Made by a program: the position numbers and the translations under genes. The notes under the pieces were generated by a model. It was not told where the DNA came from. It did no database searches and was given only the letters and a program-made list of their open reading frames with translations. Below are positions 1 to 52,352 of a DNA stretch of 52,352 bases, piece by piece (within the stretch, counting starts at the first letter, position 1; each line of letters starts with the position of its first letter). This stretch comes from an uncultured Pelagibacteraceae bacterium (GTDB lineage: Bacteria > Pseudomonadota > Alphaproteobacteria > Pelagibacterales > Pelagibacteraceae): positions 1-52,352 of the forward strand of contig CACEPH010000003.1 in NCBI GenBank assembly GCA_902561465.1, given 5' to 3'.

Positions 1-42
1 CAAACAGTTAGAGGATCAGGTTATGTTTTATGGATTGAATAA
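1..42 (+). CDS. C-terminal end of an OmpR-family response regulator (partial, runs off window start)
   Basis: Frame 1 reads QTVRGSGYVLWIE*, matching the typical C-terminus (TVRGxGYV) of winged-helix response regulators, directly upstream of a histidine kinase. Confidence 0.75.
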   Translation, partial: QTVRGSGYVLWIE

Positions 43-1345
43 TTTTATCAAAAAAAACTTACCAAAAAGATTATTTTATAGATCTTTAATAATTGTTGCT
101 GCACCAATGGTTTTATTACAAATTATTATTACTATTGTTTTTTTTGATAGTCTTTGGATAAAAGCTAACAAGGGAATGACCAGATCTCTTGTTGGTGAAG
201 TTGAAACCTTAGTTGATGTTTATAGAACGCAACAAGATATTGAACACAGAGAAACGGTCATAGCCATATACAATAAAAATTTTGATTTTACTGTAGCTTT
301 AAAAGAAGACCAGCTTTTACCAACAAAGAAAATAGAAAGATGGTATAGCCCAATGGATAGAAGCTTAAGGCGTGAGCTGAAGCCTGTCTTTGGAAATTCT
401 TATTGGTTCGATACAACCACATTTAAAGAGAAGATAGAATTAAGAATTAGATATAAAGATGGATTTTTACAAATATTTTTTCCAAAAGAGAAAATAGCAC
501 CCTCTTCTGCCCGTATTTTTGCTTTATGGATAACTCTTCCAGGTTTTTTATTAATTACAATTGCAATAGTTTTTTTAAAAAATCAAACTCGACCAATTGT
601 AAATTTAGCAAAAGCAGCTGAAAGATTTGGTAAAGGAGAATTTGTAAAAGGATTTAGACCTACTGGTGCAAGAGAAATAAGACAAGCAGCTTATGAATTT
701 GATAAAATGAGAAAAAGAATTTCAGTTCATTTAAACCAAAGATCTGAAATGTTATCCGGAATAAGTCATGACTTAAGAACGCCTTTAACAAGATTAAAAT
801 TACAGTTGGCTTTATTAAATCAAAAAGAATTAGCAAAAAAAATGGGTGACGATATAGAAGAAATGGAACGAATGCTTAATGAATATTTAGAATTTTCTAG
901 AAATCAAAAAAATGAAGATACAGAAACTGTTGATATTGATATTTTAATTGCAGATGTAGTAAAAAAATATGATGATAAAAAAATTAATAGTGAAGTTGAA
1001 AATAATATAAAACTCAATATAAGGCAAAACTCAATAAAAAGATGTTTGGTTAACCTTATAGATAACGGACTATCATATGGAAACAAAGTTAAAATTTTTA
1101 CAAAAAAAACTATTAAAGATGTAATAATTTTTGTTGATGATGATGGCCCCGGCATTCCTGAAGAAGAATATCAAAATGTTCTGAAACCATTTTATAGAAT
1201 TGATAAAAGCAGAGGTCAAAACAAATCTGGAGTAGGATTAGGCTTGTCAATTGCCAACGATATAATCCATTCGCATGGTGGTAATATCTCTTTAGCAAAA
1301 AGTCCCTTGAATGGCTTAAGGGTTAAGATTTCTTTGCCTTTGTAA
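23..1345 (+). CDS. EnvZ-like sensor histidine kinase (two TMs, HAMP, HisKA, HATPase)
   Basis: SGISHDLRTPLTRLKLQLALL H-box; NLIDNGLSYG N-box; DDGPGIP and GVGLGLSIANDIIHSHGG G-boxes. Confidence 0.9.
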   Translation: MFYGLNNFIKKNLPKRLFYRSLIIVAAPMVLLQIIITIVFFDSLWIKANKGMTRSLVGEVETLVDVYRTQQDIEHRETVIAIYNKNFDFTVALKEDQLLPTKKIERWYSPMDRSLRRELKPVFGNSYWFDTTTFKEKIELRIRYKDGFLQIFFPKEKIAPSSARIFALWITLPGFLLITIAIVFLKNQTRPIVNLAKAAERFGKGEFVKGFRPTGAREIRQAAYEFDKMRKRISVHLNQRSEMLSGISHDLRTPLTRLKLQLALLNQKELAKKMGDDIEEMERMLNEYLEFSRNQKNEDTETVDIDILIADVVKKYDDKKINSEVENNIKLNIRQNSIKRCLVNLIDNGLSYGNKVKIFTKKTIKDVIIFVDDDGPGIPEEEYQNVLKPFYRIDKSRGQNKSGVGLGLSIANDIIHSHGGNISLAKSPLNGLRVKISLPL

Positions 1346-1576
1346 TTTTTTTTTATTTTTTTTGACTTTAAATTTAGCAAGGTCCTTTTGTAATTTTTCA
1401 ATCAATTTTTTTTGAACTTCAAACTCTTCTCTTGAAACAAGATTTAATTGGTTAGCAATAATTTCCATTTTTAATTTTAACGAATCTTCAACTTCTTTTT
1501 TTAAATCCTTTGAATTAAACAAACCTTTTTCAATTAATTCCGTTATATTTCTTAATAACTTATTATATTTTTCCAT
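1316..1576 (-). CDS. UbiK/BMFP-family accessory protein (coiled coil)
   Basis: 86 aa, VSREEFEVQKKLIEKLQKDLAKF pattern typical of the BMFP/UbiK family. Confidence 0.65.
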   Translation of the reverse strand: MEKYNKLLRNITELIEKGLFNSKDLKKEVEDSLKLKMEIIANQLNLVSREEFEVQKKLIEKLQKDLAKFKVKKNKKKLQRQRNLNP

Positions 1577-1637
1577 GTATTTTTTAATATGTTTAAGTTA
1601 TTTTAATTTGTTTACTAAATAAATCTTTTTTTTATAA

Positions 1638-2447
1638 ATGATTGTTCATAGTTTTGACCCTGTGTTAATTGATTTTGGCTTATTCCAAATTAGATGGTAT
1701 TCAATGGCATATATTCTGGGAATTATTCTGGGATGGATATATGCTGTTAGAATAATTCATCTAACAAACCAAAACAATTACAACTTTGAACAAATTAAAA
1801 AATCACAATTTGATGACTTAATAATTTATTTAGTAGTAGGAATAATTTTAGGTGGAAGAATCGGATATGTAATTTTTTATAATTTTGAATATTATAGCCA
1901 AAACTTTCTTGAAATCTTTAAATTGTGGCAAGGGGGCATGTCCTTTCATGGAGGTTTATTGGGAGTTATAATATCAATTATTATCTTTTCTAAAAAAACA
2001 AAAACTAATTTTTTTAAATTTGCAGACATTGTTTCATGTGTCGCCCCTATTGGTATTTTTTTTGGGAGAATAGCTAACTTCATAAATGGTGAACTTTATG
2101 GAAAAATTGCTAACGTTCCTTGGGGTGTAATATTTCCTAATGGGGGAGATATACCAAGACATCCCTCCCAACTTTATGAGGCTTTATTAGAGGGTTTGAT
2201 TTTATTATTATTAATTAATTATTTTGCAATTAAAAAAAAATTATTATTTAAGCCTGGTTATATTTCATGTCTTTTCTTAATTACTTATTCTGTTGCTAGA
2301 ATATTCTCAGAAATTTTTCGTGAACCTGATTTACATCTTGGCCTAGTTTTCAATTATTTTTCTTTGGGAACTTTACTAAGCTTAATAACTTTAATTTCTG
2401 GAATATTTATTATTTTATATATAAAAAAAAATGAGCAAAATAATTAA
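1638..2447 (+). CDS. lgt: Prolipoprotein diacylglyceryl transferase
   Basis: GRIGYVIFYN, GGMSFHGGLLG, GRIANFINGELYG, PRHPSQLYEALLEG motifs. Confidence 0.95.
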   Translation: MIVHSFDPVLIDFGLFQIRWYSMAYILGIILGWIYAVRIIHLTNQNNYNFEQIKKSQFDDLIIYLVVGIILGGRIGYVIFYNFEYYSQNFLEIFKLWQGGMSFHGGLLGVIISIIIFSKKTKTNFFKFADIVSCVAPIGIFFGRIANFINGELYGKIANVPWGVIFPNGGDIPRHPSQLYEALLEGLILLLLINYFAIKKKLLFKPGYISCLFLITYSVARIFSEIFREPDLHLGLVFNYFSLGTLLSLITLISGIFIILYIKKNEQNN

Positions 2448-3495
2448 TATATTAAAAGAAAAAAAATCTATTCCTCTAGATCAATTTATTAATATTGTTC
2501 TTTACGACAAAAAATTTGGATATTACATGAAAAATAATCCCTTTGGAAAAGAAGGAGATTTTATTACATCACCTTTAATTTCAAACCTTTTTGGAGAAAT
2601 GCTTGCAGTTTGGTGTGTTTCATTTTGGGAATATATAGGCAAACCTAATAAAATTTTGTTGGTAGAACTTGGGCCTGGTGATGGCACTCTGTGCAAAAAC
2701 TTGCTAAACACATCTAAAAAATTTAAAGATTTTTATAATTCATTAGAAGTAAATTTATTGGAAATAAGTAATAAGTTAAAAACAATTCAAAAAAAAAAAA
2801 TTAATAATAAAAAAGTTAAGTGGATTAAAAAAATACAGGAAATAAATTATGGTCCAGTAATTTTTTTAGGAAATGAATTTTTTGATGCTCTGCCAATTAA
2901 GCAAATATATAAAAAGAAGAAATTGTTTTTTGAAAAATATGTAGCTTTATCCAATGATAATAAAAAAATAAGATTTTTATCCAAAAAAGCAGATAATAAT
3001 TTAATAAAACGTATACAAAATCTAAATTTAATTTCTAATAGTAATTTAATTGAGTATCCGCTAGAAGCAATTAAATTTCTCAGCAGCATAGCAAAAAAAA
3101 TTAATAAATTTGATGGAGGTTTATTAACTTTTGATTATGGTTATACTGTCCATAAAAGTCAAAATACTTTACAGTCGGTTAAAAAACATAGATACACAAA
3201 TATTCTTTCAATGCCTCATCATTCTGATATTTCATCACATATAAATTTCAAATTATTTCACAAAGTATTAAAAAAAAGTAATCTTAATGTGAAAAAAATA
3301 ATAAACCAAAATGAGTTTCTAAAAAAAATTGGTATTTTGGAAAGAGCAAATGTTTTGTCTAAAAAAATGACTTTTAAGGAAAAAGCAAATATGTATTATA
3401 GATTAAAAAGGCTCCTGGATCCTAAGGAAATGGGAAGCCTTTTCAAAGTAATGTTTGCTCAAAAAAAAAATAAAAATTTTTCTCTAGGTTTTTAA
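2431..3495 (+). CDS. SAM-dependent methyltransferase, MidA/NDUFAF7 (DUF185) family
   Basis: GDFITSPLISNLFGEMLAVW, LVELGPGDGTL, GNEFFDALPIKQ. Confidence 0.88.
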   Translation: MSKIINILKEKKSIPLDQFINIVLYDKKFGYYMKNNPFGKEGDFITSPLISNLFGEMLAVWCVSFWEYIGKPNKILLVELGPGDGTLCKNLLNTSKKFKDFYNSLEVNLLEISNKLKTIQKKKINNKKVKWIKKIQEINYGPVIFLGNEFFDALPIKQIYKKKKLFFEKYVALSNDNKKIRFLSKKADNNLIKRIQNLNLISNSNLIEYPLEAIKFLSSIAKKINKFDGGLLTFDYGYTVHKSQNTLQSVKKHRYTNILSMPHHSDISSHINFKLFHKVLKKSNLNVKKIINQNEFLKKIGILERANVLSKKMTFKEKANMYYRLKRLLDPKEMGSLFKVMFAQKKNKNFSLGF

Positions 3496-3497
3496 TT

Positions 3498-4259
3498 ATG
3501 TTTTTTTCAAAAAAATTACAAAAATTTGAAAATATAAAACATTGTTTTTTTTCTAGAAATAACGGTTTTTCTGAAGGAAATTACAAAAGTTTGAATTGCG
3601 GCCTGGGATCAAATGATAAAAAAGAAAATGTTTTAAAAAATCTCGAAGAGGTCAGTAGAAAAATTAAATGTAAAAAAGAATCCTTAATAACTTTAAACCA
3701 AAAACATACTAATGAAGTTGTTTATTTCGGCTCTGATGATGATGTTAAAAATAAAATTACTGGTGATGCTATAGTTTCAAAAGTTAAAAATGTTGGAATA
3801 AGTATACTTACTGCTGATTGTGCATCAATTTTTTTTTATGATCCAAAAAATAAAATAATAGGTTGTTCACATGCAGGATGGAAAGGAGCTCTTAATGGAA
3901 TAATAAAAAATACAGTTAAAAAATTTAATGAACTAAACTCTAATAATAGTGATTTAATTGCTGTTGTTGGACCTTGTATAAATAAAAAAAACTACAATGT
4001 CAAAAATGACTTTTATAAAAAATTTATCGATCAAAATAAGGAAAACGAAATTTTTTTTGAAAAAATAGGAAATGAAAATTATTTGTTTGACTTAAGAGCC
4101 TACATAAATAATGAAATATTAAATTTAAATATTAAAAACATTGAAAATATAGAAAGAGATACTTTTTCCGAAGGCGAATCTTTTTATAGCTATAGAAGAT
4201 CTTGTGTTAATAAAGAGACAGATTATGGTCGATGCATTTCTGTCATATTAATGACTTAA
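3498..4259 (+). CDS. pgeF: Purine nucleoside phosphorylase / laccase-like, YfiH (PgeF) family
   Basis: LTADCASIFFYDPKNKIIGCSHAGWKGALNGI and VVGPCI motifs. Confidence 0.88.
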   Translation: MFFSKKLQKFENIKHCFFSRNNGFSEGNYKSLNCGLGSNDKKENVLKNLEEVSRKIKCKKESLITLNQKHTNEVVYFGSDDDVKNKITGDAIVSKVKNVGISILTADCASIFFYDPKNKIIGCSHAGWKGALNGIIKNTVKKFNELNSNNSDLIAVVGPCINKKNYNVKNDFYKKFIDQNKENEIFFEKIGNENYLFDLRAYINNEILNLNIKNIENIERDTFSEGESFYSYRRSCVNKETDYGRCISVILMT

Positions 4260-4314
4260 TTAAATGCTTTATTAAATTGAAAAGTTTAATTAAAGTTGTA
4301 TAAAGACTTACACT

Positions 4315-5247
4315 ATGAAAGTTCTTGCTGGTACAAGTAATTCAAAATTATGTAAAGACATAGCAAGAAATCTCAAACTAAAATTAGTTAATTCAAACAT
4401 AAAAAGATTTGCCGATGGAGAGGTTTACGTAGAAATTAATGAAAACATCAGAGGCAATAGCATATTTGTAATTCAATCAACTTCAAATCCTGCAAATGAT
4501 AATCTAATGGAACTTTTAATTTGCATTGATGCTTTAAGAAGATCTTCTGCAAAAAATATTACAGCCGTTATTCCTTATTTTGGCTATGCAAGACAAGATA
4601 GAAAAGTAGTTCCTAGAACAGCTATATCGGCAAAATTAGTTTCGAACCTAATTACAAACGCTGGTGCAAATAGAATACTAAGCGTTGACCTTCATGCAGG
4701 TCAAATTCAAGGCTTCTTTGATATACCGGTAGACAACTTATTTGCCACTCCAATTTTTGCAAGACACATTAAAAATAAAATGAAATTAAATAATTTAATT
4801 TGTGTATCTCCTGATGTTGGGGGTGTTGAGAGAACAAGAGCTCTGAGCAGAAGATTAAATTCGAGTATTGCAATTATAGATAAAAGAAGACCCACACCAG
4901 GAAAATCAGAAGTTATGAATATTGTAGGAAATGTGAAAAATAAAAACTGTGTAATTGTTGACGATATAATAGATTCTGGAGGAACAATCGTAAACGCTGC
5001 ACAAGCTTTAAAAAATAAAGGTGCAAAAGATGTTTATGTTTATATTACTCATGCAGTGTTAAGCGGCCAGGCTGTAGATAAAATAGAAAAATCTAAGATA
5101 AAAAAATTAATTACTACTGACACAATCGATAATTCTAAAAAAATTGGAAGAAGTAGAAAAATTGAAATAATTTCACTTGCTCCAATGATTTCAGAAGCAA
5201 TGAAAAGAATTGCAAACTCTACGTCGGTTTCCAGCCTTTTTAAATAA
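4315..5247 (+). CDS. prs: Ribose-phosphate pyrophosphokinase
   Basis: FADGEVYVEINENIRG, PYFGYARQDRK, VDLHAGQIQGFFDIPVDN, CVIVDDIIDSGGTI. Confidence 0.97.
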   Translation: MKVLAGTSNSKLCKDIARNLKLKLVNSNIKRFADGEVYVEINENIRGNSIFVIQSTSNPANDNLMELLICIDALRRSSAKNITAVIPYFGYARQDRKVVPRTAISAKLVSNLITNAGANRILSVDLHAGQIQGFFDIPVDNLFATPIFARHIKNKMKLNNLICVSPDVGGVERTRALSRRLNSSIAIIDKRRPTPGKSEVMNIVGNVKNKNCVIVDDIIDSGGTIVNAAQALKNKGAKDVYVYITHAVLSGQAVDKIEKSKIKKLITTDTIDNSKKIGRSRKIEIISLAPMISEAMKRIANSTSVSSLFK

Positions 5248-5296
5248 TTTTGCTTGTTTTTTTCACAAACATATTATAAAAACACCCTTTCAATTT

Positions 5297-6106
5297 ATGA
5301 ATATTTTAAAAGCTACAAAGAGAACTAGTGTCTCAACGGGTCAAGTTAATAAATTGAGATCCAGCGGTTTTATTCCTGCAATATTGTATGGAGGAAAAAA
5401 AAGTAATTTAAAAATAAGCTTAAAAAAATTACATTTACAAAATCATATAAATACTGAAACCTTCATGTCTAAAGTTTTTGATTTAGATATAGATGGAAAT
5501 TCCGAAAAAGCGCTGCCTAGAGATATTTCTTATGATCCCGTTTCGGACGAGCCAATTCATATCGATTTTATGCGAATTACAGAAGGTTCAAAAATAATTT
5601 TAGAAATACCTGTTAAATTTATAAATTCAGAAAAATCCCCAGGTTTAAAGAAAGGTGGAGTTTTAAATATTGTAAGAAGAAAAGTTGAATTAAAATGTCC
5701 AGCTGAAAATATTCCCAATGAAATAATTGTTGATTTAGATAATACAGAAATTAACAGCAGTCTTAAAATATCTTCTGTAAAGTTACCAGAAAATGTTTTT
5801 CCGACAATTACTGATAGAGATTTTGTTATAGCAACAGTTGTGGCTCCAACTATTTTGGTTGAACCAGAAAAGACTGAAGAAGCCGCTGCTGAAGGTGAAG
5901 TTCCAGCTGAAGGTGTTGCGGAAGGTGCAGCAGAAGGAGATGCAGCAACTGAGGACGGCAAAGATAAAGCTGCTAAACCTGGTGATGATAAAGTTAAAGC
6001 TGCATCAGGAGATAAAGGTAAACCTGCTAAAGGTTCAGAAGATAAAGCAAAAGCTTCTCCTGCAGATAAAGGCAAATCTACAGGTAAGGAAACGAAAAAA
6101 AAATAA
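5297..6106 (+). CDS. rplY: 50S ribosomal protein L25/general stress protein Ctc with long low-complexity tail
   Basis: MNILKATKRTSVSTGQVNKLRSSGFIPAILYGGKK; start moved to ATG 5297 because the upstream 29 codons overlap prs and look non-coding. Confidence 0.92.
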   Translation: MNILKATKRTSVSTGQVNKLRSSGFIPAILYGGKKSNLKISLKKLHLQNHINTETFMSKVFDLDIDGNSEKALPRDISYDPVSDEPIHIDFMRITEGSKIILEIPVKFINSEKSPGLKKGGVLNIVRRKVELKCPAENIPNEIIVDLDNTEINSSLKISSVKLPENVFPTITDRDFVIATVVAPTILVEPEKTEEAAAEGEVPAEGVAEGAAEGDAATEDGKDKAAKPGDDKVKAASGDKGKPAKGSEDKAKASPADKGKSTGKETKKK

Positions 6107-6119
6107 TATAGGATAAATT

Positions 6120-6680
6120 ATGCTCCTTTTTGTTGGTCTAGGAAACCCTAACCCAAACAACTCGAACAATCGACACAACGTTGGTTTTTTTGTGATTGAT
6201 GAAATTAATAAAAAATTTAAATTGTCTAAACAAAAACCTAAATTTAAAGGTTTATTAACAACAGGAAAAATTAACGAACAAAAAGTCTATGCTATAAAAC
6301 CACTCACCTTTATGAACAGTTCGGGTGTATGTATTAAAGAACTGATTGATTATTTTAAAATAAATGTAAAGGATGTTTTTGTGTTTCATGATGATATGGA
6401 TATTGACCTCGGAAAAGTTAAAGTGAAGTTTGGTGGAAGTAGCGCTGGACACAACGGAATAGATTCTATAGACAAAAATATTGGAAAAAATTACTCTCGT
6501 GTAAGAATAGGCATTGGAAGACCCAATAATAATTCCACTGGCGCCGATCATGTTTTGGATAATTTTTCTGTAGATGAAAAAGGAAATGTAGAAGAAGTAA
6601 CTAAAAATATTATTGAATCATTGTCTATTCTTATAGAGAAAGACTTAGATCTCTTTTCAAGTAAAATTAATCAAAAATAA
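6120..6680 (+). CDS. pth: Peptidyl-tRNA hydrolase
   Basis: LFVGLGNPNPNNSNNRHNVGF, KPLTFMNSSG, HDDMDIDLGKVKVKFGGSSAGHNGIDSI. Confidence 0.96.
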   Translation: MLLFVGLGNPNPNNSNNRHNVGFFVIDEINKKFKLSKQKPKFKGLLTTGKINEQKVYAIKPLTFMNSSGVCIKELIDYFKINVKDVFVFHDDMDIDLGKVKVKFGGSSAGHNGIDSIDKNIGKNYSRVRIGIGRPNNNSTGADHVLDNFSVDEKGNVEEVTKNIIESLSILIEKDLDLFSSKINQK

Positions 6681-6682
6681 TA

Positions 6683-7756
6683 ATGGGTTTTAAGTGTGGA
6701 ATTGTTGGTCTGCCCAATGTTGGTAAATCTACATTGTTTAACGCTTTAACAACGTCCAAAAAAGCGCAAGCTGAAAATTTTCCTTTTTGTACAATAGATC
6801 CAAATTTAGGAATAGTTTCAGTACCAGATGAAAGATTAAACAAAATATCAGAAATAACAAAGTCCATAAAAACAATTAATGCTGCAATAACTTTTGTGGA
6901 TATAGCGGGTCTTGTTAAGGGTGCCTCTAAAGGAGAAGGATTAGGAAATAAATTTCTTTCTCATGTGAGAGAAGTAGATACTATTATTCATCTTACAAGG
7001 TGCTTTGACTCTGAAAAAATACAAAACGTAAATAAAAATGTAGACCCTATACGTGATCTTGAAATTATAGAGACTGAAATTCTATTATCTGATCTAGAAT
7101 CTCTTCAGAAAAGGCTAGAAAAAAGTAATAAAAAAAAATTAGAAAAAGAGGAATTAGATTTTCTTGAGGATTGCAAAAAATTAATTAGTGATGGAAAAAA
7201 ACCAGATGAATTAAAGAAAAAGTACAGTAAAGATTTAATAAAAAAATCTGCTCTTTTATCTCTTAAACCAAGAATAATTGTATGCAATGTTGACGAAAAA
7301 AGCTTACCTGATGGCAACAAATACTCTGAAGCTTGCAAAAAAAAATTTACAGATGAAAACATAATTATTGTTTGTGCTGATATAGAGGACCAAATTATGG
7401 GGCTGCAAACAAAAGACAGAAAAGATTTTATGATTGAATCTGGAATAAAAAGTACGGGTTTGGATAATCTAATTAAAACGGGCTATAATACTTTAGGTCT
7501 TAGTACTTTTTTTACATCTGGTCCTGAAGAAAGTAGAGCCTGGACTATTGAAAAAAACTCCAAAGCACCAGATGCCGCAGGTGTGATTCATACAGATTTT
7601 AAGAATAAATTTATTAGAGCCGAAACCGTAACTCATGAAGATTTTATAAAATATAAAGGGTTTAATGAGTGCAAGAACGCAGGAAAGTTAAGGCTTGAAG
7701 GTAAGGATTATTTAGTAAATGACGGAGATGTCATGTATTTCAGAATAGGAAGCTAA
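6683..7756 (+). CDS. ychF: Redox-regulated ATPase/GTPase YchF (Obg-like)
   Basis: GIVGLPNVGKSTLFNALT; FVDIAGLVKGASKGEGLGNKFLSHVREVD; TGS domain end HEDFIKYKG...YLVNDGDVMYFR. Confidence 0.97.
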   Translation: MGFKCGIVGLPNVGKSTLFNALTTSKKAQAENFPFCTIDPNLGIVSVPDERLNKISEITKSIKTINAAITFVDIAGLVKGASKGEGLGNKFLSHVREVDTIIHLTRCFDSEKIQNVNKNVDPIRDLEIIETEILLSDLESLQKRLEKSNKKKLEKEELDFLEDCKKLISDGKKPDELKKKYSKDLIKKSALLSLKPRIIVCNVDEKSLPDGNKYSEACKKKFTDENIIIVCADIEDQIMGLQTKDRKDFMIESGIKSTGLDNLIKTGYNTLGLSTFFTSGPEESRAWTIEKNSKAPDAAGVIHTDFKNKFIRAETVTHEDFIKYKGFNECKNAGKLRLEGKDYLVNDGDVMYFRIGS

Positions 7757-8038
7757 CTGTTATAAAAACAGCAAGTTTATCAATATCTTATGATAAAATT
7801 GTTGCTATCATGAAAAATACAAAAACTACAAACCAAGATGATAAAAATAGAATTCTTGTCATATATTAACTAATAAATGGTCCAAAAACCAAAATTGACC
7901 AATATAAAACTATAAAAGTGTAAAATAATTTAAAACGCATTGAAATTTCTTTTAAAACTACAATGTGTTTAAAATATGAAAATAATCTTAAAAGAAAATT
8001 AAAATGAAAACTTTTTGCCGCACCTTTGGGAAAGAAAA

Positions 8039-8929
8039 TTATTTAAAAGTTTTAGGGTCTTCGCCTTCATATTTGGTTACAACTTTTTCAACTTTATCAT
8101 AAGCCTCTTCCTCTTCCTGATCTTTAGATGCGCCAAATCTGGACCAAACTTTTTGTTTGCTCATATAAACCAATGTAAGCAATACAATTAGATATATAAT
8201 AGCTTTAAATCCCATTCGATGTTGGGACTCCAAATGAGGTTCGGAAGCCCAAACTAGAAAGGTAGTCATATCTTTGGCTATTTGAGCCTTTGAAGCCTGT
8301 GTGCCATCAGAATATTCAACTATTCCATCTAAAATTGGCTCAGACATTTTAATTTTATTTCCTGGCATATATTTATTGTAATAAACACCGTCATCTAATT
8401 CGAAACCTTCAGGAGCTTCTTCGTATCCTAAAAGAAGAGAATATAAATAATCTGCTCCACCTGCCCTGGCTTTTGCTAATACAGACATATCTGGAGGATA
8501 TGCCCCTCCATTTGCTGCTGCTGACGCTTCAACGTTTGGATAAGGATTTACAAACTTATCTGATAACCTTGCTGGTCTCATAAACATCTCTCCGTCATTA
8601 TTGGGACCATCTTCTAATTCAAATTGAGCTGCTATGGCCTTTGCCTCTTCTTCTGAAAATTCAGGGCCGCCTTTTTCTGATAAATTTCTATAACTTAAAT
8701 GTTGTACGGAATGACAACCAGAGCAGACTTCTTGATAAACTTGATAACCTCTTTGAAGTGAAGCGCGGTCAAATGTTCCAAAAATTCCTTTAAAACTCCA
8801 ATCTGTATTTAAATAATTTGTATTTGCTCCGTTCGAATGTTGATCATCAGCAAAGGACAAAGTGGTAATTATTGAAATTAAAATTGTTAAAATTATTCTA
8901 TTTAAAAGACCCAACATTATCACCTTCAT
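8039..8929 (-). CDS. petC: Cytochrome c1 of the bc1 complex
   Basis: [18 protein letters not shown] CxxCH heme site; C-terminal TM anchor; start chosen at ATG 8929 with signal peptide [16 protein letters not shown]. Confidence 0.95.
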
Positions 8930-10184
8930 ATTGTCCTGCTGCTTTTTTAAACTTATCAATTAAACCAGGTTTATCTAAAACTGGATCGGAAATGCTCATT
9001 GGTAATGGATCTGTTTTTTCATAGCGTCCAAGAACAGGTAGTAGTATTAAAAAATGAATAAAGTAATACGCTGTTGCTATTCTCGATAAAACTAAATAAA
9101 TCCCCTCAGGAGGTTTTGCTCCTAGGTATCCTAATAAAATAACTGTAACCACTAAAACCCAGAAAAACTTTCTATATAGCGGTCTAAATGTTGAAGATCT
9201 AACTTTTGATGTATCAAGCCATGGTAACGCAACTAATACAAAAATTGCAGCAAACATAAAGATAACTCCTCCAAGTTTGCTAGGTATAGCTCTTAAAATT
9301 GCATAAAAAGGTAATAGGTACCACTCAGGAACAATATGTGTCGGAGTTACTAATGGATTAGCTTCAATGTAATTATCTGGATGTCCTAAGGCATTTGGTG
9401 CAAAAAATACAAACCAAAAAAATATAATTATAAAAACTAATAAAGCAGTTATATCTTTCATGACCATATATGGATGAAATGGCATAGTTTCGTTACTATT
9501 TTTCTTAACATCAATTCCTATTGGGTTGTTATTTCCTGGAACGTGTAGAGCCCAAATATGAAGTATAATTAAACCAAAAATTAAAAATGGAAGTAAATAA
9601 TGTAAAGCATAAAACCTGGTCAAAGTTGGATTGTCGACAGCATATCCTCCCCAAAGCCATGTTGTAATACTTTCCCCAACTAAAGGTATTGCGCTGAATA
9701 GGTTTGTTATTACGGTTGCCCCCCAAAAACTCATTTGCCCCCAAGGCAAAACATAACCCATAAAAGCTGTAGCCATCATTAGCAAATAAATAATTACTCC
9801 AATTATCCAAATAACTTCTCTTGGAGCTTTATACGAACCATAGAACAAGCCTCTAAAAATATGAATGTAAACAGCTAAAAAAAACATTGAAGCACCATTT
9901 GCATGTACGTATCTAAGTAACCAACCATAATTAACATCTCTCATTATATGTTCTATACTTTCAAAAGCGTGGTCTGTATGCGCTACGTAGTGCATACCAA
10001 GTATAACTCCTGTTACAATTTGAGTAATTAAGCAAAATGTTAGTATGCCTCCAAAAGTCCACCAATAATTTAAATTTTTAGGTGTTGGATATTCTTTTAA
10101 ATGGTGGGATAAAGATAAAAGAGGTAAACGACTATCAAACCATTTAGCTAATTTTGTTTTTGGAATATATTTATTTTCACTCAT
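8898..10184 (-). CDS. petB: Cytochrome b of the bc1 complex
   Basis: [52 protein letters not shown]. Confidence 0.97.
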
Positions 10185-10191
10185 ATTAAAA

Positions 10192-10704
10192 TTAGCCTAT
10201 TTTGATTGTATTATTATTTACAAATTCATATTTAGGTATTTCTAAATTTGTTGGCGCGGGTCCTTTTCGGATTCTTCCTGAGGTATCATAATGTGAGCCA
10301 TGACACGGACAAAACCACGCGTTATAATCTCCTTTGTCACCTAAAGGCACACAACCAAGATGAGTGCATACACCCACCATCACTAACCATTCTGGATTTT
10401 TTGCTCTGTCAGAATCTTTTTCTGGGTCTTTTAAATCTTTAAGATCTACAGCCGCCGCTTCATCAATTTCTTCTTTGGTTCTTCTTCTTATAAATATTGG
10501 CTTTCCTCTCCAGAGTACAGTTATTGTTTTTCCAGGCTCTACCGCACTTATATCAACTTCTGTAGTAGACAAAGCTTTCACAGAAGAATCTGGATTCATT
10601 TGATCCACTAAAGGCCAAATAGCAGCACCCAAGCCTACAGCACCAATTGTATAGGTTGCTGTAAACAGAAAATCTCTTCTTTTTGGCTTAATTTCTTTCG
10701 TCAT
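10192..10704 (-). CDS. petA: Rieske iron-sulfur subunit of the bc1 complex
   Basis: [10 protein letters not shown] and [20 protein letters not shown] Rieske boxes; Tat-like N-terminus KRRDFLF. Confidence 0.97.
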
Positions 10705-10803
10705 ATATACGAAGCTTTTATGTATTATATAATATTAATTAGTTACAATTAATATAAATTTACCAGGTCAGAATGACACACAAAATAATATACAACTAAA
10801 AAT

Positions 10804-11262
10804 ATGTTTAATATTGCATTATATCAACCTGATATACCTCAAAACACTGCTGCAATAATTCGTTTGTGTTTCTGTTTTGGTGTAACTCTTGAAATAATAG
10901 AGCCATGTGGTTTTCGTCTTGAAGATAAAAGATTAAAAAAAGTTGCCATGGACTATTTGGATAAAAGTAAAATAATAACTTATAAATCGTATGAAAGTTT
11001 TTTGATAAAAAAAAAAAATTCTAGAGTAATACTTATGACAACAAAAGCTAAAAAGAATTATCATAATTTTAAATTTGTGACTAAAGATACTTTGCTTTTT
11101 GGAAGAGAAAGCGCTGGCGTTCCAAAGATAGTACACAAAAATTCATACGAAAGACTAAGAATACCTTTAATAAAAAAAGCTAGATCTCTTAATATTGCTA
11201 TGGCTGCAGCAATAACATTATCTGAAGCTTTGAAACAAAATATGTTTTTTAAAAATGAATAA
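10804..11262 (+). CDS. trmL: tRNA (cytidine(34)-2'-O)-methyltransferase, SPOUT family
   Basis: MFNIALYQPDIPQNTAAIIRLC, LLFGRESAGVP, LNIAMAAAITLSEAL. Confidence 0.92.
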   Translation: MFNIALYQPDIPQNTAAIIRLCFCFGVTLEIIEPCGFRLEDKRLKKVAMDYLDKSKIITYKSYESFLIKKKNSRVILMTTKAKKNYHNFKFVTKDTLLFGRESAGVPKIVHKNSYERLRIPLIKKARSLNIAMAAAITLSEALKQNMFFKNE

Positions 11263-12106
11263 AGATATTTTTTTAAAAAAAAAAATAACAAGTAGTTGGT
11301 TTTCTTTTCTGCAGGAGACTATTTGTCAGGAATTTCAAAAAATTGAAATAGATTTTGGGAAGAAAACTAAAAAAAAACCAAAATATTTTATAAAAAAAAA
11401 TTGGAAAAAATTAAAAAATCAAGGAGGAGGAACATATGCTGGAATTAAGAATGGAATTATTTTTGATAGTGTTGGTGTAAATTTTTCAGAAGTATCTGGA
11501 AAATTTCATAAAAAATTTAAATCACAAATTTTAGGAGCCAACAAAAATCCAAATTACTGGGCATCTGGCATATCTGTTGTGGCTCATATGAAAAATCCAA
11601 AAATTCCAGCTATGCATTTTAATACGAGATTTATAGTTACCTCTAAAAAATGGTTTGGAGGAGGAATGGATGCTACGCAATCTCTTGGAGACGCCTATGA
11701 AAATAGACTATTTCATAAAAATATTAAACTAATGTGTAATAGACATAATAAAAAATATTATTCAAAATATAAAAAATGGTGTGATAATTATTTTTATTTA
11801 CCTCATAGAAAAGAGACAAGAGGTATAGGAGGAATATTTTTCGATTATAAAATGGATAACTGGGAAAAAGATTTTAATTTTGTTAAAGATGTTGGTTTGT
11901 GCTTCCTAGATTGTGCCAAAACAATTATAAGAAGAAAAATGTTCTCAAAGTGGACAAAAAAACAAAAAAATATGCAGTTAGTTAAAAGAGGACGTTATGT
12001 AGAATTTAATTTATTATATGATAGGGGCACAAAATTTGGACTTAGCACAGGTGGTAATGTCGAAGCGATTTTGATGTCTTTGCCCCCTGAAGCTAAATGG
12101 GAATGA
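11255..12106 (+). CDS. hemF: Oxygen-dependent coproporphyrinogen III oxidase
   Basis: GGGTYAGIKNG, VNFSEVSGKF, WFGGGMDATQSLGD, RKETRGIGGIFFDY, EFNLLYDRGTKFGL. Confidence 0.95.
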   Translation: MNKDIFLKKKITSSWFSFLQETICQEFQKIEIDFGKKTKKKPKYFIKKNWKKLKNQGGGTYAGIKNGIIFDSVGVNFSEVSGKFHKKFKSQILGANKNPNYWASGISVVAHMKNPKIPAMHFNTRFIVTSKKWFGGGMDATQSLGDAYENRLFHKNIKLMCNRHNKKYYSKYKKWCDNYFYLPHRKETRGIGGIFFDYKMDNWEKDFNFVKDVGLCFLDCAKTIIRRKMFSKWTKKQKNMQLVKRGRYVEFNLLYDRGTKFGLSTGGNVEAILMSLPPEAKWE

Positions 12107-12109
12107 TCT

Positions 12110-12586
12110 ATGGAAAAAGAACCTATTACTAGTTTAGGACTTAAAAAATTAAAAAAAGAACTAGATGAGTTAAAAAATATTAAACGTCCTAAAATAGTTG
12201 AAGCTATCGCAGAAGCCAGAGGACATGGTGATTTGAAAGAAAATGCTGAATATCATGCTGCAAAAGAAGAACAAGCAAAAATTGAAAGCAGAGTCATTGA
12301 AATAAATGATTTAATAGCTAGAGCAAACGTTGTCGATGTAACCAAATTAGAAAAGAAAGATAATGTAATATTTGGCTCTACTGTTAGCTTAATTAATTTA
12401 GAAAATAATGAAAAGAAAACCTACAAAATAGTTGGAAAAGATGAAGCAGATATAACAAAAAATTATATCTATTTTAGATCTCCAATTGGTAAAGCTTTGA
12501 TAGGTAAAAAAAAAAAAGAATTGGTAACAGTCAACACGCCATCTGGTGAAAAAAATTTTGAAATAAAAGAAGTTGAATATATTTAA
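12110..12586 (+). CDS. greA: Transcription elongation factor GreA
   Basis: RPKIVEAIAEARGHGDLKENAEYHAAKEEQ; SPIGKALIGKKKKELVTV. Confidence 0.97.
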   Translation: MEKEPITSLGLKKLKKELDELKNIKRPKIVEAIAEARGHGDLKENAEYHAAKEEQAKIESRVIEINDLIARANVVDVTKLEKKDNVIFGSTVSLINLENNEKKTYKIVGKDEADITKNYIYFRSPIGKALIGKKKKELVTVNTPSGEKNFEIKEVEYI

Positions 12587-13881
12587 TTTTTACTAGTTTT
12601 TCCTAAAGATTTTTCAATTACCTTTTTTTCTATAATAAAGTTATTTTCAATCCATTTTTCTTCTAATGATTTAAGCTTTTTACCTAAGATTTTTCCAGCT
12701 TCGTAACCATGTTTTTTTAAATATTCTCCTGATATGGGAAATTTTGGTATTTCACAATTTTTCACAAAATTTAGTAACCTTTCAATAAGTACTATATCTA
12801 CTTTATTATTTATAAAAACTGAAAATAACAATAAATCGTTAACGTAATTTTTATTTAATAAATAAATTAATTTTTTAATATTTGCTTCGTTGTAAAACTT
12901 CTTGCTTTTAATTTTTTCAAAATTTGTTGAAATATTCTTTAATCTATTTTTAGTATTATTAGATGTTTTATACTTGTGGCAAAAATATTCATAATTATTT
13001 GATTTATCTACAATAAAAGATGATAAAATTAAATCCTTATCATACTTAGCTCTCATTTTTTTTTCTAAATTATTTATAGTTTTAAGTCTTTGGTAATATA
13101 TAAATTGGGGAAATATATTTAAAAAAATTTCTCCAAGAAGTTTATGAACAAATAAAGCATAAACATTCTTAAGTAATAAAATTTTTTTTAATTCGTCAAA
13201 TATTCTTTCGTTAGAAACTTTATTTAAACCATTAATATGTTGCTTAATCGATCTAATAGTATGCTCATCATATTCTTTTTTGCTATATTGTATAAAAAAC
13301 CTAAAATATCTTAAAATACGCAAATAATCTTCTTGTATTCTTTCTTCGGCAGACCCAATAAATTTTATTTCTCCATTTTTTAAATCCTCAATTCCATTTA
13401 ATGGATCAAAAATCCTACCTTCGATATCTGCGTATATAGCATTTATAGTAAAATCTCTCCTTAAAGCATCTTGTTCCCAGTCTGGAGTGAATTCAACCTT
13501 TGCATGCCTCCCGTCAGTGGAAACATCTTTTCTTAAACTAGTAATTTCAAATTTTTTATAGTTTAAAATTGCGGTTACAGTTCCATGTGAAATTCCTGTA
13601 TCAACAACTTTGATATTTGATTCTTCTAATCTTTTTTTAACTTCATTTGGTTCTAAAGAGGTAGCTAAATCAATATCATCTATTTTTTCGCCTAAAAGAG
13701 CTTTTCTAACACATCCTCCAACAAACCGAACATTACTTTCTTTTCCAATTTCATTAAGGCAGAAAAAAATTGTTTGAGCTTCTTTAATATTTTCCAACAC
13801 TTTAATGCTTTTGTCTGAACCAAATTTTTTATATAGAAAATGATCAGTTGTTGACAAAAAAATTTTTATTTTTTTAAGCAT
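12583..13881 (-). CDS. CCA tRNA nucleotidyltransferase / poly(A) polymerase family
   Basis: VRFVGGCVRKALLGEKIDDIDLATS, RRDFTINAIYADIEGRIFDPLNGIEDL. Confidence 0.93.
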   Translation of the reverse strand: MLKKIKIFLSTTDHFLYKKFGSDKSIKVLENIKEAQTIFFCLNEIGKESNVRFVGGCVRKALLGEKIDDIDLATSLEPNEVKKRLEESNIKVVDTGISHGTVTAILNYKKFEITSLRKDVSTDGRHAKVEFTPDWEQDALRRDFTINAIYADIEGRIFDPLNGIEDLKNGEIKFIGSAEERIQEDYLRILRYFRFFIQYSKKEYDEHTIRSIKQHINGLNKVSNERIFDELKKILLLKNVYALFVHKLLGEIFLNIFPQFIYYQRLKTINNLEKKMRAKYDKDLILSSFIVDKSNNYEYFCHKYKTSNNTKNRLKNISTNFEKIKSKKFYNEANIKKLIYLLNKNYVNDLLLFSVFINNKVDIVLIERLLNFVKNCEIPKFPISGEYLKKHGYEAGKILGKKLKSLEEKWIENNFIIEKKVIEKSLGKTSKN

Positions 13882-13885
13882 TTCT

Positions 13886-13959
13886 TGGCTGGGGCGCTAG
13901 GATTCGAACCTAGGATGGTGGTACCAAAAACCACTGCCTTACCGCTTGGCTACGCCCCA
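13886..13959 (-). tRNA. tRNA-Gln(UUG), with genome-encoded CCA
   Basis: Reverse complement TGGGGCGTAGCCAAGCGGTAAGGCAGTGGTTTTTGGTACCACCATCCTAGGTTCGAATCCTAGCGCCCCAGCCA; 7-bp acceptor stem, GTTCGAATC T-loop, anticodon loop TT-TTG-GT. Confidence 0.95.
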
Positions 13960-13993
13960 TTTTAAGTCTGAGATATATCACAAATGATTTATT

Positions 13994-14854
13994 TTATATA
14001 GTTTTTGATACGACAGACCAATACTTTGGATATTTTAGCTTTATCAATTTTTGAGCATAAATTGCATTTTTCATGTTTGAAAATATTCCAAAACAAGCAG
14101 ATCCCGAACCAGTAATTCTTGAAAAATAACAGCCATTTTGAGATTTGATGAAACTAATAATCTTTCCTATTTTTGGATAAAGTTTAACTACAGTTTTTTC
14201 CAGATCGTTATTTTCATTTTTTAAAAAATTAATTAATTGTCTATTATTTTTTACTTTAAAAAATGATGATTTTATTATGCTTTTTTTGTTATTTTGTCCA
14301 TATATTTTTTTAGTTGAACAAATAATGTTTGGATAAACTATTAAAACATTGAATCCAAACTTTTTTTTTAATCTTATTATTTTTTCTTTGTTTCCATTTA
14401 AAAAAGTATTTTTTCTTTCTAAAATAACAGGAACATCAAATCCAATTTGTCTTGCCAATTTATTTATCTTATTATTGTTTAAATTAAGTTTAATTTTTTT
14501 ATTAAAATAATTAATTAAATTTGCAGCGTTTGAAGATCCTCCTCCTAAACCTGAGCCATGGGGTATATTTTTTTTAATATGTATTTTAAAAAACTGATTT
14601 TTATCTAAATTTTTTTTTCTTAATAAATCCAATGCTTTGGTTATTGTGTTTGATTTATTATTAATACCATTTTTAAATTTTCCTGAAAAACTTATTATAT
14701 CTTTTGAACTATTTATCTTTTTTATTAATATTATGTCGTACAACTCACAATAAGTTACCAGTGAAATTATATTGTGATAACCATTTTTTAGTTTTTTTAC
14801 TACTTTTAAAAATAAATTTAACTTACAATAAGATTTGATTTTAAAACTTTTCAC
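13994..14854 (-). CDS. ispE: 4-diphosphocytidyl-2-C-methyl-D-erythritol kinase
   Basis: KSYCKLNLFLKVVKKLKNGYHNI; IPHGSGLGGGSSNAANLI; RITGSGSACFGIF. Confidence 0.94.
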   Translation of the reverse strand: MKSFKIKSYCKLNLFLKVVKKLKNGYHNIISLVTYCELYDIILIKKINSSKDIISFSGKFKNGINNKSNTITKALDLLRKKNLDKNQFFKIHIKKNIPHGSGLGGGSSNAANLINYFNKKIKLNLNNNKINKLARQIGFDVPVILERKNTFLNGNKEKIIRLKKKFGFNVLIVYPNIICSTKKIYGQNNKKSIIKSSFFKVKNNRQLINFLKNENNDLEKTVVKLYPKIGKIISFIKSQNGCYFSRITGSGSACFGIFSNMKNAIYAQKLIKLKYPKYWSVVSKTI

Positions 14855-14862
14855 TGAATTGA

Positions 14863-16581
14863 TTATAATTTTTTAGTTATTCCAAAAATTAACTTTTTGC
14901 TTATCTTGTCTCTTAGTTCCTCTTCTGTTTTTTCTAATTTTAAAATATATCTCCAGACATATCTGGCTTGAATATCTTTATTTAGCATCCACAAAACATC
15001 TGCGTAATGATCATTGATTATAGGATCAAGTGGTAACAGTTCTACGGCTTTTTGCAAAAATTTTTCTGCCTCAGTATAATTTTCTTTTGCATAATAAGCC
15101 CAGCCTAAAGAGTCAATTATATAACCATCGCCCTTTCTCATTTCGTTAGCCTTTTTTAACATTTTCAAACCCTTGTCTAAATTAATTCCTTTGTCGACCC
15201 AGGAGTACGCTAAATAATTTAACACATGAGCTTGATCAGGTAATATCTCAAGCGATTTTAATAAATCTTTTTCGGCATTATCCCAGTCACCTAGCCTTTC
15301 ATAACTCGTGCCTCTTCTATCCAATATTTTTGGAACTAAAATATGATCACTGCTAATTTTATTTAATGCTAGGGAATAATATTTAATAGATTCTTTATAG
15401 TAATCATTATCTTTATAAAAATTTGCTAATTCAAAATAATGTTCAAAATTTGGATTTGATATTAAATTAAATTCCTTTTTAAGACTATTAATTGAATATT
15501 TTTTTCCCTTTTCTTTAAGCAAGATTGATGCAATGCTTTTTGAAGCATACCAAGAATATTCTGGACCTATTGACTTAAGAGATTCGTAAATTTTTTTTGA
15601 ATTTTTATTTTTTTTTTGGTAATAATAATTTTCAGCTAGAAGCGCTTTGTTTGTTGAAAATTTGCTATTTAGAAATAAAGAAATTTTAAGATAAAAATTT
15701 GATAATTGATATTCGTTTTCGCTCGAATATAAATTTGCTAAAACATAAAAAAATTCAGCGATAGAATCCTTTGGTTCTTTGCAGTCAAAAAAATTTTTTA
15801 TTTTTTTAGTATTATCATTCAACAGAAACCCCTCAACTTCTTTCAAAAGAATATTTGAATTATATTTTTCTCTCGCATTCTTTATAATTTTTTTTGCCTC
15901 TAAATTTTTATTTTTAAATAATAAATAATGTGCTAAAAAAAAATTATATCTTGAAAAATTGTAATTTTCGTTTTCAACTATTTCTTGATAAAAATTACGT
16001 GTATCGTTTGTATCAAAATAGCATCTTAAAAAACCATTTTGTATTTTTTCTAAGTGACGATACCTTTTTGGAATTTTCCCAAGATATTTAAAACTATTAT
16101 CTTTTTCTCCTTGAGATGCTTTATTCCATGCTATAAGAACATTTCCTATAAAATCGTCAAAGAATAGATTGTATCGTGAAGTCTTATTTAATCTCTCAAA
16201 ATATTTTTCTGATTCTTTGAAATCTTTTTTTAAAAAAGAATCTAATCCTAATAAAAGATCAGCTTCAAAAAATAATTCATTTTTATTCCAGACATTTTTT
16301 GAAAAAACAATTGCTTGATCAAACTTTTCTAACAAAACAAGTGTTCTTACAAGTTCAACATTATATTTAGAATGTCTATCTTTTAACAACTGAACTTTAT
16401 TTAAATGTTTCAATGCCTCCTTATTCTGGTCATTTCCTACAAACAACATGCCCAAAAAATAGTTTGAGATATTTTCACTAGAATATTGAGTTTTGCTATC
16501 TATGGCAAAAGCTCCCGGTTGAATCAAAAATATTGTTAGCAAAAATGAAATAATATAAATTTTTTTAATTAAACATTTCAT
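14863..16581 (-). CDS. TPR-repeat protein with signal peptide
   Basis: Signal-like N-terminus IISFLLTIFLIQPGAFA; repeated TPR-like units such as ALNKISSDHILVPKILDRRGTSYERLGDWDNAEKDLLKSLEILPDQAHVLNYLAY. Confidence 0.85.
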   Translation of the reverse strand: MKCLIKKIYIISFLLTIFLIQPGAFAIDSKTQYSSENISNYFLGMLFVGNDQNKEALKHLNKVQLLKDRHSKYNVELVRTLVLLEKFDQAIVFSKNVWNKNELFFEADLLLGLDSFLKKDFKESEKYFERLNKTSRYNLFFDDFIGNVLIAWNKASQGEKDNSFKYLGKIPKRYRHLEKIQNGFLRCYFDTNDTRNFYQEIVENENYNFSRYNFFLAHYLLFKNKNLEAKKIIKNAREKYNSNILLKEVEGFLLNDNTKKIKNFFDCKEPKDSIAEFFYVLANLYSSENEYQLSNFYLKISLFLNSKFSTNKALLAENYYYQKKNKNSKKIYESLKSIGPEYSWYASKSIASILLKEKGKKYSINSLKKEFNLISNPNFEHYFELANFYKDNDYYKESIKYYSLALNKISSDHILVPKILDRRGTSYERLGDWDNAEKDLLKSLEILPDQAHVLNYLAYSWVDKGINLDKGLKMLKKANEMRKGDGYIIDSLGWAYYAKENYTEAEKFLQKAVELLPLDPIINDHYADVLWMLNKDIQARYVWRYILKLEKTEEELRDKISKKLIFGITKKL

Positions 16582-16598
16582 ATAATATACTTTATAAA

Positions 16599-17303
16599 AT
16601 GAAAAAAAATTTAAATCAAAACTTAATTAATCTAATTGAGTACTATAATTTGATTAATGCAAATTTTCTTTTAAGCAACAACCCAATAAAAAGAACAATA
16701 GAAAATACAACTGTTGCTTTTGCTGGCAATAAATCAGAAAAACTTGATAAATTAAAAAGAAAAATTCAATCTATTAAAAATTGTGATTTAAAAAAAAACG
16801 CAACCAATTTAGTTTTTGGAGATGGGAACATAAATTCAAAAATAATGCTTATAGGCGAAGGTCCGGGAGCTAACGAAGATAAAGAAGGAAAACCATTTGT
16901 GGGGAGAGCAGGAAAATTATTAGACAAAATGTTAGAAGCTATTAAATTGGATAGAACAAAAGTTTATATATCTAATGTGGTTAACTATAGACCTCCGTCA
17001 AACAGAAAACCAAGTGATGAAGAAATAGAAAGGTACTTGCCGCATTTGAAGGATCACATACAAATAATAAACCCGAAAATTTTGGTACTTTTAGGCAGCA
17101 CTGCATTGAATGCTTTAATTGGAAATGAAGTAGTTATTTCTAAAGCCAGAGGCAAATGGATACAAAAAGAAATAGGTGATACAAAACTTTGGATAATAGC
17201 TTCATTTCATCCAGCTTTTTTGATGCGCCAACCTGAACAGAAAAAATTAGCATGGTTAGACTTAAAGATGATAAGAGAAAAATCAAAAATTTTGAAAATA
17301 TAA
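16599..17303 (+). CDS. Uracil-DNA glycosylase, family 4-like
   Basis: LIGEGPGANEDKEGKPFVGRAGKLLDKML, NVVNYRPPSNRKPS, FHPAFLMRQPEQK. Confidence 0.9.
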   Translation: MKKNLNQNLINLIEYYNLINANFLLSNNPIKRTIENTTVAFAGNKSEKLDKLKRKIQSIKNCDLKKNATNLVFGDGNINSKIMLIGEGPGANEDKEGKPFVGRAGKLLDKMLEAIKLDRTKVYISNVVNYRPPSNRKPSDEEIERYLPHLKDHIQIINPKILVLLGSTALNALIGNEVVISKARGKWIQKEIGDTKLWIIASFHPAFLMRQPEQKKLAWLDLKMIREKSKILKI

Positions 17304-17307
17304 AAGA

Positions 17308-17904
17308 TTGTTGTCTGAAAATAAGAAAATAGCTGGTGTAGACGAAGTAGGACGTGGCTGTTTAGCCGGACCTGTATTTGCCGCAGCTGTAATTTTAAAT
17401 AAAGATATTAATACTAAATTTATCAAGGATTCAAAAAAAATTCCATTTGATAAAAGAATATTGATTTCAGAGTATATTAAAAAAAATTCAATTTATGCTC
17501 TTGGCTCTGCAAGCGTAGAAGAAATAGAAAAAATAAATATTTTAAATGCTTCACTTTTATCAATGAAAAGGGCTTTAAATAAATTAAAATATGAGCCTTC
17601 GGTAGCCTATATTGATGGTCTCTTTATTCCTAAAAACTTAAAAATAAAATGTAAAACGTTTATAAAAGGTGATGAAAAAGTTACTTCTATAGCCGCAGCT
17701 TCAATTCTTGCTAAAGTTTCAAGAGATCTTTTCATGATTAAATTATCTAAAAAATATCCCGAATATCGTTGGCATAAAAATTTTGGTTATGGAACAAGGG
17801 ATCATTTAATTGGGCTTAAAAAATATGGAATCACGAAACACCATAGGAAAAAATTTAAACCAATACACAACATCTTGTTCCGACAAACACGTGAAACACA
17901 ATAA
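17308..17904 (+). CDS. rnhB: Ribonuclease HII (TTG start)
   Basis: IAGVDEVGRGCLAGPVFAAAVIL; IDGLFIPK; KGDEKVTSIAAASILAKVSRD; no in-frame ATG at the N-terminus. Confidence 0.93.
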   Translation: MLSENKKIAGVDEVGRGCLAGPVFAAAVILNKDINTKFIKDSKKIPFDKRILISEYIKKNSIYALGSASVEEIEKINILNASLLSMKRALNKLKYEPSVAYIDGLFIPKNLKIKCKTFIKGDEKVTSIAAASILAKVSRDLFMIKLSKKYPEYRWHKNFGYGTRDHLIGLKKYGITKHHRKKFKPIHNILFRQTRETQ

Positions 17905-17928
17905 GATTAGTTTTTTTCTTAATAAAGT

Positions 17929-17957
17929 TTGACTGAAATATAAATTTGGAGTCTAAT
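17929..17957 (+). promoter_or_regulatory. Predicted sigma70-type promoter of ccrM
   Basis: TTGACT at 17929-17934, 17-bp spacer, TCTAAT at 17952-17957; GAGTC at 17949-17953 overlaps the -10 edge. Confidence 0.6.
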
Positions 17958-17974
17958 TCAACGTAAAGTTGAAT
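17956..17974 (+). repeat. Perfect 7-bp inverted repeat ATTCAAC-GTAAA-GTTGAAT upstream of ccrM
   Basis: Read directly from sequence; arms 17956-17962 and 17968-17974. Confidence 0.85.
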
Positions 17975-17980
17975 CTAGAT

Positions 17981-19051
17981 ATGTCTAAATTTGAAAATAA
18001 AATTATAAACGGAAATTCGTTAGAGATATTAAAAAAAATTCCTGACAAAACTTTTAATTTAATTTTTGCTGACCCGCCCTACAATTTACAAATAGGAAAA
18101 AAATTAAAAAGACCAGATGATAGTAAAGTTTACGGCGTCGATGATAAATGGGACCAATTTGAAAGTTTCAAACATTATGATGATTTCTGCAAAGATTGGC
18201 TTGGGGAATGTAAAAGAGTTTTAAAAGACAATGGTAGCATCTGGGTCATTGGATCGTATCACAATATTTTTAGGCTAGGTTTTCACTTACAAAATTTAAA
18301 CTATTGGTTATTGAACGATATAGTTTGGAGAAAAAATAATCCAATGCCGAATTTTAGAGGAACAAGATTTACTAATGCGCACGAAACTTTAATTTGGGCC
18401 TCGAAAAGCAAAAAATCAAAATACACATTTAATTATCAATCTTTGAAATGTTTAAACGATGATTTGCAAATGCGTTCAGATTGGAGTTTTCCTATATGTA
18501 GCGGAAAAGAAAGATTGAAAAAGAATGGGAAAAAAGTTCATTCTACTCAAAAACCAGAAGCCCTTTTACATAGAATTATATTAGCAACTACATATAAAGA
18601 TGATGCCATATTAGACCCATTTTTAGGCACAGGAACTACCGCAGCTGTAGCAAAGAAATTAGGTAGAAAATACTTTGGTATAGAAAAGGATAAAAAATAT
18701 TTTAAAGCTGCCAATGAAAGAATTAATAAAATTAAAGCTATTGAAGAAAGTCATTTAGATACCTTGGAAAATAATAAGTCCAAACCAAGAGTGCCTTTTG
18801 GATCATTAGTTGAATTAGGAATAATTAAGCCTGGAACTAGTATTTTTGATCAAAAGAAAAAAATTAGTGCAAAAATAATGGTGGACGGGAGTATTAAACA
18901 TAAAGAGTCAGCGGGTTCTATACATAAAGTAGCAGCTAAAATAATGGGAACTGAAAGTTACAATGGTTGGACTTACTGGTATTGTAATATTGATGGATCT
19001 ATTAAACCAATAGACAGTCTTAGACAAAGATTCCTATCTAAAAATATTTAA
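17981..19051 (+). CDS. ccrM: CcrM-type adenine-specific DNA methyltransferase (predicted GANTC)
   Basis: LIFADPPYNLQ, HSTQKPEALLHRIILATT, LDPFLGTGTTAAVAKKLGR plus the CcrM-like C-terminal domain (GSIHKVAAKIMGTESYNGWTYWY). Start at ATG 17981 preferred over TTG 17969. Confidence 0.94.
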   Translation: MSKFENKIINGNSLEILKKIPDKTFNLIFADPPYNLQIGKKLKRPDDSKVYGVDDKWDQFESFKHYDDFCKDWLGECKRVLKDNGSIWVIGSYHNIFRLGFHLQNLNYWLLNDIVWRKNNPMPNFRGTRFTNAHETLIWASKSKKSKYTFNYQSLKCLNDDLQMRSDWSFPICSGKERLKKNGKKVHSTQKPEALLHRIILATTYKDDAILDPFLGTGTTAAVAKKLGRKYFGIEKDKKYFKAANERINKIKAIEESHLDTLENNKSKPRVPFGSLVELGIIKPGTSIFDQKKKISAKIMVDGSIKHKESAGSIHKVAAKIMGTESYNGWTYWYCNIDGSIKPIDSLRQRFLSKNI

Positions 19052-19055
19052 CTTT

Positions 19056-20186
19056 TTATTGATATATTTTACCTAAGTAATTCTGAATAAAATTTTTATT
19101 TCTTACAAGACGCTTTAAAAAAAAAATTCTCAAAATTTTTAATAAAGGATTTGCAATATGAAATCCAAAATAATTAATTTTTGATCTTTTGTTAATTAGA
19201 TTGGTTCTTTCTAGCCTTTTTTTAAAATATTTATTTTGTAGATCTTTATTATTATCGGAAATTAATTTAAAAATTTCACTTGCAGCTTCGATCGACTGCG
19301 ATGCTCCTTGAGCCATTGTTGGCAAAAAAGTATAGAAAGCATCACCAATATATAGAACATTTTTGTAAATAGATTTAATTGGTTTGCTAGATGTGTATAT
19401 AGGCCATGATTTTAATTCTCCTTGAAATAAATTAACTAAATTTTTATTTTCTTTTAAAATTGAATTTTCTAAAATAACTTTTATAGAATTGTTGTCTTCT
19501 AATTTTTTTCTAATGATGCAAACTAAATTTATTTCTTTTTGTTTATTTACTGGGTACAAAACTAGATGAGCATCAGTACCCATTATTAAAGATACATTAT
19601 TACTATTAAAATTAGAAATATCTTCAACTCTAACCTGAGATCTAATAGCAATGGCTCCATGGTAATTAGGCTTAAAAAAATTTTTTTCAATAATAGATTT
19701 CGTATTAGAAAAAACTCCATCTGAAATAATTAAATAATCAACTGTATCAGTTGATCCGTCGATGAAATGTATATTAACCTTTTCATCTATTTCTTCTACT
19801 TTATTAATTTTTTTACGAAACATTAAAGAATTAGAAAACAACTTTTCTTTTAAAAAATTAATTAAAATTGATCTTTTAATAGTAGTATATTGAATATTTT
19901 CAAAATTAAATTTGGTTAAATCTAAATCACAAATTTTATTATAATTTATAGAATAAAAGTCTAGCTTTGAAGGATGATATTTGTCATTTTTATTTAGCTG
20001 GTCAAAACCAATTTTATTTAAAGTAGAAACGCTGTTAACAGATAGTTGAATGCCGTAGCCCTCTTCTAAATTTAAAACATCTTCTTTTTCATAAACAACA
20101 AATTCAAAATTAGAATTAGTTTTAAGAAGATTTGCTAAAGTAAGTCCTCCTATGCCAGCTCCAATAATAGCTATTTTTTTTTTCAT
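19056..20186 (-). CDS. FAD-dependent monooxygenase (UbiH/salicylate hydroxylase-like)
   Basis: IAIIGAGIGGLTLANLL; YIGDAFYTFLPTMAQGASQSIEAA. Confidence 0.88.
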   Translation of the reverse strand: MKKKIAIIGAGIGGLTLANLLKTNSNFEFVVYEKEDVLNLEEGYGIQLSVNSVSTLNKIGFDQLNKNDKYHPSKLDFYSINYNKICDLDLTKFNFENIQYTTIKRSILINFLKEKLFSNSLMFRKKINKVEEIDEKVNIHFIDGSTDTVDYLIISDGVFSNTKSIIEKNFFKPNYHGAIAIRSQVRVEDISNFNSNNVSLIMGTDAHLVLYPVNKQKEINLVCIIRKKLEDNNSIKVILENSILKENKNLVNLFQGELKSWPIYTSSKPIKSIYKNVLYIGDAFYTFLPTMAQGASQSIEAASEIFKLISDNNKDLQNKYFKKRLERTNLINKRSKINYFGFHIANPLLKILRIFFLKRLVRNKNFIQNYLGKIYQ

Positions 20187-21142
20187 TAATATAAATTTGA
20201 AACTTGTTTAAAAATTTTTTTTGTAAAAGATGGAATAAATTCACTGTTTTCATTCAAGTAGTACCAATTATATTTGGAGGGTATTTTTGAAGAAAATTTA
20301 TAATATAAATTAATATTTAATTTTTTATTTGATATAGAATTTTTATAATTGCATAAAAACTTCCAATTTTTAATTTTTTTAGATGTTTCTTTAACTTTGG
20401 GTAAATTAAATTTTTTCAAAAAACCTAAATTATTATTTTTGGTTAGTGCTATTTGTCTTGTATTTTTTTTTAAATAACAAAAAATGTCATAGCTTTTTAA
20501 ATGAAACTTTATATTACTTTTTGATTTAATTTTTATGCCTTGTGTATAGTATGAACAAACATTTTTAATTTTGCATTCTTCACATATTGGTTCTTGCGGC
20601 TTGCATATCAACGCTCCGAATTCCATAAGCGCTTCAGCCAAATCGCTGTTTCTTTTAGTTTTAAATAAATTTAATGCCTTCGCAGGATCTATATTAAATA
20701 TTCTAGATAAAACTCTTTTAACATTGCCATCTAATGCAATACGCGGCTGATTATAAATTAAAGCTAAAAGTATGTTTGCTGTATAATCTCCAATCCCCGG
20801 CAGTTCTTTTAATTTTATAAAATCATCAGGTATTTGACCTTTATATTTTTTAATTAGTATTTTAGAGGTTTTGTGTAAATTTTTTGCTCTACTGTAATAA
20901 CCTAGCCCCTCCCAAAGTTTTAATATTTTTGTTTCACTACTTTTGGACAGCGCTTTAAGATTCGGTATTTTTTTGACAAAATTGTTAAAATAAGGAATTA
21001 CAGTTTTAACTTGTGTTTGTTGAAGCATAAATTCGCTTAAAATTCTATAATATTGGTTTTTTTTGGAATTTTTACTTATTCGCCAAGGAAGTGTGCGTTT
21101 GTTATTATCATACCACGAAAGAATTTTTTTTGATAAATTCAT
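20186..21142 (-). CDS. mutY: A/G-specific adenine glycosylase
   Basis: LPWRISKNSKKNQYYRILSEFMLQQTQVKTVIPYF; LPGIGDYTANILLAL; CxxxxxxCxxCxxxxxC (CKPQEPICEECKIKNVC); start at MNLSKKILSWYDNNKR. Confidence 0.93.
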   Translation of the reverse strand: MNLSKKILSWYDNNKRTLPWRISKNSKKNQYYRILSEFMLQQTQVKTVIPYFNNFVKKIPNLKALSKSSETKILKLWEGLGYYSRAKNLHKTSKILIKKYKGQIPDDFIKLKELPGIGDYTANILLALIYNQPRIALDGNVKRVLSRIFNIDPAKALNLFKTKRNSDLAEALMEFGALICKPQEPICEECKIKNVCSYYTQGIKIKSKSNIKFHLKSYDIFCYLKKNTRQIALTKNNNLGFLKKFNLPKVKETSKKIKNWKFLCNYKNSISNKKLNINLYYKFSSKIPSKYNWYYLNENSEFIPSFTKKIFKQVSNLY

Positions 21143-21151
21143 ATTATTTTT

Positions 21152-21634
21152 ATGCATTACAAACAAAATAATAAAGAAAGCAAAACTTACGTTCAAGGAC
21201 TAAGACCATTTGGTAATACTTTGCCACGGGGACTTAAAGGTATTTTAAAAAAAAATGGTTATAATTACTCAGAAATTATTAGCAAATGGAACATGTTGGT
21301 GGGAAAAGATATTGCTCAATATGCATACCCTAAATCAATTAAGATGAAAAAAAGAGATTCAAACGGAATGTTAGTTCTTGCAATTAAAAGAGGAGATGAA
21401 ATTAATGTTGAATACTCAAAAAAAAATATCATGGACAAGATAAATAGCTACTTTGGATACAAATTAATTAGTGAAATAAAAATAGAGACTCTTAATTCTA
21501 AAAATAAAAAGGTACAAAATAAAAATAAATTGGATAAGTTTTCTAAAAATTTTCAGGAAAAAATAGATCAAATTAAAAATAAAAATATAAAAAATTCACT
21601 TTTGCAACTTTTTAAAACTATTAAAAATGATTAA
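21152..21634 (+). CDS. DUF721 (DciA-like) protein
   Basis: ILKKNGYNYSEIISKWNMLVGKDIAQYAYPKSIKM. Confidence 0.78.
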   Translation: MHYKQNNKESKTYVQGLRPFGNTLPRGLKGILKKNGYNYSEIISKWNMLVGKDIAQYAYPKSIKMKKRDSNGMLVLAIKRGDEINVEYSKKNIMDKINSYFGYKLISEIKIETLNSKNKKVQNKNKLDKFSKNFQEKIDQIKNKNIKNSLLQLFKTIKND

Positions 21635-22250
21635 CTCGAATTTACATATAAAATTAATTTCTCTTGTTAAAATTTTAATAATTTATTTTATTTTATCTAC
21701 AAAATCATATACCGAAGATTCAAAAATTGATAAAAGCTTGGTTACCATAGGCTCGTATGACGCAACTGTAAAAATAAAAATATTTTCATCTTTAACTTGT
21801 CCTCATTGTGCAAGCTTTCATAGTGAAGTAGTGCCAGAAATAATGAAAAAATTTGTTGAAACAGGTAAAGCTCAATTAATTTTTATTGATTTTCCTTTAG
21901 ACCTGGCTGCTTTTAATGCATCAAAATTATTGCACTGTATAGATCAAAAAAAACAAATAATTTTTTTAGATACTATTTATGAAACTCAAGAAAGCTGGAC
22001 TAGTGGTTCTGGTATCGAAGATATTAATGAAAATTTAAAAAAAATTGTTAAAAATTTGGGGATAAATTCTTCTCAATTTGACAAATGCTTAATTGACGAA
22101 TCTATAAGTGATAAAATATTAAATGGCAGAATTGAAGGAAACAAAAAATATTCCATTAATTCCACACCAACTATTATAATAAACGAGAAAAAACTTGAAG
22201 GTTCTGCTAGTTTTAAAAACATAAAAAAAAGAATTGAAAAAATTATTTAA
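21627..22250 (+). CDS. DsbA-family thiol:disulfide protein
   Basis: Signal peptide; IKIFSSLTCPHCASFHSEVVPEIMKKF CPHC motif; NSTPTIIINEKKLEG. Confidence 0.9.
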   Translation: MINSNLHIKLISLVKILIIYFILSTKSYTEDSKIDKSLVTIGSYDATVKIKIFSSLTCPHCASFHSEVVPEIMKKFVETGKAQLIFIDFPLDLAAFNASKLLHCIDQKKQIIFLDTIYETQESWTSGSGIEDINENLKKIVKNLGINSSQFDKCLIDESISDKILNGRIEGNKKYSINSTPTIIINEKKLEGSASFKNIKKRIEKII

Positions 22251-22255
22251 AAAAT

Positions 22256-24652
22256 ATGAAATTTAAAAAACTTGATCTAACCGGATTTAAATCTTTTGTA
22301 GAAAGAACATCAATTTCTATTGAAAACGGGTTAACAGGAATTGTAGGGCCCAATGGCTGCGGTAAATCAAATATAGTTGAATCTATTAGATGGTGTATGG
22401 GTGAAAGTTCTGCAAAAAGCATGAGAGGATCTGGAATGGAAGATGTAATATTTTCAGGTACAGCTAATAAAGCATCCAAGAACATAGCTGAAGTTTCTTT
22501 AACTTTAGATAATTCTGATAAAGATGGGCCCATCCAATTTAAAGAGCTAGATATAATTAATGTAAAAAGAAGAATACAAAAAGATAAGGGATCAAGATAT
22601 TTTATAAATGACAAAGAAATGAGAGCCAGGGATATCCAAACTCTTTTTGCTGATTTGTCAACTGGTGCTCATTCGCCTTCGATGATTAGCCAAGGAAGGA
22701 TCGGAGCTCTGGTTACTGCAAAACCTACAGATCGAAGAGCAATACTTGAGGAAGCTGCTGGAATTTCAGGCATTCATGTGAGAAGGCATGAATCTGAGCT
22801 TAGGCTCAATTCTGCAGAAAATAATTTAAGAAAGGCAGATGATCTAAGAAGACAACAAGAAAAACAATTAGAAAATTTAAAAAAACAAGCCGTGGATGCT
22901 TCAAAATATAAAAATATTTCTGAAGAAATAAAAAAAATAGAAGCAGGACTTTATTATATAAAGTCTAAAGAAATCGAAAAGGAAATAAATTCAACAAAAA
23001 ATATTACTGATGAATCTGATGATAAAATAAATAATTTAAAAAGTTTGATAGATGAAAAAAATAATTCCCTAGAAAAAGCTAATTTAAATCTAAAACCACT
23101 AAGAGATAAAAATATGGAAATATTATCTAAATTACAAAGACTTAATTTAGAACTCCAAAATTTAGAGGATGAAGAAAAAAGAATTAAAACAGATAAAGAT
23201 AGACTACAGAAATCTCAAGATACGCTTACAGATGATATTGAGAGAGAGAAAAATATTATTTTAGAAGCAACGTCAAATGAAAAGAGACTTAAAGAAGAAA
23301 AAAATGAATTAATTGAGATAGACTCGAAATACTACGATACAGAAAAAAAATCTAACGAAGACTTGAATGTTACAAAAAACAGATTAGCGGCCGAGATAGA
23401 CAAAGTTAAAGAGTTGGTAAATGCTCAGAAAAATGATGAAGCAATAGCTGCCCTTGATAACTTTAAAACAATCATAGAAGTATATGCAGATAGTTACAGT
23501 AAAAATCAAAATATAAAAAATGAGTCTATAAAAAGAAAAGAAAGAATTAGCACGATCGATACAGAAATAGAAAGTTGGAAAAATTTAAAATTTAATTCAG
23601 AAAAGATGTCAAATGAATTAAATGAAAGAATAAATAAGGTAAAAACTGATTTAGAAAATATAGCAAAATTACCAGAAGAAGTTGCTGAAAAGAAAGGGAT
23701 GCTTACTCAAAATACATCTGATACAGAAAATAAAAAACAAGAATTATCAAATGATCTAATTAAAGCTGAAGAAGAATATCAAACTGTAAATAAGGAATTA
23801 AGGGAAGTCGAACAACAAATGATTGTCGCTAGAGAAAATAAGGCAAGATCTGGAGCAACTTTAGAAGGTCTTGAAAATAGGAAAAAAGATCTAATAAATA
23901 CCTTAAAAAATGACCTTAACATTGAAGAAAAAGATTTATTAGAAAATTCTGATTTAAAAAACATAGAAGAATTACCTAATGTAATTGAACAAGAAGACAA
24001 ACTAGACGCAAAAAAAAATGAGAGAGAGAAACTTGGTTCGGTAAATTTAAGAGCTGATGAAGAAACTCAAATATATAAAGATGAAATTAAAAAAATGGAA
24101 AACGACAGAGAAGATTTGGTAACAGCAATATCTAAACTTAGAGCAAGTATAAACGAACTTAACCAAAAAGGTAGGGAAAGACTTTTGGATGCGTTTGAAA
24201 AAGTTAATAGTAAATTTAATGATGTGTATACAAAACTTTTTAGTGGAGGAACTGCAAAATTAGAATTTGTTGAATCTGAAGATCCTTTAGATGCGGGACT
24301 TGAACTTTTAGTAAGTCCACCTGGCAAAAGATTACAGTCTATTACATTACTGTCTGGTGGTGAACAAGCTCTAACCGCGTTATCTTTAGTGTTCGCCGTT
24401 TTTTTAACAAGCCCCGCTCCTATTTGTGTATTGGATGAAGTGGATGCTCCACTAGATGATGCAAATGTTACTAGGTTTTGCTCATTATTAGAAGAACTAA
24501 CAAAAATTACTGAAACTAAATTCATAATAATTACACACCACCCTTTGACTATGTCGAAAATGGACAGATTGTATGGAGTGACTATGCCAGAAAAAGGTAT
24601 AAGCCAATTAGTCTCTGTAGATTTAGAAAAAGCAGAAGAATTAGTTGCATAA
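22256..24652 (+). CDS. smc: Chromosome segregation SMC protein, unusually short (798 aa)
   Basis: Walker A GPNGCGKSNIVESIRWCMGE; signature LLSGGEQALTALSLVFA; Walker B PAPICVLDEVDAPLDDANVTRF; long coiled coil between. Confidence 0.93.
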   Translation: MKFKKLDLTGFKSFVERTSISIENGLTGIVGPNGCGKSNIVESIRWCMGESSAKSMRGSGMEDVIFSGTANKASKNIAEVSLTLDNSDKDGPIQFKELDIINVKRRIQKDKGSRYFINDKEMRARDIQTLFADLSTGAHSPSMISQGRIGALVTAKPTDRRAILEEAAGISGIHVRRHESELRLNSAENNLRKADDLRRQQEKQLENLKKQAVDASKYKNISEEIKKIEAGLYYIKSKEIEKEINSTKNITDESDDKINNLKSLIDEKNNSLEKANLNLKPLRDKNMEILSKLQRLNLELQNLEDEEKRIKTDKDRLQKSQDTLTDDIEREKNIILEATSNEKRLKEEKNELIEIDSKYYDTEKKSNEDLNVTKNRLAAEIDKVKELVNAQKNDEAIAALDNFKTIIEVYADSYSKNQNIKNESIKRKERISTIDTEIESWKNLKFNSEKMSNELNERINKVKTDLENIAKLPEEVAEKKGMLTQNTSDTENKKQELSNDLIKAEEEYQTVNKELREVEQQMIVARENKARSGATLEGLENRKKDLINTLKNDLNIEEKDLLENSDLKNIEELPNVIEQEDKLDAKKNEREKLGSVNLRADEETQIYKDEIKKMENDREDLVTAISKLRASINELNQKGRERLLDAFEKVNSKFNDVYTKLFSGGTAKLEFVESEDPLDAGLELLVSPPGKRLQSITLLSGGEQALTALSLVFAVFLTSPAPICVLDEVDAPLDDANVTRFCSLLEELTKITETKFIIITHHPLTMSKMDRLYGVTMPEKGISQLVSVDLEKAEELVA

Positions 24653-24666
24653 ATAATTAAAAGATA

Positions 24667-24951
24667 ATGAAAAAAATTAAGGAAATTACAACTCGCCTAG
24701 AAATTGCAAAAAAAAATATTAACAATAATCAAAAAAATGATAAGAGTTCAAATGCCGCATCTTTGGGCAAAGCTTTGAAAATTAGTACCGAATTAGTTGC
24801 TGCTGTATTTGTAGGTTCAACAATAGGGTTTCTTTTGGACAATTGGTTTGATACTAAACCGCTGTTAACAATTTGTTTTTTTTTTATAGGCGTAGCTGCT
24901 GGTATATTAAATGTATTTAAATCAGCAAAAAAAATGCATAAAAAAATATAA
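24667..24951 (+). CDS. atpI: AtpI-like ATP synthase assembly protein
   Basis: Two-TM AtpI/Gene1 pattern (LVAAVFVGSTIGFLLDNWFDTKPLLTICFFFIGVAAGILNVFK); first in the Fo operon. Confidence 0.85.
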   Translation: MKKIKEITTRLEIAKKNINNNQKNDKSSNAASLGKALKISTELVAAVFVGSTIGFLLDNWFDTKPLLTICFFFIGVAAGILNVFKSAKKMHKKI

Positions 24952-24972
24952 AAAGAAAGATAAGGAAATAAA

Positions 24973-25707
24973 ATGGCCACTAACCCTATGCACCAATTTG
25001 AGGTTTATAAAATCGGACCTGAAATAAATTTAGGTGGCATAAATCTTTCATTTACAAACTCTAGCCTTTTCATGGTGATAAGTTCAGCATTAATTTTATT
25101 ATTATTATTTTTTGGAACTAAAAGAAAATCATTGGTGCCTTCAAAAATACAGTTAGTAACTGAAATGAGCTATACATTTATTGCAAAAATGATTAATGAC
25201 ACGGCCGGTTCAAATGCTAAAACTTTTTTCCCATTTATATTTACTTTATTCATGTTTGTTTTATTTTCCAACATGGTAGGAATGCTGCCATATTCATTTA
25301 CAGTAACAAGTCACATTATTGTTACTTTTGTCCTAGCAGCAATGGTATTTATAGGCGTAACTATTCTGGGTTTTGTAAAACACGGAATTAAATACTTAGA
25401 ACTTTTTGTTCCAAAGGGTGTGCCCATGGCTCTTTTACCATTAATAATTATTATTGAAATCATATCTTATTTGAGTAGACCGGTTAGTTTATCTGTACGA
25501 CTATTTGCAAACATGATGGCTGGCCATACAATGCTAAAAGTATTCGGTGGATTTGTGATAAGTTTAGGATTGTTAGGTGGCTGGTTGCCACTAGGTTTCT
25601 CTGTTGCACTTACCGGGCTTGAGATACTTGTTGCTTTTCTTCAAGCATACGTTTTTGCAATTTTAACATGCATTTATTTAAATGATGCATTAAATTTACA
25701 CCATTAA
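24973..25707 (+). CDS. atpB: ATP synthase Fo subunit a
   Basis: LSVRLFANMMAGHTMLKV; LEILVAFLQAYVFAILTCIYLNDAL. Confidence 0.97.
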   Translation: MATNPMHQFEVYKIGPEINLGGINLSFTNSSLFMVISSALILLLLFFGTKRKSLVPSKIQLVTEMSYTFIAKMINDTAGSNAKTFFPFIFTLFMFVLFSNMVGMLPYSFTVTSHIIVTFVLAAMVFIGVTILGFVKHGIKYLELFVPKGVPMALLPLIIIIEIISYLSRPVSLSVRLFANMMAGHTMLKVFGGFVISLGLLGGWLPLGFSVALTGLEILVAFLQAYVFAILTCIYLNDALNLHH

Positions 25708-25710
25708 CAA

Positions 25711-25716
25711 AGGAGG
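25711..25716 (+). promoter_or_regulatory. Shine-Dalgarno AGGAGG for atpE
   Basis: aaaggaggaaaaATG: canonical SD 4 nt upstream of the subunit c start. Confidence 0.8.
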
Positions 25717-25720
25717 AAAA

Positions 25721-25948
25721 ATGGAGTTAGAAGCAGCTAAAATGATAGGAGCAGGCCTTGCAGCAATTGCATTAGCAGGAGCTGGTGTTGGTATTGGTCT
25801 TATCTTTGGAAATTATTTGTCTGGAGCAATGAGAAATCCATCTGCAGCACAAAAACAATTTCCAAACTTACTTTTGGGATTTGCTTTAGCAGAAGCTACT
25901 GGTTTATTTGGTTTGGTAGTTGCGCTAATAATTTTATTTGCGTTTTAA
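25721..25948 (+). CDS. atpE: ATP synthase Fo subunit c
   Basis: GAGLAAIALAGAGVGIGLIFGNYLSGAMRNPSAA...FALAEATGLFGLVVALIILF. Confidence 0.97.
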   Translation: MELEAAKMIGAGLAAIALAGAGVGIGLIFGNYLSGAMRNPSAAQKQFPNLLLGFALAEATGLFGLVVALIILFAF

Positions 25949-25964
25949 CAAATAAAGTTTTGGT

Positions 25965-26543
25965 ATGAAAAATTTATGCTTTGCCCTAGGCATTGCTTCT
26001 TTCTTTTTTGTAAGTAACTCTTACGGATCGGAAGCGGGAATGCCTCAACTTAATCCAGAGTTTTGGACATCACAAATATTTTGGTTAATACTTGTTTTTT
26101 CAATTTTATATTTGATCATTTGGAAAGTTTTTTTGCCAAAAATTACTTATAGTATTGAAAATAGAAAATCTAGAGTAGTAAATGATTTAGATGAGGCACA
26201 AAAACTCAAGGAAAGTGCTGAAAAAAAACTTAAAGAATATAATCAAATAATTGAAAATTCAAAAAAAGAAGCAAAAAAAATAATTGATGATGGCATAAAA
26301 AAACTTGATCGAGATATTGAAAATAAAAAACAAAAATTTAATACTGAAATTGAAAAAGAACTTGCTAATGTTGAAAAGGAAATTAAAGAACTAAAAAAAT
26401 CTTCTATATCAAATATAAACAAAATAGCTGCTGAAACTTCATCAGAAATAATACAGCAAATAATTGGAACTGATGTTAATAAAAGCAACGTTACTGCTAT
26501 TGTAGATGACATTTTAAAGAAAAATTTAGGTAAATATATATGA
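25965..26543 (+). CDS. ATP synthase Fo subunit b'
   Basis: N-terminal TM plus long charged coiled coil; MPQLNPEFWTSQIFWLILVF typical of b' in alphaproteobacteria. Confidence 0.88.
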   Translation: MKNLCFALGIASFFFVSNSYGSEAGMPQLNPEFWTSQIFWLILVFSILYLIIWKVFLPKITYSIENRKSRVVNDLDEAQKLKESAEKKLKEYNQIIENSKKEAKKIIDDGIKKLDRDIENKKQKFNTEIEKELANVEKEIKELKKSSISNINKIAAETSSEIIQQIIGTDVNKSNVTAIVDDILKKNLGKYI

Positions 26544-27037
26544 CAATAGATGCAACTTTTTGGGTAGCAATTTCCTTTTTTATTTTTGTTGCTGGTCTCA
26601 TTTACTTAAAGGTTCCCCAAAAAGTAAATAATTCACTTATTAGCCAAATAAATGAAATCAAAAAAGAACTGAATGAGGCAGAAAAATTAAAAGTTGAAGC
26701 AAAAAATTTATTAAGCGACTATGAAAATAAAATTGATAAATCAAAAAAAGAAACTCAAGAAATAATTACTACAGCAAAAAAAGATAATGAAAAAAATATT
26801 TTAGAAAAAACAAAAAAATTCCACCAAATGTTAGAGGATAGAAAAAAAGGTATAGAGCAAAAAATTACTCAAATGAAAGGTGGTGCTTTAAAAGATATAA
26901 AAAATGCTTCGATTAAAATAAGTATAGAAACAGTTCAACATTTAATTAAAAATTCAATTGATAAAAATAAATTAGAAAAACTTTATATAAAAAGTCTAGA
27001 ACAAACTAAAGCTGCCCTAAAACAAACTAAGCTTTAA
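26540..27037 (+). CDS. atpF: ATP synthase Fo subunit b
   Basis: ATFWVAISFFIFVAGLIYLKVPQKV plus coiled coil; operon position. Confidence 0.9.
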   Translation: MTIDATFWVAISFFIFVAGLIYLKVPQKVNNSLISQINEIKKELNEAEKLKVEAKNLLSDYENKIDKSKKETQEIITTAKKDNEKNILEKTKKFHQMLEDRKKGIEQKITQMKGGALKDIKNASIKISIETVQHLIKNSIDKNKLEKLYIKSLEQTKAALKQTKL

Positions 27038-27141
27038 GGTAAGAGTTATAACAAAATAGGGACTTTTTTAAAGGCATGCCTGTTTTCCCATAAACTAATA
27101 ATACTCTATATTCAAAAAAAAGGATATAAACGAATTAAAAA

Positions 27142-28110
27142 ATGGCCGTATACACAAAATTATCTGAGATACAACTTAAAGATTTTTTTCTAAAATATAA
27201 TTTGGGAAAATTATTAAATTACAAAGAAATTAGAGAAGGAATAGAAAATACTAATTATTTTATAAATACTGAAAAAGGCAAGTTTATCCTCACTCTTTAT
27301 GAAAAAAGAGTTGATGAAAAAGACTTGCCCTTTTTTATAAGTTTAATGAAAAATCTTTTTGATAAAAATTTTCCTTCTCCTCAGCCAATAATAAATAAAA
27401 ATGGAAATTACATTTCTGAAATTTCTGGGAAAAAAGCTGCTGTTGTTTCTTTTTTAGAAGGAAATGCTAAAAAAGTTTTAAATCCAGAAAACTGCTATCA
27501 TGTTGGAATTAATACTGCGAAATTACATTTGATCACAAAAAATTTATCTGGAAAAAGGCAAAACAAACTTTCGATCGATTCTTGGAGAAAAATTTACAAT
27601 AAAGTTAAAAAAGACTGTTCCAAAATTCATCAAAATTTACCAAATATAATAGAAAAAAATTTAGATATAATCGAGAAAAAGTGGCCAAAAAATATTCCTT
27701 CAGGAATAATTCACGCCGATTTATTTCCTGATAATATCTTCTTTAAAGGAAACGAATTGTCTGGAATTATTGATTACTATTTTTCATGTAATGACTTTTA
27801 TGCATTTGAAATAGCTATATGTTTAAATGCTCTTTGCTTTGAAGGTAGAAACGAAAATTTAAGTTTCAATGTAACTAAAGCAAAAAAGTTTATAGATGGA
27901 TATTCAAGTTTAAGAAAGTTAAGTGAAGAAGAAAAGGAATCTTTAAAAATATTATGTCAAGGTGCAGCCATAAGATTTTTACTCACAAGAGTTTTTGATT
28001 ATTTAAATTTAATTGAGGGAGCAATAGTAAAAATTAAGGATCCCATAGAATATTTAAAAAGATTAGAATTTCATAATAGTGTAAAAAATTACCAAGATTA
28101 TTTTTTTTAA
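27142..28110 (+). CDS. thrB: Homoserine kinase (APH-fold ThrB)
   Basis: MAVYTKLSEIQLKDFFLKYNLG; GIENTNYFINTEKGKFILTLYE; GIIHADLFPDNIFFKGNELSGIIDYYFSCND. Confidence 0.92.
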   Translation: MAVYTKLSEIQLKDFFLKYNLGKLLNYKEIREGIENTNYFINTEKGKFILTLYEKRVDEKDLPFFISLMKNLFDKNFPSPQPIINKNGNYISEISGKKAAVVSFLEGNAKKVLNPENCYHVGINTAKLHLITKNLSGKRQNKLSIDSWRKIYNKVKKDCSKIHQNLPNIIEKNLDIIEKKWPKNIPSGIIHADLFPDNIFFKGNELSGIIDYYFSCNDFYAFEIAICLNALCFEGRNENLSFNVTKAKKFIDGYSSLRKLSEEEKESLKILCQGAAIRFLLTRVFDYLNLIEGAIVKIKDPIEYLKRLEFHNSVKNYQDYFF

Positions 28111-28111
28111 T

Positions 28112-28558
28112 ATGGAAATTAAAATTTATACGGATGGTGCGTGTGCCGGAAACCCGGGACCCGGGGGCTGGGCTGCAATAATTATATCTGAAAATAGCAA
28201 AAAGGAATTATTTGGTGGGGAAAAATTAACTACAAATAATCGAATGGAGTTAACGGCTGCAATCGAAGCTTTAGAATATTGTACAAAACAAGAAAAGGGG
28301 CAATTATCCTTAAAACAAATAAAAATTTATACTGACTCTAATTATGTCAAAGATGGAATTACTGTATGGATTAACAACTGGGAAAAAAATAATTGGAAAA
28401 CAGCTGATAAAAAAAATGTGAAAAATGTTGATCTTTGGAAAAAATTAAAAGAACTAACCGGAGCTAATTCGATTGAATGGAATTGGGTAAAAGGTCATTC
28501 GGAAAACCCTATGAATGACTTGGCTGACAAATTGGCAAAAAAAGCAACTCCAATTTAA
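28112..28558 (+). CDS. rnhA: Ribonuclease HI
   Basis: IYTDGACAGNPGPGGWAAII; TNNRMELTAAIEAL; YTDSNYVKDGI; WVKGHSENPMNDLADKLA. Confidence 0.97.
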   Translation: MEIKIYTDGACAGNPGPGGWAAIIISENSKKELFGGEKLTTNNRMELTAAIEALEYCTKQEKGQLSLKQIKIYTDSNYVKDGITVWINNWEKNNWKTADKKNVKNVDLWKKLKELTGANSIEWNWVKGHSENPMNDLADKLAKKATPI

Positions 28559-30021
28559 ATCTTTTTTAAAATGTAGTCTTTAACCTGTTCGAGATTATTA
28601 TCCATAATTTCAAAATTTTCTTTTTCCTTCATGACATGTTTGAGTTCTTCTGGAAGTTCTACTCCACCATATGCAAATCTCATTGCTTCAGGAAATTTTG
28701 CAGGGTGAGCTGTGGCCAGTGAAATAGTAGTGTTTATATTAATGCCGCAATCTTTATTTGTTTTTAAAATCTTTATAATAGCACCTATTCCTATAGCAGT
28801 ATGAGGATCCACTATAATTGGTTTGCCGTTCATTTCAGAAACGTGAACAGTGCTAAACGTATGAGAAAGCTTACGTATAATATCTTTCATTTCCTCTTCA
28901 TTTAAACTTGCTGATAAAAAGTCTTTTTTAATTTTTTTAATTTTATCTTTAGGTATTTTATACTTTCCTGTTTTTTTAATTTCATTCATAACTTTTTTGG
29001 TTTCCGTATCACTAAAATCATTTAAATCATAAATTAATCTTTCAAAATTACTTGCAACCTGAATATCCATGCTTGGAGCGAGCGTTTGAAAAACTTTTTT
29101 TGCTTCGTAATTACCGTCTGAAATAGCTCTGTGAAGTATGTCATTTTTATTTGTTGCAACGATCAATTTATTAATTGGTAGTCCCATTTTCTTAGCTAAA
29201 TACCCTGCATAAACATCACCAAAATTTCCAGTAGGCACTGAAAAATTAACTAGTTCCTTATAATCAAAGCTTTTAACAAATTCGCTTTGGAAATAAGCAT
29301 AAAAATAATAAACAACTTGTGCAATTATTCTTGCCCAATTAATTGAGTTGACTCCAGACATATTAATTGAATTAGAAAAATCTTGATCTGAAAACATGGA
29401 TTTTACTAAATTTTGACAGTCATCAAAATTTCCGTTGATAGCTAAATTAAATATGTTTTGCTCTTTAGCGGTTGTCATTATTTTTCTTTGTACTGTTGAA
29501 ATTTTATTGTGAGGATGAAGAACAAATATATTCATATTTTTCTTTCCTCTAATAGCGTCAATAGCAGCTGCACCAGTATCACCTGAAGTTGCTACAATTA
29601 TATTAATTTTTTTATTATTTTTTTTTAAATAATATTCATAAAAATTACCTATTAATTGCATTGCAATATCTTTAAAGGCAAGCGTAGGGCCATGAAATAA
29701 TTCTAAAATATTTACATTTTCTAACTCATCATTGCCATGTCCTGTTGTAAAATGGACAACATTATCTTTTCTAAAAACAGAATAAGATTTCTCAATTATA
29801 TCTGACAATTCACTTTCAGACATAAAATTACCTAGGTAAGGAAAAATTATCTTTTTAGCAAGATCTTGATAACTGAGATTCCTAAATGATTTAAGTTCTT
29901 CTTTAGTGAATTTTTTAGTAGATTTTGGAATAAATAACCCTCCATCTAAGGCCAATCCTTTAAGAAAAACTTCCTCAAATGTAAAAGTTTTTTTATTATT
30001 TCTTGTGCTTATATATTCCAT
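28555..30021 (-). CDS. thrC: Threonine synthase
   Basis: YISTRN N-terminus; HGPTLAFKDIAMQL; VATSGDTGAAAIDAIRGK; SVPTGNFGDVYAGYLAKKMGLPI. Confidence 0.97.
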   Translation of the reverse strand: MEYISTRNNKKTFTFEEVFLKGLALDGGLFIPKSTKKFTKEELKSFRNLSYQDLAKKIIFPYLGNFMSESELSDIIEKSYSVFRKDNVVHFTTGHGNDELENVNILELFHGPTLAFKDIAMQLIGNFYEYYLKKNNKKINIIVATSGDTGAAAIDAIRGKKNMNIFVLHPHNKISTVQRKIMTTAKEQNIFNLAINGNFDDCQNLVKSMFSDQDFSNSINMSGVNSINWARIIAQVVYYFYAYFQSEFVKSFDYKELVNFSVPTGNFGDVYAGYLAKKMGLPINKLIVATNKNDILHRAISDGNYEAKKVFQTLAPSMDIQVASNFERLIYDLNDFSDTETKKVMNEIKKTGKYKIPKDKIKKIKKDFLSASLNEEEMKDIIRKLSHTFSTVHVSEMNGKPIIVDPHTAIGIGAIIKILKTNKDCGININTTISLATAHPAKFPEAMRFAYGGVELPEELKHVMKEKENFEIMDNNLEQVKDYILKKI

Positions 30022-30085
30022 ACCTTTTATTAGTATAGAATTTTGATATTATCTAGGCAAAACCAGCTGATATGATAAATCTAAA

Positions 30086-30274
30086 TTACTTTTCTTGAGA
30101 AATTTCCTTTTTATTAGAGAAATATTTCTTCCAAGCCCAATTTCCTACGCCTAAAAGAACTAAGGCGGAAATAATTATGGTTAAGGCTATTTTTCCCCCG
30201 TTATTATCAGTTATACAAACGGTACAAAGCTGAAGAAGGCTGTTTGTTTTAAATGTTATAATCTCTAAATTCAT
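30086..30274 (-). CDS. 62-aa single-TM protein with CxxC, unknown function, last gene of cox cluster
   Basis: ATG lies 2 nt after the cox11 stop; LCTVCITDNNGGKIALTIIISALVLLGVGNWAWKKYF. Confidence 0.6.
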   Translation of the reverse strand: MNLEIITFKTNSLLQLCTVCITDNNGGKIALTIIISALVLLGVGNWAWKKYFSNKKEISQEK

Positions 30275-30276
30275 AG

Positions 30277-30774
30277 TTAGCTTTTTTTTTCTTTATAATC
30301 TTTATAATCAAAAAAAGTAAACTGAATTGTAGCTTCTTTTATATCTTTTGTCTTGCTATCTTTTGTCACTTCAGGATCTATTAGCAGTACTAGCACAAAC
30401 TTATTTTTTTGCTTTGGTTTCATGTTTTGCGCATCATAACAAAAGCAATTTATTTTATTTACATAGTTTCCAAACTCGCTAGGAAAGTATGCGAATGTTG
30501 CAATTCCAGTACTATTTTCATCGCTTAAATTTTCAACTTCATATTCAATAGTTACTACTTCACCAGGATTAACAAGAATTTTGGGTTCTGTAGGATGAAA
30601 GCTCCAAGATAATTTTGGATGTACACTAGTTAACAAATTTATCGAGATGGGCTGTAAAGCAATCTCCTTCTGTTTTTGGAATTTATTTATAAAAAAGTAA
30701 AAAATTAAAGCCAAAATAATGAAAAAAATTAAAATTAAATTGGGTTTTGAAATTTTTTTTTTATAGATGTTCAT
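30277..30774 (-). CDS. ctaG: Cytochrome c oxidase assembly protein Cox11/CtaG
   Basis: ISINLLTSVHPKLSWSFHP; YVNKINCFCYDAQNMKPKQK; LLIDPEV; FTFFDYK. Confidence 0.9.
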   Translation of the reverse strand: MNIYKKKISKPNLILIFFIILALIFYFFINKFQKQKEIALQPISINLLTSVHPKLSWSFHPTEPKILVNPGEVVTIEYEVENLSDENSTGIATFAYFPSEFGNYVNKINCFCYDAQNMKPKQKNKFVLVLLIDPEVTKDSKTKDIKEATIQFTFFDYKDYKEKKS

Positions 30775-30794
30775 TTTAAAATATTAAAAAAAAC

Positions 30795-31700
30795 TTATAT
30801 GACTTTATCTACTAAAACAAAGGTAAAAATCATAAACAGGTAAAGTATAGAATAGCCAAATAACTTTGCAGCTATTTTTTTTTCTATAATTGATTTTTTT
30901 TCTATAAATAAACGATAAGAAATAAATATATAATAGCTGCTAAATGCTATAGCAAAAATTAAATATGTTAATCCAGAAAAATTTAAAAAATAAGGAGATA
31001 TAGCAATTGGAAATAAAATTAACGCATATATAAGTATATTAAATTTGGTTGCTTTTACTCCAGATGTAATAGGTAACATTGGAATTCTTGCTTTTCTATA
31101 ATCTTCTGACTTGTAAAGACTTAAAGCCCAAAAATGAGATGGGGTCCATACAAATATGATTAAAAATAAAATAATGGGTTCAAGTGTTATGCTATTTGTA
31201 GCTATTGCCCAACCAATTACAGGGGGCAAAGCTCCTGAAGCTCCTCCTATAACAATATTTTGAGGAGTTTTCCTTTTAAGCCAAATTGTATAAACAAAAA
31301 CGTAGAAGAGAATTGTTATTACCAAAATGCTTGCGGCGATTAAATTAGAAAAAATATAGAGAGCAACAACAGAAATGATCGACGATATAATACCAAAAAC
31401 AAGTGCCTGATTTTTGCTTAGTTTTCCAGTTGGTATGGGTCTAAGACAAGTTCTGGTCATAAGTGAGTCTAGATCTGATTCATACCACATGTTCAATGCA
31501 CCTGCTGCGCCCGAACCCAAGGCTACGGCCATTAATGAAAAAATAGCATTAGCAAAATTAATTTTTTCTGGTGCAATTAATAAACCTACGGCACAAGTAA
31601 AAATTACTAATGACATCACTCGAGGCTTCATTAGATTGAAGAAGGCCTTAGTATAACTAAAGTAATCTATCTTTAGCGTTTTCGATTTAGTAATTGACAT
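30795..31700 (-). CDS. ctaB: Protoheme IX farnesyltransferase (heme O synthase)
   Basis: LMKPRVMSLVIFTCAVGLL; NMWYESDLDSLMTRTCLRPIPTGKLS; TPQNIVIGGASGALPPVIGW. Confidence 0.95.
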   Translation of the reverse strand: MSITKSKTLKIDYFSYTKAFFNLMKPRVMSLVIFTCAVGLLIAPEKINFANAIFSLMAVALGSGAAGALNMWYESDLDSLMTRTCLRPIPTGKLSKNQALVFGIISSIISVVALYIFSNLIAASILVITILFYVFVYTIWLKRKTPQNIVIGGASGALPPVIGWAIATNSITLEPIILFLIIFVWTPSHFWALSLYKSEDYRKARIPMLPITSGVKATKFNILIYALILFPIAISPYFLNFSGLTYLIFAIAFSSYYIFISYRLFIEKKSIIEKKIAAKLFGYSILYLFMIFTFVLVDKVI

Positions 31701-31720
31701 TTTTTAAAAATTTAATGAGT

Positions 31721-32050
31721 TTAACTCCCCACTACAAAGTAAAACATTCTTGAGAAAAATGTGTAGTAAGATTCTGCTGCCATGATAGCTATAAATACTC
31801 CTATGGCAGTCATAGGCCATAAAAGAACATTAACAATAGCCCATCGCTCCCAATATAAATGCATAAAGATTGCCATTATAAATCCTGCTTTGGCTAACAT
31901 AAAAAATACGATTAAAGACCATCTTAATAGTCCTTGAAAATTTAAATAATCTACCATGTATGAAAAAAAACTAAACACAAACAGCAAGGTCCAGATCCAA
32001 AGGTAAATTCCTAATTTATGTGTATGCACTTCTTTTTTATCACTTGCCAT
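31721..32050 (-). CDS. Cytochrome c oxidase subunit IV-like small subunit
   Basis: Three hydrophobic helices, FFMLAKAGFIMAIFMHLYWE typical of COX4_pro; operon position. Confidence 0.82.
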   Translation of the reverse strand: MASDKKEVHTHKLGIYLWIWTLLFVFSFFSYMVDYLNFQGLLRWSLIVFFMLAKAGFIMAIFMHLYWERWAIVNVLLWPMTAIGVFIAIMAAESYYTFFSRMFYFVVGS

Positions 32051-32059
32051 CTTTTGTCC

Positions 32060-32767
32060 TTACCATAAATAGAAAAATGCAAAAATAAATACCCATACCA
32101 GATCAACAAAGTGCCAATATAGTCCCAAAATTTCTATAGCTTCATAATCAGATTTCATAGAAGTAAAATATCCTCTTCTCCCTGTGTCAAAATCTCCTCT
32201 AAAGACTTTTCTTGCAAAAATAAAAAGGAAAATCACACCGATTGAAACGTGTGTCCCGTGAAAACCTGTTACCATAAAAAAGAATGCACCAAATTGTTCA
32301 GCACCAAATGGATTATTCCAAGGTCTCACACCATCGTGAAAAATTAACTTTGACCACTCAAATGCTTGCATTCCCACAAAAGTTAAACCACCTAATGCAG
32401 TAGCTACTAAAAACCACCCACATAATTTACGATTTTTTTCGTAACCATATTTTACTGCTATTGCCATTGTGCCACTACTTGTGATTAGTACAAATGTCAT
32501 AATTGCTATAAGTAACAGTGGTAGTTCTACCCCAAAAACTGTTAGTGCGAAAACATCACTCGTTGGTGGCCACGGAACAACTGTAGAAGCGCGGGCTGTC
32601 ATTAATGAAATTAAAAAACAACTGAAAATGAATGTGTCACTTAAAAGAAAAATCCACATCATCGCTTTTCCCCAAGGAACACCTTTAAAAGCTCTTTGGT
32701 CAGAGCCCCAATCATACATAAAACCTTTTTGTCCTTTTGGAAGTTTTGATATATCGAATTGACTCAT
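32060..32767 (-). CDS. Heme-copper oxidase subunit III (paralog 1)
   Basis: FEWSKLIFHDG; FFMVTGFHGTHVSIGVIFL; EILGLYWHFVDLVWVFIFAFFYLW. Confidence 0.92.
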   Translation of the reverse strand: MSQFDISKLPKGQKGFMYDWGSDQRAFKGVPWGKAMMWIFLLSDTFIFSCFLISLMTARASTVVPWPPTSDVFALTVFGVELPLLLIAIMTFVLITSSGTMAIAVKYGYEKNRKLCGWFLVATALGGLTFVGMQAFEWSKLIFHDGVRPWNNPFGAEQFGAFFFMVTGFHGTHVSIGVIFLFIFARKVFRGDFDTGRRGYFTSMKSDYEAIEILGLYWHFVDLVWVFIFAFFYLW

Positions 32768-32780
32768 TAATATTACCTTT

Positions 32781-33416
32781 TTATGTAGCTATCATTAAAC
32801 CAAACAATATGAACCAAACTATAAGTAGAAAATGCCAGTAAATGGCACATAGTTCAATTGCTTGTTTAATTTTTAAAACATTAAAATTTTTTGTAAATAA
32901 TTTAGTTGTTGCTCTTCCCCAAAAAAATAAACCACCTAAAACATGCAAGCCATGTATAGCGGTAAATAGATAAAAGAATGCATTTGCTGGATTTGTAGAA
33001 ACGTACTGTCCAAGATTTACATAATGTTGCCAGACCAATAATTGGCCTGTAATAAAAGCGAAAGTTAAAAAACCAACCAAAAACAAATAATTTTTAGCTT
33101 TTTCAAATTCATTTTTATCAGACAAAACTTTTGCCTTATGAAAAATAAAACTAGTAAATATTAAAATTATAGTATTAATCCAAAGTAGCCACGGTTCATT
33201 TAAACTTCTCCAATCATGAACTAACATTCTGTCAGAATAGGAAACAATAAATAAAGAGAAAATTACTGAGCTAACAACCATAATAGTTCTAACACCTAAT
33301 TTTGCTTTGCTTAAAGCTAGGGTTTTACCATCGTGCTCGTTATCAATTGCTGCCTGAGACGCTTCCCAAGGTTTTTGAGATAATAGTTTAAAAATATTTA
33401 ACTCTTTTTTGCTCAC
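32781..33416 (-). CDS. Heme-copper oxidase subunit III-like (divergent paralog 2)
   Basis: AFFYLFTAIHGLHVLGGLFFWG; IELCAIYWHFLLIVWFILFGLM. Confidence 0.88.
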   Translation of the reverse strand: MSKKELNIFKLLSQKPWEASQAAIDNEHDGKTLALSKAKLGVRTIMVVSSVIFSLFIVSYSDRMLVHDWRSLNEPWLLWINTIILIFTSFIFHKAKVLSDKNEFEKAKNYLFLVGFLTFAFITGQLLVWQHYVNLGQYVSTNPANAFFYLFTAIHGLHVLGGLFFWGRATTKLFTKNFNVLKIKQAIELCAIYWHFLLIVWFILFGLMIAT

Positions 33417-35239
33417 GTTTGTTCAGCCTTTGCTGTCGGAACTTGACTCGGGGGAACATCTTGAGGGATGTATTCTTTGTCTGATCCAGGCACACTAAAA
33501 TCATAAGGCCAACGATACACAACTGGTAATTCCTTGCCAAAATTTCCGTGCGTTGGTGGATAGTCAGGAGTATGCCATTCTAAAGAATTTGCCTTCCAAG
33601 GATTTCTTTCGGATGTCTCACCTTTGTACCAACTTGTAAAAATATTGTATAAAAATAAAAATTGAGTAAAGCCTACAATTAAAGCCGCCACTGTAATAAA
33701 CTGGTTTAAACCTACTCCCGAAGTCATATAAGGACTATCATACATTTCAAAATATCTACGCGGCACGCCGATAAAACCTAGGTAATGCATAGGAAAATAT
33801 ATTGCATAAGCTCCAACAAAAGTTACCCAGAAATGAATCTTACCTAAAGTTTGATTTAGATGTCGTCCAGTAATAAGTGGATACCAGTGATAAATTGCAC
33901 CAAATACTACCATTAGAGGTGCTATTCCCATTACCATATGAAAGTGAGCAACAACAAAATAAGTATCTGAAAGAGGAACATCAATAATAACATTTCCTAA
34001 AAACAATCCTGTAATTCCACCATTAACAAAGGTAACTATAAAACCTAAAGAAAATAGCATTGGAATTGTAAGATGAATATTTCCTCTCCAAAGAGTTAAT
34101 ACCCAATTGTAAACTTTAATTGCTGTAGGAACGGCAATAATCAATGTGGTTGTCGCAAAAAAGAATCCAAACCATGGGTTCATTCCACTAACATACATAT
34201 GGTGTGCCCAAACTATAAAGCTAAGAGCTCCGATAATTACTATGGCCCAAACCATCATTCTGTAACCAAAAACATTTTTCCTTGCGTGCACTGAAATTAA
34301 ATCAGATACAATTCCAAATGCAGGTAAAGCTACTATATAAACTTCTGGATGACCAAAAAACCAGAATAGATGTTGAAACAAAATAGGGCTACCGCCTGCA
34401 TAATCTAATTTTTCTCCCATTGTAAAAATTTCCGGCATAAAGAAGCTGGTTCCCAATAAATTATCAAGTGTCATCATTATGCAGGCCACAAAAAGAGCTG
34501 GAAAAGCTAAAAGCGCAAGAACTGTAGCTGTGAATATACCCCAAATAGTTAATGGCATACGCATTAAGGTCATTCCTCGAGTTCTAGATTGAAGTATCGT
34601 AATTACATAATTTAATCCACCCATTGTAAAACCAATAACAAACAATGATAAAGAGACTAGCATAAGTACTATTCCCATTTCAGATCCTGGCGTTCCTGGC
34701 AATATTGCTTGCGGAGGATATAGAGTCCAACCTGCTCCTGTTGGTCCACCTGGTACAAAAAAACTTGAAATTAAAACTAAAACGGCAACAAGAAACATCC
34801 AATAGCTAACCATATTTACATATGGGAAAACCATGTCTCGGGCTCCGACCATAAGTGGAATAAGATAGTTACCAAAACCTCCCAAAAATAATGCTGTAAG
34901 AAGATAAATAACCATAATCATACCATGCATCGTTACTGACTGGTAATATGTAGCAGGGCCTAGAAAAGAGAATGTTTCAGGAAAACCTAATTGCAATCTC
35001 ATTCCCCAGGATAAAATTAATCCTATAAAACCAATTGCAGTTGCTGTTAAAGCATACTGAATACCAATAACCTTAGCATCTTGAGAGAAAACCCATTTAG
35101 TCCAAAAACTTTTAGCATGATATAATTCTTGATCCGGAGCTTCTTGCGCTGGAATTGTTTCAGCGGGAGGAGCATAACTTCCAGAAGAAGAATCTGCTGC
35201 TTTGGTCTCTATTTTGTTGTCTGTATATTCATCTGTCAT
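33413..35239 (-). CDS. ctaD: Cytochrome c oxidase subunit I
   Basis: MHGMIMVIYLLTALFLGGFGNYLIPLMVGARDM; QHLFWFFGHPEVYIVALPAFGIVSDL; DTYFVVAHFHMVMG. Confidence 0.98.
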   Translation of the reverse strand: MTDEYTDNKIETKAADSSSGSYAPPAETIPAQEAPDQELYHAKSFWTKWVFSQDAKVIGIQYALTATAIGFIGLILSWGMRLQLGFPETFSFLGPATYYQSVTMHGMIMVIYLLTALFLGGFGNYLIPLMVGARDMVFPYVNMVSYWMFLVAVLVLISSFFVPGGPTGAGWTLYPPQAILPGTPGSEMGIVLMLVSLSLFVIGFTMGGLNYVITILQSRTRGMTLMRMPLTIWGIFTATVLALLAFPALFVACIMMTLDNLLGTSFFMPEIFTMGEKLDYAGGSPILFQHLFWFFGHPEVYIVALPAFGIVSDLISVHARKNVFGYRMMVWAIVIIGALSFIVWAHHMYVSGMNPWFGFFFATTTLIIAVPTAIKVYNWVLTLWRGNIHLTIPMLFSLGFIVTFVNGGITGLFLGNVIIDVPLSDTYFVVAHFHMVMGIAPLMVVFGAIYHWYPLITGRHLNQTLGKIHFWVTFVGAYAIYFPMHYLGFIGVPRRYFEMYDSPYMTSGVGLNQFITVAALIVGFTQFLFLYNIFTSWYKGETSERNPWKANSLEWHTPDYPPTHGNFGKELPVVYRWPYDFSVPGSDKEYIPQDVPPSQVPTAKAEQT

Positions 35240-35248
35240 TTTTTTTCC

Positions 35249-36079
35249 TTATTTTTCTGCAATTAATAAATTTTTATCTAATTCTTTTTTTGCTAACATT
35301 TTTTCAAAACTAATTTGTTTTGCTAACCAATTTGAATAGTCTTGCTCTTCGTCTACTTGCACGAATCCTCTCATTGCATAATGCCCGGTTCCACAATATT
35401 CCGCACATAAAATTTCATATTCACCTTTTTTCTCAGGTGTAAACCAATAGTAAGTTATTATACCAGGAAGAGTATCCATCTTTGCTCTAAACTGTGGAAT
35501 ATAAAAATTGTGAAGGACGTCTAAAGAACGAAGTTCTATTTTTACTGGTTGATTTATTTCTAAATGAAGATCAGCATCCATAACTAAAATATCATCTTTG
35601 CTGTTTGGATCACTTGAGTCTAAGCCGTAGGGATTATCATCATTAATTAATCCGACGCTTGTTTTTCCTAAAATACCATCTTCACCTGGCAATCTATAAT
35701 TCCAACCCCACTGGTATGCTACCACTTCTATTTTTAATGCATTTTCTGGTACTGTAATATATTTGTTCCAAACTACTAATCCGGGAGCAAGCAAAGCTAC
35801 TACTCCAAGAGCAGTTAGCCATGTTAATCTGAATTCTAATTTTTTATCTTCTGGTTTATATTCTGCTTTTCTATCTGGTCTATAGCGATATGCCCAGACG
35901 CAGTATGCCATAAACAAGCACACCGCAACAAACACTGCACCCGTAACCCAAAAAGTCAAAATAATTGTATCATCAATATTTCCCCAATTTGACGCCACTG
36001 GTGTCCACCACCATGGACTCCAAAAATGAAATACGATGGATCCAACAATAATTAGTGCGAATATAATTGCTACAAACAC
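35249..36079 (-). CDS. ctaC: Cytochrome c oxidase subunit II
   Basis: YQWGWNYRLPG; SLDVLHNFYIPQFRAKMDTLPG; CuA site CAEYCGTGHYAM. Confidence 0.96.
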   Translation of the reverse strand: MFVAIIFALIIVGSIVFHFWSPWWWTPVASNWGNIDDTIILTFWVTGAVFVAVCLFMAYCVWAYRYRPDRKAEYKPEDKKLEFRLTWLTALGVVALLAPGLVVWNKYITVPENALKIEVVAYQWGWNYRLPGEDGILGKTSVGLINDDNPYGLDSSDPNSKDDILVMDADLHLEINQPVKIELRSLDVLHNFYIPQFRAKMDTLPGIITYYWFTPEKKGEYEILCAEYCGTGHYAMRGFVQVDEEQDYSNWLAKQISFEKMLAKKELDKNLLIAEK

Positions 36080-36224
36080 TTAAATACCTTCCTGCAAATT
36101 TATCGTTTATTTTTACAACTTTTACTGTTTTAAAACAACTTTCTATAATTGATATTGTTTTTTTTTCCACAAAAAACATTAGCCATTTTGACCAATAGCT
36201 GTGTCAACTTGCTGCAGTTTTCAA

Positions 36225-36950
36225 TTAATTTAAATTTAAGTGATAATTTACAATTGTAACGGACGCTATCGCTGCTGTTTCAGCTCTTAAAATATTATTT
36301 GCCAAAGATAAAGAAAAAATTTCTTTTTTTTCAATTATTAATTGTCTCTCTTTTTGCGAAAAATCACCTTCCGGTCCTATAAGAATACAAATAGGCCCTT
36401 GATTTTTTTTTATCAAAACATTTTTTAAATCACTTTTATCACAATTAATATCACAAAAAATTAAAGATCCATTATTTGGAAATTTATCCAAAAAAATTTT
36501 TAAAGGTTGTAAGTTTTCTATTTTAGGAACCGAAATTCGATTTGATTGTTCGCTAGCTTCAACTATAATTTTTTTTAACCTCACTGTATTAATTGCTCTA
36601 ACAATTGTTCTTTCTGATAATATTGGGATAAATTTTTGAACTCCTAATTCAGTTGTTTTTTGTATCATCATGTCTAAAGAATTTTTTTTAATTGGTGAAA
36701 AAGCTAACCATATGTCATTCTCCAACTTTTTGCCTTTAATATACTTTTCAACTTTAAACTCTGTATTTTCTTTGTTGTGACTGATAATTTTTGCAACCCA
36801 TTCTCCATTCACTGAATTATATAGCGAAATTGTGTCACCTAGCTTTAATCTCATTACATTCTTAATATAGTGTGACTGTTCAGCAGAAAGGCTGGATAGT
36901 AAATTTGCTTTTAATTCTTTAGAAAAATAAAGTCTTATTTTGGAGGTCAT
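36225..36950 (-). CDS. rsmE: 16S rRNA m3U1498 methyltransferase
   Basis: SAEQSHYIKNVMRLKLGDTI; QKTTELGVQKFIPILSERT; LIGPEGDFSQKE; ILRAETAAIASV. Confidence 0.94.
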   Translation of the reverse strand: MTSKIRLYFSKELKANLLSSLSAEQSHYIKNVMRLKLGDTISLYNSVNGEWVAKIISHNKENTEFKVEKYIKGKKLENDIWLAFSPIKKNSLDMMIQKTTELGVQKFIPILSERTIVRAINTVRLKKIIVEASEQSNRISVPKIENLQPLKIFLDKFPNNGSLIFCDINCDKSDLKNVLIKKNQGPICILIGPEGDFSQKERQLIIEKKEIFSLSLANNILRAETAAIASVTIVNYHLNLN

Positions 36951-38019
36951 GAAAAATTTTTATAAATTAAAGTTAATAATAATTATTTTAGTCATTAATC
37001 TTAGTTATAATGGTTTTGCAGAAAATATGAAAGATGCACCTTATCATCATTTGCCGGATGGAACGTTTAGAAATCCTGAAGGAAGCCCACTAAGAGATCC
37101 TAATTTTAAATGGGACATGTCAAAATGGAATGAGGAAAAGAAAAAAATTAAAATAAACATTCCTCCTAATCATGTTGTAGATAAAAAAAAAGTATTAGAA
37201 AATCTGAACAAATATAAAAATGATGACTATGTTGCTTGGATTGGACACGCAACATTTTTAATTAAACTTGGCAATACTACAATAATTACCGATCCTGTTT
37301 TTTCAAAAAATATGGGTCCATTAATTTTTGGTCCCAAAAGATATGTTGATCCCGCTATTGATCTAAAAGAAATACCAGAAGTAAATTTGTTTTTGTTAAC
37401 TCATAATCATTATGATCATTTAGATTATAGAACAATAAAAAAATTTCCTTATAAAGAAGCAAATGTTTTAACTCCTCTTAAGCTTGGAAGATATTTTACT
37501 AAAAACAAATTTAAAAAAGTTAAAGAAATGGATTGGTATGACCAAGCAATAATTAATGATTTAAAAATTACATTTGTTCCTGCCGTCCATTGGTCAAAAA
37601 GAACTTTAACTGATACTGATAAAACTTTGTGGGGAAGTTTTTTGATAGAATATAAAAATAAAAAAATATTTTTTGCTTGTGATACTGGTTATGGAAATAT
37701 TTATAAAGAGCTTGGAAAAAAATATGGACCTATTGATTTAACATTTATTAATATAGGTGCCTATAATTTTTACCCCATGGCGCCACAAAAAGACAAGTCT
37801 ATTTTTCACACAAATCCTGAAGAAGCATTAAATATTGGTCAAGATTTAAAAAGCAAAAAACTTTTAGGTATGCATTGGGGAACCGTAGTCCTTTCTCTTG
37901 AAGATCCTTTTGAACCGCCAATAAGGTTTAAAAACGCAACCAACATGTATGGTTATCACAAAGATGATGCTATTATATTTAAAATTGGAGAAGTTCAAAA
38001 GTTACAAGATTTGTTATGA
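36949..38019 (+). CDS. MBL-fold metal-dependent hydrolase (NAPE-PLD/RomA-like), secreted or membrane-anchored
   Basis: Signal peptide MKNFYKLKLIIIILVINLSYNGFA; LTHNHYDHLDYRTI; PAVHWSKRTLTDTDKTLWGSF; GMHWGTVVLS. Confidence 0.9.
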   Translation: MKNFYKLKLIIIILVINLSYNGFAENMKDAPYHHLPDGTFRNPEGSPLRDPNFKWDMSKWNEEKKKIKINIPPNHVVDKKKVLENLNKYKNDDYVAWIGHATFLIKLGNTTIITDPVFSKNMGPLIFGPKRYVDPAIDLKEIPEVNLFLLTHNHYDHLDYRTIKKFPYKEANVLTPLKLGRYFTKNKFKKVKEMDWYDQAIINDLKITFVPAVHWSKRTLTDTDKTLWGSFLIEYKNKKIFFACDTGYGNIYKELGKKYGPIDLTFINIGAYNFYPMAPQKDKSIFHTNPEEALNIGQDLKSKKLLGMHWGTVVLSLEDPFEPPIRFKNATNMYGYHKDDAIIFKIGEVQKLQDLL

Positions 38020-38684
38020 AGATAGAAAATATTAAAGCTTGTGTATTTGATGCATACGGAACTTTATTTGATGTAAATTCTGCTGCCGCGAAATGTAAAG
38101 TAAAGCTTGGAAGCAAATGGGAAAATTTTGCAAATGCCTGGAGAACTACTCAACTTGAGTATACGTGGTTAAGGAGTCTTATGAAAAAACACAAAAACTT
38201 TTGGGAAATTACGGAAGATTCTTTAGATCATACTATGGAAACTTTTAAAATAAAAAAAGAAATGAGAAATGAATTATTAAATTTATATAAAATACTTAGT
38301 CCATACACTGAAGTTGAAGAATGTTTAAAAGGTCTCAAAAATAAAAATATTAAAATAGCTATTCTATCCAATGGAACTCCAGATCTTTTAAAAGGTTTGG
38401 TGGAAAGTAACAGTATTCAAAATTATTTCGATGATATTTTTTCTATTGAATCTGTTGGAATCTATAAACCTGCCTCAAAGGTTTATGAAATGCCTATTAA
38501 AAAATATAATTGTAAACCTGAAAATATTTGTTTTATGAGTTCAAATACCTGGGATGTTTCTGGTGGTGGAGTTTTTGGTTACAACGCAGTGTGGGTTAAT
38601 CGCCTTAATAAAATTTTTGATAAATTAAGTTATCAACCAAAATTTGTAATTAGCGATTTAAAAGAACTGCTTAAAATTATCTAA
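38016..38684 (+). CDS. Haloacid dehalogenase type II (HAD superfamily)
   Basis: ACVFDAYGTLFDV; AILSNGTPDLL; SSNTWDVSGGGVFGYNAVWVNR. Confidence 0.9.
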   Translation: MKIENIKACVFDAYGTLFDVNSAAAKCKVKLGSKWENFANAWRTTQLEYTWLRSLMKKHKNFWEITEDSLDHTMETFKIKKEMRNELLNLYKILSPYTEVEECLKGLKNKNIKIAILSNGTPDLLKGLVESNSIQNYFDDIFSIESVGIYKPASKVYEMPIKKYNCKPENICFMSSNTWDVSGGGVFGYNAVWVNRLNKIFDKLSYQPKFVISDLKELLKII

Positions 38685-38685
38685 A

Positions 38686-39525
38686 ATGAAAAATATTGAA
38701 GTAAGTAAAATTGTAGATCCGATACCAACTTCTGATGGTGCTGGGGTTAAATTAAAAAGAAGTATTGGTGTTAAACCTAATTATTTTGATCCTTTTTTAA
38801 TGTTAGATGAATTCGGTTCTGAAAATAAAGATGATTATATTGGAGGCTTCCCGCCCCACCCTCATAGAGGAATTGAAACTGTAACCTATATGCTTAACGG
38901 AGAATTTGAGCATGAAGATAGTACGGGCGCTAAAGGAAAAATGTCTGCAGGCGATGTGCAGTGGATGAAAACTGGAGGGGGCATTATTCATTCAGAAATG
39001 CCTATTATGTCTGAAGGAAAACTCCATGGATTTCAATTATGGGTAAATATGCCTGCAAAGCTAAAGATGAAAAAACCAGAGTACATCTACATAAACTCTA
39101 AGAGCATGGAGATGCATAAAGATTCAGAAAAAAAAATAAAGATTATTGCTGGAAAATTTGGAGATTCCGAAGGTCCTGTTAAAGGTCATAATGTTGAACC
39201 AATATATTTCGATGTTGAGCTTGAAAAAGATAAGGAATTTAACTTTGAACTCCCCTCCGCTCATAATTCTTTTGTTTATTTAATCGAAGGTGAAATTAAA
39301 ATTGGGGATAAAAATCATAAAAAAGTTAAGAACTCCACTCTAATTTTGCTGACTAAAGGCAATAAGCTGAAAGTTAAAGCTATAATTAAATCAAAATTTT
39401 TATTAATATCAGGTAAGCCAATTGGAGAACCTATAGCTAGAGGTGGCCCCTTTGTTATGAACACTAAAGAAGAAATTCTTAAAGCAGTTAAAGATTATCA
39501 TAGTGGAAATTTTGTTCAAAAATGA
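38686..39525 (+). CDS. Pirin-family protein
   Basis: DPFLMLDEFG; GGFPPHPHRGIETVTYMLNGEFEHEDSTG; GDVQWMKTGGGIIHSEMP. Confidence 0.94.
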   Translation: MKNIEVSKIVDPIPTSDGAGVKLKRSIGVKPNYFDPFLMLDEFGSENKDDYIGGFPPHPHRGIETVTYMLNGEFEHEDSTGAKGKMSAGDVQWMKTGGGIIHSEMPIMSEGKLHGFQLWVNMPAKLKMKKPEYIYINSKSMEMHKDSEKKIKIIAGKFGDSEGPVKGHNVEPIYFDVELEKDKEFNFELPSAHNSFVYLIEGEIKIGDKNHKKVKNSTLILLTKGNKLKVKAIIKSKFLLISGKPIGEPIARGGPFVMNTKEEILKAVKDYHSGNFVQK

Positions 39526-40496
39526 CACGAGTCGTTACAATAGAAAAAACAGGTGAACCAGAAGTTTTACAGTTAAAGAATATTAAACTTGAAAAACTAG
39601 GACCAGAAGAAGTTTTAATTGAACATAAGGCTATTGGACTTAATTACATAGACACTTACCACCGATCAGGTTTATATCCTCTTCAATTACCATCTGGAAT
39701 AGGTGCTGAAGCTTCTGGTATTATAAGAGAAATTGGTTCACAGGTTAAAGATTTTAACATTGGAGATAGAGTTTGTTACGCAGGAGCTCCTCTGGGATCC
39801 TACTCTTCTGAAAGAAATTATCCAACAAAAAATCTTGTTAAAATGCCAAAAGAAATTGATCATGAGATAGCAGCAACTTTAATGACAAAAGGTCTAACTA
39901 CATTTTATTTGCTTCACAAAACTTATCCTGTCAGTTCAAATGAAACTATTTTATTTCATGCCGCCGCCGGTGGTGTTGGACAAATCTTTTGCCAATGGGC
40001 AAAAAGTCTTGGTTGCAAATTAATTGGAACAGTTGGTTCAGATGAAAAAATTAGTATAGCTAAAAAAAATGGTTGTGACTTTGTGATAAATTATTCTAAA
40101 GAAAATTTTCAAAAAAGAGTATTAGAAATCACTAAAGGAAAAGGAGTATCTGTTGTCTATGATGGAGTGGGAAAAGACACATTCGAAGGTTCAATCGAGT
40201 GTTTAAAAACAAGAGGAATGATGGTTTCTTTTGGTAATGCTTCTGGTCCAGTTAAAAATATTGATGTAGCAAAAATGATACAACCAAAAGGTATTTATTT
40301 TACAAGACCTGTAATGGGGCAATATCTAAGAACAAAAGATGAAATAATAGAAGGAGCTGATAAATTATTTGAAAAAATTAAATTAGGAAACGTTAAAGTA
40401 AAAATTTATAAAAAATATAAATTAGATGATGTAGTTCAAGCTCACAAAGACTTGGAATCAAGAAAAATCATTGGGCCAGCAATAATTGTTCCTTAA
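39522..40496 (+). CDS. Quinone oxidoreductase (zeta-crystallin-like, MDR family)
   Basis: GLNYIDTYHRSGLYPLQLPSGIGAEASGII; HAAAGGVGQIFCQWAKSLG. Confidence 0.93.
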   Translation: MTRVVTIEKTGEPEVLQLKNIKLEKLGPEEVLIEHKAIGLNYIDTYHRSGLYPLQLPSGIGAEASGIIREIGSQVKDFNIGDRVCYAGAPLGSYSSERNYPTKNLVKMPKEIDHEIAATLMTKGLTTFYLLHKTYPVSSNETILFHAAAGGVGQIFCQWAKSLGCKLIGTVGSDEKISIAKKNGCDFVINYSKENFQKRVLEITKGKGVSVVYDGVGKDTFEGSIECLKTRGMMVSFGNASGPVKNIDVAKMIQPKGIYFTRPVMGQYLRTKDEIIEGADKLFEKIKLGNVKVKIYKKYKLDDVVQAHKDLESRKIIGPAIIVP

Positions 40497-41359
40497 TGGA
40501 AAAATTGCAAATATTTATTCAGTTAACTAGGCTAAATAAACCTATAGGTTTTTTATTATTGTTTTGGCCTTGTTTGTGGGGAGTGACACTAGGTTATTAT
40601 TTTAACAGCGAAAGCGACCTTTATCTAAAATATATTATATTGTTTTTTATGGGTTCAGTTTTAATGCGAAGCGCAGGGTGCATTTTTAATGATATAGTCG
40701 ATAAAGATTTTGATAAAAAAGTTGAAAGAACAAAAAAAAGACCAATTGCCTCTGGAAAAATTTCAATATTAAATGCAATTATTTATGTAGTATTTCTTTG
40801 TTTGCTGGCTTTTATAATACTTTTACAATTTAATTTTCTAACAATAATTCTAGGGATAGGCTCAATGAGTCTGGCCTTCGCTTACCCATTTATGAAAAGA
40901 ATTACTTACTGGCCTCAACTGTTTTTGGGCTTAACCTTTAATTGGGGAATAATAATGGGATGGACATCTTTAACAAACAATATATCGATTGAACCTTTGG
41001 TATTATATATTGCAGCCATATTTTGGACACTCGGTTATGACACGATTTATGGACTTCAAGACATGCATGATGATGAAATTATTGGTGTTAAATCAACATC
41101 CATTAAGTTTAAAAATAATGTAAAAGTCTTTGTTGGTTATTGTTATGGCTTGTTTACTTTTTTAATTTTAGTAATGCTTTTTATTATGGAAATAAATAAA
41201 TATCTTTTTTTATTATCAATTCCTTTTATCATTTCTCTTATTTATCAGATGAAGCTTTTTAAAGCTACCAATTCTGAATCTTGTCTTGCTGCATTTAAAA
41301 ATAATAATTTAACAGGTTTTCTAGTTTTTGTATTAATTTTTTCTTTTAATTTTATATGA
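40496..41359 (+). CDS. ubiA: 4-hydroxybenzoate polyprenyltransferase
   Basis: LTRLNKPIGFLLLFWPCLWG; RSAGCIFNDIVDKDFDKKVERTKKRPIASGKIS; DTIYGLQDMHDDEIIGVKSTS. Confidence 0.95.
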   Translation: MEKLQIFIQLTRLNKPIGFLLLFWPCLWGVTLGYYFNSESDLYLKYIILFFMGSVLMRSAGCIFNDIVDKDFDKKVERTKKRPIASGKISILNAIIYVVFLCLLAFIILLQFNFLTIILGIGSMSLAFAYPFMKRITYWPQLFLGLTFNWGIIMGWTSLTNNISIEPLVLYIAAIFWTLGYDTIYGLQDMHDDEIIGVKSTSIKFKNNVKVFVGYCYGLFTFLILVMLFIMEINKYLFLLSIPFIISLIYQMKLFKATNSESCLAAFKNNNLTGFLVFVLIFSFNFI

Positions 41360-43101
41360 AATTTTCTGAATTAAAAAAAATCTTATTAAGATTATTTAAA
41401 TTTTACGTTAAAAAACATATTTTTAAATTATTTATTTCTCTTTTATTGTCTCTTGTTGTGGCTGGCTCAACTGGTGCTATAGCTTGGCTATTAGATCCTG
41501 CGATTAAAAAAATTTTTATCGATCAGGATCAAACTATGATGTTGTTAATACCTATAGCTATAGCTTTATCTTTTACAATTAAAGGTGGATCTTTATATGC
41601 TGCAAGAAACATTTTAATAAGAATAAGCAATAGTGTTGTGAAAACTTTACAAACGCAATTGGCAGCTTGCATATTAAAATCAGACATAAGCACTATAGAA
41701 TCAAAACACTCTGGAAAATATATTGCCCATTTTTTCTACGATGTAGGGCAAGTGAGTCAATTAGTAGGATCGGGTCTTTTAAATCTTATGAAAGATTCAA
41801 TGACTTTAATTGTTTTGGTAAGTTTAATGTTTTACCAAAATTGGAACTTGGCCTTATTTGCTATAATTATTATGCCTTTAGCAGTTATTGTAGCAAAATC
41901 TTTAGGTAAAAGACTTGGAAAAGCTGTTTCCCAAAGTGCAAAAATCGAAGGTAGCCTAACTTCTTACTTGTCGGAAGTGATCAAAGGAACAAGAATGATT
42001 AAGATTTATCAACAAGAAAATTTTGAGTTTGATAGATCTAAAAAGAAAATTGATGAAAGAACTAATATCCAAATCAAGATAGCTAACATACTAATTAGAG
42101 CTACTCCAATAATGGAAATCCTAACAGGCATAATGATTGGTGGATTTATTTACTATTCAGGATTTATGATTGTGAATGGTCAGATGCAAATAAATAATTT
42201 TTTCTCTTTCTTGACTGCTATGATGTTGGCTTATCAACCTATTCGTTCTTTGGCTACAATTAATATGTTATTTAATCAGGGTGCCGTGGGAGCCAAAAGA
42301 GTATTTAACATTATTGATGCTGAGCCAAATATAAAAGAAAATGGTTCTGATCCAAATTTAAATATAAAAAAAGGAAATATAAAATTTGAAGAAGTAAGTT
42401 TCTCTTATCCAAATACTGAGGAACAGGCTGTAAAAAATATTAATATTTCTGTTGATGGAGGTACTACAGTAGCTTTGGTTGGGCATAGTGGGGCTGGAAA
42501 AAGTACAATAATAAATCTTTTACCAAGATTTTATGATCCAAAAGAAGGAAAAGTTTATATCGATGAACAGAATATTAGATCAGTGACATTATCATCCTTA
42601 AGAAAAAATATATCTATGGTAAGTCAAGATATAATATTATTTGATGATACTATCCGTGCTAACATAGCTTATGCAAACATGAATGCTTCTGAAGAACAAA
42701 TAAAAAAGGCTTGTGATTTTGCTGCTGCTACTGAATTTATTGAAAAGTTACCACAAAAATTTGAAACAATTATAGGAGAAAACGGTGTTAGATTATCAGG
42801 AGGACAGAAACAAAGAGTTTCCATTGCTAGAGCCGTTTTAAAAAATTCTCCAATAATACTTTTGGATGAAGCAACTTCATCGCTTGACGCAGAATCTGAA
42901 GAAAAAGTTCAAAATGCAGTTATGAATTTAACAAAAAATAAGACTACCCTTGTAATTGCTCACCGACTATCAACCATTATAAGAGCTGATAAAATTATAG
43001 TTATTAATCAAGGTAAGATTTCTGGCATTGGAACACATGATGAGCTTTTAAAAAATTCAACCATCTATAAAAATCTTTATAGTAAACAATTAAGCGCTTA
43101 A
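41356..43101 (+). CDS. msbA: ABC transporter, lipid A exporter MsbA type
   Basis: TM domain + VALVGHSGAGKSTIINLLPRFYDP; VRLSGGQKQRVSIARAVLKNSPIILLDEATSSLD; next to LPS genes. Confidence 0.9.
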   Translation: MKFSELKKILLRLFKFYVKKHIFKLFISLLLSLVVAGSTGAIAWLLDPAIKKIFIDQDQTMMLLIPIAIALSFTIKGGSLYAARNILIRISNSVVKTLQTQLAACILKSDISTIESKHSGKYIAHFFYDVGQVSQLVGSGLLNLMKDSMTLIVLVSLMFYQNWNLALFAIIIMPLAVIVAKSLGKRLGKAVSQSAKIEGSLTSYLSEVIKGTRMIKIYQQENFEFDRSKKKIDERTNIQIKIANILIRATPIMEILTGIMIGGFIYYSGFMIVNGQMQINNFFSFLTAMMLAYQPIRSLATINMLFNQGAVGAKRVFNIIDAEPNIKENGSDPNLNIKKGNIKFEEVSFSYPNTEEQAVKNINISVDGGTTVALVGHSGAGKSTIINLLPRFYDPKEGKVYIDEQNIRSVTLSSLRKNISMVSQDIILFDDTIRANIAYANMNASEEQIKKACDFAAATEFIEKLPQKFETIIGENGVRLSGGQKQRVSIARAVLKNSPIILLDEATSSLDAESEEKVQNAVMNLTKNKTTLVIAHRLSTIIRADKIIVINQGKISGIGTHDELLKNSTIYKNLYSKQLSA

Positions 43102-43104
43102 TTT

Positions 43105-44371
43105 ATGTATTTTTGGTATAAACTTTTTACATACCTTTTTTATCCCTTTGCCCCAATTTATCTGTACTTAAGAAGAATTAGAAAAAAAGAAGATCCAATT
43201 AGGTATAAGGAAAAATTATCTAAAATTAATATACCAAGAGGTGAAGGTACTTTAATTTGGTTTCACGTAGCAAGCGTAGGAGAAGCAATGAGTATACTTC
43301 CGCTTGTAGAAGGTTGCATTAAAGAATCAAAAATTAACAAAATACTTGTAACATCGATAACATTAAGTTCGGGTAAAATTTTGGAAAAAAGATATAAACA
43401 AAATCCAAAAGTAGATCATCAATTTCTTCCTTTGGATTTAGATTTTTTCACAAATAAATTTTTGAATCACTGGAAACCAAATTTATCTGTTTTTATTGAT
43501 TCTGAAGTTTGGCCAAATTTGATACTAAATATAAGTAAAAAGAAAATACCTTTATTATTAGTTAATGCCAGAATTACGAAAAAAAGTTTTGTTAGATGGA
43601 AGGTAATTATAAATTTTGCTAAAAAAAATATTTGAAAAATTTGACTTGTGTATAGCATCTAATAAAGAAAGCGAAAATTTTCTAAAAATTCTAGGTGCTA
43701 AAAATATTAAAAATTATGGAAATCTTAAGTTTTCAAATTTAAAAAGTGATTCAAATAAAAAATTAGATCAAAATTTTTTAAATAAAATAGAAAATAGAAA
43801 GATATGGTGTGCAGCAAGCACCCATCCTACTGAAGAAGCCTTATGTGCAAAAGCACATTTAAAGATCAAAGAAAGCTATAGTAATATCCTTACGATTATT
43901 ATCCCAAGACACATTGATAGAGTAAAAAAAATTAGTGAAGATTTATCGCAGCTAAATCTAAAAACGGTACTGTCCTCTGAATATCATCTAATAGATGATA
44001 AAACTGACATAGTTTTGGTTAACTCTTATGGGGAAACTTCAAAATTTTATAATATCTCAAAGTATGTATTCCTCGGAAAGTCTTTAATAAAATCCTTAAT
44101 AAAGGACAGCGGACAAAATCCCATTGAACCTGCAAGACTTGGCTGCAAAATTTTGCACGGCCCATATGTTAGTAATTTTGCTGAAATTTATGAGTATTTT
44201 AAAACAATGGGTATAACAAAAGAAATAAATAACTTTAACGAACTAAGTCTATCATTAGTTGAAGAATTGAAAGATGATAAAGCTAAAAATCAAGAGATTG
44301 TAAAAAAAATAGAAAATTATGGTCAAAATATACTTAATAATATGATCATAGAATTAAAAAAATATATATAA
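43105..44371 (+). pseudogene. waaA: 3-deoxy-D-manno-octulosonic acid transferase (WaaA/KdtA) split into two ORFs (43105..43635 and 43616..44371) by a +1 shift at an A8 tract
   Basis: N half has IWFHVASVGEAMSILPLV and FIDSEVWPNLI; C half has CIASNKESENFLKILGA, AASTHPTEEALC, GQNPIEPARLGC. Skipping one A in 43621-43628 gives INFAKKIFEKFDLCIAS, a continuous product. May be functional through slippage, or a sequencing error. Confidence 0.85.
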
Positions 44372-44381
44372 ATAGTTATAG

Positions 44382-45311
44382 ATGATTTTTTTTAAACCAA
44401 AGTTTTGGGATAAAACTAAAATTTCATTTTTTGCTATTGTGCTTTTTCCAATTACTTTAATATTAAAATTACTAATTTTTCTTAAAAATATTTTTACTAA
44501 AATTCATAAATTCCAAATTCCTATAATTTGTGTTGGTAATATTTATTTAGGAGGTACTGGAAAAACTCCTATGTGTATTGAAATATTTGCAATTTTAAAA
44601 AATTTAAACATGAGACCTGGTTTTGTTAGAAAAGAATATAGTTCATTTCAAGATGAAGTAAACTTACAAAAAAAAATAGGGCCAATTTATCAAAATAAAA
44701 AAAGAATAGACGCAATAAAAAATGCTATAAAAGATGGAATCAATATCGCTATTCTTGACGACGGATTTCAAGATTTTTCAGTAAATAAAAATTTATCTAT
44801 TGTTTGCTTTAATGAGAAACAATGGGTAGGAAATGGCTTCCCTATTCCTTCTGGACCTTTAAGAGAGGAACTTTCTTCATTGAAGAGAGCAGATTGTGTA
44901 ATATTAAATGGCGAAAAAAATATTAATATTGAAAAGAAAATATATAGTAAAAATAAATTAATAAAAATATTTTACATAAAGTATAAATCATTAAATATAG
45001 ATAATTTTAAAGATAAAAAGGTAATAGCTTTCGCGGGAATTGGAAATCCAATTAATTTTTTTGATTTATTGAAAGAGAATAATATCGATATTATAGAAAA
45101 AATAAAATTTCCTGATCACTATAATTACACTAAGGAAGATTTAGAAAAACTAATTAGTAAAGCAAAATCAAGTGGCGGCATGCTGCTAACTACTGAAAAA
45201 GATTTTTTTAGGATTGGTGGAAATTATCAAAAATATATAAATTGTTTAAAAATATCAGTTGAAATGCAAAATAAAAATCATTTTATTGAAACAATTAAAG
45301 CAGCTATATGA
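44382..45311 (+). CDS. lpxK: Tetraacyldisaccharide 4'-kinase
   Basis: IPIICVGNIYLGGTGKTPMCIEIF; ILDDGFQDFSVNKNLSIV; PSGPLREELSSLKRAD; LLTTEKDFFRI. Confidence 0.94.
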   Translation: MIFFKPKFWDKTKISFFAIVLFPITLILKLLIFLKNIFTKIHKFQIPIICVGNIYLGGTGKTPMCIEIFAILKNLNMRPGFVRKEYSSFQDEVNLQKKIGPIYQNKKRIDAIKNAIKDGINIAILDDGFQDFSVNKNLSIVCFNEKQWVGNGFPIPSGPLREELSSLKRADCVILNGEKNINIEKKIYSKNKLIKIFYIKYKSLNIDNFKDKKVIAFAGIGNPINFFDLLKENNIDIIEKIKFPDHYNYTKEDLEKLISKAKSSGGMLLTTEKDFFRIGGNYQKYINCLKISVEMQNKNHFIETIKAAI

Positions 45312-46183
45312 AAGTCGTTAAATACTTTTTTGAATTTGTTAGTATAATTTCATTATTCTGTATATTTAAAATAGTTGGTCTAAAAAATGCATCTAATTTG
45401 GGAGCTGTTATTGGAAGATCCATTGGACCATTATTTAGATCTAAAAATATAATAGAACAAAATTTAAAAATTGGTTTAGGAGATCTAGATACAAAAACAC
45501 AAAGCGAAATTATAAATAATATGTGGTCAAATATAGGAAGAACTTTTGCAGAATATATTTTTTTAAAAGATTTTAAATTTAATAAAACTAATTTTGATCA
45601 TATTAAAATCAATGGAGCAAATTACTTAGATCAAATAAAAAAAGAAAATGAACCTGTAATATTCTTTTCCGCTCACCTTGCAAATTTTGAATTAATGGCA
45701 ATGGAGCTAGATAAATCTGGAATAAAATGCGCAGCAATTTATAGACCGCTGAATAATTTTTTTTTAAATCCTCTAATGGAATATTTAAGAATGAAATATA
45801 TTTGTCCAGCTCAAATTCCTAAGGGTAGAATTGGCATGAGAGAAATAATTAACAAAGTTAAAGATGGGTACAGTATTGCTCTCATGGTAGATCAGCGTGT
45901 GGGCGAAGGGCCAAGAGTTCCTTTTTTTAACAAACCTGCTCACACAACAACGATACCTGCTCAGCTTGCATTAAAATATAATTGTAAATTAGTTCCAATT
46001 TTTATTGAAAGAAAAAATAGCGTAAATTTTGAAATGACAATTTATGAACCGTATAAAATTGAAAAAACAGGTAATGATGAAGAAGATATAAAAAATATCA
46101 CAATCAAAATTAATAAAATTATAGAAAAAATGATAATTAAAAATCCAAAGCAATGGATTTGGTCACACAACCGTTGGAAATAA
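45308..46183 (+). CDS. Lipid A biosynthesis acyltransferase (LpxL/HtrB-like)
   Basis: FSAHLANFELMAM; ALMVDQRVGEGPRVPFFNKPAHTTTIPAQLAL; PKQWIWSHNRWK. Confidence 0.92.
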   Translation: MKVVKYFFEFVSIISLFCIFKIVGLKNASNLGAVIGRSIGPLFRSKNIIEQNLKIGLGDLDTKTQSEIINNMWSNIGRTFAEYIFLKDFKFNKTNFDHIKINGANYLDQIKKENEPVIFFSAHLANFELMAMELDKSGIKCAAIYRPLNNFFLNPLMEYLRMKYICPAQIPKGRIGMREIINKVKDGYSIALMVDQRVGEGPRVPFFNKPAHTTTIPAQLALKYNCKLVPIFIERKNSVNFEMTIYEPYKIEKTGNDEEDIKNITIKINKIIEKMIIKNPKQWIWSHNRWK

Positions 46184-46890
46184 TGAAAGCTTTAAGTAGA
46201 AGTGCCTGGGATAGTTTTATTAAATGTAGAAGATGTTTTTACATTGAAAGAAAGTTGGGAATAAGGTCCATAAGCACACCGGGTTTTCCCATGAATTCTA
46301 GAGTAGATTCACTTTTAAAAAATGAGTTTGATTTTTATAGAAAAAAACAAATACCTCATCCTGTGTTTGAAAAATATAACTTAAATTTTATTCCATTAAA
46401 AATTGATGAACAAAAATTAAAAGATTTTAGAAATAACCGTAAAGGAGTAAGAGCAAAATCAATCAAAACGAACTTTGAAATTTTTGGAGCGCTTGATGAT
46501 CTTTGGTTTAATAATGATACCAAAGAAATAATTGTTGTTGATTACAAGGCTACTTCTAATAAAAATGACCTAGATTATGTTAATTCAGATAAATCTTATC
46601 ATAAGGGCTATTTGAGACAGTTAGATTTTTATGCATACTTGCTGAAATTAAATAAATATAAAGTTTATAAAAAAGGGTACTGGATACTTTGTAATGCGGG
46701 GCGTTCTGATCAAAAAGTTTTTGAAGGAAAATTAGATTTTACAATTAATCTTATATCTTACGATTTAAAAACTGATTACATTGAGGATACTTTGGTTGAG
46801 CTTGAAAAATGTTACAATAGCGAAAAAATACCTCCTCTTAATCAATATTGTGATACTTGCAGGTGGCATAAAGAAACTTCAAATCTTTAA
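46183..46890 (+). CDS. PD-(D/E)XK nuclease-superfamily protein (Cas4/RecB-like)
   Basis: GALDDLW...IIVVDYKATS; GYLRQLDFYAYLLKLN; Cys pairs KCRRCFY and QYCDTCRW. Confidence 0.8.
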   Translation: MKALSRSAWDSFIKCRRCFYIERKLGIRSISTPGFPMNSRVDSLLKNEFDFYRKKQIPHPVFEKYNLNFIPLKIDEQKLKDFRNNRKGVRAKSIKTNFEIFGALDDLWFNNDTKEIIVVDYKATSNKNDLDYVNSDKSYHKGYLRQLDFYAYLLKLNKYKVYKKGYWILCNAGRSDQKVFEGKLDFTINLISYDLKTDYIEDTLVELEKCYNSEKIPPLNQYCDTCRWHKETSNL

Positions 46891-46946
46891 TTAAGTAAAT
46901 ATATGTTTATGCAAATATTATTTTTTGTTAAATAAATTATAAAACT

Positions 46947-48014
46947 ATGAAAAGTAAAAAAAAAATAAATGTTATTTATATACTTCCAGCTCACAAAAGC
47001 GCTTCTGGTGGATCTAAAGTAATTTACCAGCATAGCGAGTTAATAAATAAACTTAATATCAAGAATGTAAGTTCTCAGATTTTACACTTAAAAAAAAAGA
47101 AAATAGATAAAATTCTACTTTCTATAAAAAAGAGAATGTTTAATAAACCATCCAAAAAATATGGTTGGAAAATCAATGAGATGGAAGTTGTAAAATCTTT
47201 TACACCATCATCATCTTGGACAAAAAATAAAATTATAATTAAAAAAGACATGATTTTTAATCCAAAGAGTGATTTTATAATTCTTCCTGAAATCTGGGCT
47301 CATTTTGCAGACAATTTTCTTATAAAAAGAAAGATAAAATATTCAATTTTTGTTCAAGGTTTTTATCATATGAATTCATTTTACGATCATGAAAAGCTTT
47401 TTAAATCATATAACAAAGCTGAATTTATTATCACAACATCACAAGAAACTTATAAATGTTTAAAATTTATTTTTCCAAATAAAAAAAATAAAATCTTAAA
47501 AGTTAATTTATCTTTTAACCAAAAAAAATTCAGAATTCCCAATAAAAAAAGTAATTTAATAACATTCATGCCGAGAAAACTGATTGATCATTTTAATTTA
47601 CTTTCCTTATTTTTGTTCAATAAATTACCAAAAAAATGGAAAATGGAATCCTTAAGCGATTTAGACGAAAAAAAACTTTTTTTTAAATTGTGTAAATCTA
47701 AAATATTTTTATCCTTTTCTTATGCAGAGGGTTTTGGAATGCCGCCGCTTGAAGCAGCAATCGCAGGTAATAAAGTTATTGGCTATACAGGTGGGGGAGG
47801 TAAAGAGTATTGGCAGAAACCAATCTTTGAAGAAATACAGTCCGGAGACATTAAAAAATTCTCTGAAAAAATATTAGATGCAGTAAACAATTTACCTAAA
47901 AATTGGCATGTAAAAACTTTATCTCATAGAAAAAAATTAGCTAATAAATATTCTGAGATTAATGAGAAAAAATTAATTGAAAAATTAATTAATAAAATTT
48001 TTTCTTTTTATTAA
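46947..48014 (+). CDS. Glycosyltransferase, GT-B fold (GT4-like)
   Basis: SKIFLSFSYAEGFGMPPLEAAIAGNKVIGYTGGGGKEYW. Confidence 0.82.
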   Translation: MKSKKKINVIYILPAHKSASGGSKVIYQHSELINKLNIKNVSSQILHLKKKKIDKILLSIKKRMFNKPSKKYGWKINEMEVVKSFTPSSSWTKNKIIIKKDMIFNPKSDFIILPEIWAHFADNFLIKRKIKYSIFVQGFYHMNSFYDHEKLFKSYNKAEFIITTSQETYKCLKFIFPNKKNKILKVNLSFNQKKFRIPNKKSNLITFMPRKLIDHFNLLSLFLFNKLPKKWKMESLSDLDEKKLFFKLCKSKIFLSFSYAEGFGMPPLEAAIAGNKVIGYTGGGGKEYWQKPIFEEIQSGDIKKFSEKILDAVNNLPKNWHVKTLSHRKKLANKYSEINEKKLIEKLINKIFSFY

Positions 48015-48799
48015 TTTTTTATATCTAAAACTGTAGCAGGGTCTAATCTTACTTGAAACCAATTAAGTCTAATGTCTAAATGGGCTCCTGTTGATCTTCC
48101 TGTAGATCCAACTGTTCCAATTATATCTCCTTGTTTTACTTTTTGTCCTTCTTTAACCAATATTTTTTCCATGTGCATATAAAGTGTTGAAATTCCATGA
48201 CCGTGATCAAATATTAAAGTTCCGCCAGTATAAAATAGATCGGGTTCTGCCAAGGTAACAATTCCATCCAACATAGCTTTTATTTCTGTCCCTTGATCTG
48301 CAGCAAAATCTATTCCGTAATGGGGCCACTTGGGCTTGCCATTTAAAATTCTTTGACTTCCGTAAACACCAGTGACTATTGCGTTTTCTAGTGGAGTAAT
48401 AAATTTTTTTTTAAAAAAAGTTAAATCACTATTAATAGCTCTGGCCTCTCCTATCCATTTGTTTTCTCTTTTAATTCTTTCATAGACTTCTTCTGGTGGG
48501 GTCACTTTCTTTTCTTCAAGCCCGTCTATTCTTTGAATTTTATATTCTCTTTTGAAAACCTTTTTTACAATTTTTTTTTGGTTTATTTTTATTACTACGT
48601 CATTTTTTCTATCTCTGCCTAAACCAAAAGCAAAATATCCGTCTGTGGTAACTTTAACCTTTTGTTTATCAATGAAAACTTCTGAGCCGGGATCAGTTTT
48701 TCCAAGAATAAACGATCCTTGAATAAATTTACCATTAAAAGTTACTGCAAAACTTGAGGTTGTAAATAATATAAAAACTATACTAAATAAGATTCTCAT
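48011..48799 (-). CDS. M23-family metallopeptidase / LytM-domain protein
   Basis: WPHYGIDFAADQGTEIKAMLDGIVTLAE; DHGHGISTLYMHMEKILVKEGQKVKQGDIIGTVGSTGRSTGAHLDIRL. Confidence 0.93.
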   Translation of the reverse strand: MRILFSIVFILFTTSSFAVTFNGKFIQGSFILGKTDPGSEVFIDKQKVKVTTDGYFAFGLGRDRKNDVVIKINQKKIVKKVFKREYKIQRIDGLEEKKVTPPEEVYERIKRENKWIGEARAINSDLTFFKKKFITPLENAIVTGVYGSQRILNGKPKWPHYGIDFAADQGTEIKAMLDGIVTLAEPDLFYTGGTLIFDHGHGISTLYMHMEKILVKEGQKVKQGDIIGTVGSTGRSTGAHLDIRLNWFQVRLDPATVLDIKN

Positions 48800-48993
48800 T
48801 TTTTATTTAATTCTTCATACCTTTGTTGTGCCTCTTTTGGTGAAAAATAAGGCTCTTGAAGTTCAACATTCCAATAATTTAATTGATTGAGTGGTATATT
48901 TTTTCCTGAAACAGCGCAAACAACATAATCTCCATCCTCAATAACTTCAAAATTATTTGGATTAAATTTAAGTTTAGCTTTATTTCCGTTCAT
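48796..48993 (-). CDS. DUF2093 family protein
   Basis: GDYVVCAVSGKNIPLNQLNYWNVELQEPYFSPKEAQQR. Confidence 0.82.
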   Translation of the reverse strand: MNGNKAKLKFNPNNFEVIEDGDYVVCAVSGKNIPLNQLNYWNVELQEPYFSPKEAQQRYEELNKK

Positions 48994-49024
48994 ATATATT
49001 TAATTATTAATACATCTATAATAT

Positions 49025-50293
49025 ATGAATTTAGCTGTCATAGGAAGTGGTGGTCGAGAGCACGCCATTTGCTACAAATTAAAACAATCGGCAAAAATTA
49101 AAAAATTAATTTGCATTCCTGGTAATGCCGGAACCCAGAAAATAGCAGAAAATATAAAAGAAGATATTTCAGATTTTGATGCTCTTTATAAAATAATTAA
49201 AAAACAAAACATTGATATTGTAATAGTTGGTCCCGAACAGCCCTTAGTTGAAGGGCTTGTAGATTATTTAAGTGAAAAAAAAGTAAGAGTATTTGGGCCT
49301 GATAAATTTGCATCACAATTAGAAGGCTCAAAAGCATTTATGAAAAATTTATGCAAAAAAAACAATATTCCAACAGCCAATTTTGGTGTTTTTAATAATT
49401 TTGACGATGCTTTTAATTTTATAAAAAAAAACGGAGCTCCGATTGTTGTTAAAGCTGATGGCTTAGCTGCTGGAAAAGGTGTGTCCGTATGTAAATCAGT
49501 AAAAGAAGCTTTGAAAAATGCCAAAGAAATTTTAAATGGTAAATTTAAATCCTCAAACCAAGTGGTTATCGAAGAATTTTTGGAAGGAGAAGAGTTAAGT
49601 TATTTTGTTATAGTTGATAAAAATTCATATCATTTTTTTGGATCGGCACAAGATCACAAAAGAGTTGGTGAAAGAGACACAGGTCCTAATACTGGAGGAA
49701 TGGGTGCTTATTCCCCTGCACCATTACTTACAGTTCAGCTTGAAAATAAAATTAATAAAAAAATTATAGAGCCTACTCTTAAGTCTATGAAAAATTTGGG
49801 ATATCCATACAAAGGTTTTTTATATGCGGGCCTAATGATCAAAAATGAAGAGCCTTACTTAATTGAATATAATATTAGAATGGGCGATCCAGAATGCCAA
49901 GTTCTTATGATGAGACTAGAAACGGACCTATTAGAAATTATAGATTTGGCTACCAAAAACAAACTGAATAATTTGAAAATAAAATGGAGCAATAAAAATT
50001 GTATTACTATCGTTTTGTGTGCAAAAGGATATCCTTCTAATTATATTAAAAATAGTGAAATTAAAAATTTATTTAATATTTCCTCTGATGAAAATAACCA
50101 AATATTTCATGCAGGAACATATTTAAAAAATAATAAAACTTATTCGATTGGAGGAAGAGTGCTAAATGTTACTTCGTCTTCGGAAAGTTTGATTAAAGCG
50201 AGAAATAATTCTTTAGAAAAGATCAGTAAAATAAATTGGACTGACGGTTTTTTTAGAAAAGATATTGGTTGGAGAGTGATAAACAACAAATAG
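49025..50293 (+). CDS. purD: Phosphoribosylamine--glycine ligase
   Basis: NLAVIGSGGREHAICYKL; IVGPEQPLVEGLVDYL; APIVVKADGLAAGKGVSV; GDTGPNTGGMGAYSPAP-like segment; RMGDPECQVLMMRL. Confidence 0.97.
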   Translation: MNLAVIGSGGREHAICYKLKQSAKIKKLICIPGNAGTQKIAENIKEDISDFDALYKIIKKQNIDIVIVGPEQPLVEGLVDYLSEKKVRVFGPDKFASQLEGSKAFMKNLCKKNNIPTANFGVFNNFDDAFNFIKKNGAPIVVKADGLAAGKGVSVCKSVKEALKNAKEILNGKFKSSNQVVIEEFLEGEELSYFVIVDKNSYHFFGSAQDHKRVGERDTGPNTGGMGAYSPAPLLTVQLENKINKKIIEPTLKSMKNLGYPYKGFLYAGLMIKNEEPYLIEYNIRMGDPECQVLMMRLETDLLEIIDLATKNKLNNLKIKWSNKNCITIVLCAKGYPSNYIKNSEIKNLFNISSDENNQIFHAGTYLKNNKTYSIGGRVLNVTSSSESLIKARNNSLEKISKINWTDGFFRKDIGWRVINNK

Positions 50294-50295
50294 TT

Positions 50296-50892
50296 ATGAG
50301 AATTATATCAGGAAAATTTAAAGGAATTACTCTTTATGGCCCAAAGGACAAAAAAATTAGACCTCTTAAAGATATGGTTAGAGAAAGCGTTTTTAATTTA
50401 CTAAGCCATTCAAACAAAATTTCATTCCAACTAAGGAAATCAAACGTACTAGATTTATACTCAGGAACAGGATCTTTTGGTTTAGAGTGTATTTCAAGAG
50501 AATCTAAAAAGGTTGTTTTTATTGAAAAGGAAAAAGAAGCCATAAAAACTTTAGAGAAAAATATTAAAAAATTAAAAGTAAAAGATATAACAAGAATATT
50601 TTGTGGTGATGTTTTTCGTGTAATTGAAAAAAAAGACAAAGCTTCTTTTAATTGGTCCCCTGAAATGAAATTTGATCTTATATTTTGCGATCCTCCTTTT
50701 AAAGATACAAATATAAATGATTTAATTGAACTAATTATTAAAAAGAACTTGTTAAAAAATAATGGAATTATAATTCTACATACTCATAAAAACACTAATG
50801 AAAAATTAAATTTTTATTTTAAAATACTTGATGAAAGAACATATGGTGTTTCGAAAATAATATTTGGAAAGCCTTTACCGTACTCATTTTAA
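50296..50892 (+). CDS. rsmD: 16S rRNA (guanine(966)-N(2))-methyltransferase
   Basis: MRIISGKFKGITL; IRPLKDMVRESVFNLL; VLDLYSGTGSFGLECISR; IFCDPPF. Start at ATG 50296 preferred. Confidence 0.93.
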   Translation: MRIISGKFKGITLYGPKDKKIRPLKDMVRESVFNLLSHSNKISFQLRKSNVLDLYSGTGSFGLECISRESKKVVFIEKEKEAIKTLEKNIKKLKVKDITRIFCGDVFRVIEKKDKASFNWSPEMKFDLIFCDPPFKDTNINDLIELIIKKNLLKNNGIIILHTHKNTNEKLNFYFKILDERTYGVSKIIFGKPLPYSF

Positions 50893-52038
50893 AAATTTTT
50901 TTGTTTCAACCTTTACTTCCTCCACTGCTGGTTGATTGTACGGATTAACATTCATTAAAAATGACAGAAGGATTGTTTCCAAAACAAGAAATGTAAAAAT
51001 AGAACCTAATTCACTTTCATCACTATTTTTAAAAAAAAACTCTCTGTATGGTATTTTTTTCATTCTAAAAATATTTTTTGTCGCTTTACATTGAATATTT
51101 ATAATTGATTCTATTTTTTTATTATTTTTTGTTGGCGTGCTAAAAAAAGTAAAAAATTTATCCTTGGGTCCATCTAGATAAAGCTGTAAAAGACTATGAT
51201 GATCTTTTGGACCAAACGATAATACAGGATTAATTCCCTTGCCTTTTTTACCCAAACTTTCAGCGGTAAGCTGCTGATACCAATATCCAAGATCATTTAA
51301 ACTAGAATTATAATTTAAAATAACAGAATTATTAATTTTTTTTAAATTCAATGTATAAATGCTTGCAACATTTTGAATTAAAGATGAAATAAAATTTTTA
51401 TTTTTTATTAACATTTGTAAATTTCTAAATTTATTTAAATTTAATCCCATTAATGCCGATGGAAACATTCCCGATTCTGAAAGCACTGAATAGCGCCCAC
51501 CTATAAATTCTTTGTGTTCGATAACTTCTGCATTATATTTGTTAGCAAAGTCCATTAAACTGCTATCTTTTATCTCAGTAATAATAATTAATTTATTTTT
51601 CATATTTTTTTTAGAAAAAATAACATTTAAGTTTGTAATTGTTTCTAGTGTATTTCCCGATTTTGAAACAACAATGAAACAGGAGTTTTTTAATTTTTTT
51701 ATATTTTTATATTTTTCGATTAAATTTGGATCTAAATTATCAAAAAAAAATACTTCTTTTTTAACTTTCTTTCTTAAGAACGAATAAATACTTTTTGTTC
51801 CCAATATTGATCCCCCCATACCAATAATAATAATATTTTCATATTTTGAAAATTTATTGACGGTTGATTTAGAAAAATCAAATTCGAAATTCTTTTGATA
51901 TGAATCAAGCTGTGGAATTTGATTACTGTTTAATTTTTTTAAAAAAGAATTAAAAGCGACTTTTGTTTTTTTTAAATTCTTTTTAAATTGTATAGAATTT
52001 ATAAAATAACCTTTAAAGAAATCATCTTTTTTTAGCAT
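50884..52038 (-). CDS. pgi: Glucose-6-phosphate isomerase
   Basis: IIIGMGGSILGTKSIYSFL; VVSKSGNTLETITNL; GGRYSVLSESGMFPSALMG; YNQPAVEEVK. Confidence 0.92.
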   Translation of the reverse strand: MLKKDDFFKGYFINSIQFKKNLKKTKVAFNSFLKKLNSNQIPQLDSYQKNFEFDFSKSTVNKFSKYENIIIIGMGGSILGTKSIYSFLRKKVKKEVFFFDNLDPNLIEKYKNIKKLKNSCFIVVSKSGNTLETITNLNVIFSKKNMKNKLIIITEIKDSSLMDFANKYNAEVIEHKEFIGGRYSVLSESGMFPSALMGLNLNKFRNLQMLIKNKNFISSLIQNVASIYTLNLKKINNSVILNYNSSLNDLGYWYQQLTAESLGKKGKGINPVLSFGPKDHHSLLQLYLDGPKDKFFTFFSTPTKNNKKIESIINIQCKATKNIFRMKKIPYREFFFKNSDESELGSIFTFLVLETILLSFLMNVNPYNQPAVEEVKVETKKFLK

Positions 52039-52347
52039 TTATTTTGACTGAATTTTTCTTAAAATGGATTTTTCAACAGAATCTGATGTAGATGTATTTT
52101 CTTCAATAGCAGTTTCTAGTGTGTTTTCAAAAATTGTATTTTCTGCTATGCTGGTTACTTCTTCATCTGGAATTGGCAAATTTTCAAAATCTGGTGGTAA
52201 TATAAGCGGATCCTTTTTTTTCACCAAAAACTCATCTGCATTATCTGCTTTAGAACCGGTCAGACCTCTTTTCACAGAGTCAAATGTTCCGCCACAAGAA
52301 GCGACTAACAAAAATAGCAAAAAAATATATATTGTTTTTCTAAACAT
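52039..52347 (-). CDS. DUF3035 lipoprotein (BamF-like), possibly complete
   Basis: Lipobox LLVASCGG; NADEFLVKKKDPLILPPDFENLPIP pattern typical of DUF3035. Confidence 0.75.
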   Translation of the reverse strand: MFRKTIYIFLLFLLVASCGGTFDSVKRGLTGSKADNADEFLVKKKDPLILPPDFENLPIPDEEVTSIAENTIFENTLETAIEENTSTSDSVEKSILRKIQSK

Positions 52348-52352
52348 TCTCA

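Follow-up and report, generated by a model that had tools for sequence, protein, structure and literature searches.

Smc of SAR11 bacteria lacks the hinge and is predicted to end in a short helical apex

Introduction

The locus described here raises the question of whether a bacterial Smc protein with intact ATPase heads can do without its hinge, and what would hold two such proteins together. The hinge counts as essential if SMC proteins are to dimerise, and roles as a gate and a binding site for DNA have been discussed for it. The DNA stretch analysed (the window, 52,352 nucleotides) belongs to a Pelagibacteraceae (SAR11) genome, G000, of which it forms one contig. This genome is 63% complete; SAR11 bacteria are among the most abundant in the ocean. 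An initial annotation, made from the window alone, described one of its genes as a short SMC with complete heads and no recognisable hinge. The gene was compared with relatives across the order and the class.

Results

The 798-aa open reading frame scored 705.3 bits against the NCBIfam equivalog TIGR02168 (SMC_prok_B; cut-off 567.35). Solved bacterial Smc heads matched both ends of the protein in a PDB search. Smc heads, e.g. 5xei and 5h68, were also retrieved when the AlphaFold2 (AF2) model was searched with Foldseek; the best 50 matches covered head and coil only and included no relative of the apex. Walker A, signature and Walker B are nearly invariant among 77 relatives and conserved in 123 distinct short sequences, in agreement with the earlier description of a single frame with all three motifs rather than a frameshift fragment. 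Identity with Rad50/SbcC or RecN was considered and rejected, the best Rad50 model giving 44.8 bits (cut-off 1087) and the RecN HMM 40.8 bits (cut-off 407.85).

The order around the gene is mutY (opposite strand), dciA, a DsbA-like gene, smc and the F0 ATP synthase genes. A similar order is found beside smc in two genomes with a hinge-bearing protein, G067 and G223, and also in G060, and the window gene thus lies at the orthologous smc locus. Judged from its sequence, the frame is the authentic orthologous smc of a SAR11 bacterium. A DNA methyltransferase is encoded near the dciA-dsbA-smc cluster (window 17969-19051); judged by a motif, it resembles CcrM, the cell-cycle methylase. G067 and G060 encode a similar protein close to smc.

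Table 1. Positions in the window of smc, its predicted parts and its neighbours.
Feature	Position	Strand	Basis
smc, hinge-less SMC protein, 798 aa	22256..24652	+	open frame; NCBIfam TIGR02168
ATPase head, N-terminal half (aa 1-165)	22256..22750	+	PDB bacterial Smc heads, E down to 2.6e-103; AF2 model
Walker A, GPNGCGKSN (aa 31-39)	22346..22372	+	in 123/123 distinct short SMCs
N-terminal arm of coiled coil (aa 173-389)	22772..23422	+	AF2 helices 173-246, 255-389
Apex, hydrophobic helical hairpin at hinge site (~aa 376-415)	23381..23500	+	hydrophobicity rank; alignment to hinge-bearing alphaproteobacteria
Predicted hairpin turn AQK (aa 390-392)	23423..23431	+	AF2 model m3d551eaeb36b, pLDDT ~78-84 nearby
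C-terminal arm of coiled coil (aa 393 to ~640)	23432..24175	+	AF2 helices 393-554, 600-662, low-confidence break between
ABC signature, LLSGGEQ (aa 698-704)	24347..24367	+	conserved motif
Walker B, ICVLDEVD (aa 723-730)	24422..24445	+	conserved motif
mutY, precedes the dciA/DsbA-like/smc run		opposite	
dciA homologue (helicase loader), upstream neighbour, conserved order	21152..21634	+	Pfam DciA 6.8e-12
DsbA-like thioredoxin, immediately upstream of smc	21627..22250	+	Pfam Thioredoxin_4 2.1e-35
atpI-like gene, first of downstream F0 ATP synthase cluster	24667..24951	+	Pfam ATPase_gene1 2.9e-17

The survey covered 58 genomes of the SAR11 order and 114 of the alphaproteobacterial class, among them presumably HTCC1062 (G157), HTCC7211 (G158) and HIMB59 (G067). 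Three sequence sets were used: 77 aligned homologues, 123 distinct short SMCs and 38 distinct proteins of 798 aa. Relatives that bear a name, at 86-89% identity, come from single cells or metagenomes (e.g. AG-333-E23 and AG-414-E02). Internal stop codons were seen in smc of two SAR11 drafts (G290:C2:149622-150920 and G001:C25) and are probably sequencing errors. In many small alphaproteobacterial genomes, G043, G044, G054 and G101 among them, nothing matched SMC convincingly (best E between 1e-4 and 1e-9), and Smc seems to be missing altogether from some lineages of the class.

Complete open smc frames in SAR11 encode 798-891 aa, and both 798- and 858-aa forms are present within the genus of the window. 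In most other alphaproteobacteria the protein has ~1,120-1,180 aa. A few have longer reading frames; those of G063, G068, G220 and G224 (1,426-1,531 aa) stand at the opposite extreme of length. When the SAR11 proteins were aligned with a 1,169-aa hinge-bearing relative, the alignment was good to residue ~390 and resumed at ~755-770. A single block is missing, made up of the distal part of each arm (~110-130 aa) and the ~130-aa hinge. The remaining coil has a half-span of ~235 residues.

Pfam SMC_hinge gave no match in the 798-aa protein at E<=10. This is weak evidence, because PF06470 matches only 39 of the 114 class genomes, thus missing about two thirds of them, Caulobacter included. It was dropped as sole proof of hinge loss and a class-specific profile, A3, was used instead. 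A3 is a hinge alignment from alphaproteobacterial SMCs, with the motifs GYE, GQ.LVS and LWRWDG. It matched 79 of the 114 class genomes (E 1e-52 to 3e-16), essentially all those with an intact smc; the negative ones mostly have no recognisable SMC, and in G053 and G078 smc is broken over contigs. In the 58 SAR11 genomes A3 had no match at E<=10 (0/58), nor did a second SMC turn up in the searched genomes. Comparison of profiles gave the same picture. The profile of the 77 short SMCs aligned to A3 with a probability of 0.3% by hhalign, and every SAR11 Smc type tested against the hinge reached at most 0.1%. Two small genomes of other families of the class also have short-armed Smc proteins, G067 (864 aa) and G223 (881 aa), and in these the hinge was found by hhalign at 99.3% and 99.6%. 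As the hinge is detected in such short, AT-rich SMCs, its absence from SAR11 is true loss and not weak detection. From these comparisons of sequences, absence of the hinge is a trait of the whole SAR11 order and extends beyond the window genome. The Smc of G060 (817 aa, L209), outside the order, is also without a hinge by hhalign.

The AF2 monomer of the window protein was computed with the 77 homologues. It has a helix at residues 255-389, a three-residue turn and a second helix at 393-554, mostly with pLDDT ~78-92. No globular mid-domain is present in this model of the 798-aa protein; the middle is a plain two-helix hairpin. In a model of the 863-aa type of a second family the middle is likewise all-helical, with a tip of low confidence. 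Both models come from shallow alignments, and their quality is medium (pTM 0.49 and 0.45). Intact heads without a hinge are therefore seen with the A3 profile, in the alignment to hinge-bearing relatives and in two AF2 models without a globular mid-domain. The protein is set apart from canonical SMC as a hinge-less variant, since the central hinge was absent by profiles, hhalign and AF2 alike.

The middle had been read as continuous, coiled-coil-like sequence. The absence of a hinge stands, and the description can be refined, as the coil ends in a distinct apex formed by a hydrophobic helical hairpin (residues ~376-415). In the 38 distinct 798-aa proteins no other 39-residue window of the coil is as hydrophobic as this one (rank 0 of 425), and about a dozen of its positions are almost always hydrophobic. 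A tip motif, KELINAxKNxEAIxxLxNxKxIIExYADSYSK, recurs in SAR11 groups whose identity to the window protein is as low as 65-69%. A conserved basic stretch (YADSYSKNQNIK..IKRKERI) follows directly after the apex. The earlier comparison with Rad50 breaks down at the zinc hook, since CXXC occurs in 0 of the 123 distinct short sequences.

Arms and apex differ in how much their lengths vary. The N-arm segment 165-345 has exactly 181 residues in 77 of 77 sequences, down to 40% identity. The C-arm segment 426-555 has 130 residues in 71 of the 77 and 137, one heptad more, in the other six. The apex segment ranges from 80 to 166 aa across the same alignment. On the head-only tree at least seven changes between the plain and the extended apex (45-85 aa longer) are forced, even inside one genus; recombination of smc could inflate this count, and repeated exchange of a module is also possible. 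These results suggest that selection fixes the length of the arms rather than the fold of the tip.

Both condensin partners, whose presence the initial annotation had proposed to check, are encoded in the genome. On contig C1 of G000, a nagZ-like gene is followed by scpA (246 aa) and scpB (229 aa), whose frames share 4 bases. Each was found in 52 of the 58 genomes of the order. ParB was present in 24 of 26 relatives and was not found in the 63%-complete window genome. The best reading of these data is that Smc, ScpA and ScpB would make up a working condensin with a helical apex in the place of the hinge.

In the head-only tree the SAR11 Smcs group together (99/93). G067 and G223 fall among the hinge-bearing alphaproteobacteria, and it follows from this placement that, in the sampled class, short arms arose at least twice and at least one loss of the hinge took place. 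G060 is a weakly supported sister of SAR11 (87/57), and its position is uncertain because of its long branch. With a joining branch this weak, G060 and SAR11 may have lost the hinge once or separately. The hinge-less 817-aa Smc of G060 (L209/L248, G060:C16) is encoded in a 1.1-Mb genome, beside dsbA-like and ATP synthase genes. Short-armed Smcs with a hinge (L246, G067:C1:706500-714500; L247, G223:C1:494500-502000) represent an intermediate state. The sampled proteins thus form a natural series, from long arms with a hinge, through short arms with a hinge, to short arms without one. G067, which we take to be HIMB59, has a disputed place in SAR11; its Smc groups with that of G223 outside SAR11, and presence or absence of the hinge offers a discrete character for this placement.

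Discussion

It is reasonable to infer that another dimer interface is needed once the hinge is gone. The reading we favour, with a probability of about 0.6, is a working Smc-ScpAB condensin with shortened arms, in which a helical apex stands where the hinge was and probably forms a dimer. Smc would be the motor subunit of this condensin, loaded by ParB. In the ancestor of SAR11 each arm would have lost about one coiled-coil superhelical repeat (~110-130 aa), and a short all-helical apex would have taken the place of the alpha/beta hinge. The hydrophobic hairpin tips of two Smc chains may pack into a four-helix bundle that holds the apex together. Such a bundle would do the job of the hinge or of the Rad50 hook, without zinc. 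ScpA would bridge the heads and ATP would drive the usual cycle, in a ring with arms of ~235 instead of ~345 residues.

Dimerisation at the apex is proposed because B. subtilis Smc accepts an unrelated dimeriser and not the loss of dimerisation, and because the apex has a broad conserved hydrophobic surface. B. subtilis cells in which the hinge of Smc was swapped for the Rad50 zinc hook grew normally on rich medium, whereas Smc was non-functional when hinge dimerisation was abolished (PMC5344682). The same study found that arm length has more weight than how the dimerisation domain is folded, and that arm lengths of prokaryotic Smcs have a mode at 238 aa, on which the SAR11 half-span of ~235 falls (PMC5344682). 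Against an apex dimer, the broad hydrophobic face could merely seal the hairpin or bind another protein, and at least seven length changes would not be expected of an interface that has to be kept, unless it can be rebuilt with ease.

In the main alternative no apex dimer is formed at all. The two chains would then be linked solely through ScpA, which together with the ScpB dimer bridges the heads, and through ATP-dependent engagement of the heads. They would make an open clamp or V instead of a closed ring, much as in RecF- or RecN-like proteins. The absence of both hinge and zinc hook would fit such a clamp, as would the simple hairpin given by AF2, an apex free to vary in length and the retention of ScpAB. 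We consider it unlikely in view of the non-functional B. subtilis Smc without hinge dimerisation (PMC5344682). In addition, the length of the arms stays fixed, and the strongly conserved hydrophobicity of the tip would be purposeless beyond hairpin packing. Taken somewhat more widely, the proposal that the SAR11 condensin works without any apex dimerisation, as an open clamp held by the kleisin, or with a dimeriser that was made anew several times out of simple helices, can be entertained tentatively. If true, chromosome organisation by SMC would need no hinge, no hinge contact with DNA and no hinge gate.

Could the function of the hinge have moved to a separate subunit? The apex would then bind some other SAR11 protein that links the arms or contacts DNA, a role for which the conserved hydrophobic surface and the basic stretch behind the apex would be suited. 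This appears improbable, as the A3 search found no hinge-like sequence elsewhere in the genomes, no candidate partner gene lies beside smc, and the sequence of the apex differs widely between SAR11 groups.

A hinge that is present, and too diverged to be recognised from sequence, is very improbable. It is brought to mind by the mid-region VEGYDDP..W of the 863/864-aa type, superficially like the start of the alphaproteobacterial hinge, VEPGYE..W; a cryptic hinge at this site was rejected, with no support from hhalign and an all-helical AF2 model. In the 798-aa type the apex of ~40 aa is too short for an alpha/beta domain of ~120 aa, strands are absent from the mid-region of both models, and hhalign gave at most 0.3% compared with at least 99% for hinge-bearing relatives of similar length. 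An assembly error, a frameshift or a decaying gene, to which the 63% completeness of the genome might point, can be dismissed, as 38 distinct open 798-aa homologues from independent genomes carry all motifs, complete single-contig SAR11 genomes agree, and loss in assembly is ruled out by the 123 distinct short homologues from independent single-cell and metagenome genomes. Thus, none of the findings that would have spoken against the initial annotation (a hinge match, a globular mid-domain, a segment lost in assembly) was obtained.

With the hinge lost, SAR11 cells may rely on a condensin that lacks a component considered essential. An order-wide natural loss of the hinge, in which ScpAB and ParB are kept, makes the need of condensin for a hinge directly testable.

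Comparison with known systems

Hinge-less SMC as a kind is already known. A hinge-less clade of marine Actinomycetes has been described from metagenomes (Sussfeld et al. 2025, PMC12153180), and SAR11 Smc falls under the definition given there, an SMC head and coil that lack both hinge and CXXC. Both are oceanic, and neither has a hinged SMC alongside. They differ in that the one is actinobacterial, while the other is alphaproteobacterial and order-wide, with scpAB, parB and fixed arms. The host lineage, gene order and class-wide homology of SAR11 smc are alphaproteobacterial; the head tree contained no actinobacterial SMC. Should the actinobacterial clade have arisen independently, marine lineages would have lost the hinge convergently. 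SAR11 and Pelagibacter are not mentioned in that paper, and a search of open-licence papers returned neither a description of a hinge-less SAR11 or Pelagibacter SMC nor an experiment on SAR11 Smc; as far as this literature shows, the SAR11 case is a newly described variant. The arm-length survey of PMC5344682 was seeded with sequences of the hinge and other dimerisation domains, and hinge-less Smcs would therefore have escaped it.

With canonical Smc (Bacillus, Caulobacter; TIGR02168) the SAR11 protein shares orthologous heads, neck, proximal arms, ScpAB partners and gene neighbourhood. In contrast to it, SAR11 Smc has no hinge, is ~300-350 aa shorter and has arms of ~235 as against ~345 residues. 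The Smcs of G067 and G223 are like it in short total length, short arms and similar neighbours, but differ by a clear hinge. Rad50/SbcC resembles it in a coiled coil that ends without a hinge, and a foreign tip can replace the hinge of Smc (PMC5344682); SAR11 Smc lacks the zinc-hook CXXC, however, and its head scores far under the Rad50 cut-offs. A further parallel is provided by the engineered B. subtilis proteins Smc(zinc hook) and Mini-Smc, which are artificial and viable, with a foreign dimeriser or shortened arms (PMC5344682). The fixed arms and variable tip of SAR11 Smc agree with these constructs. The SAR11 protein, however, occurs in nature, shows both changes at once and ends in a helical tip.
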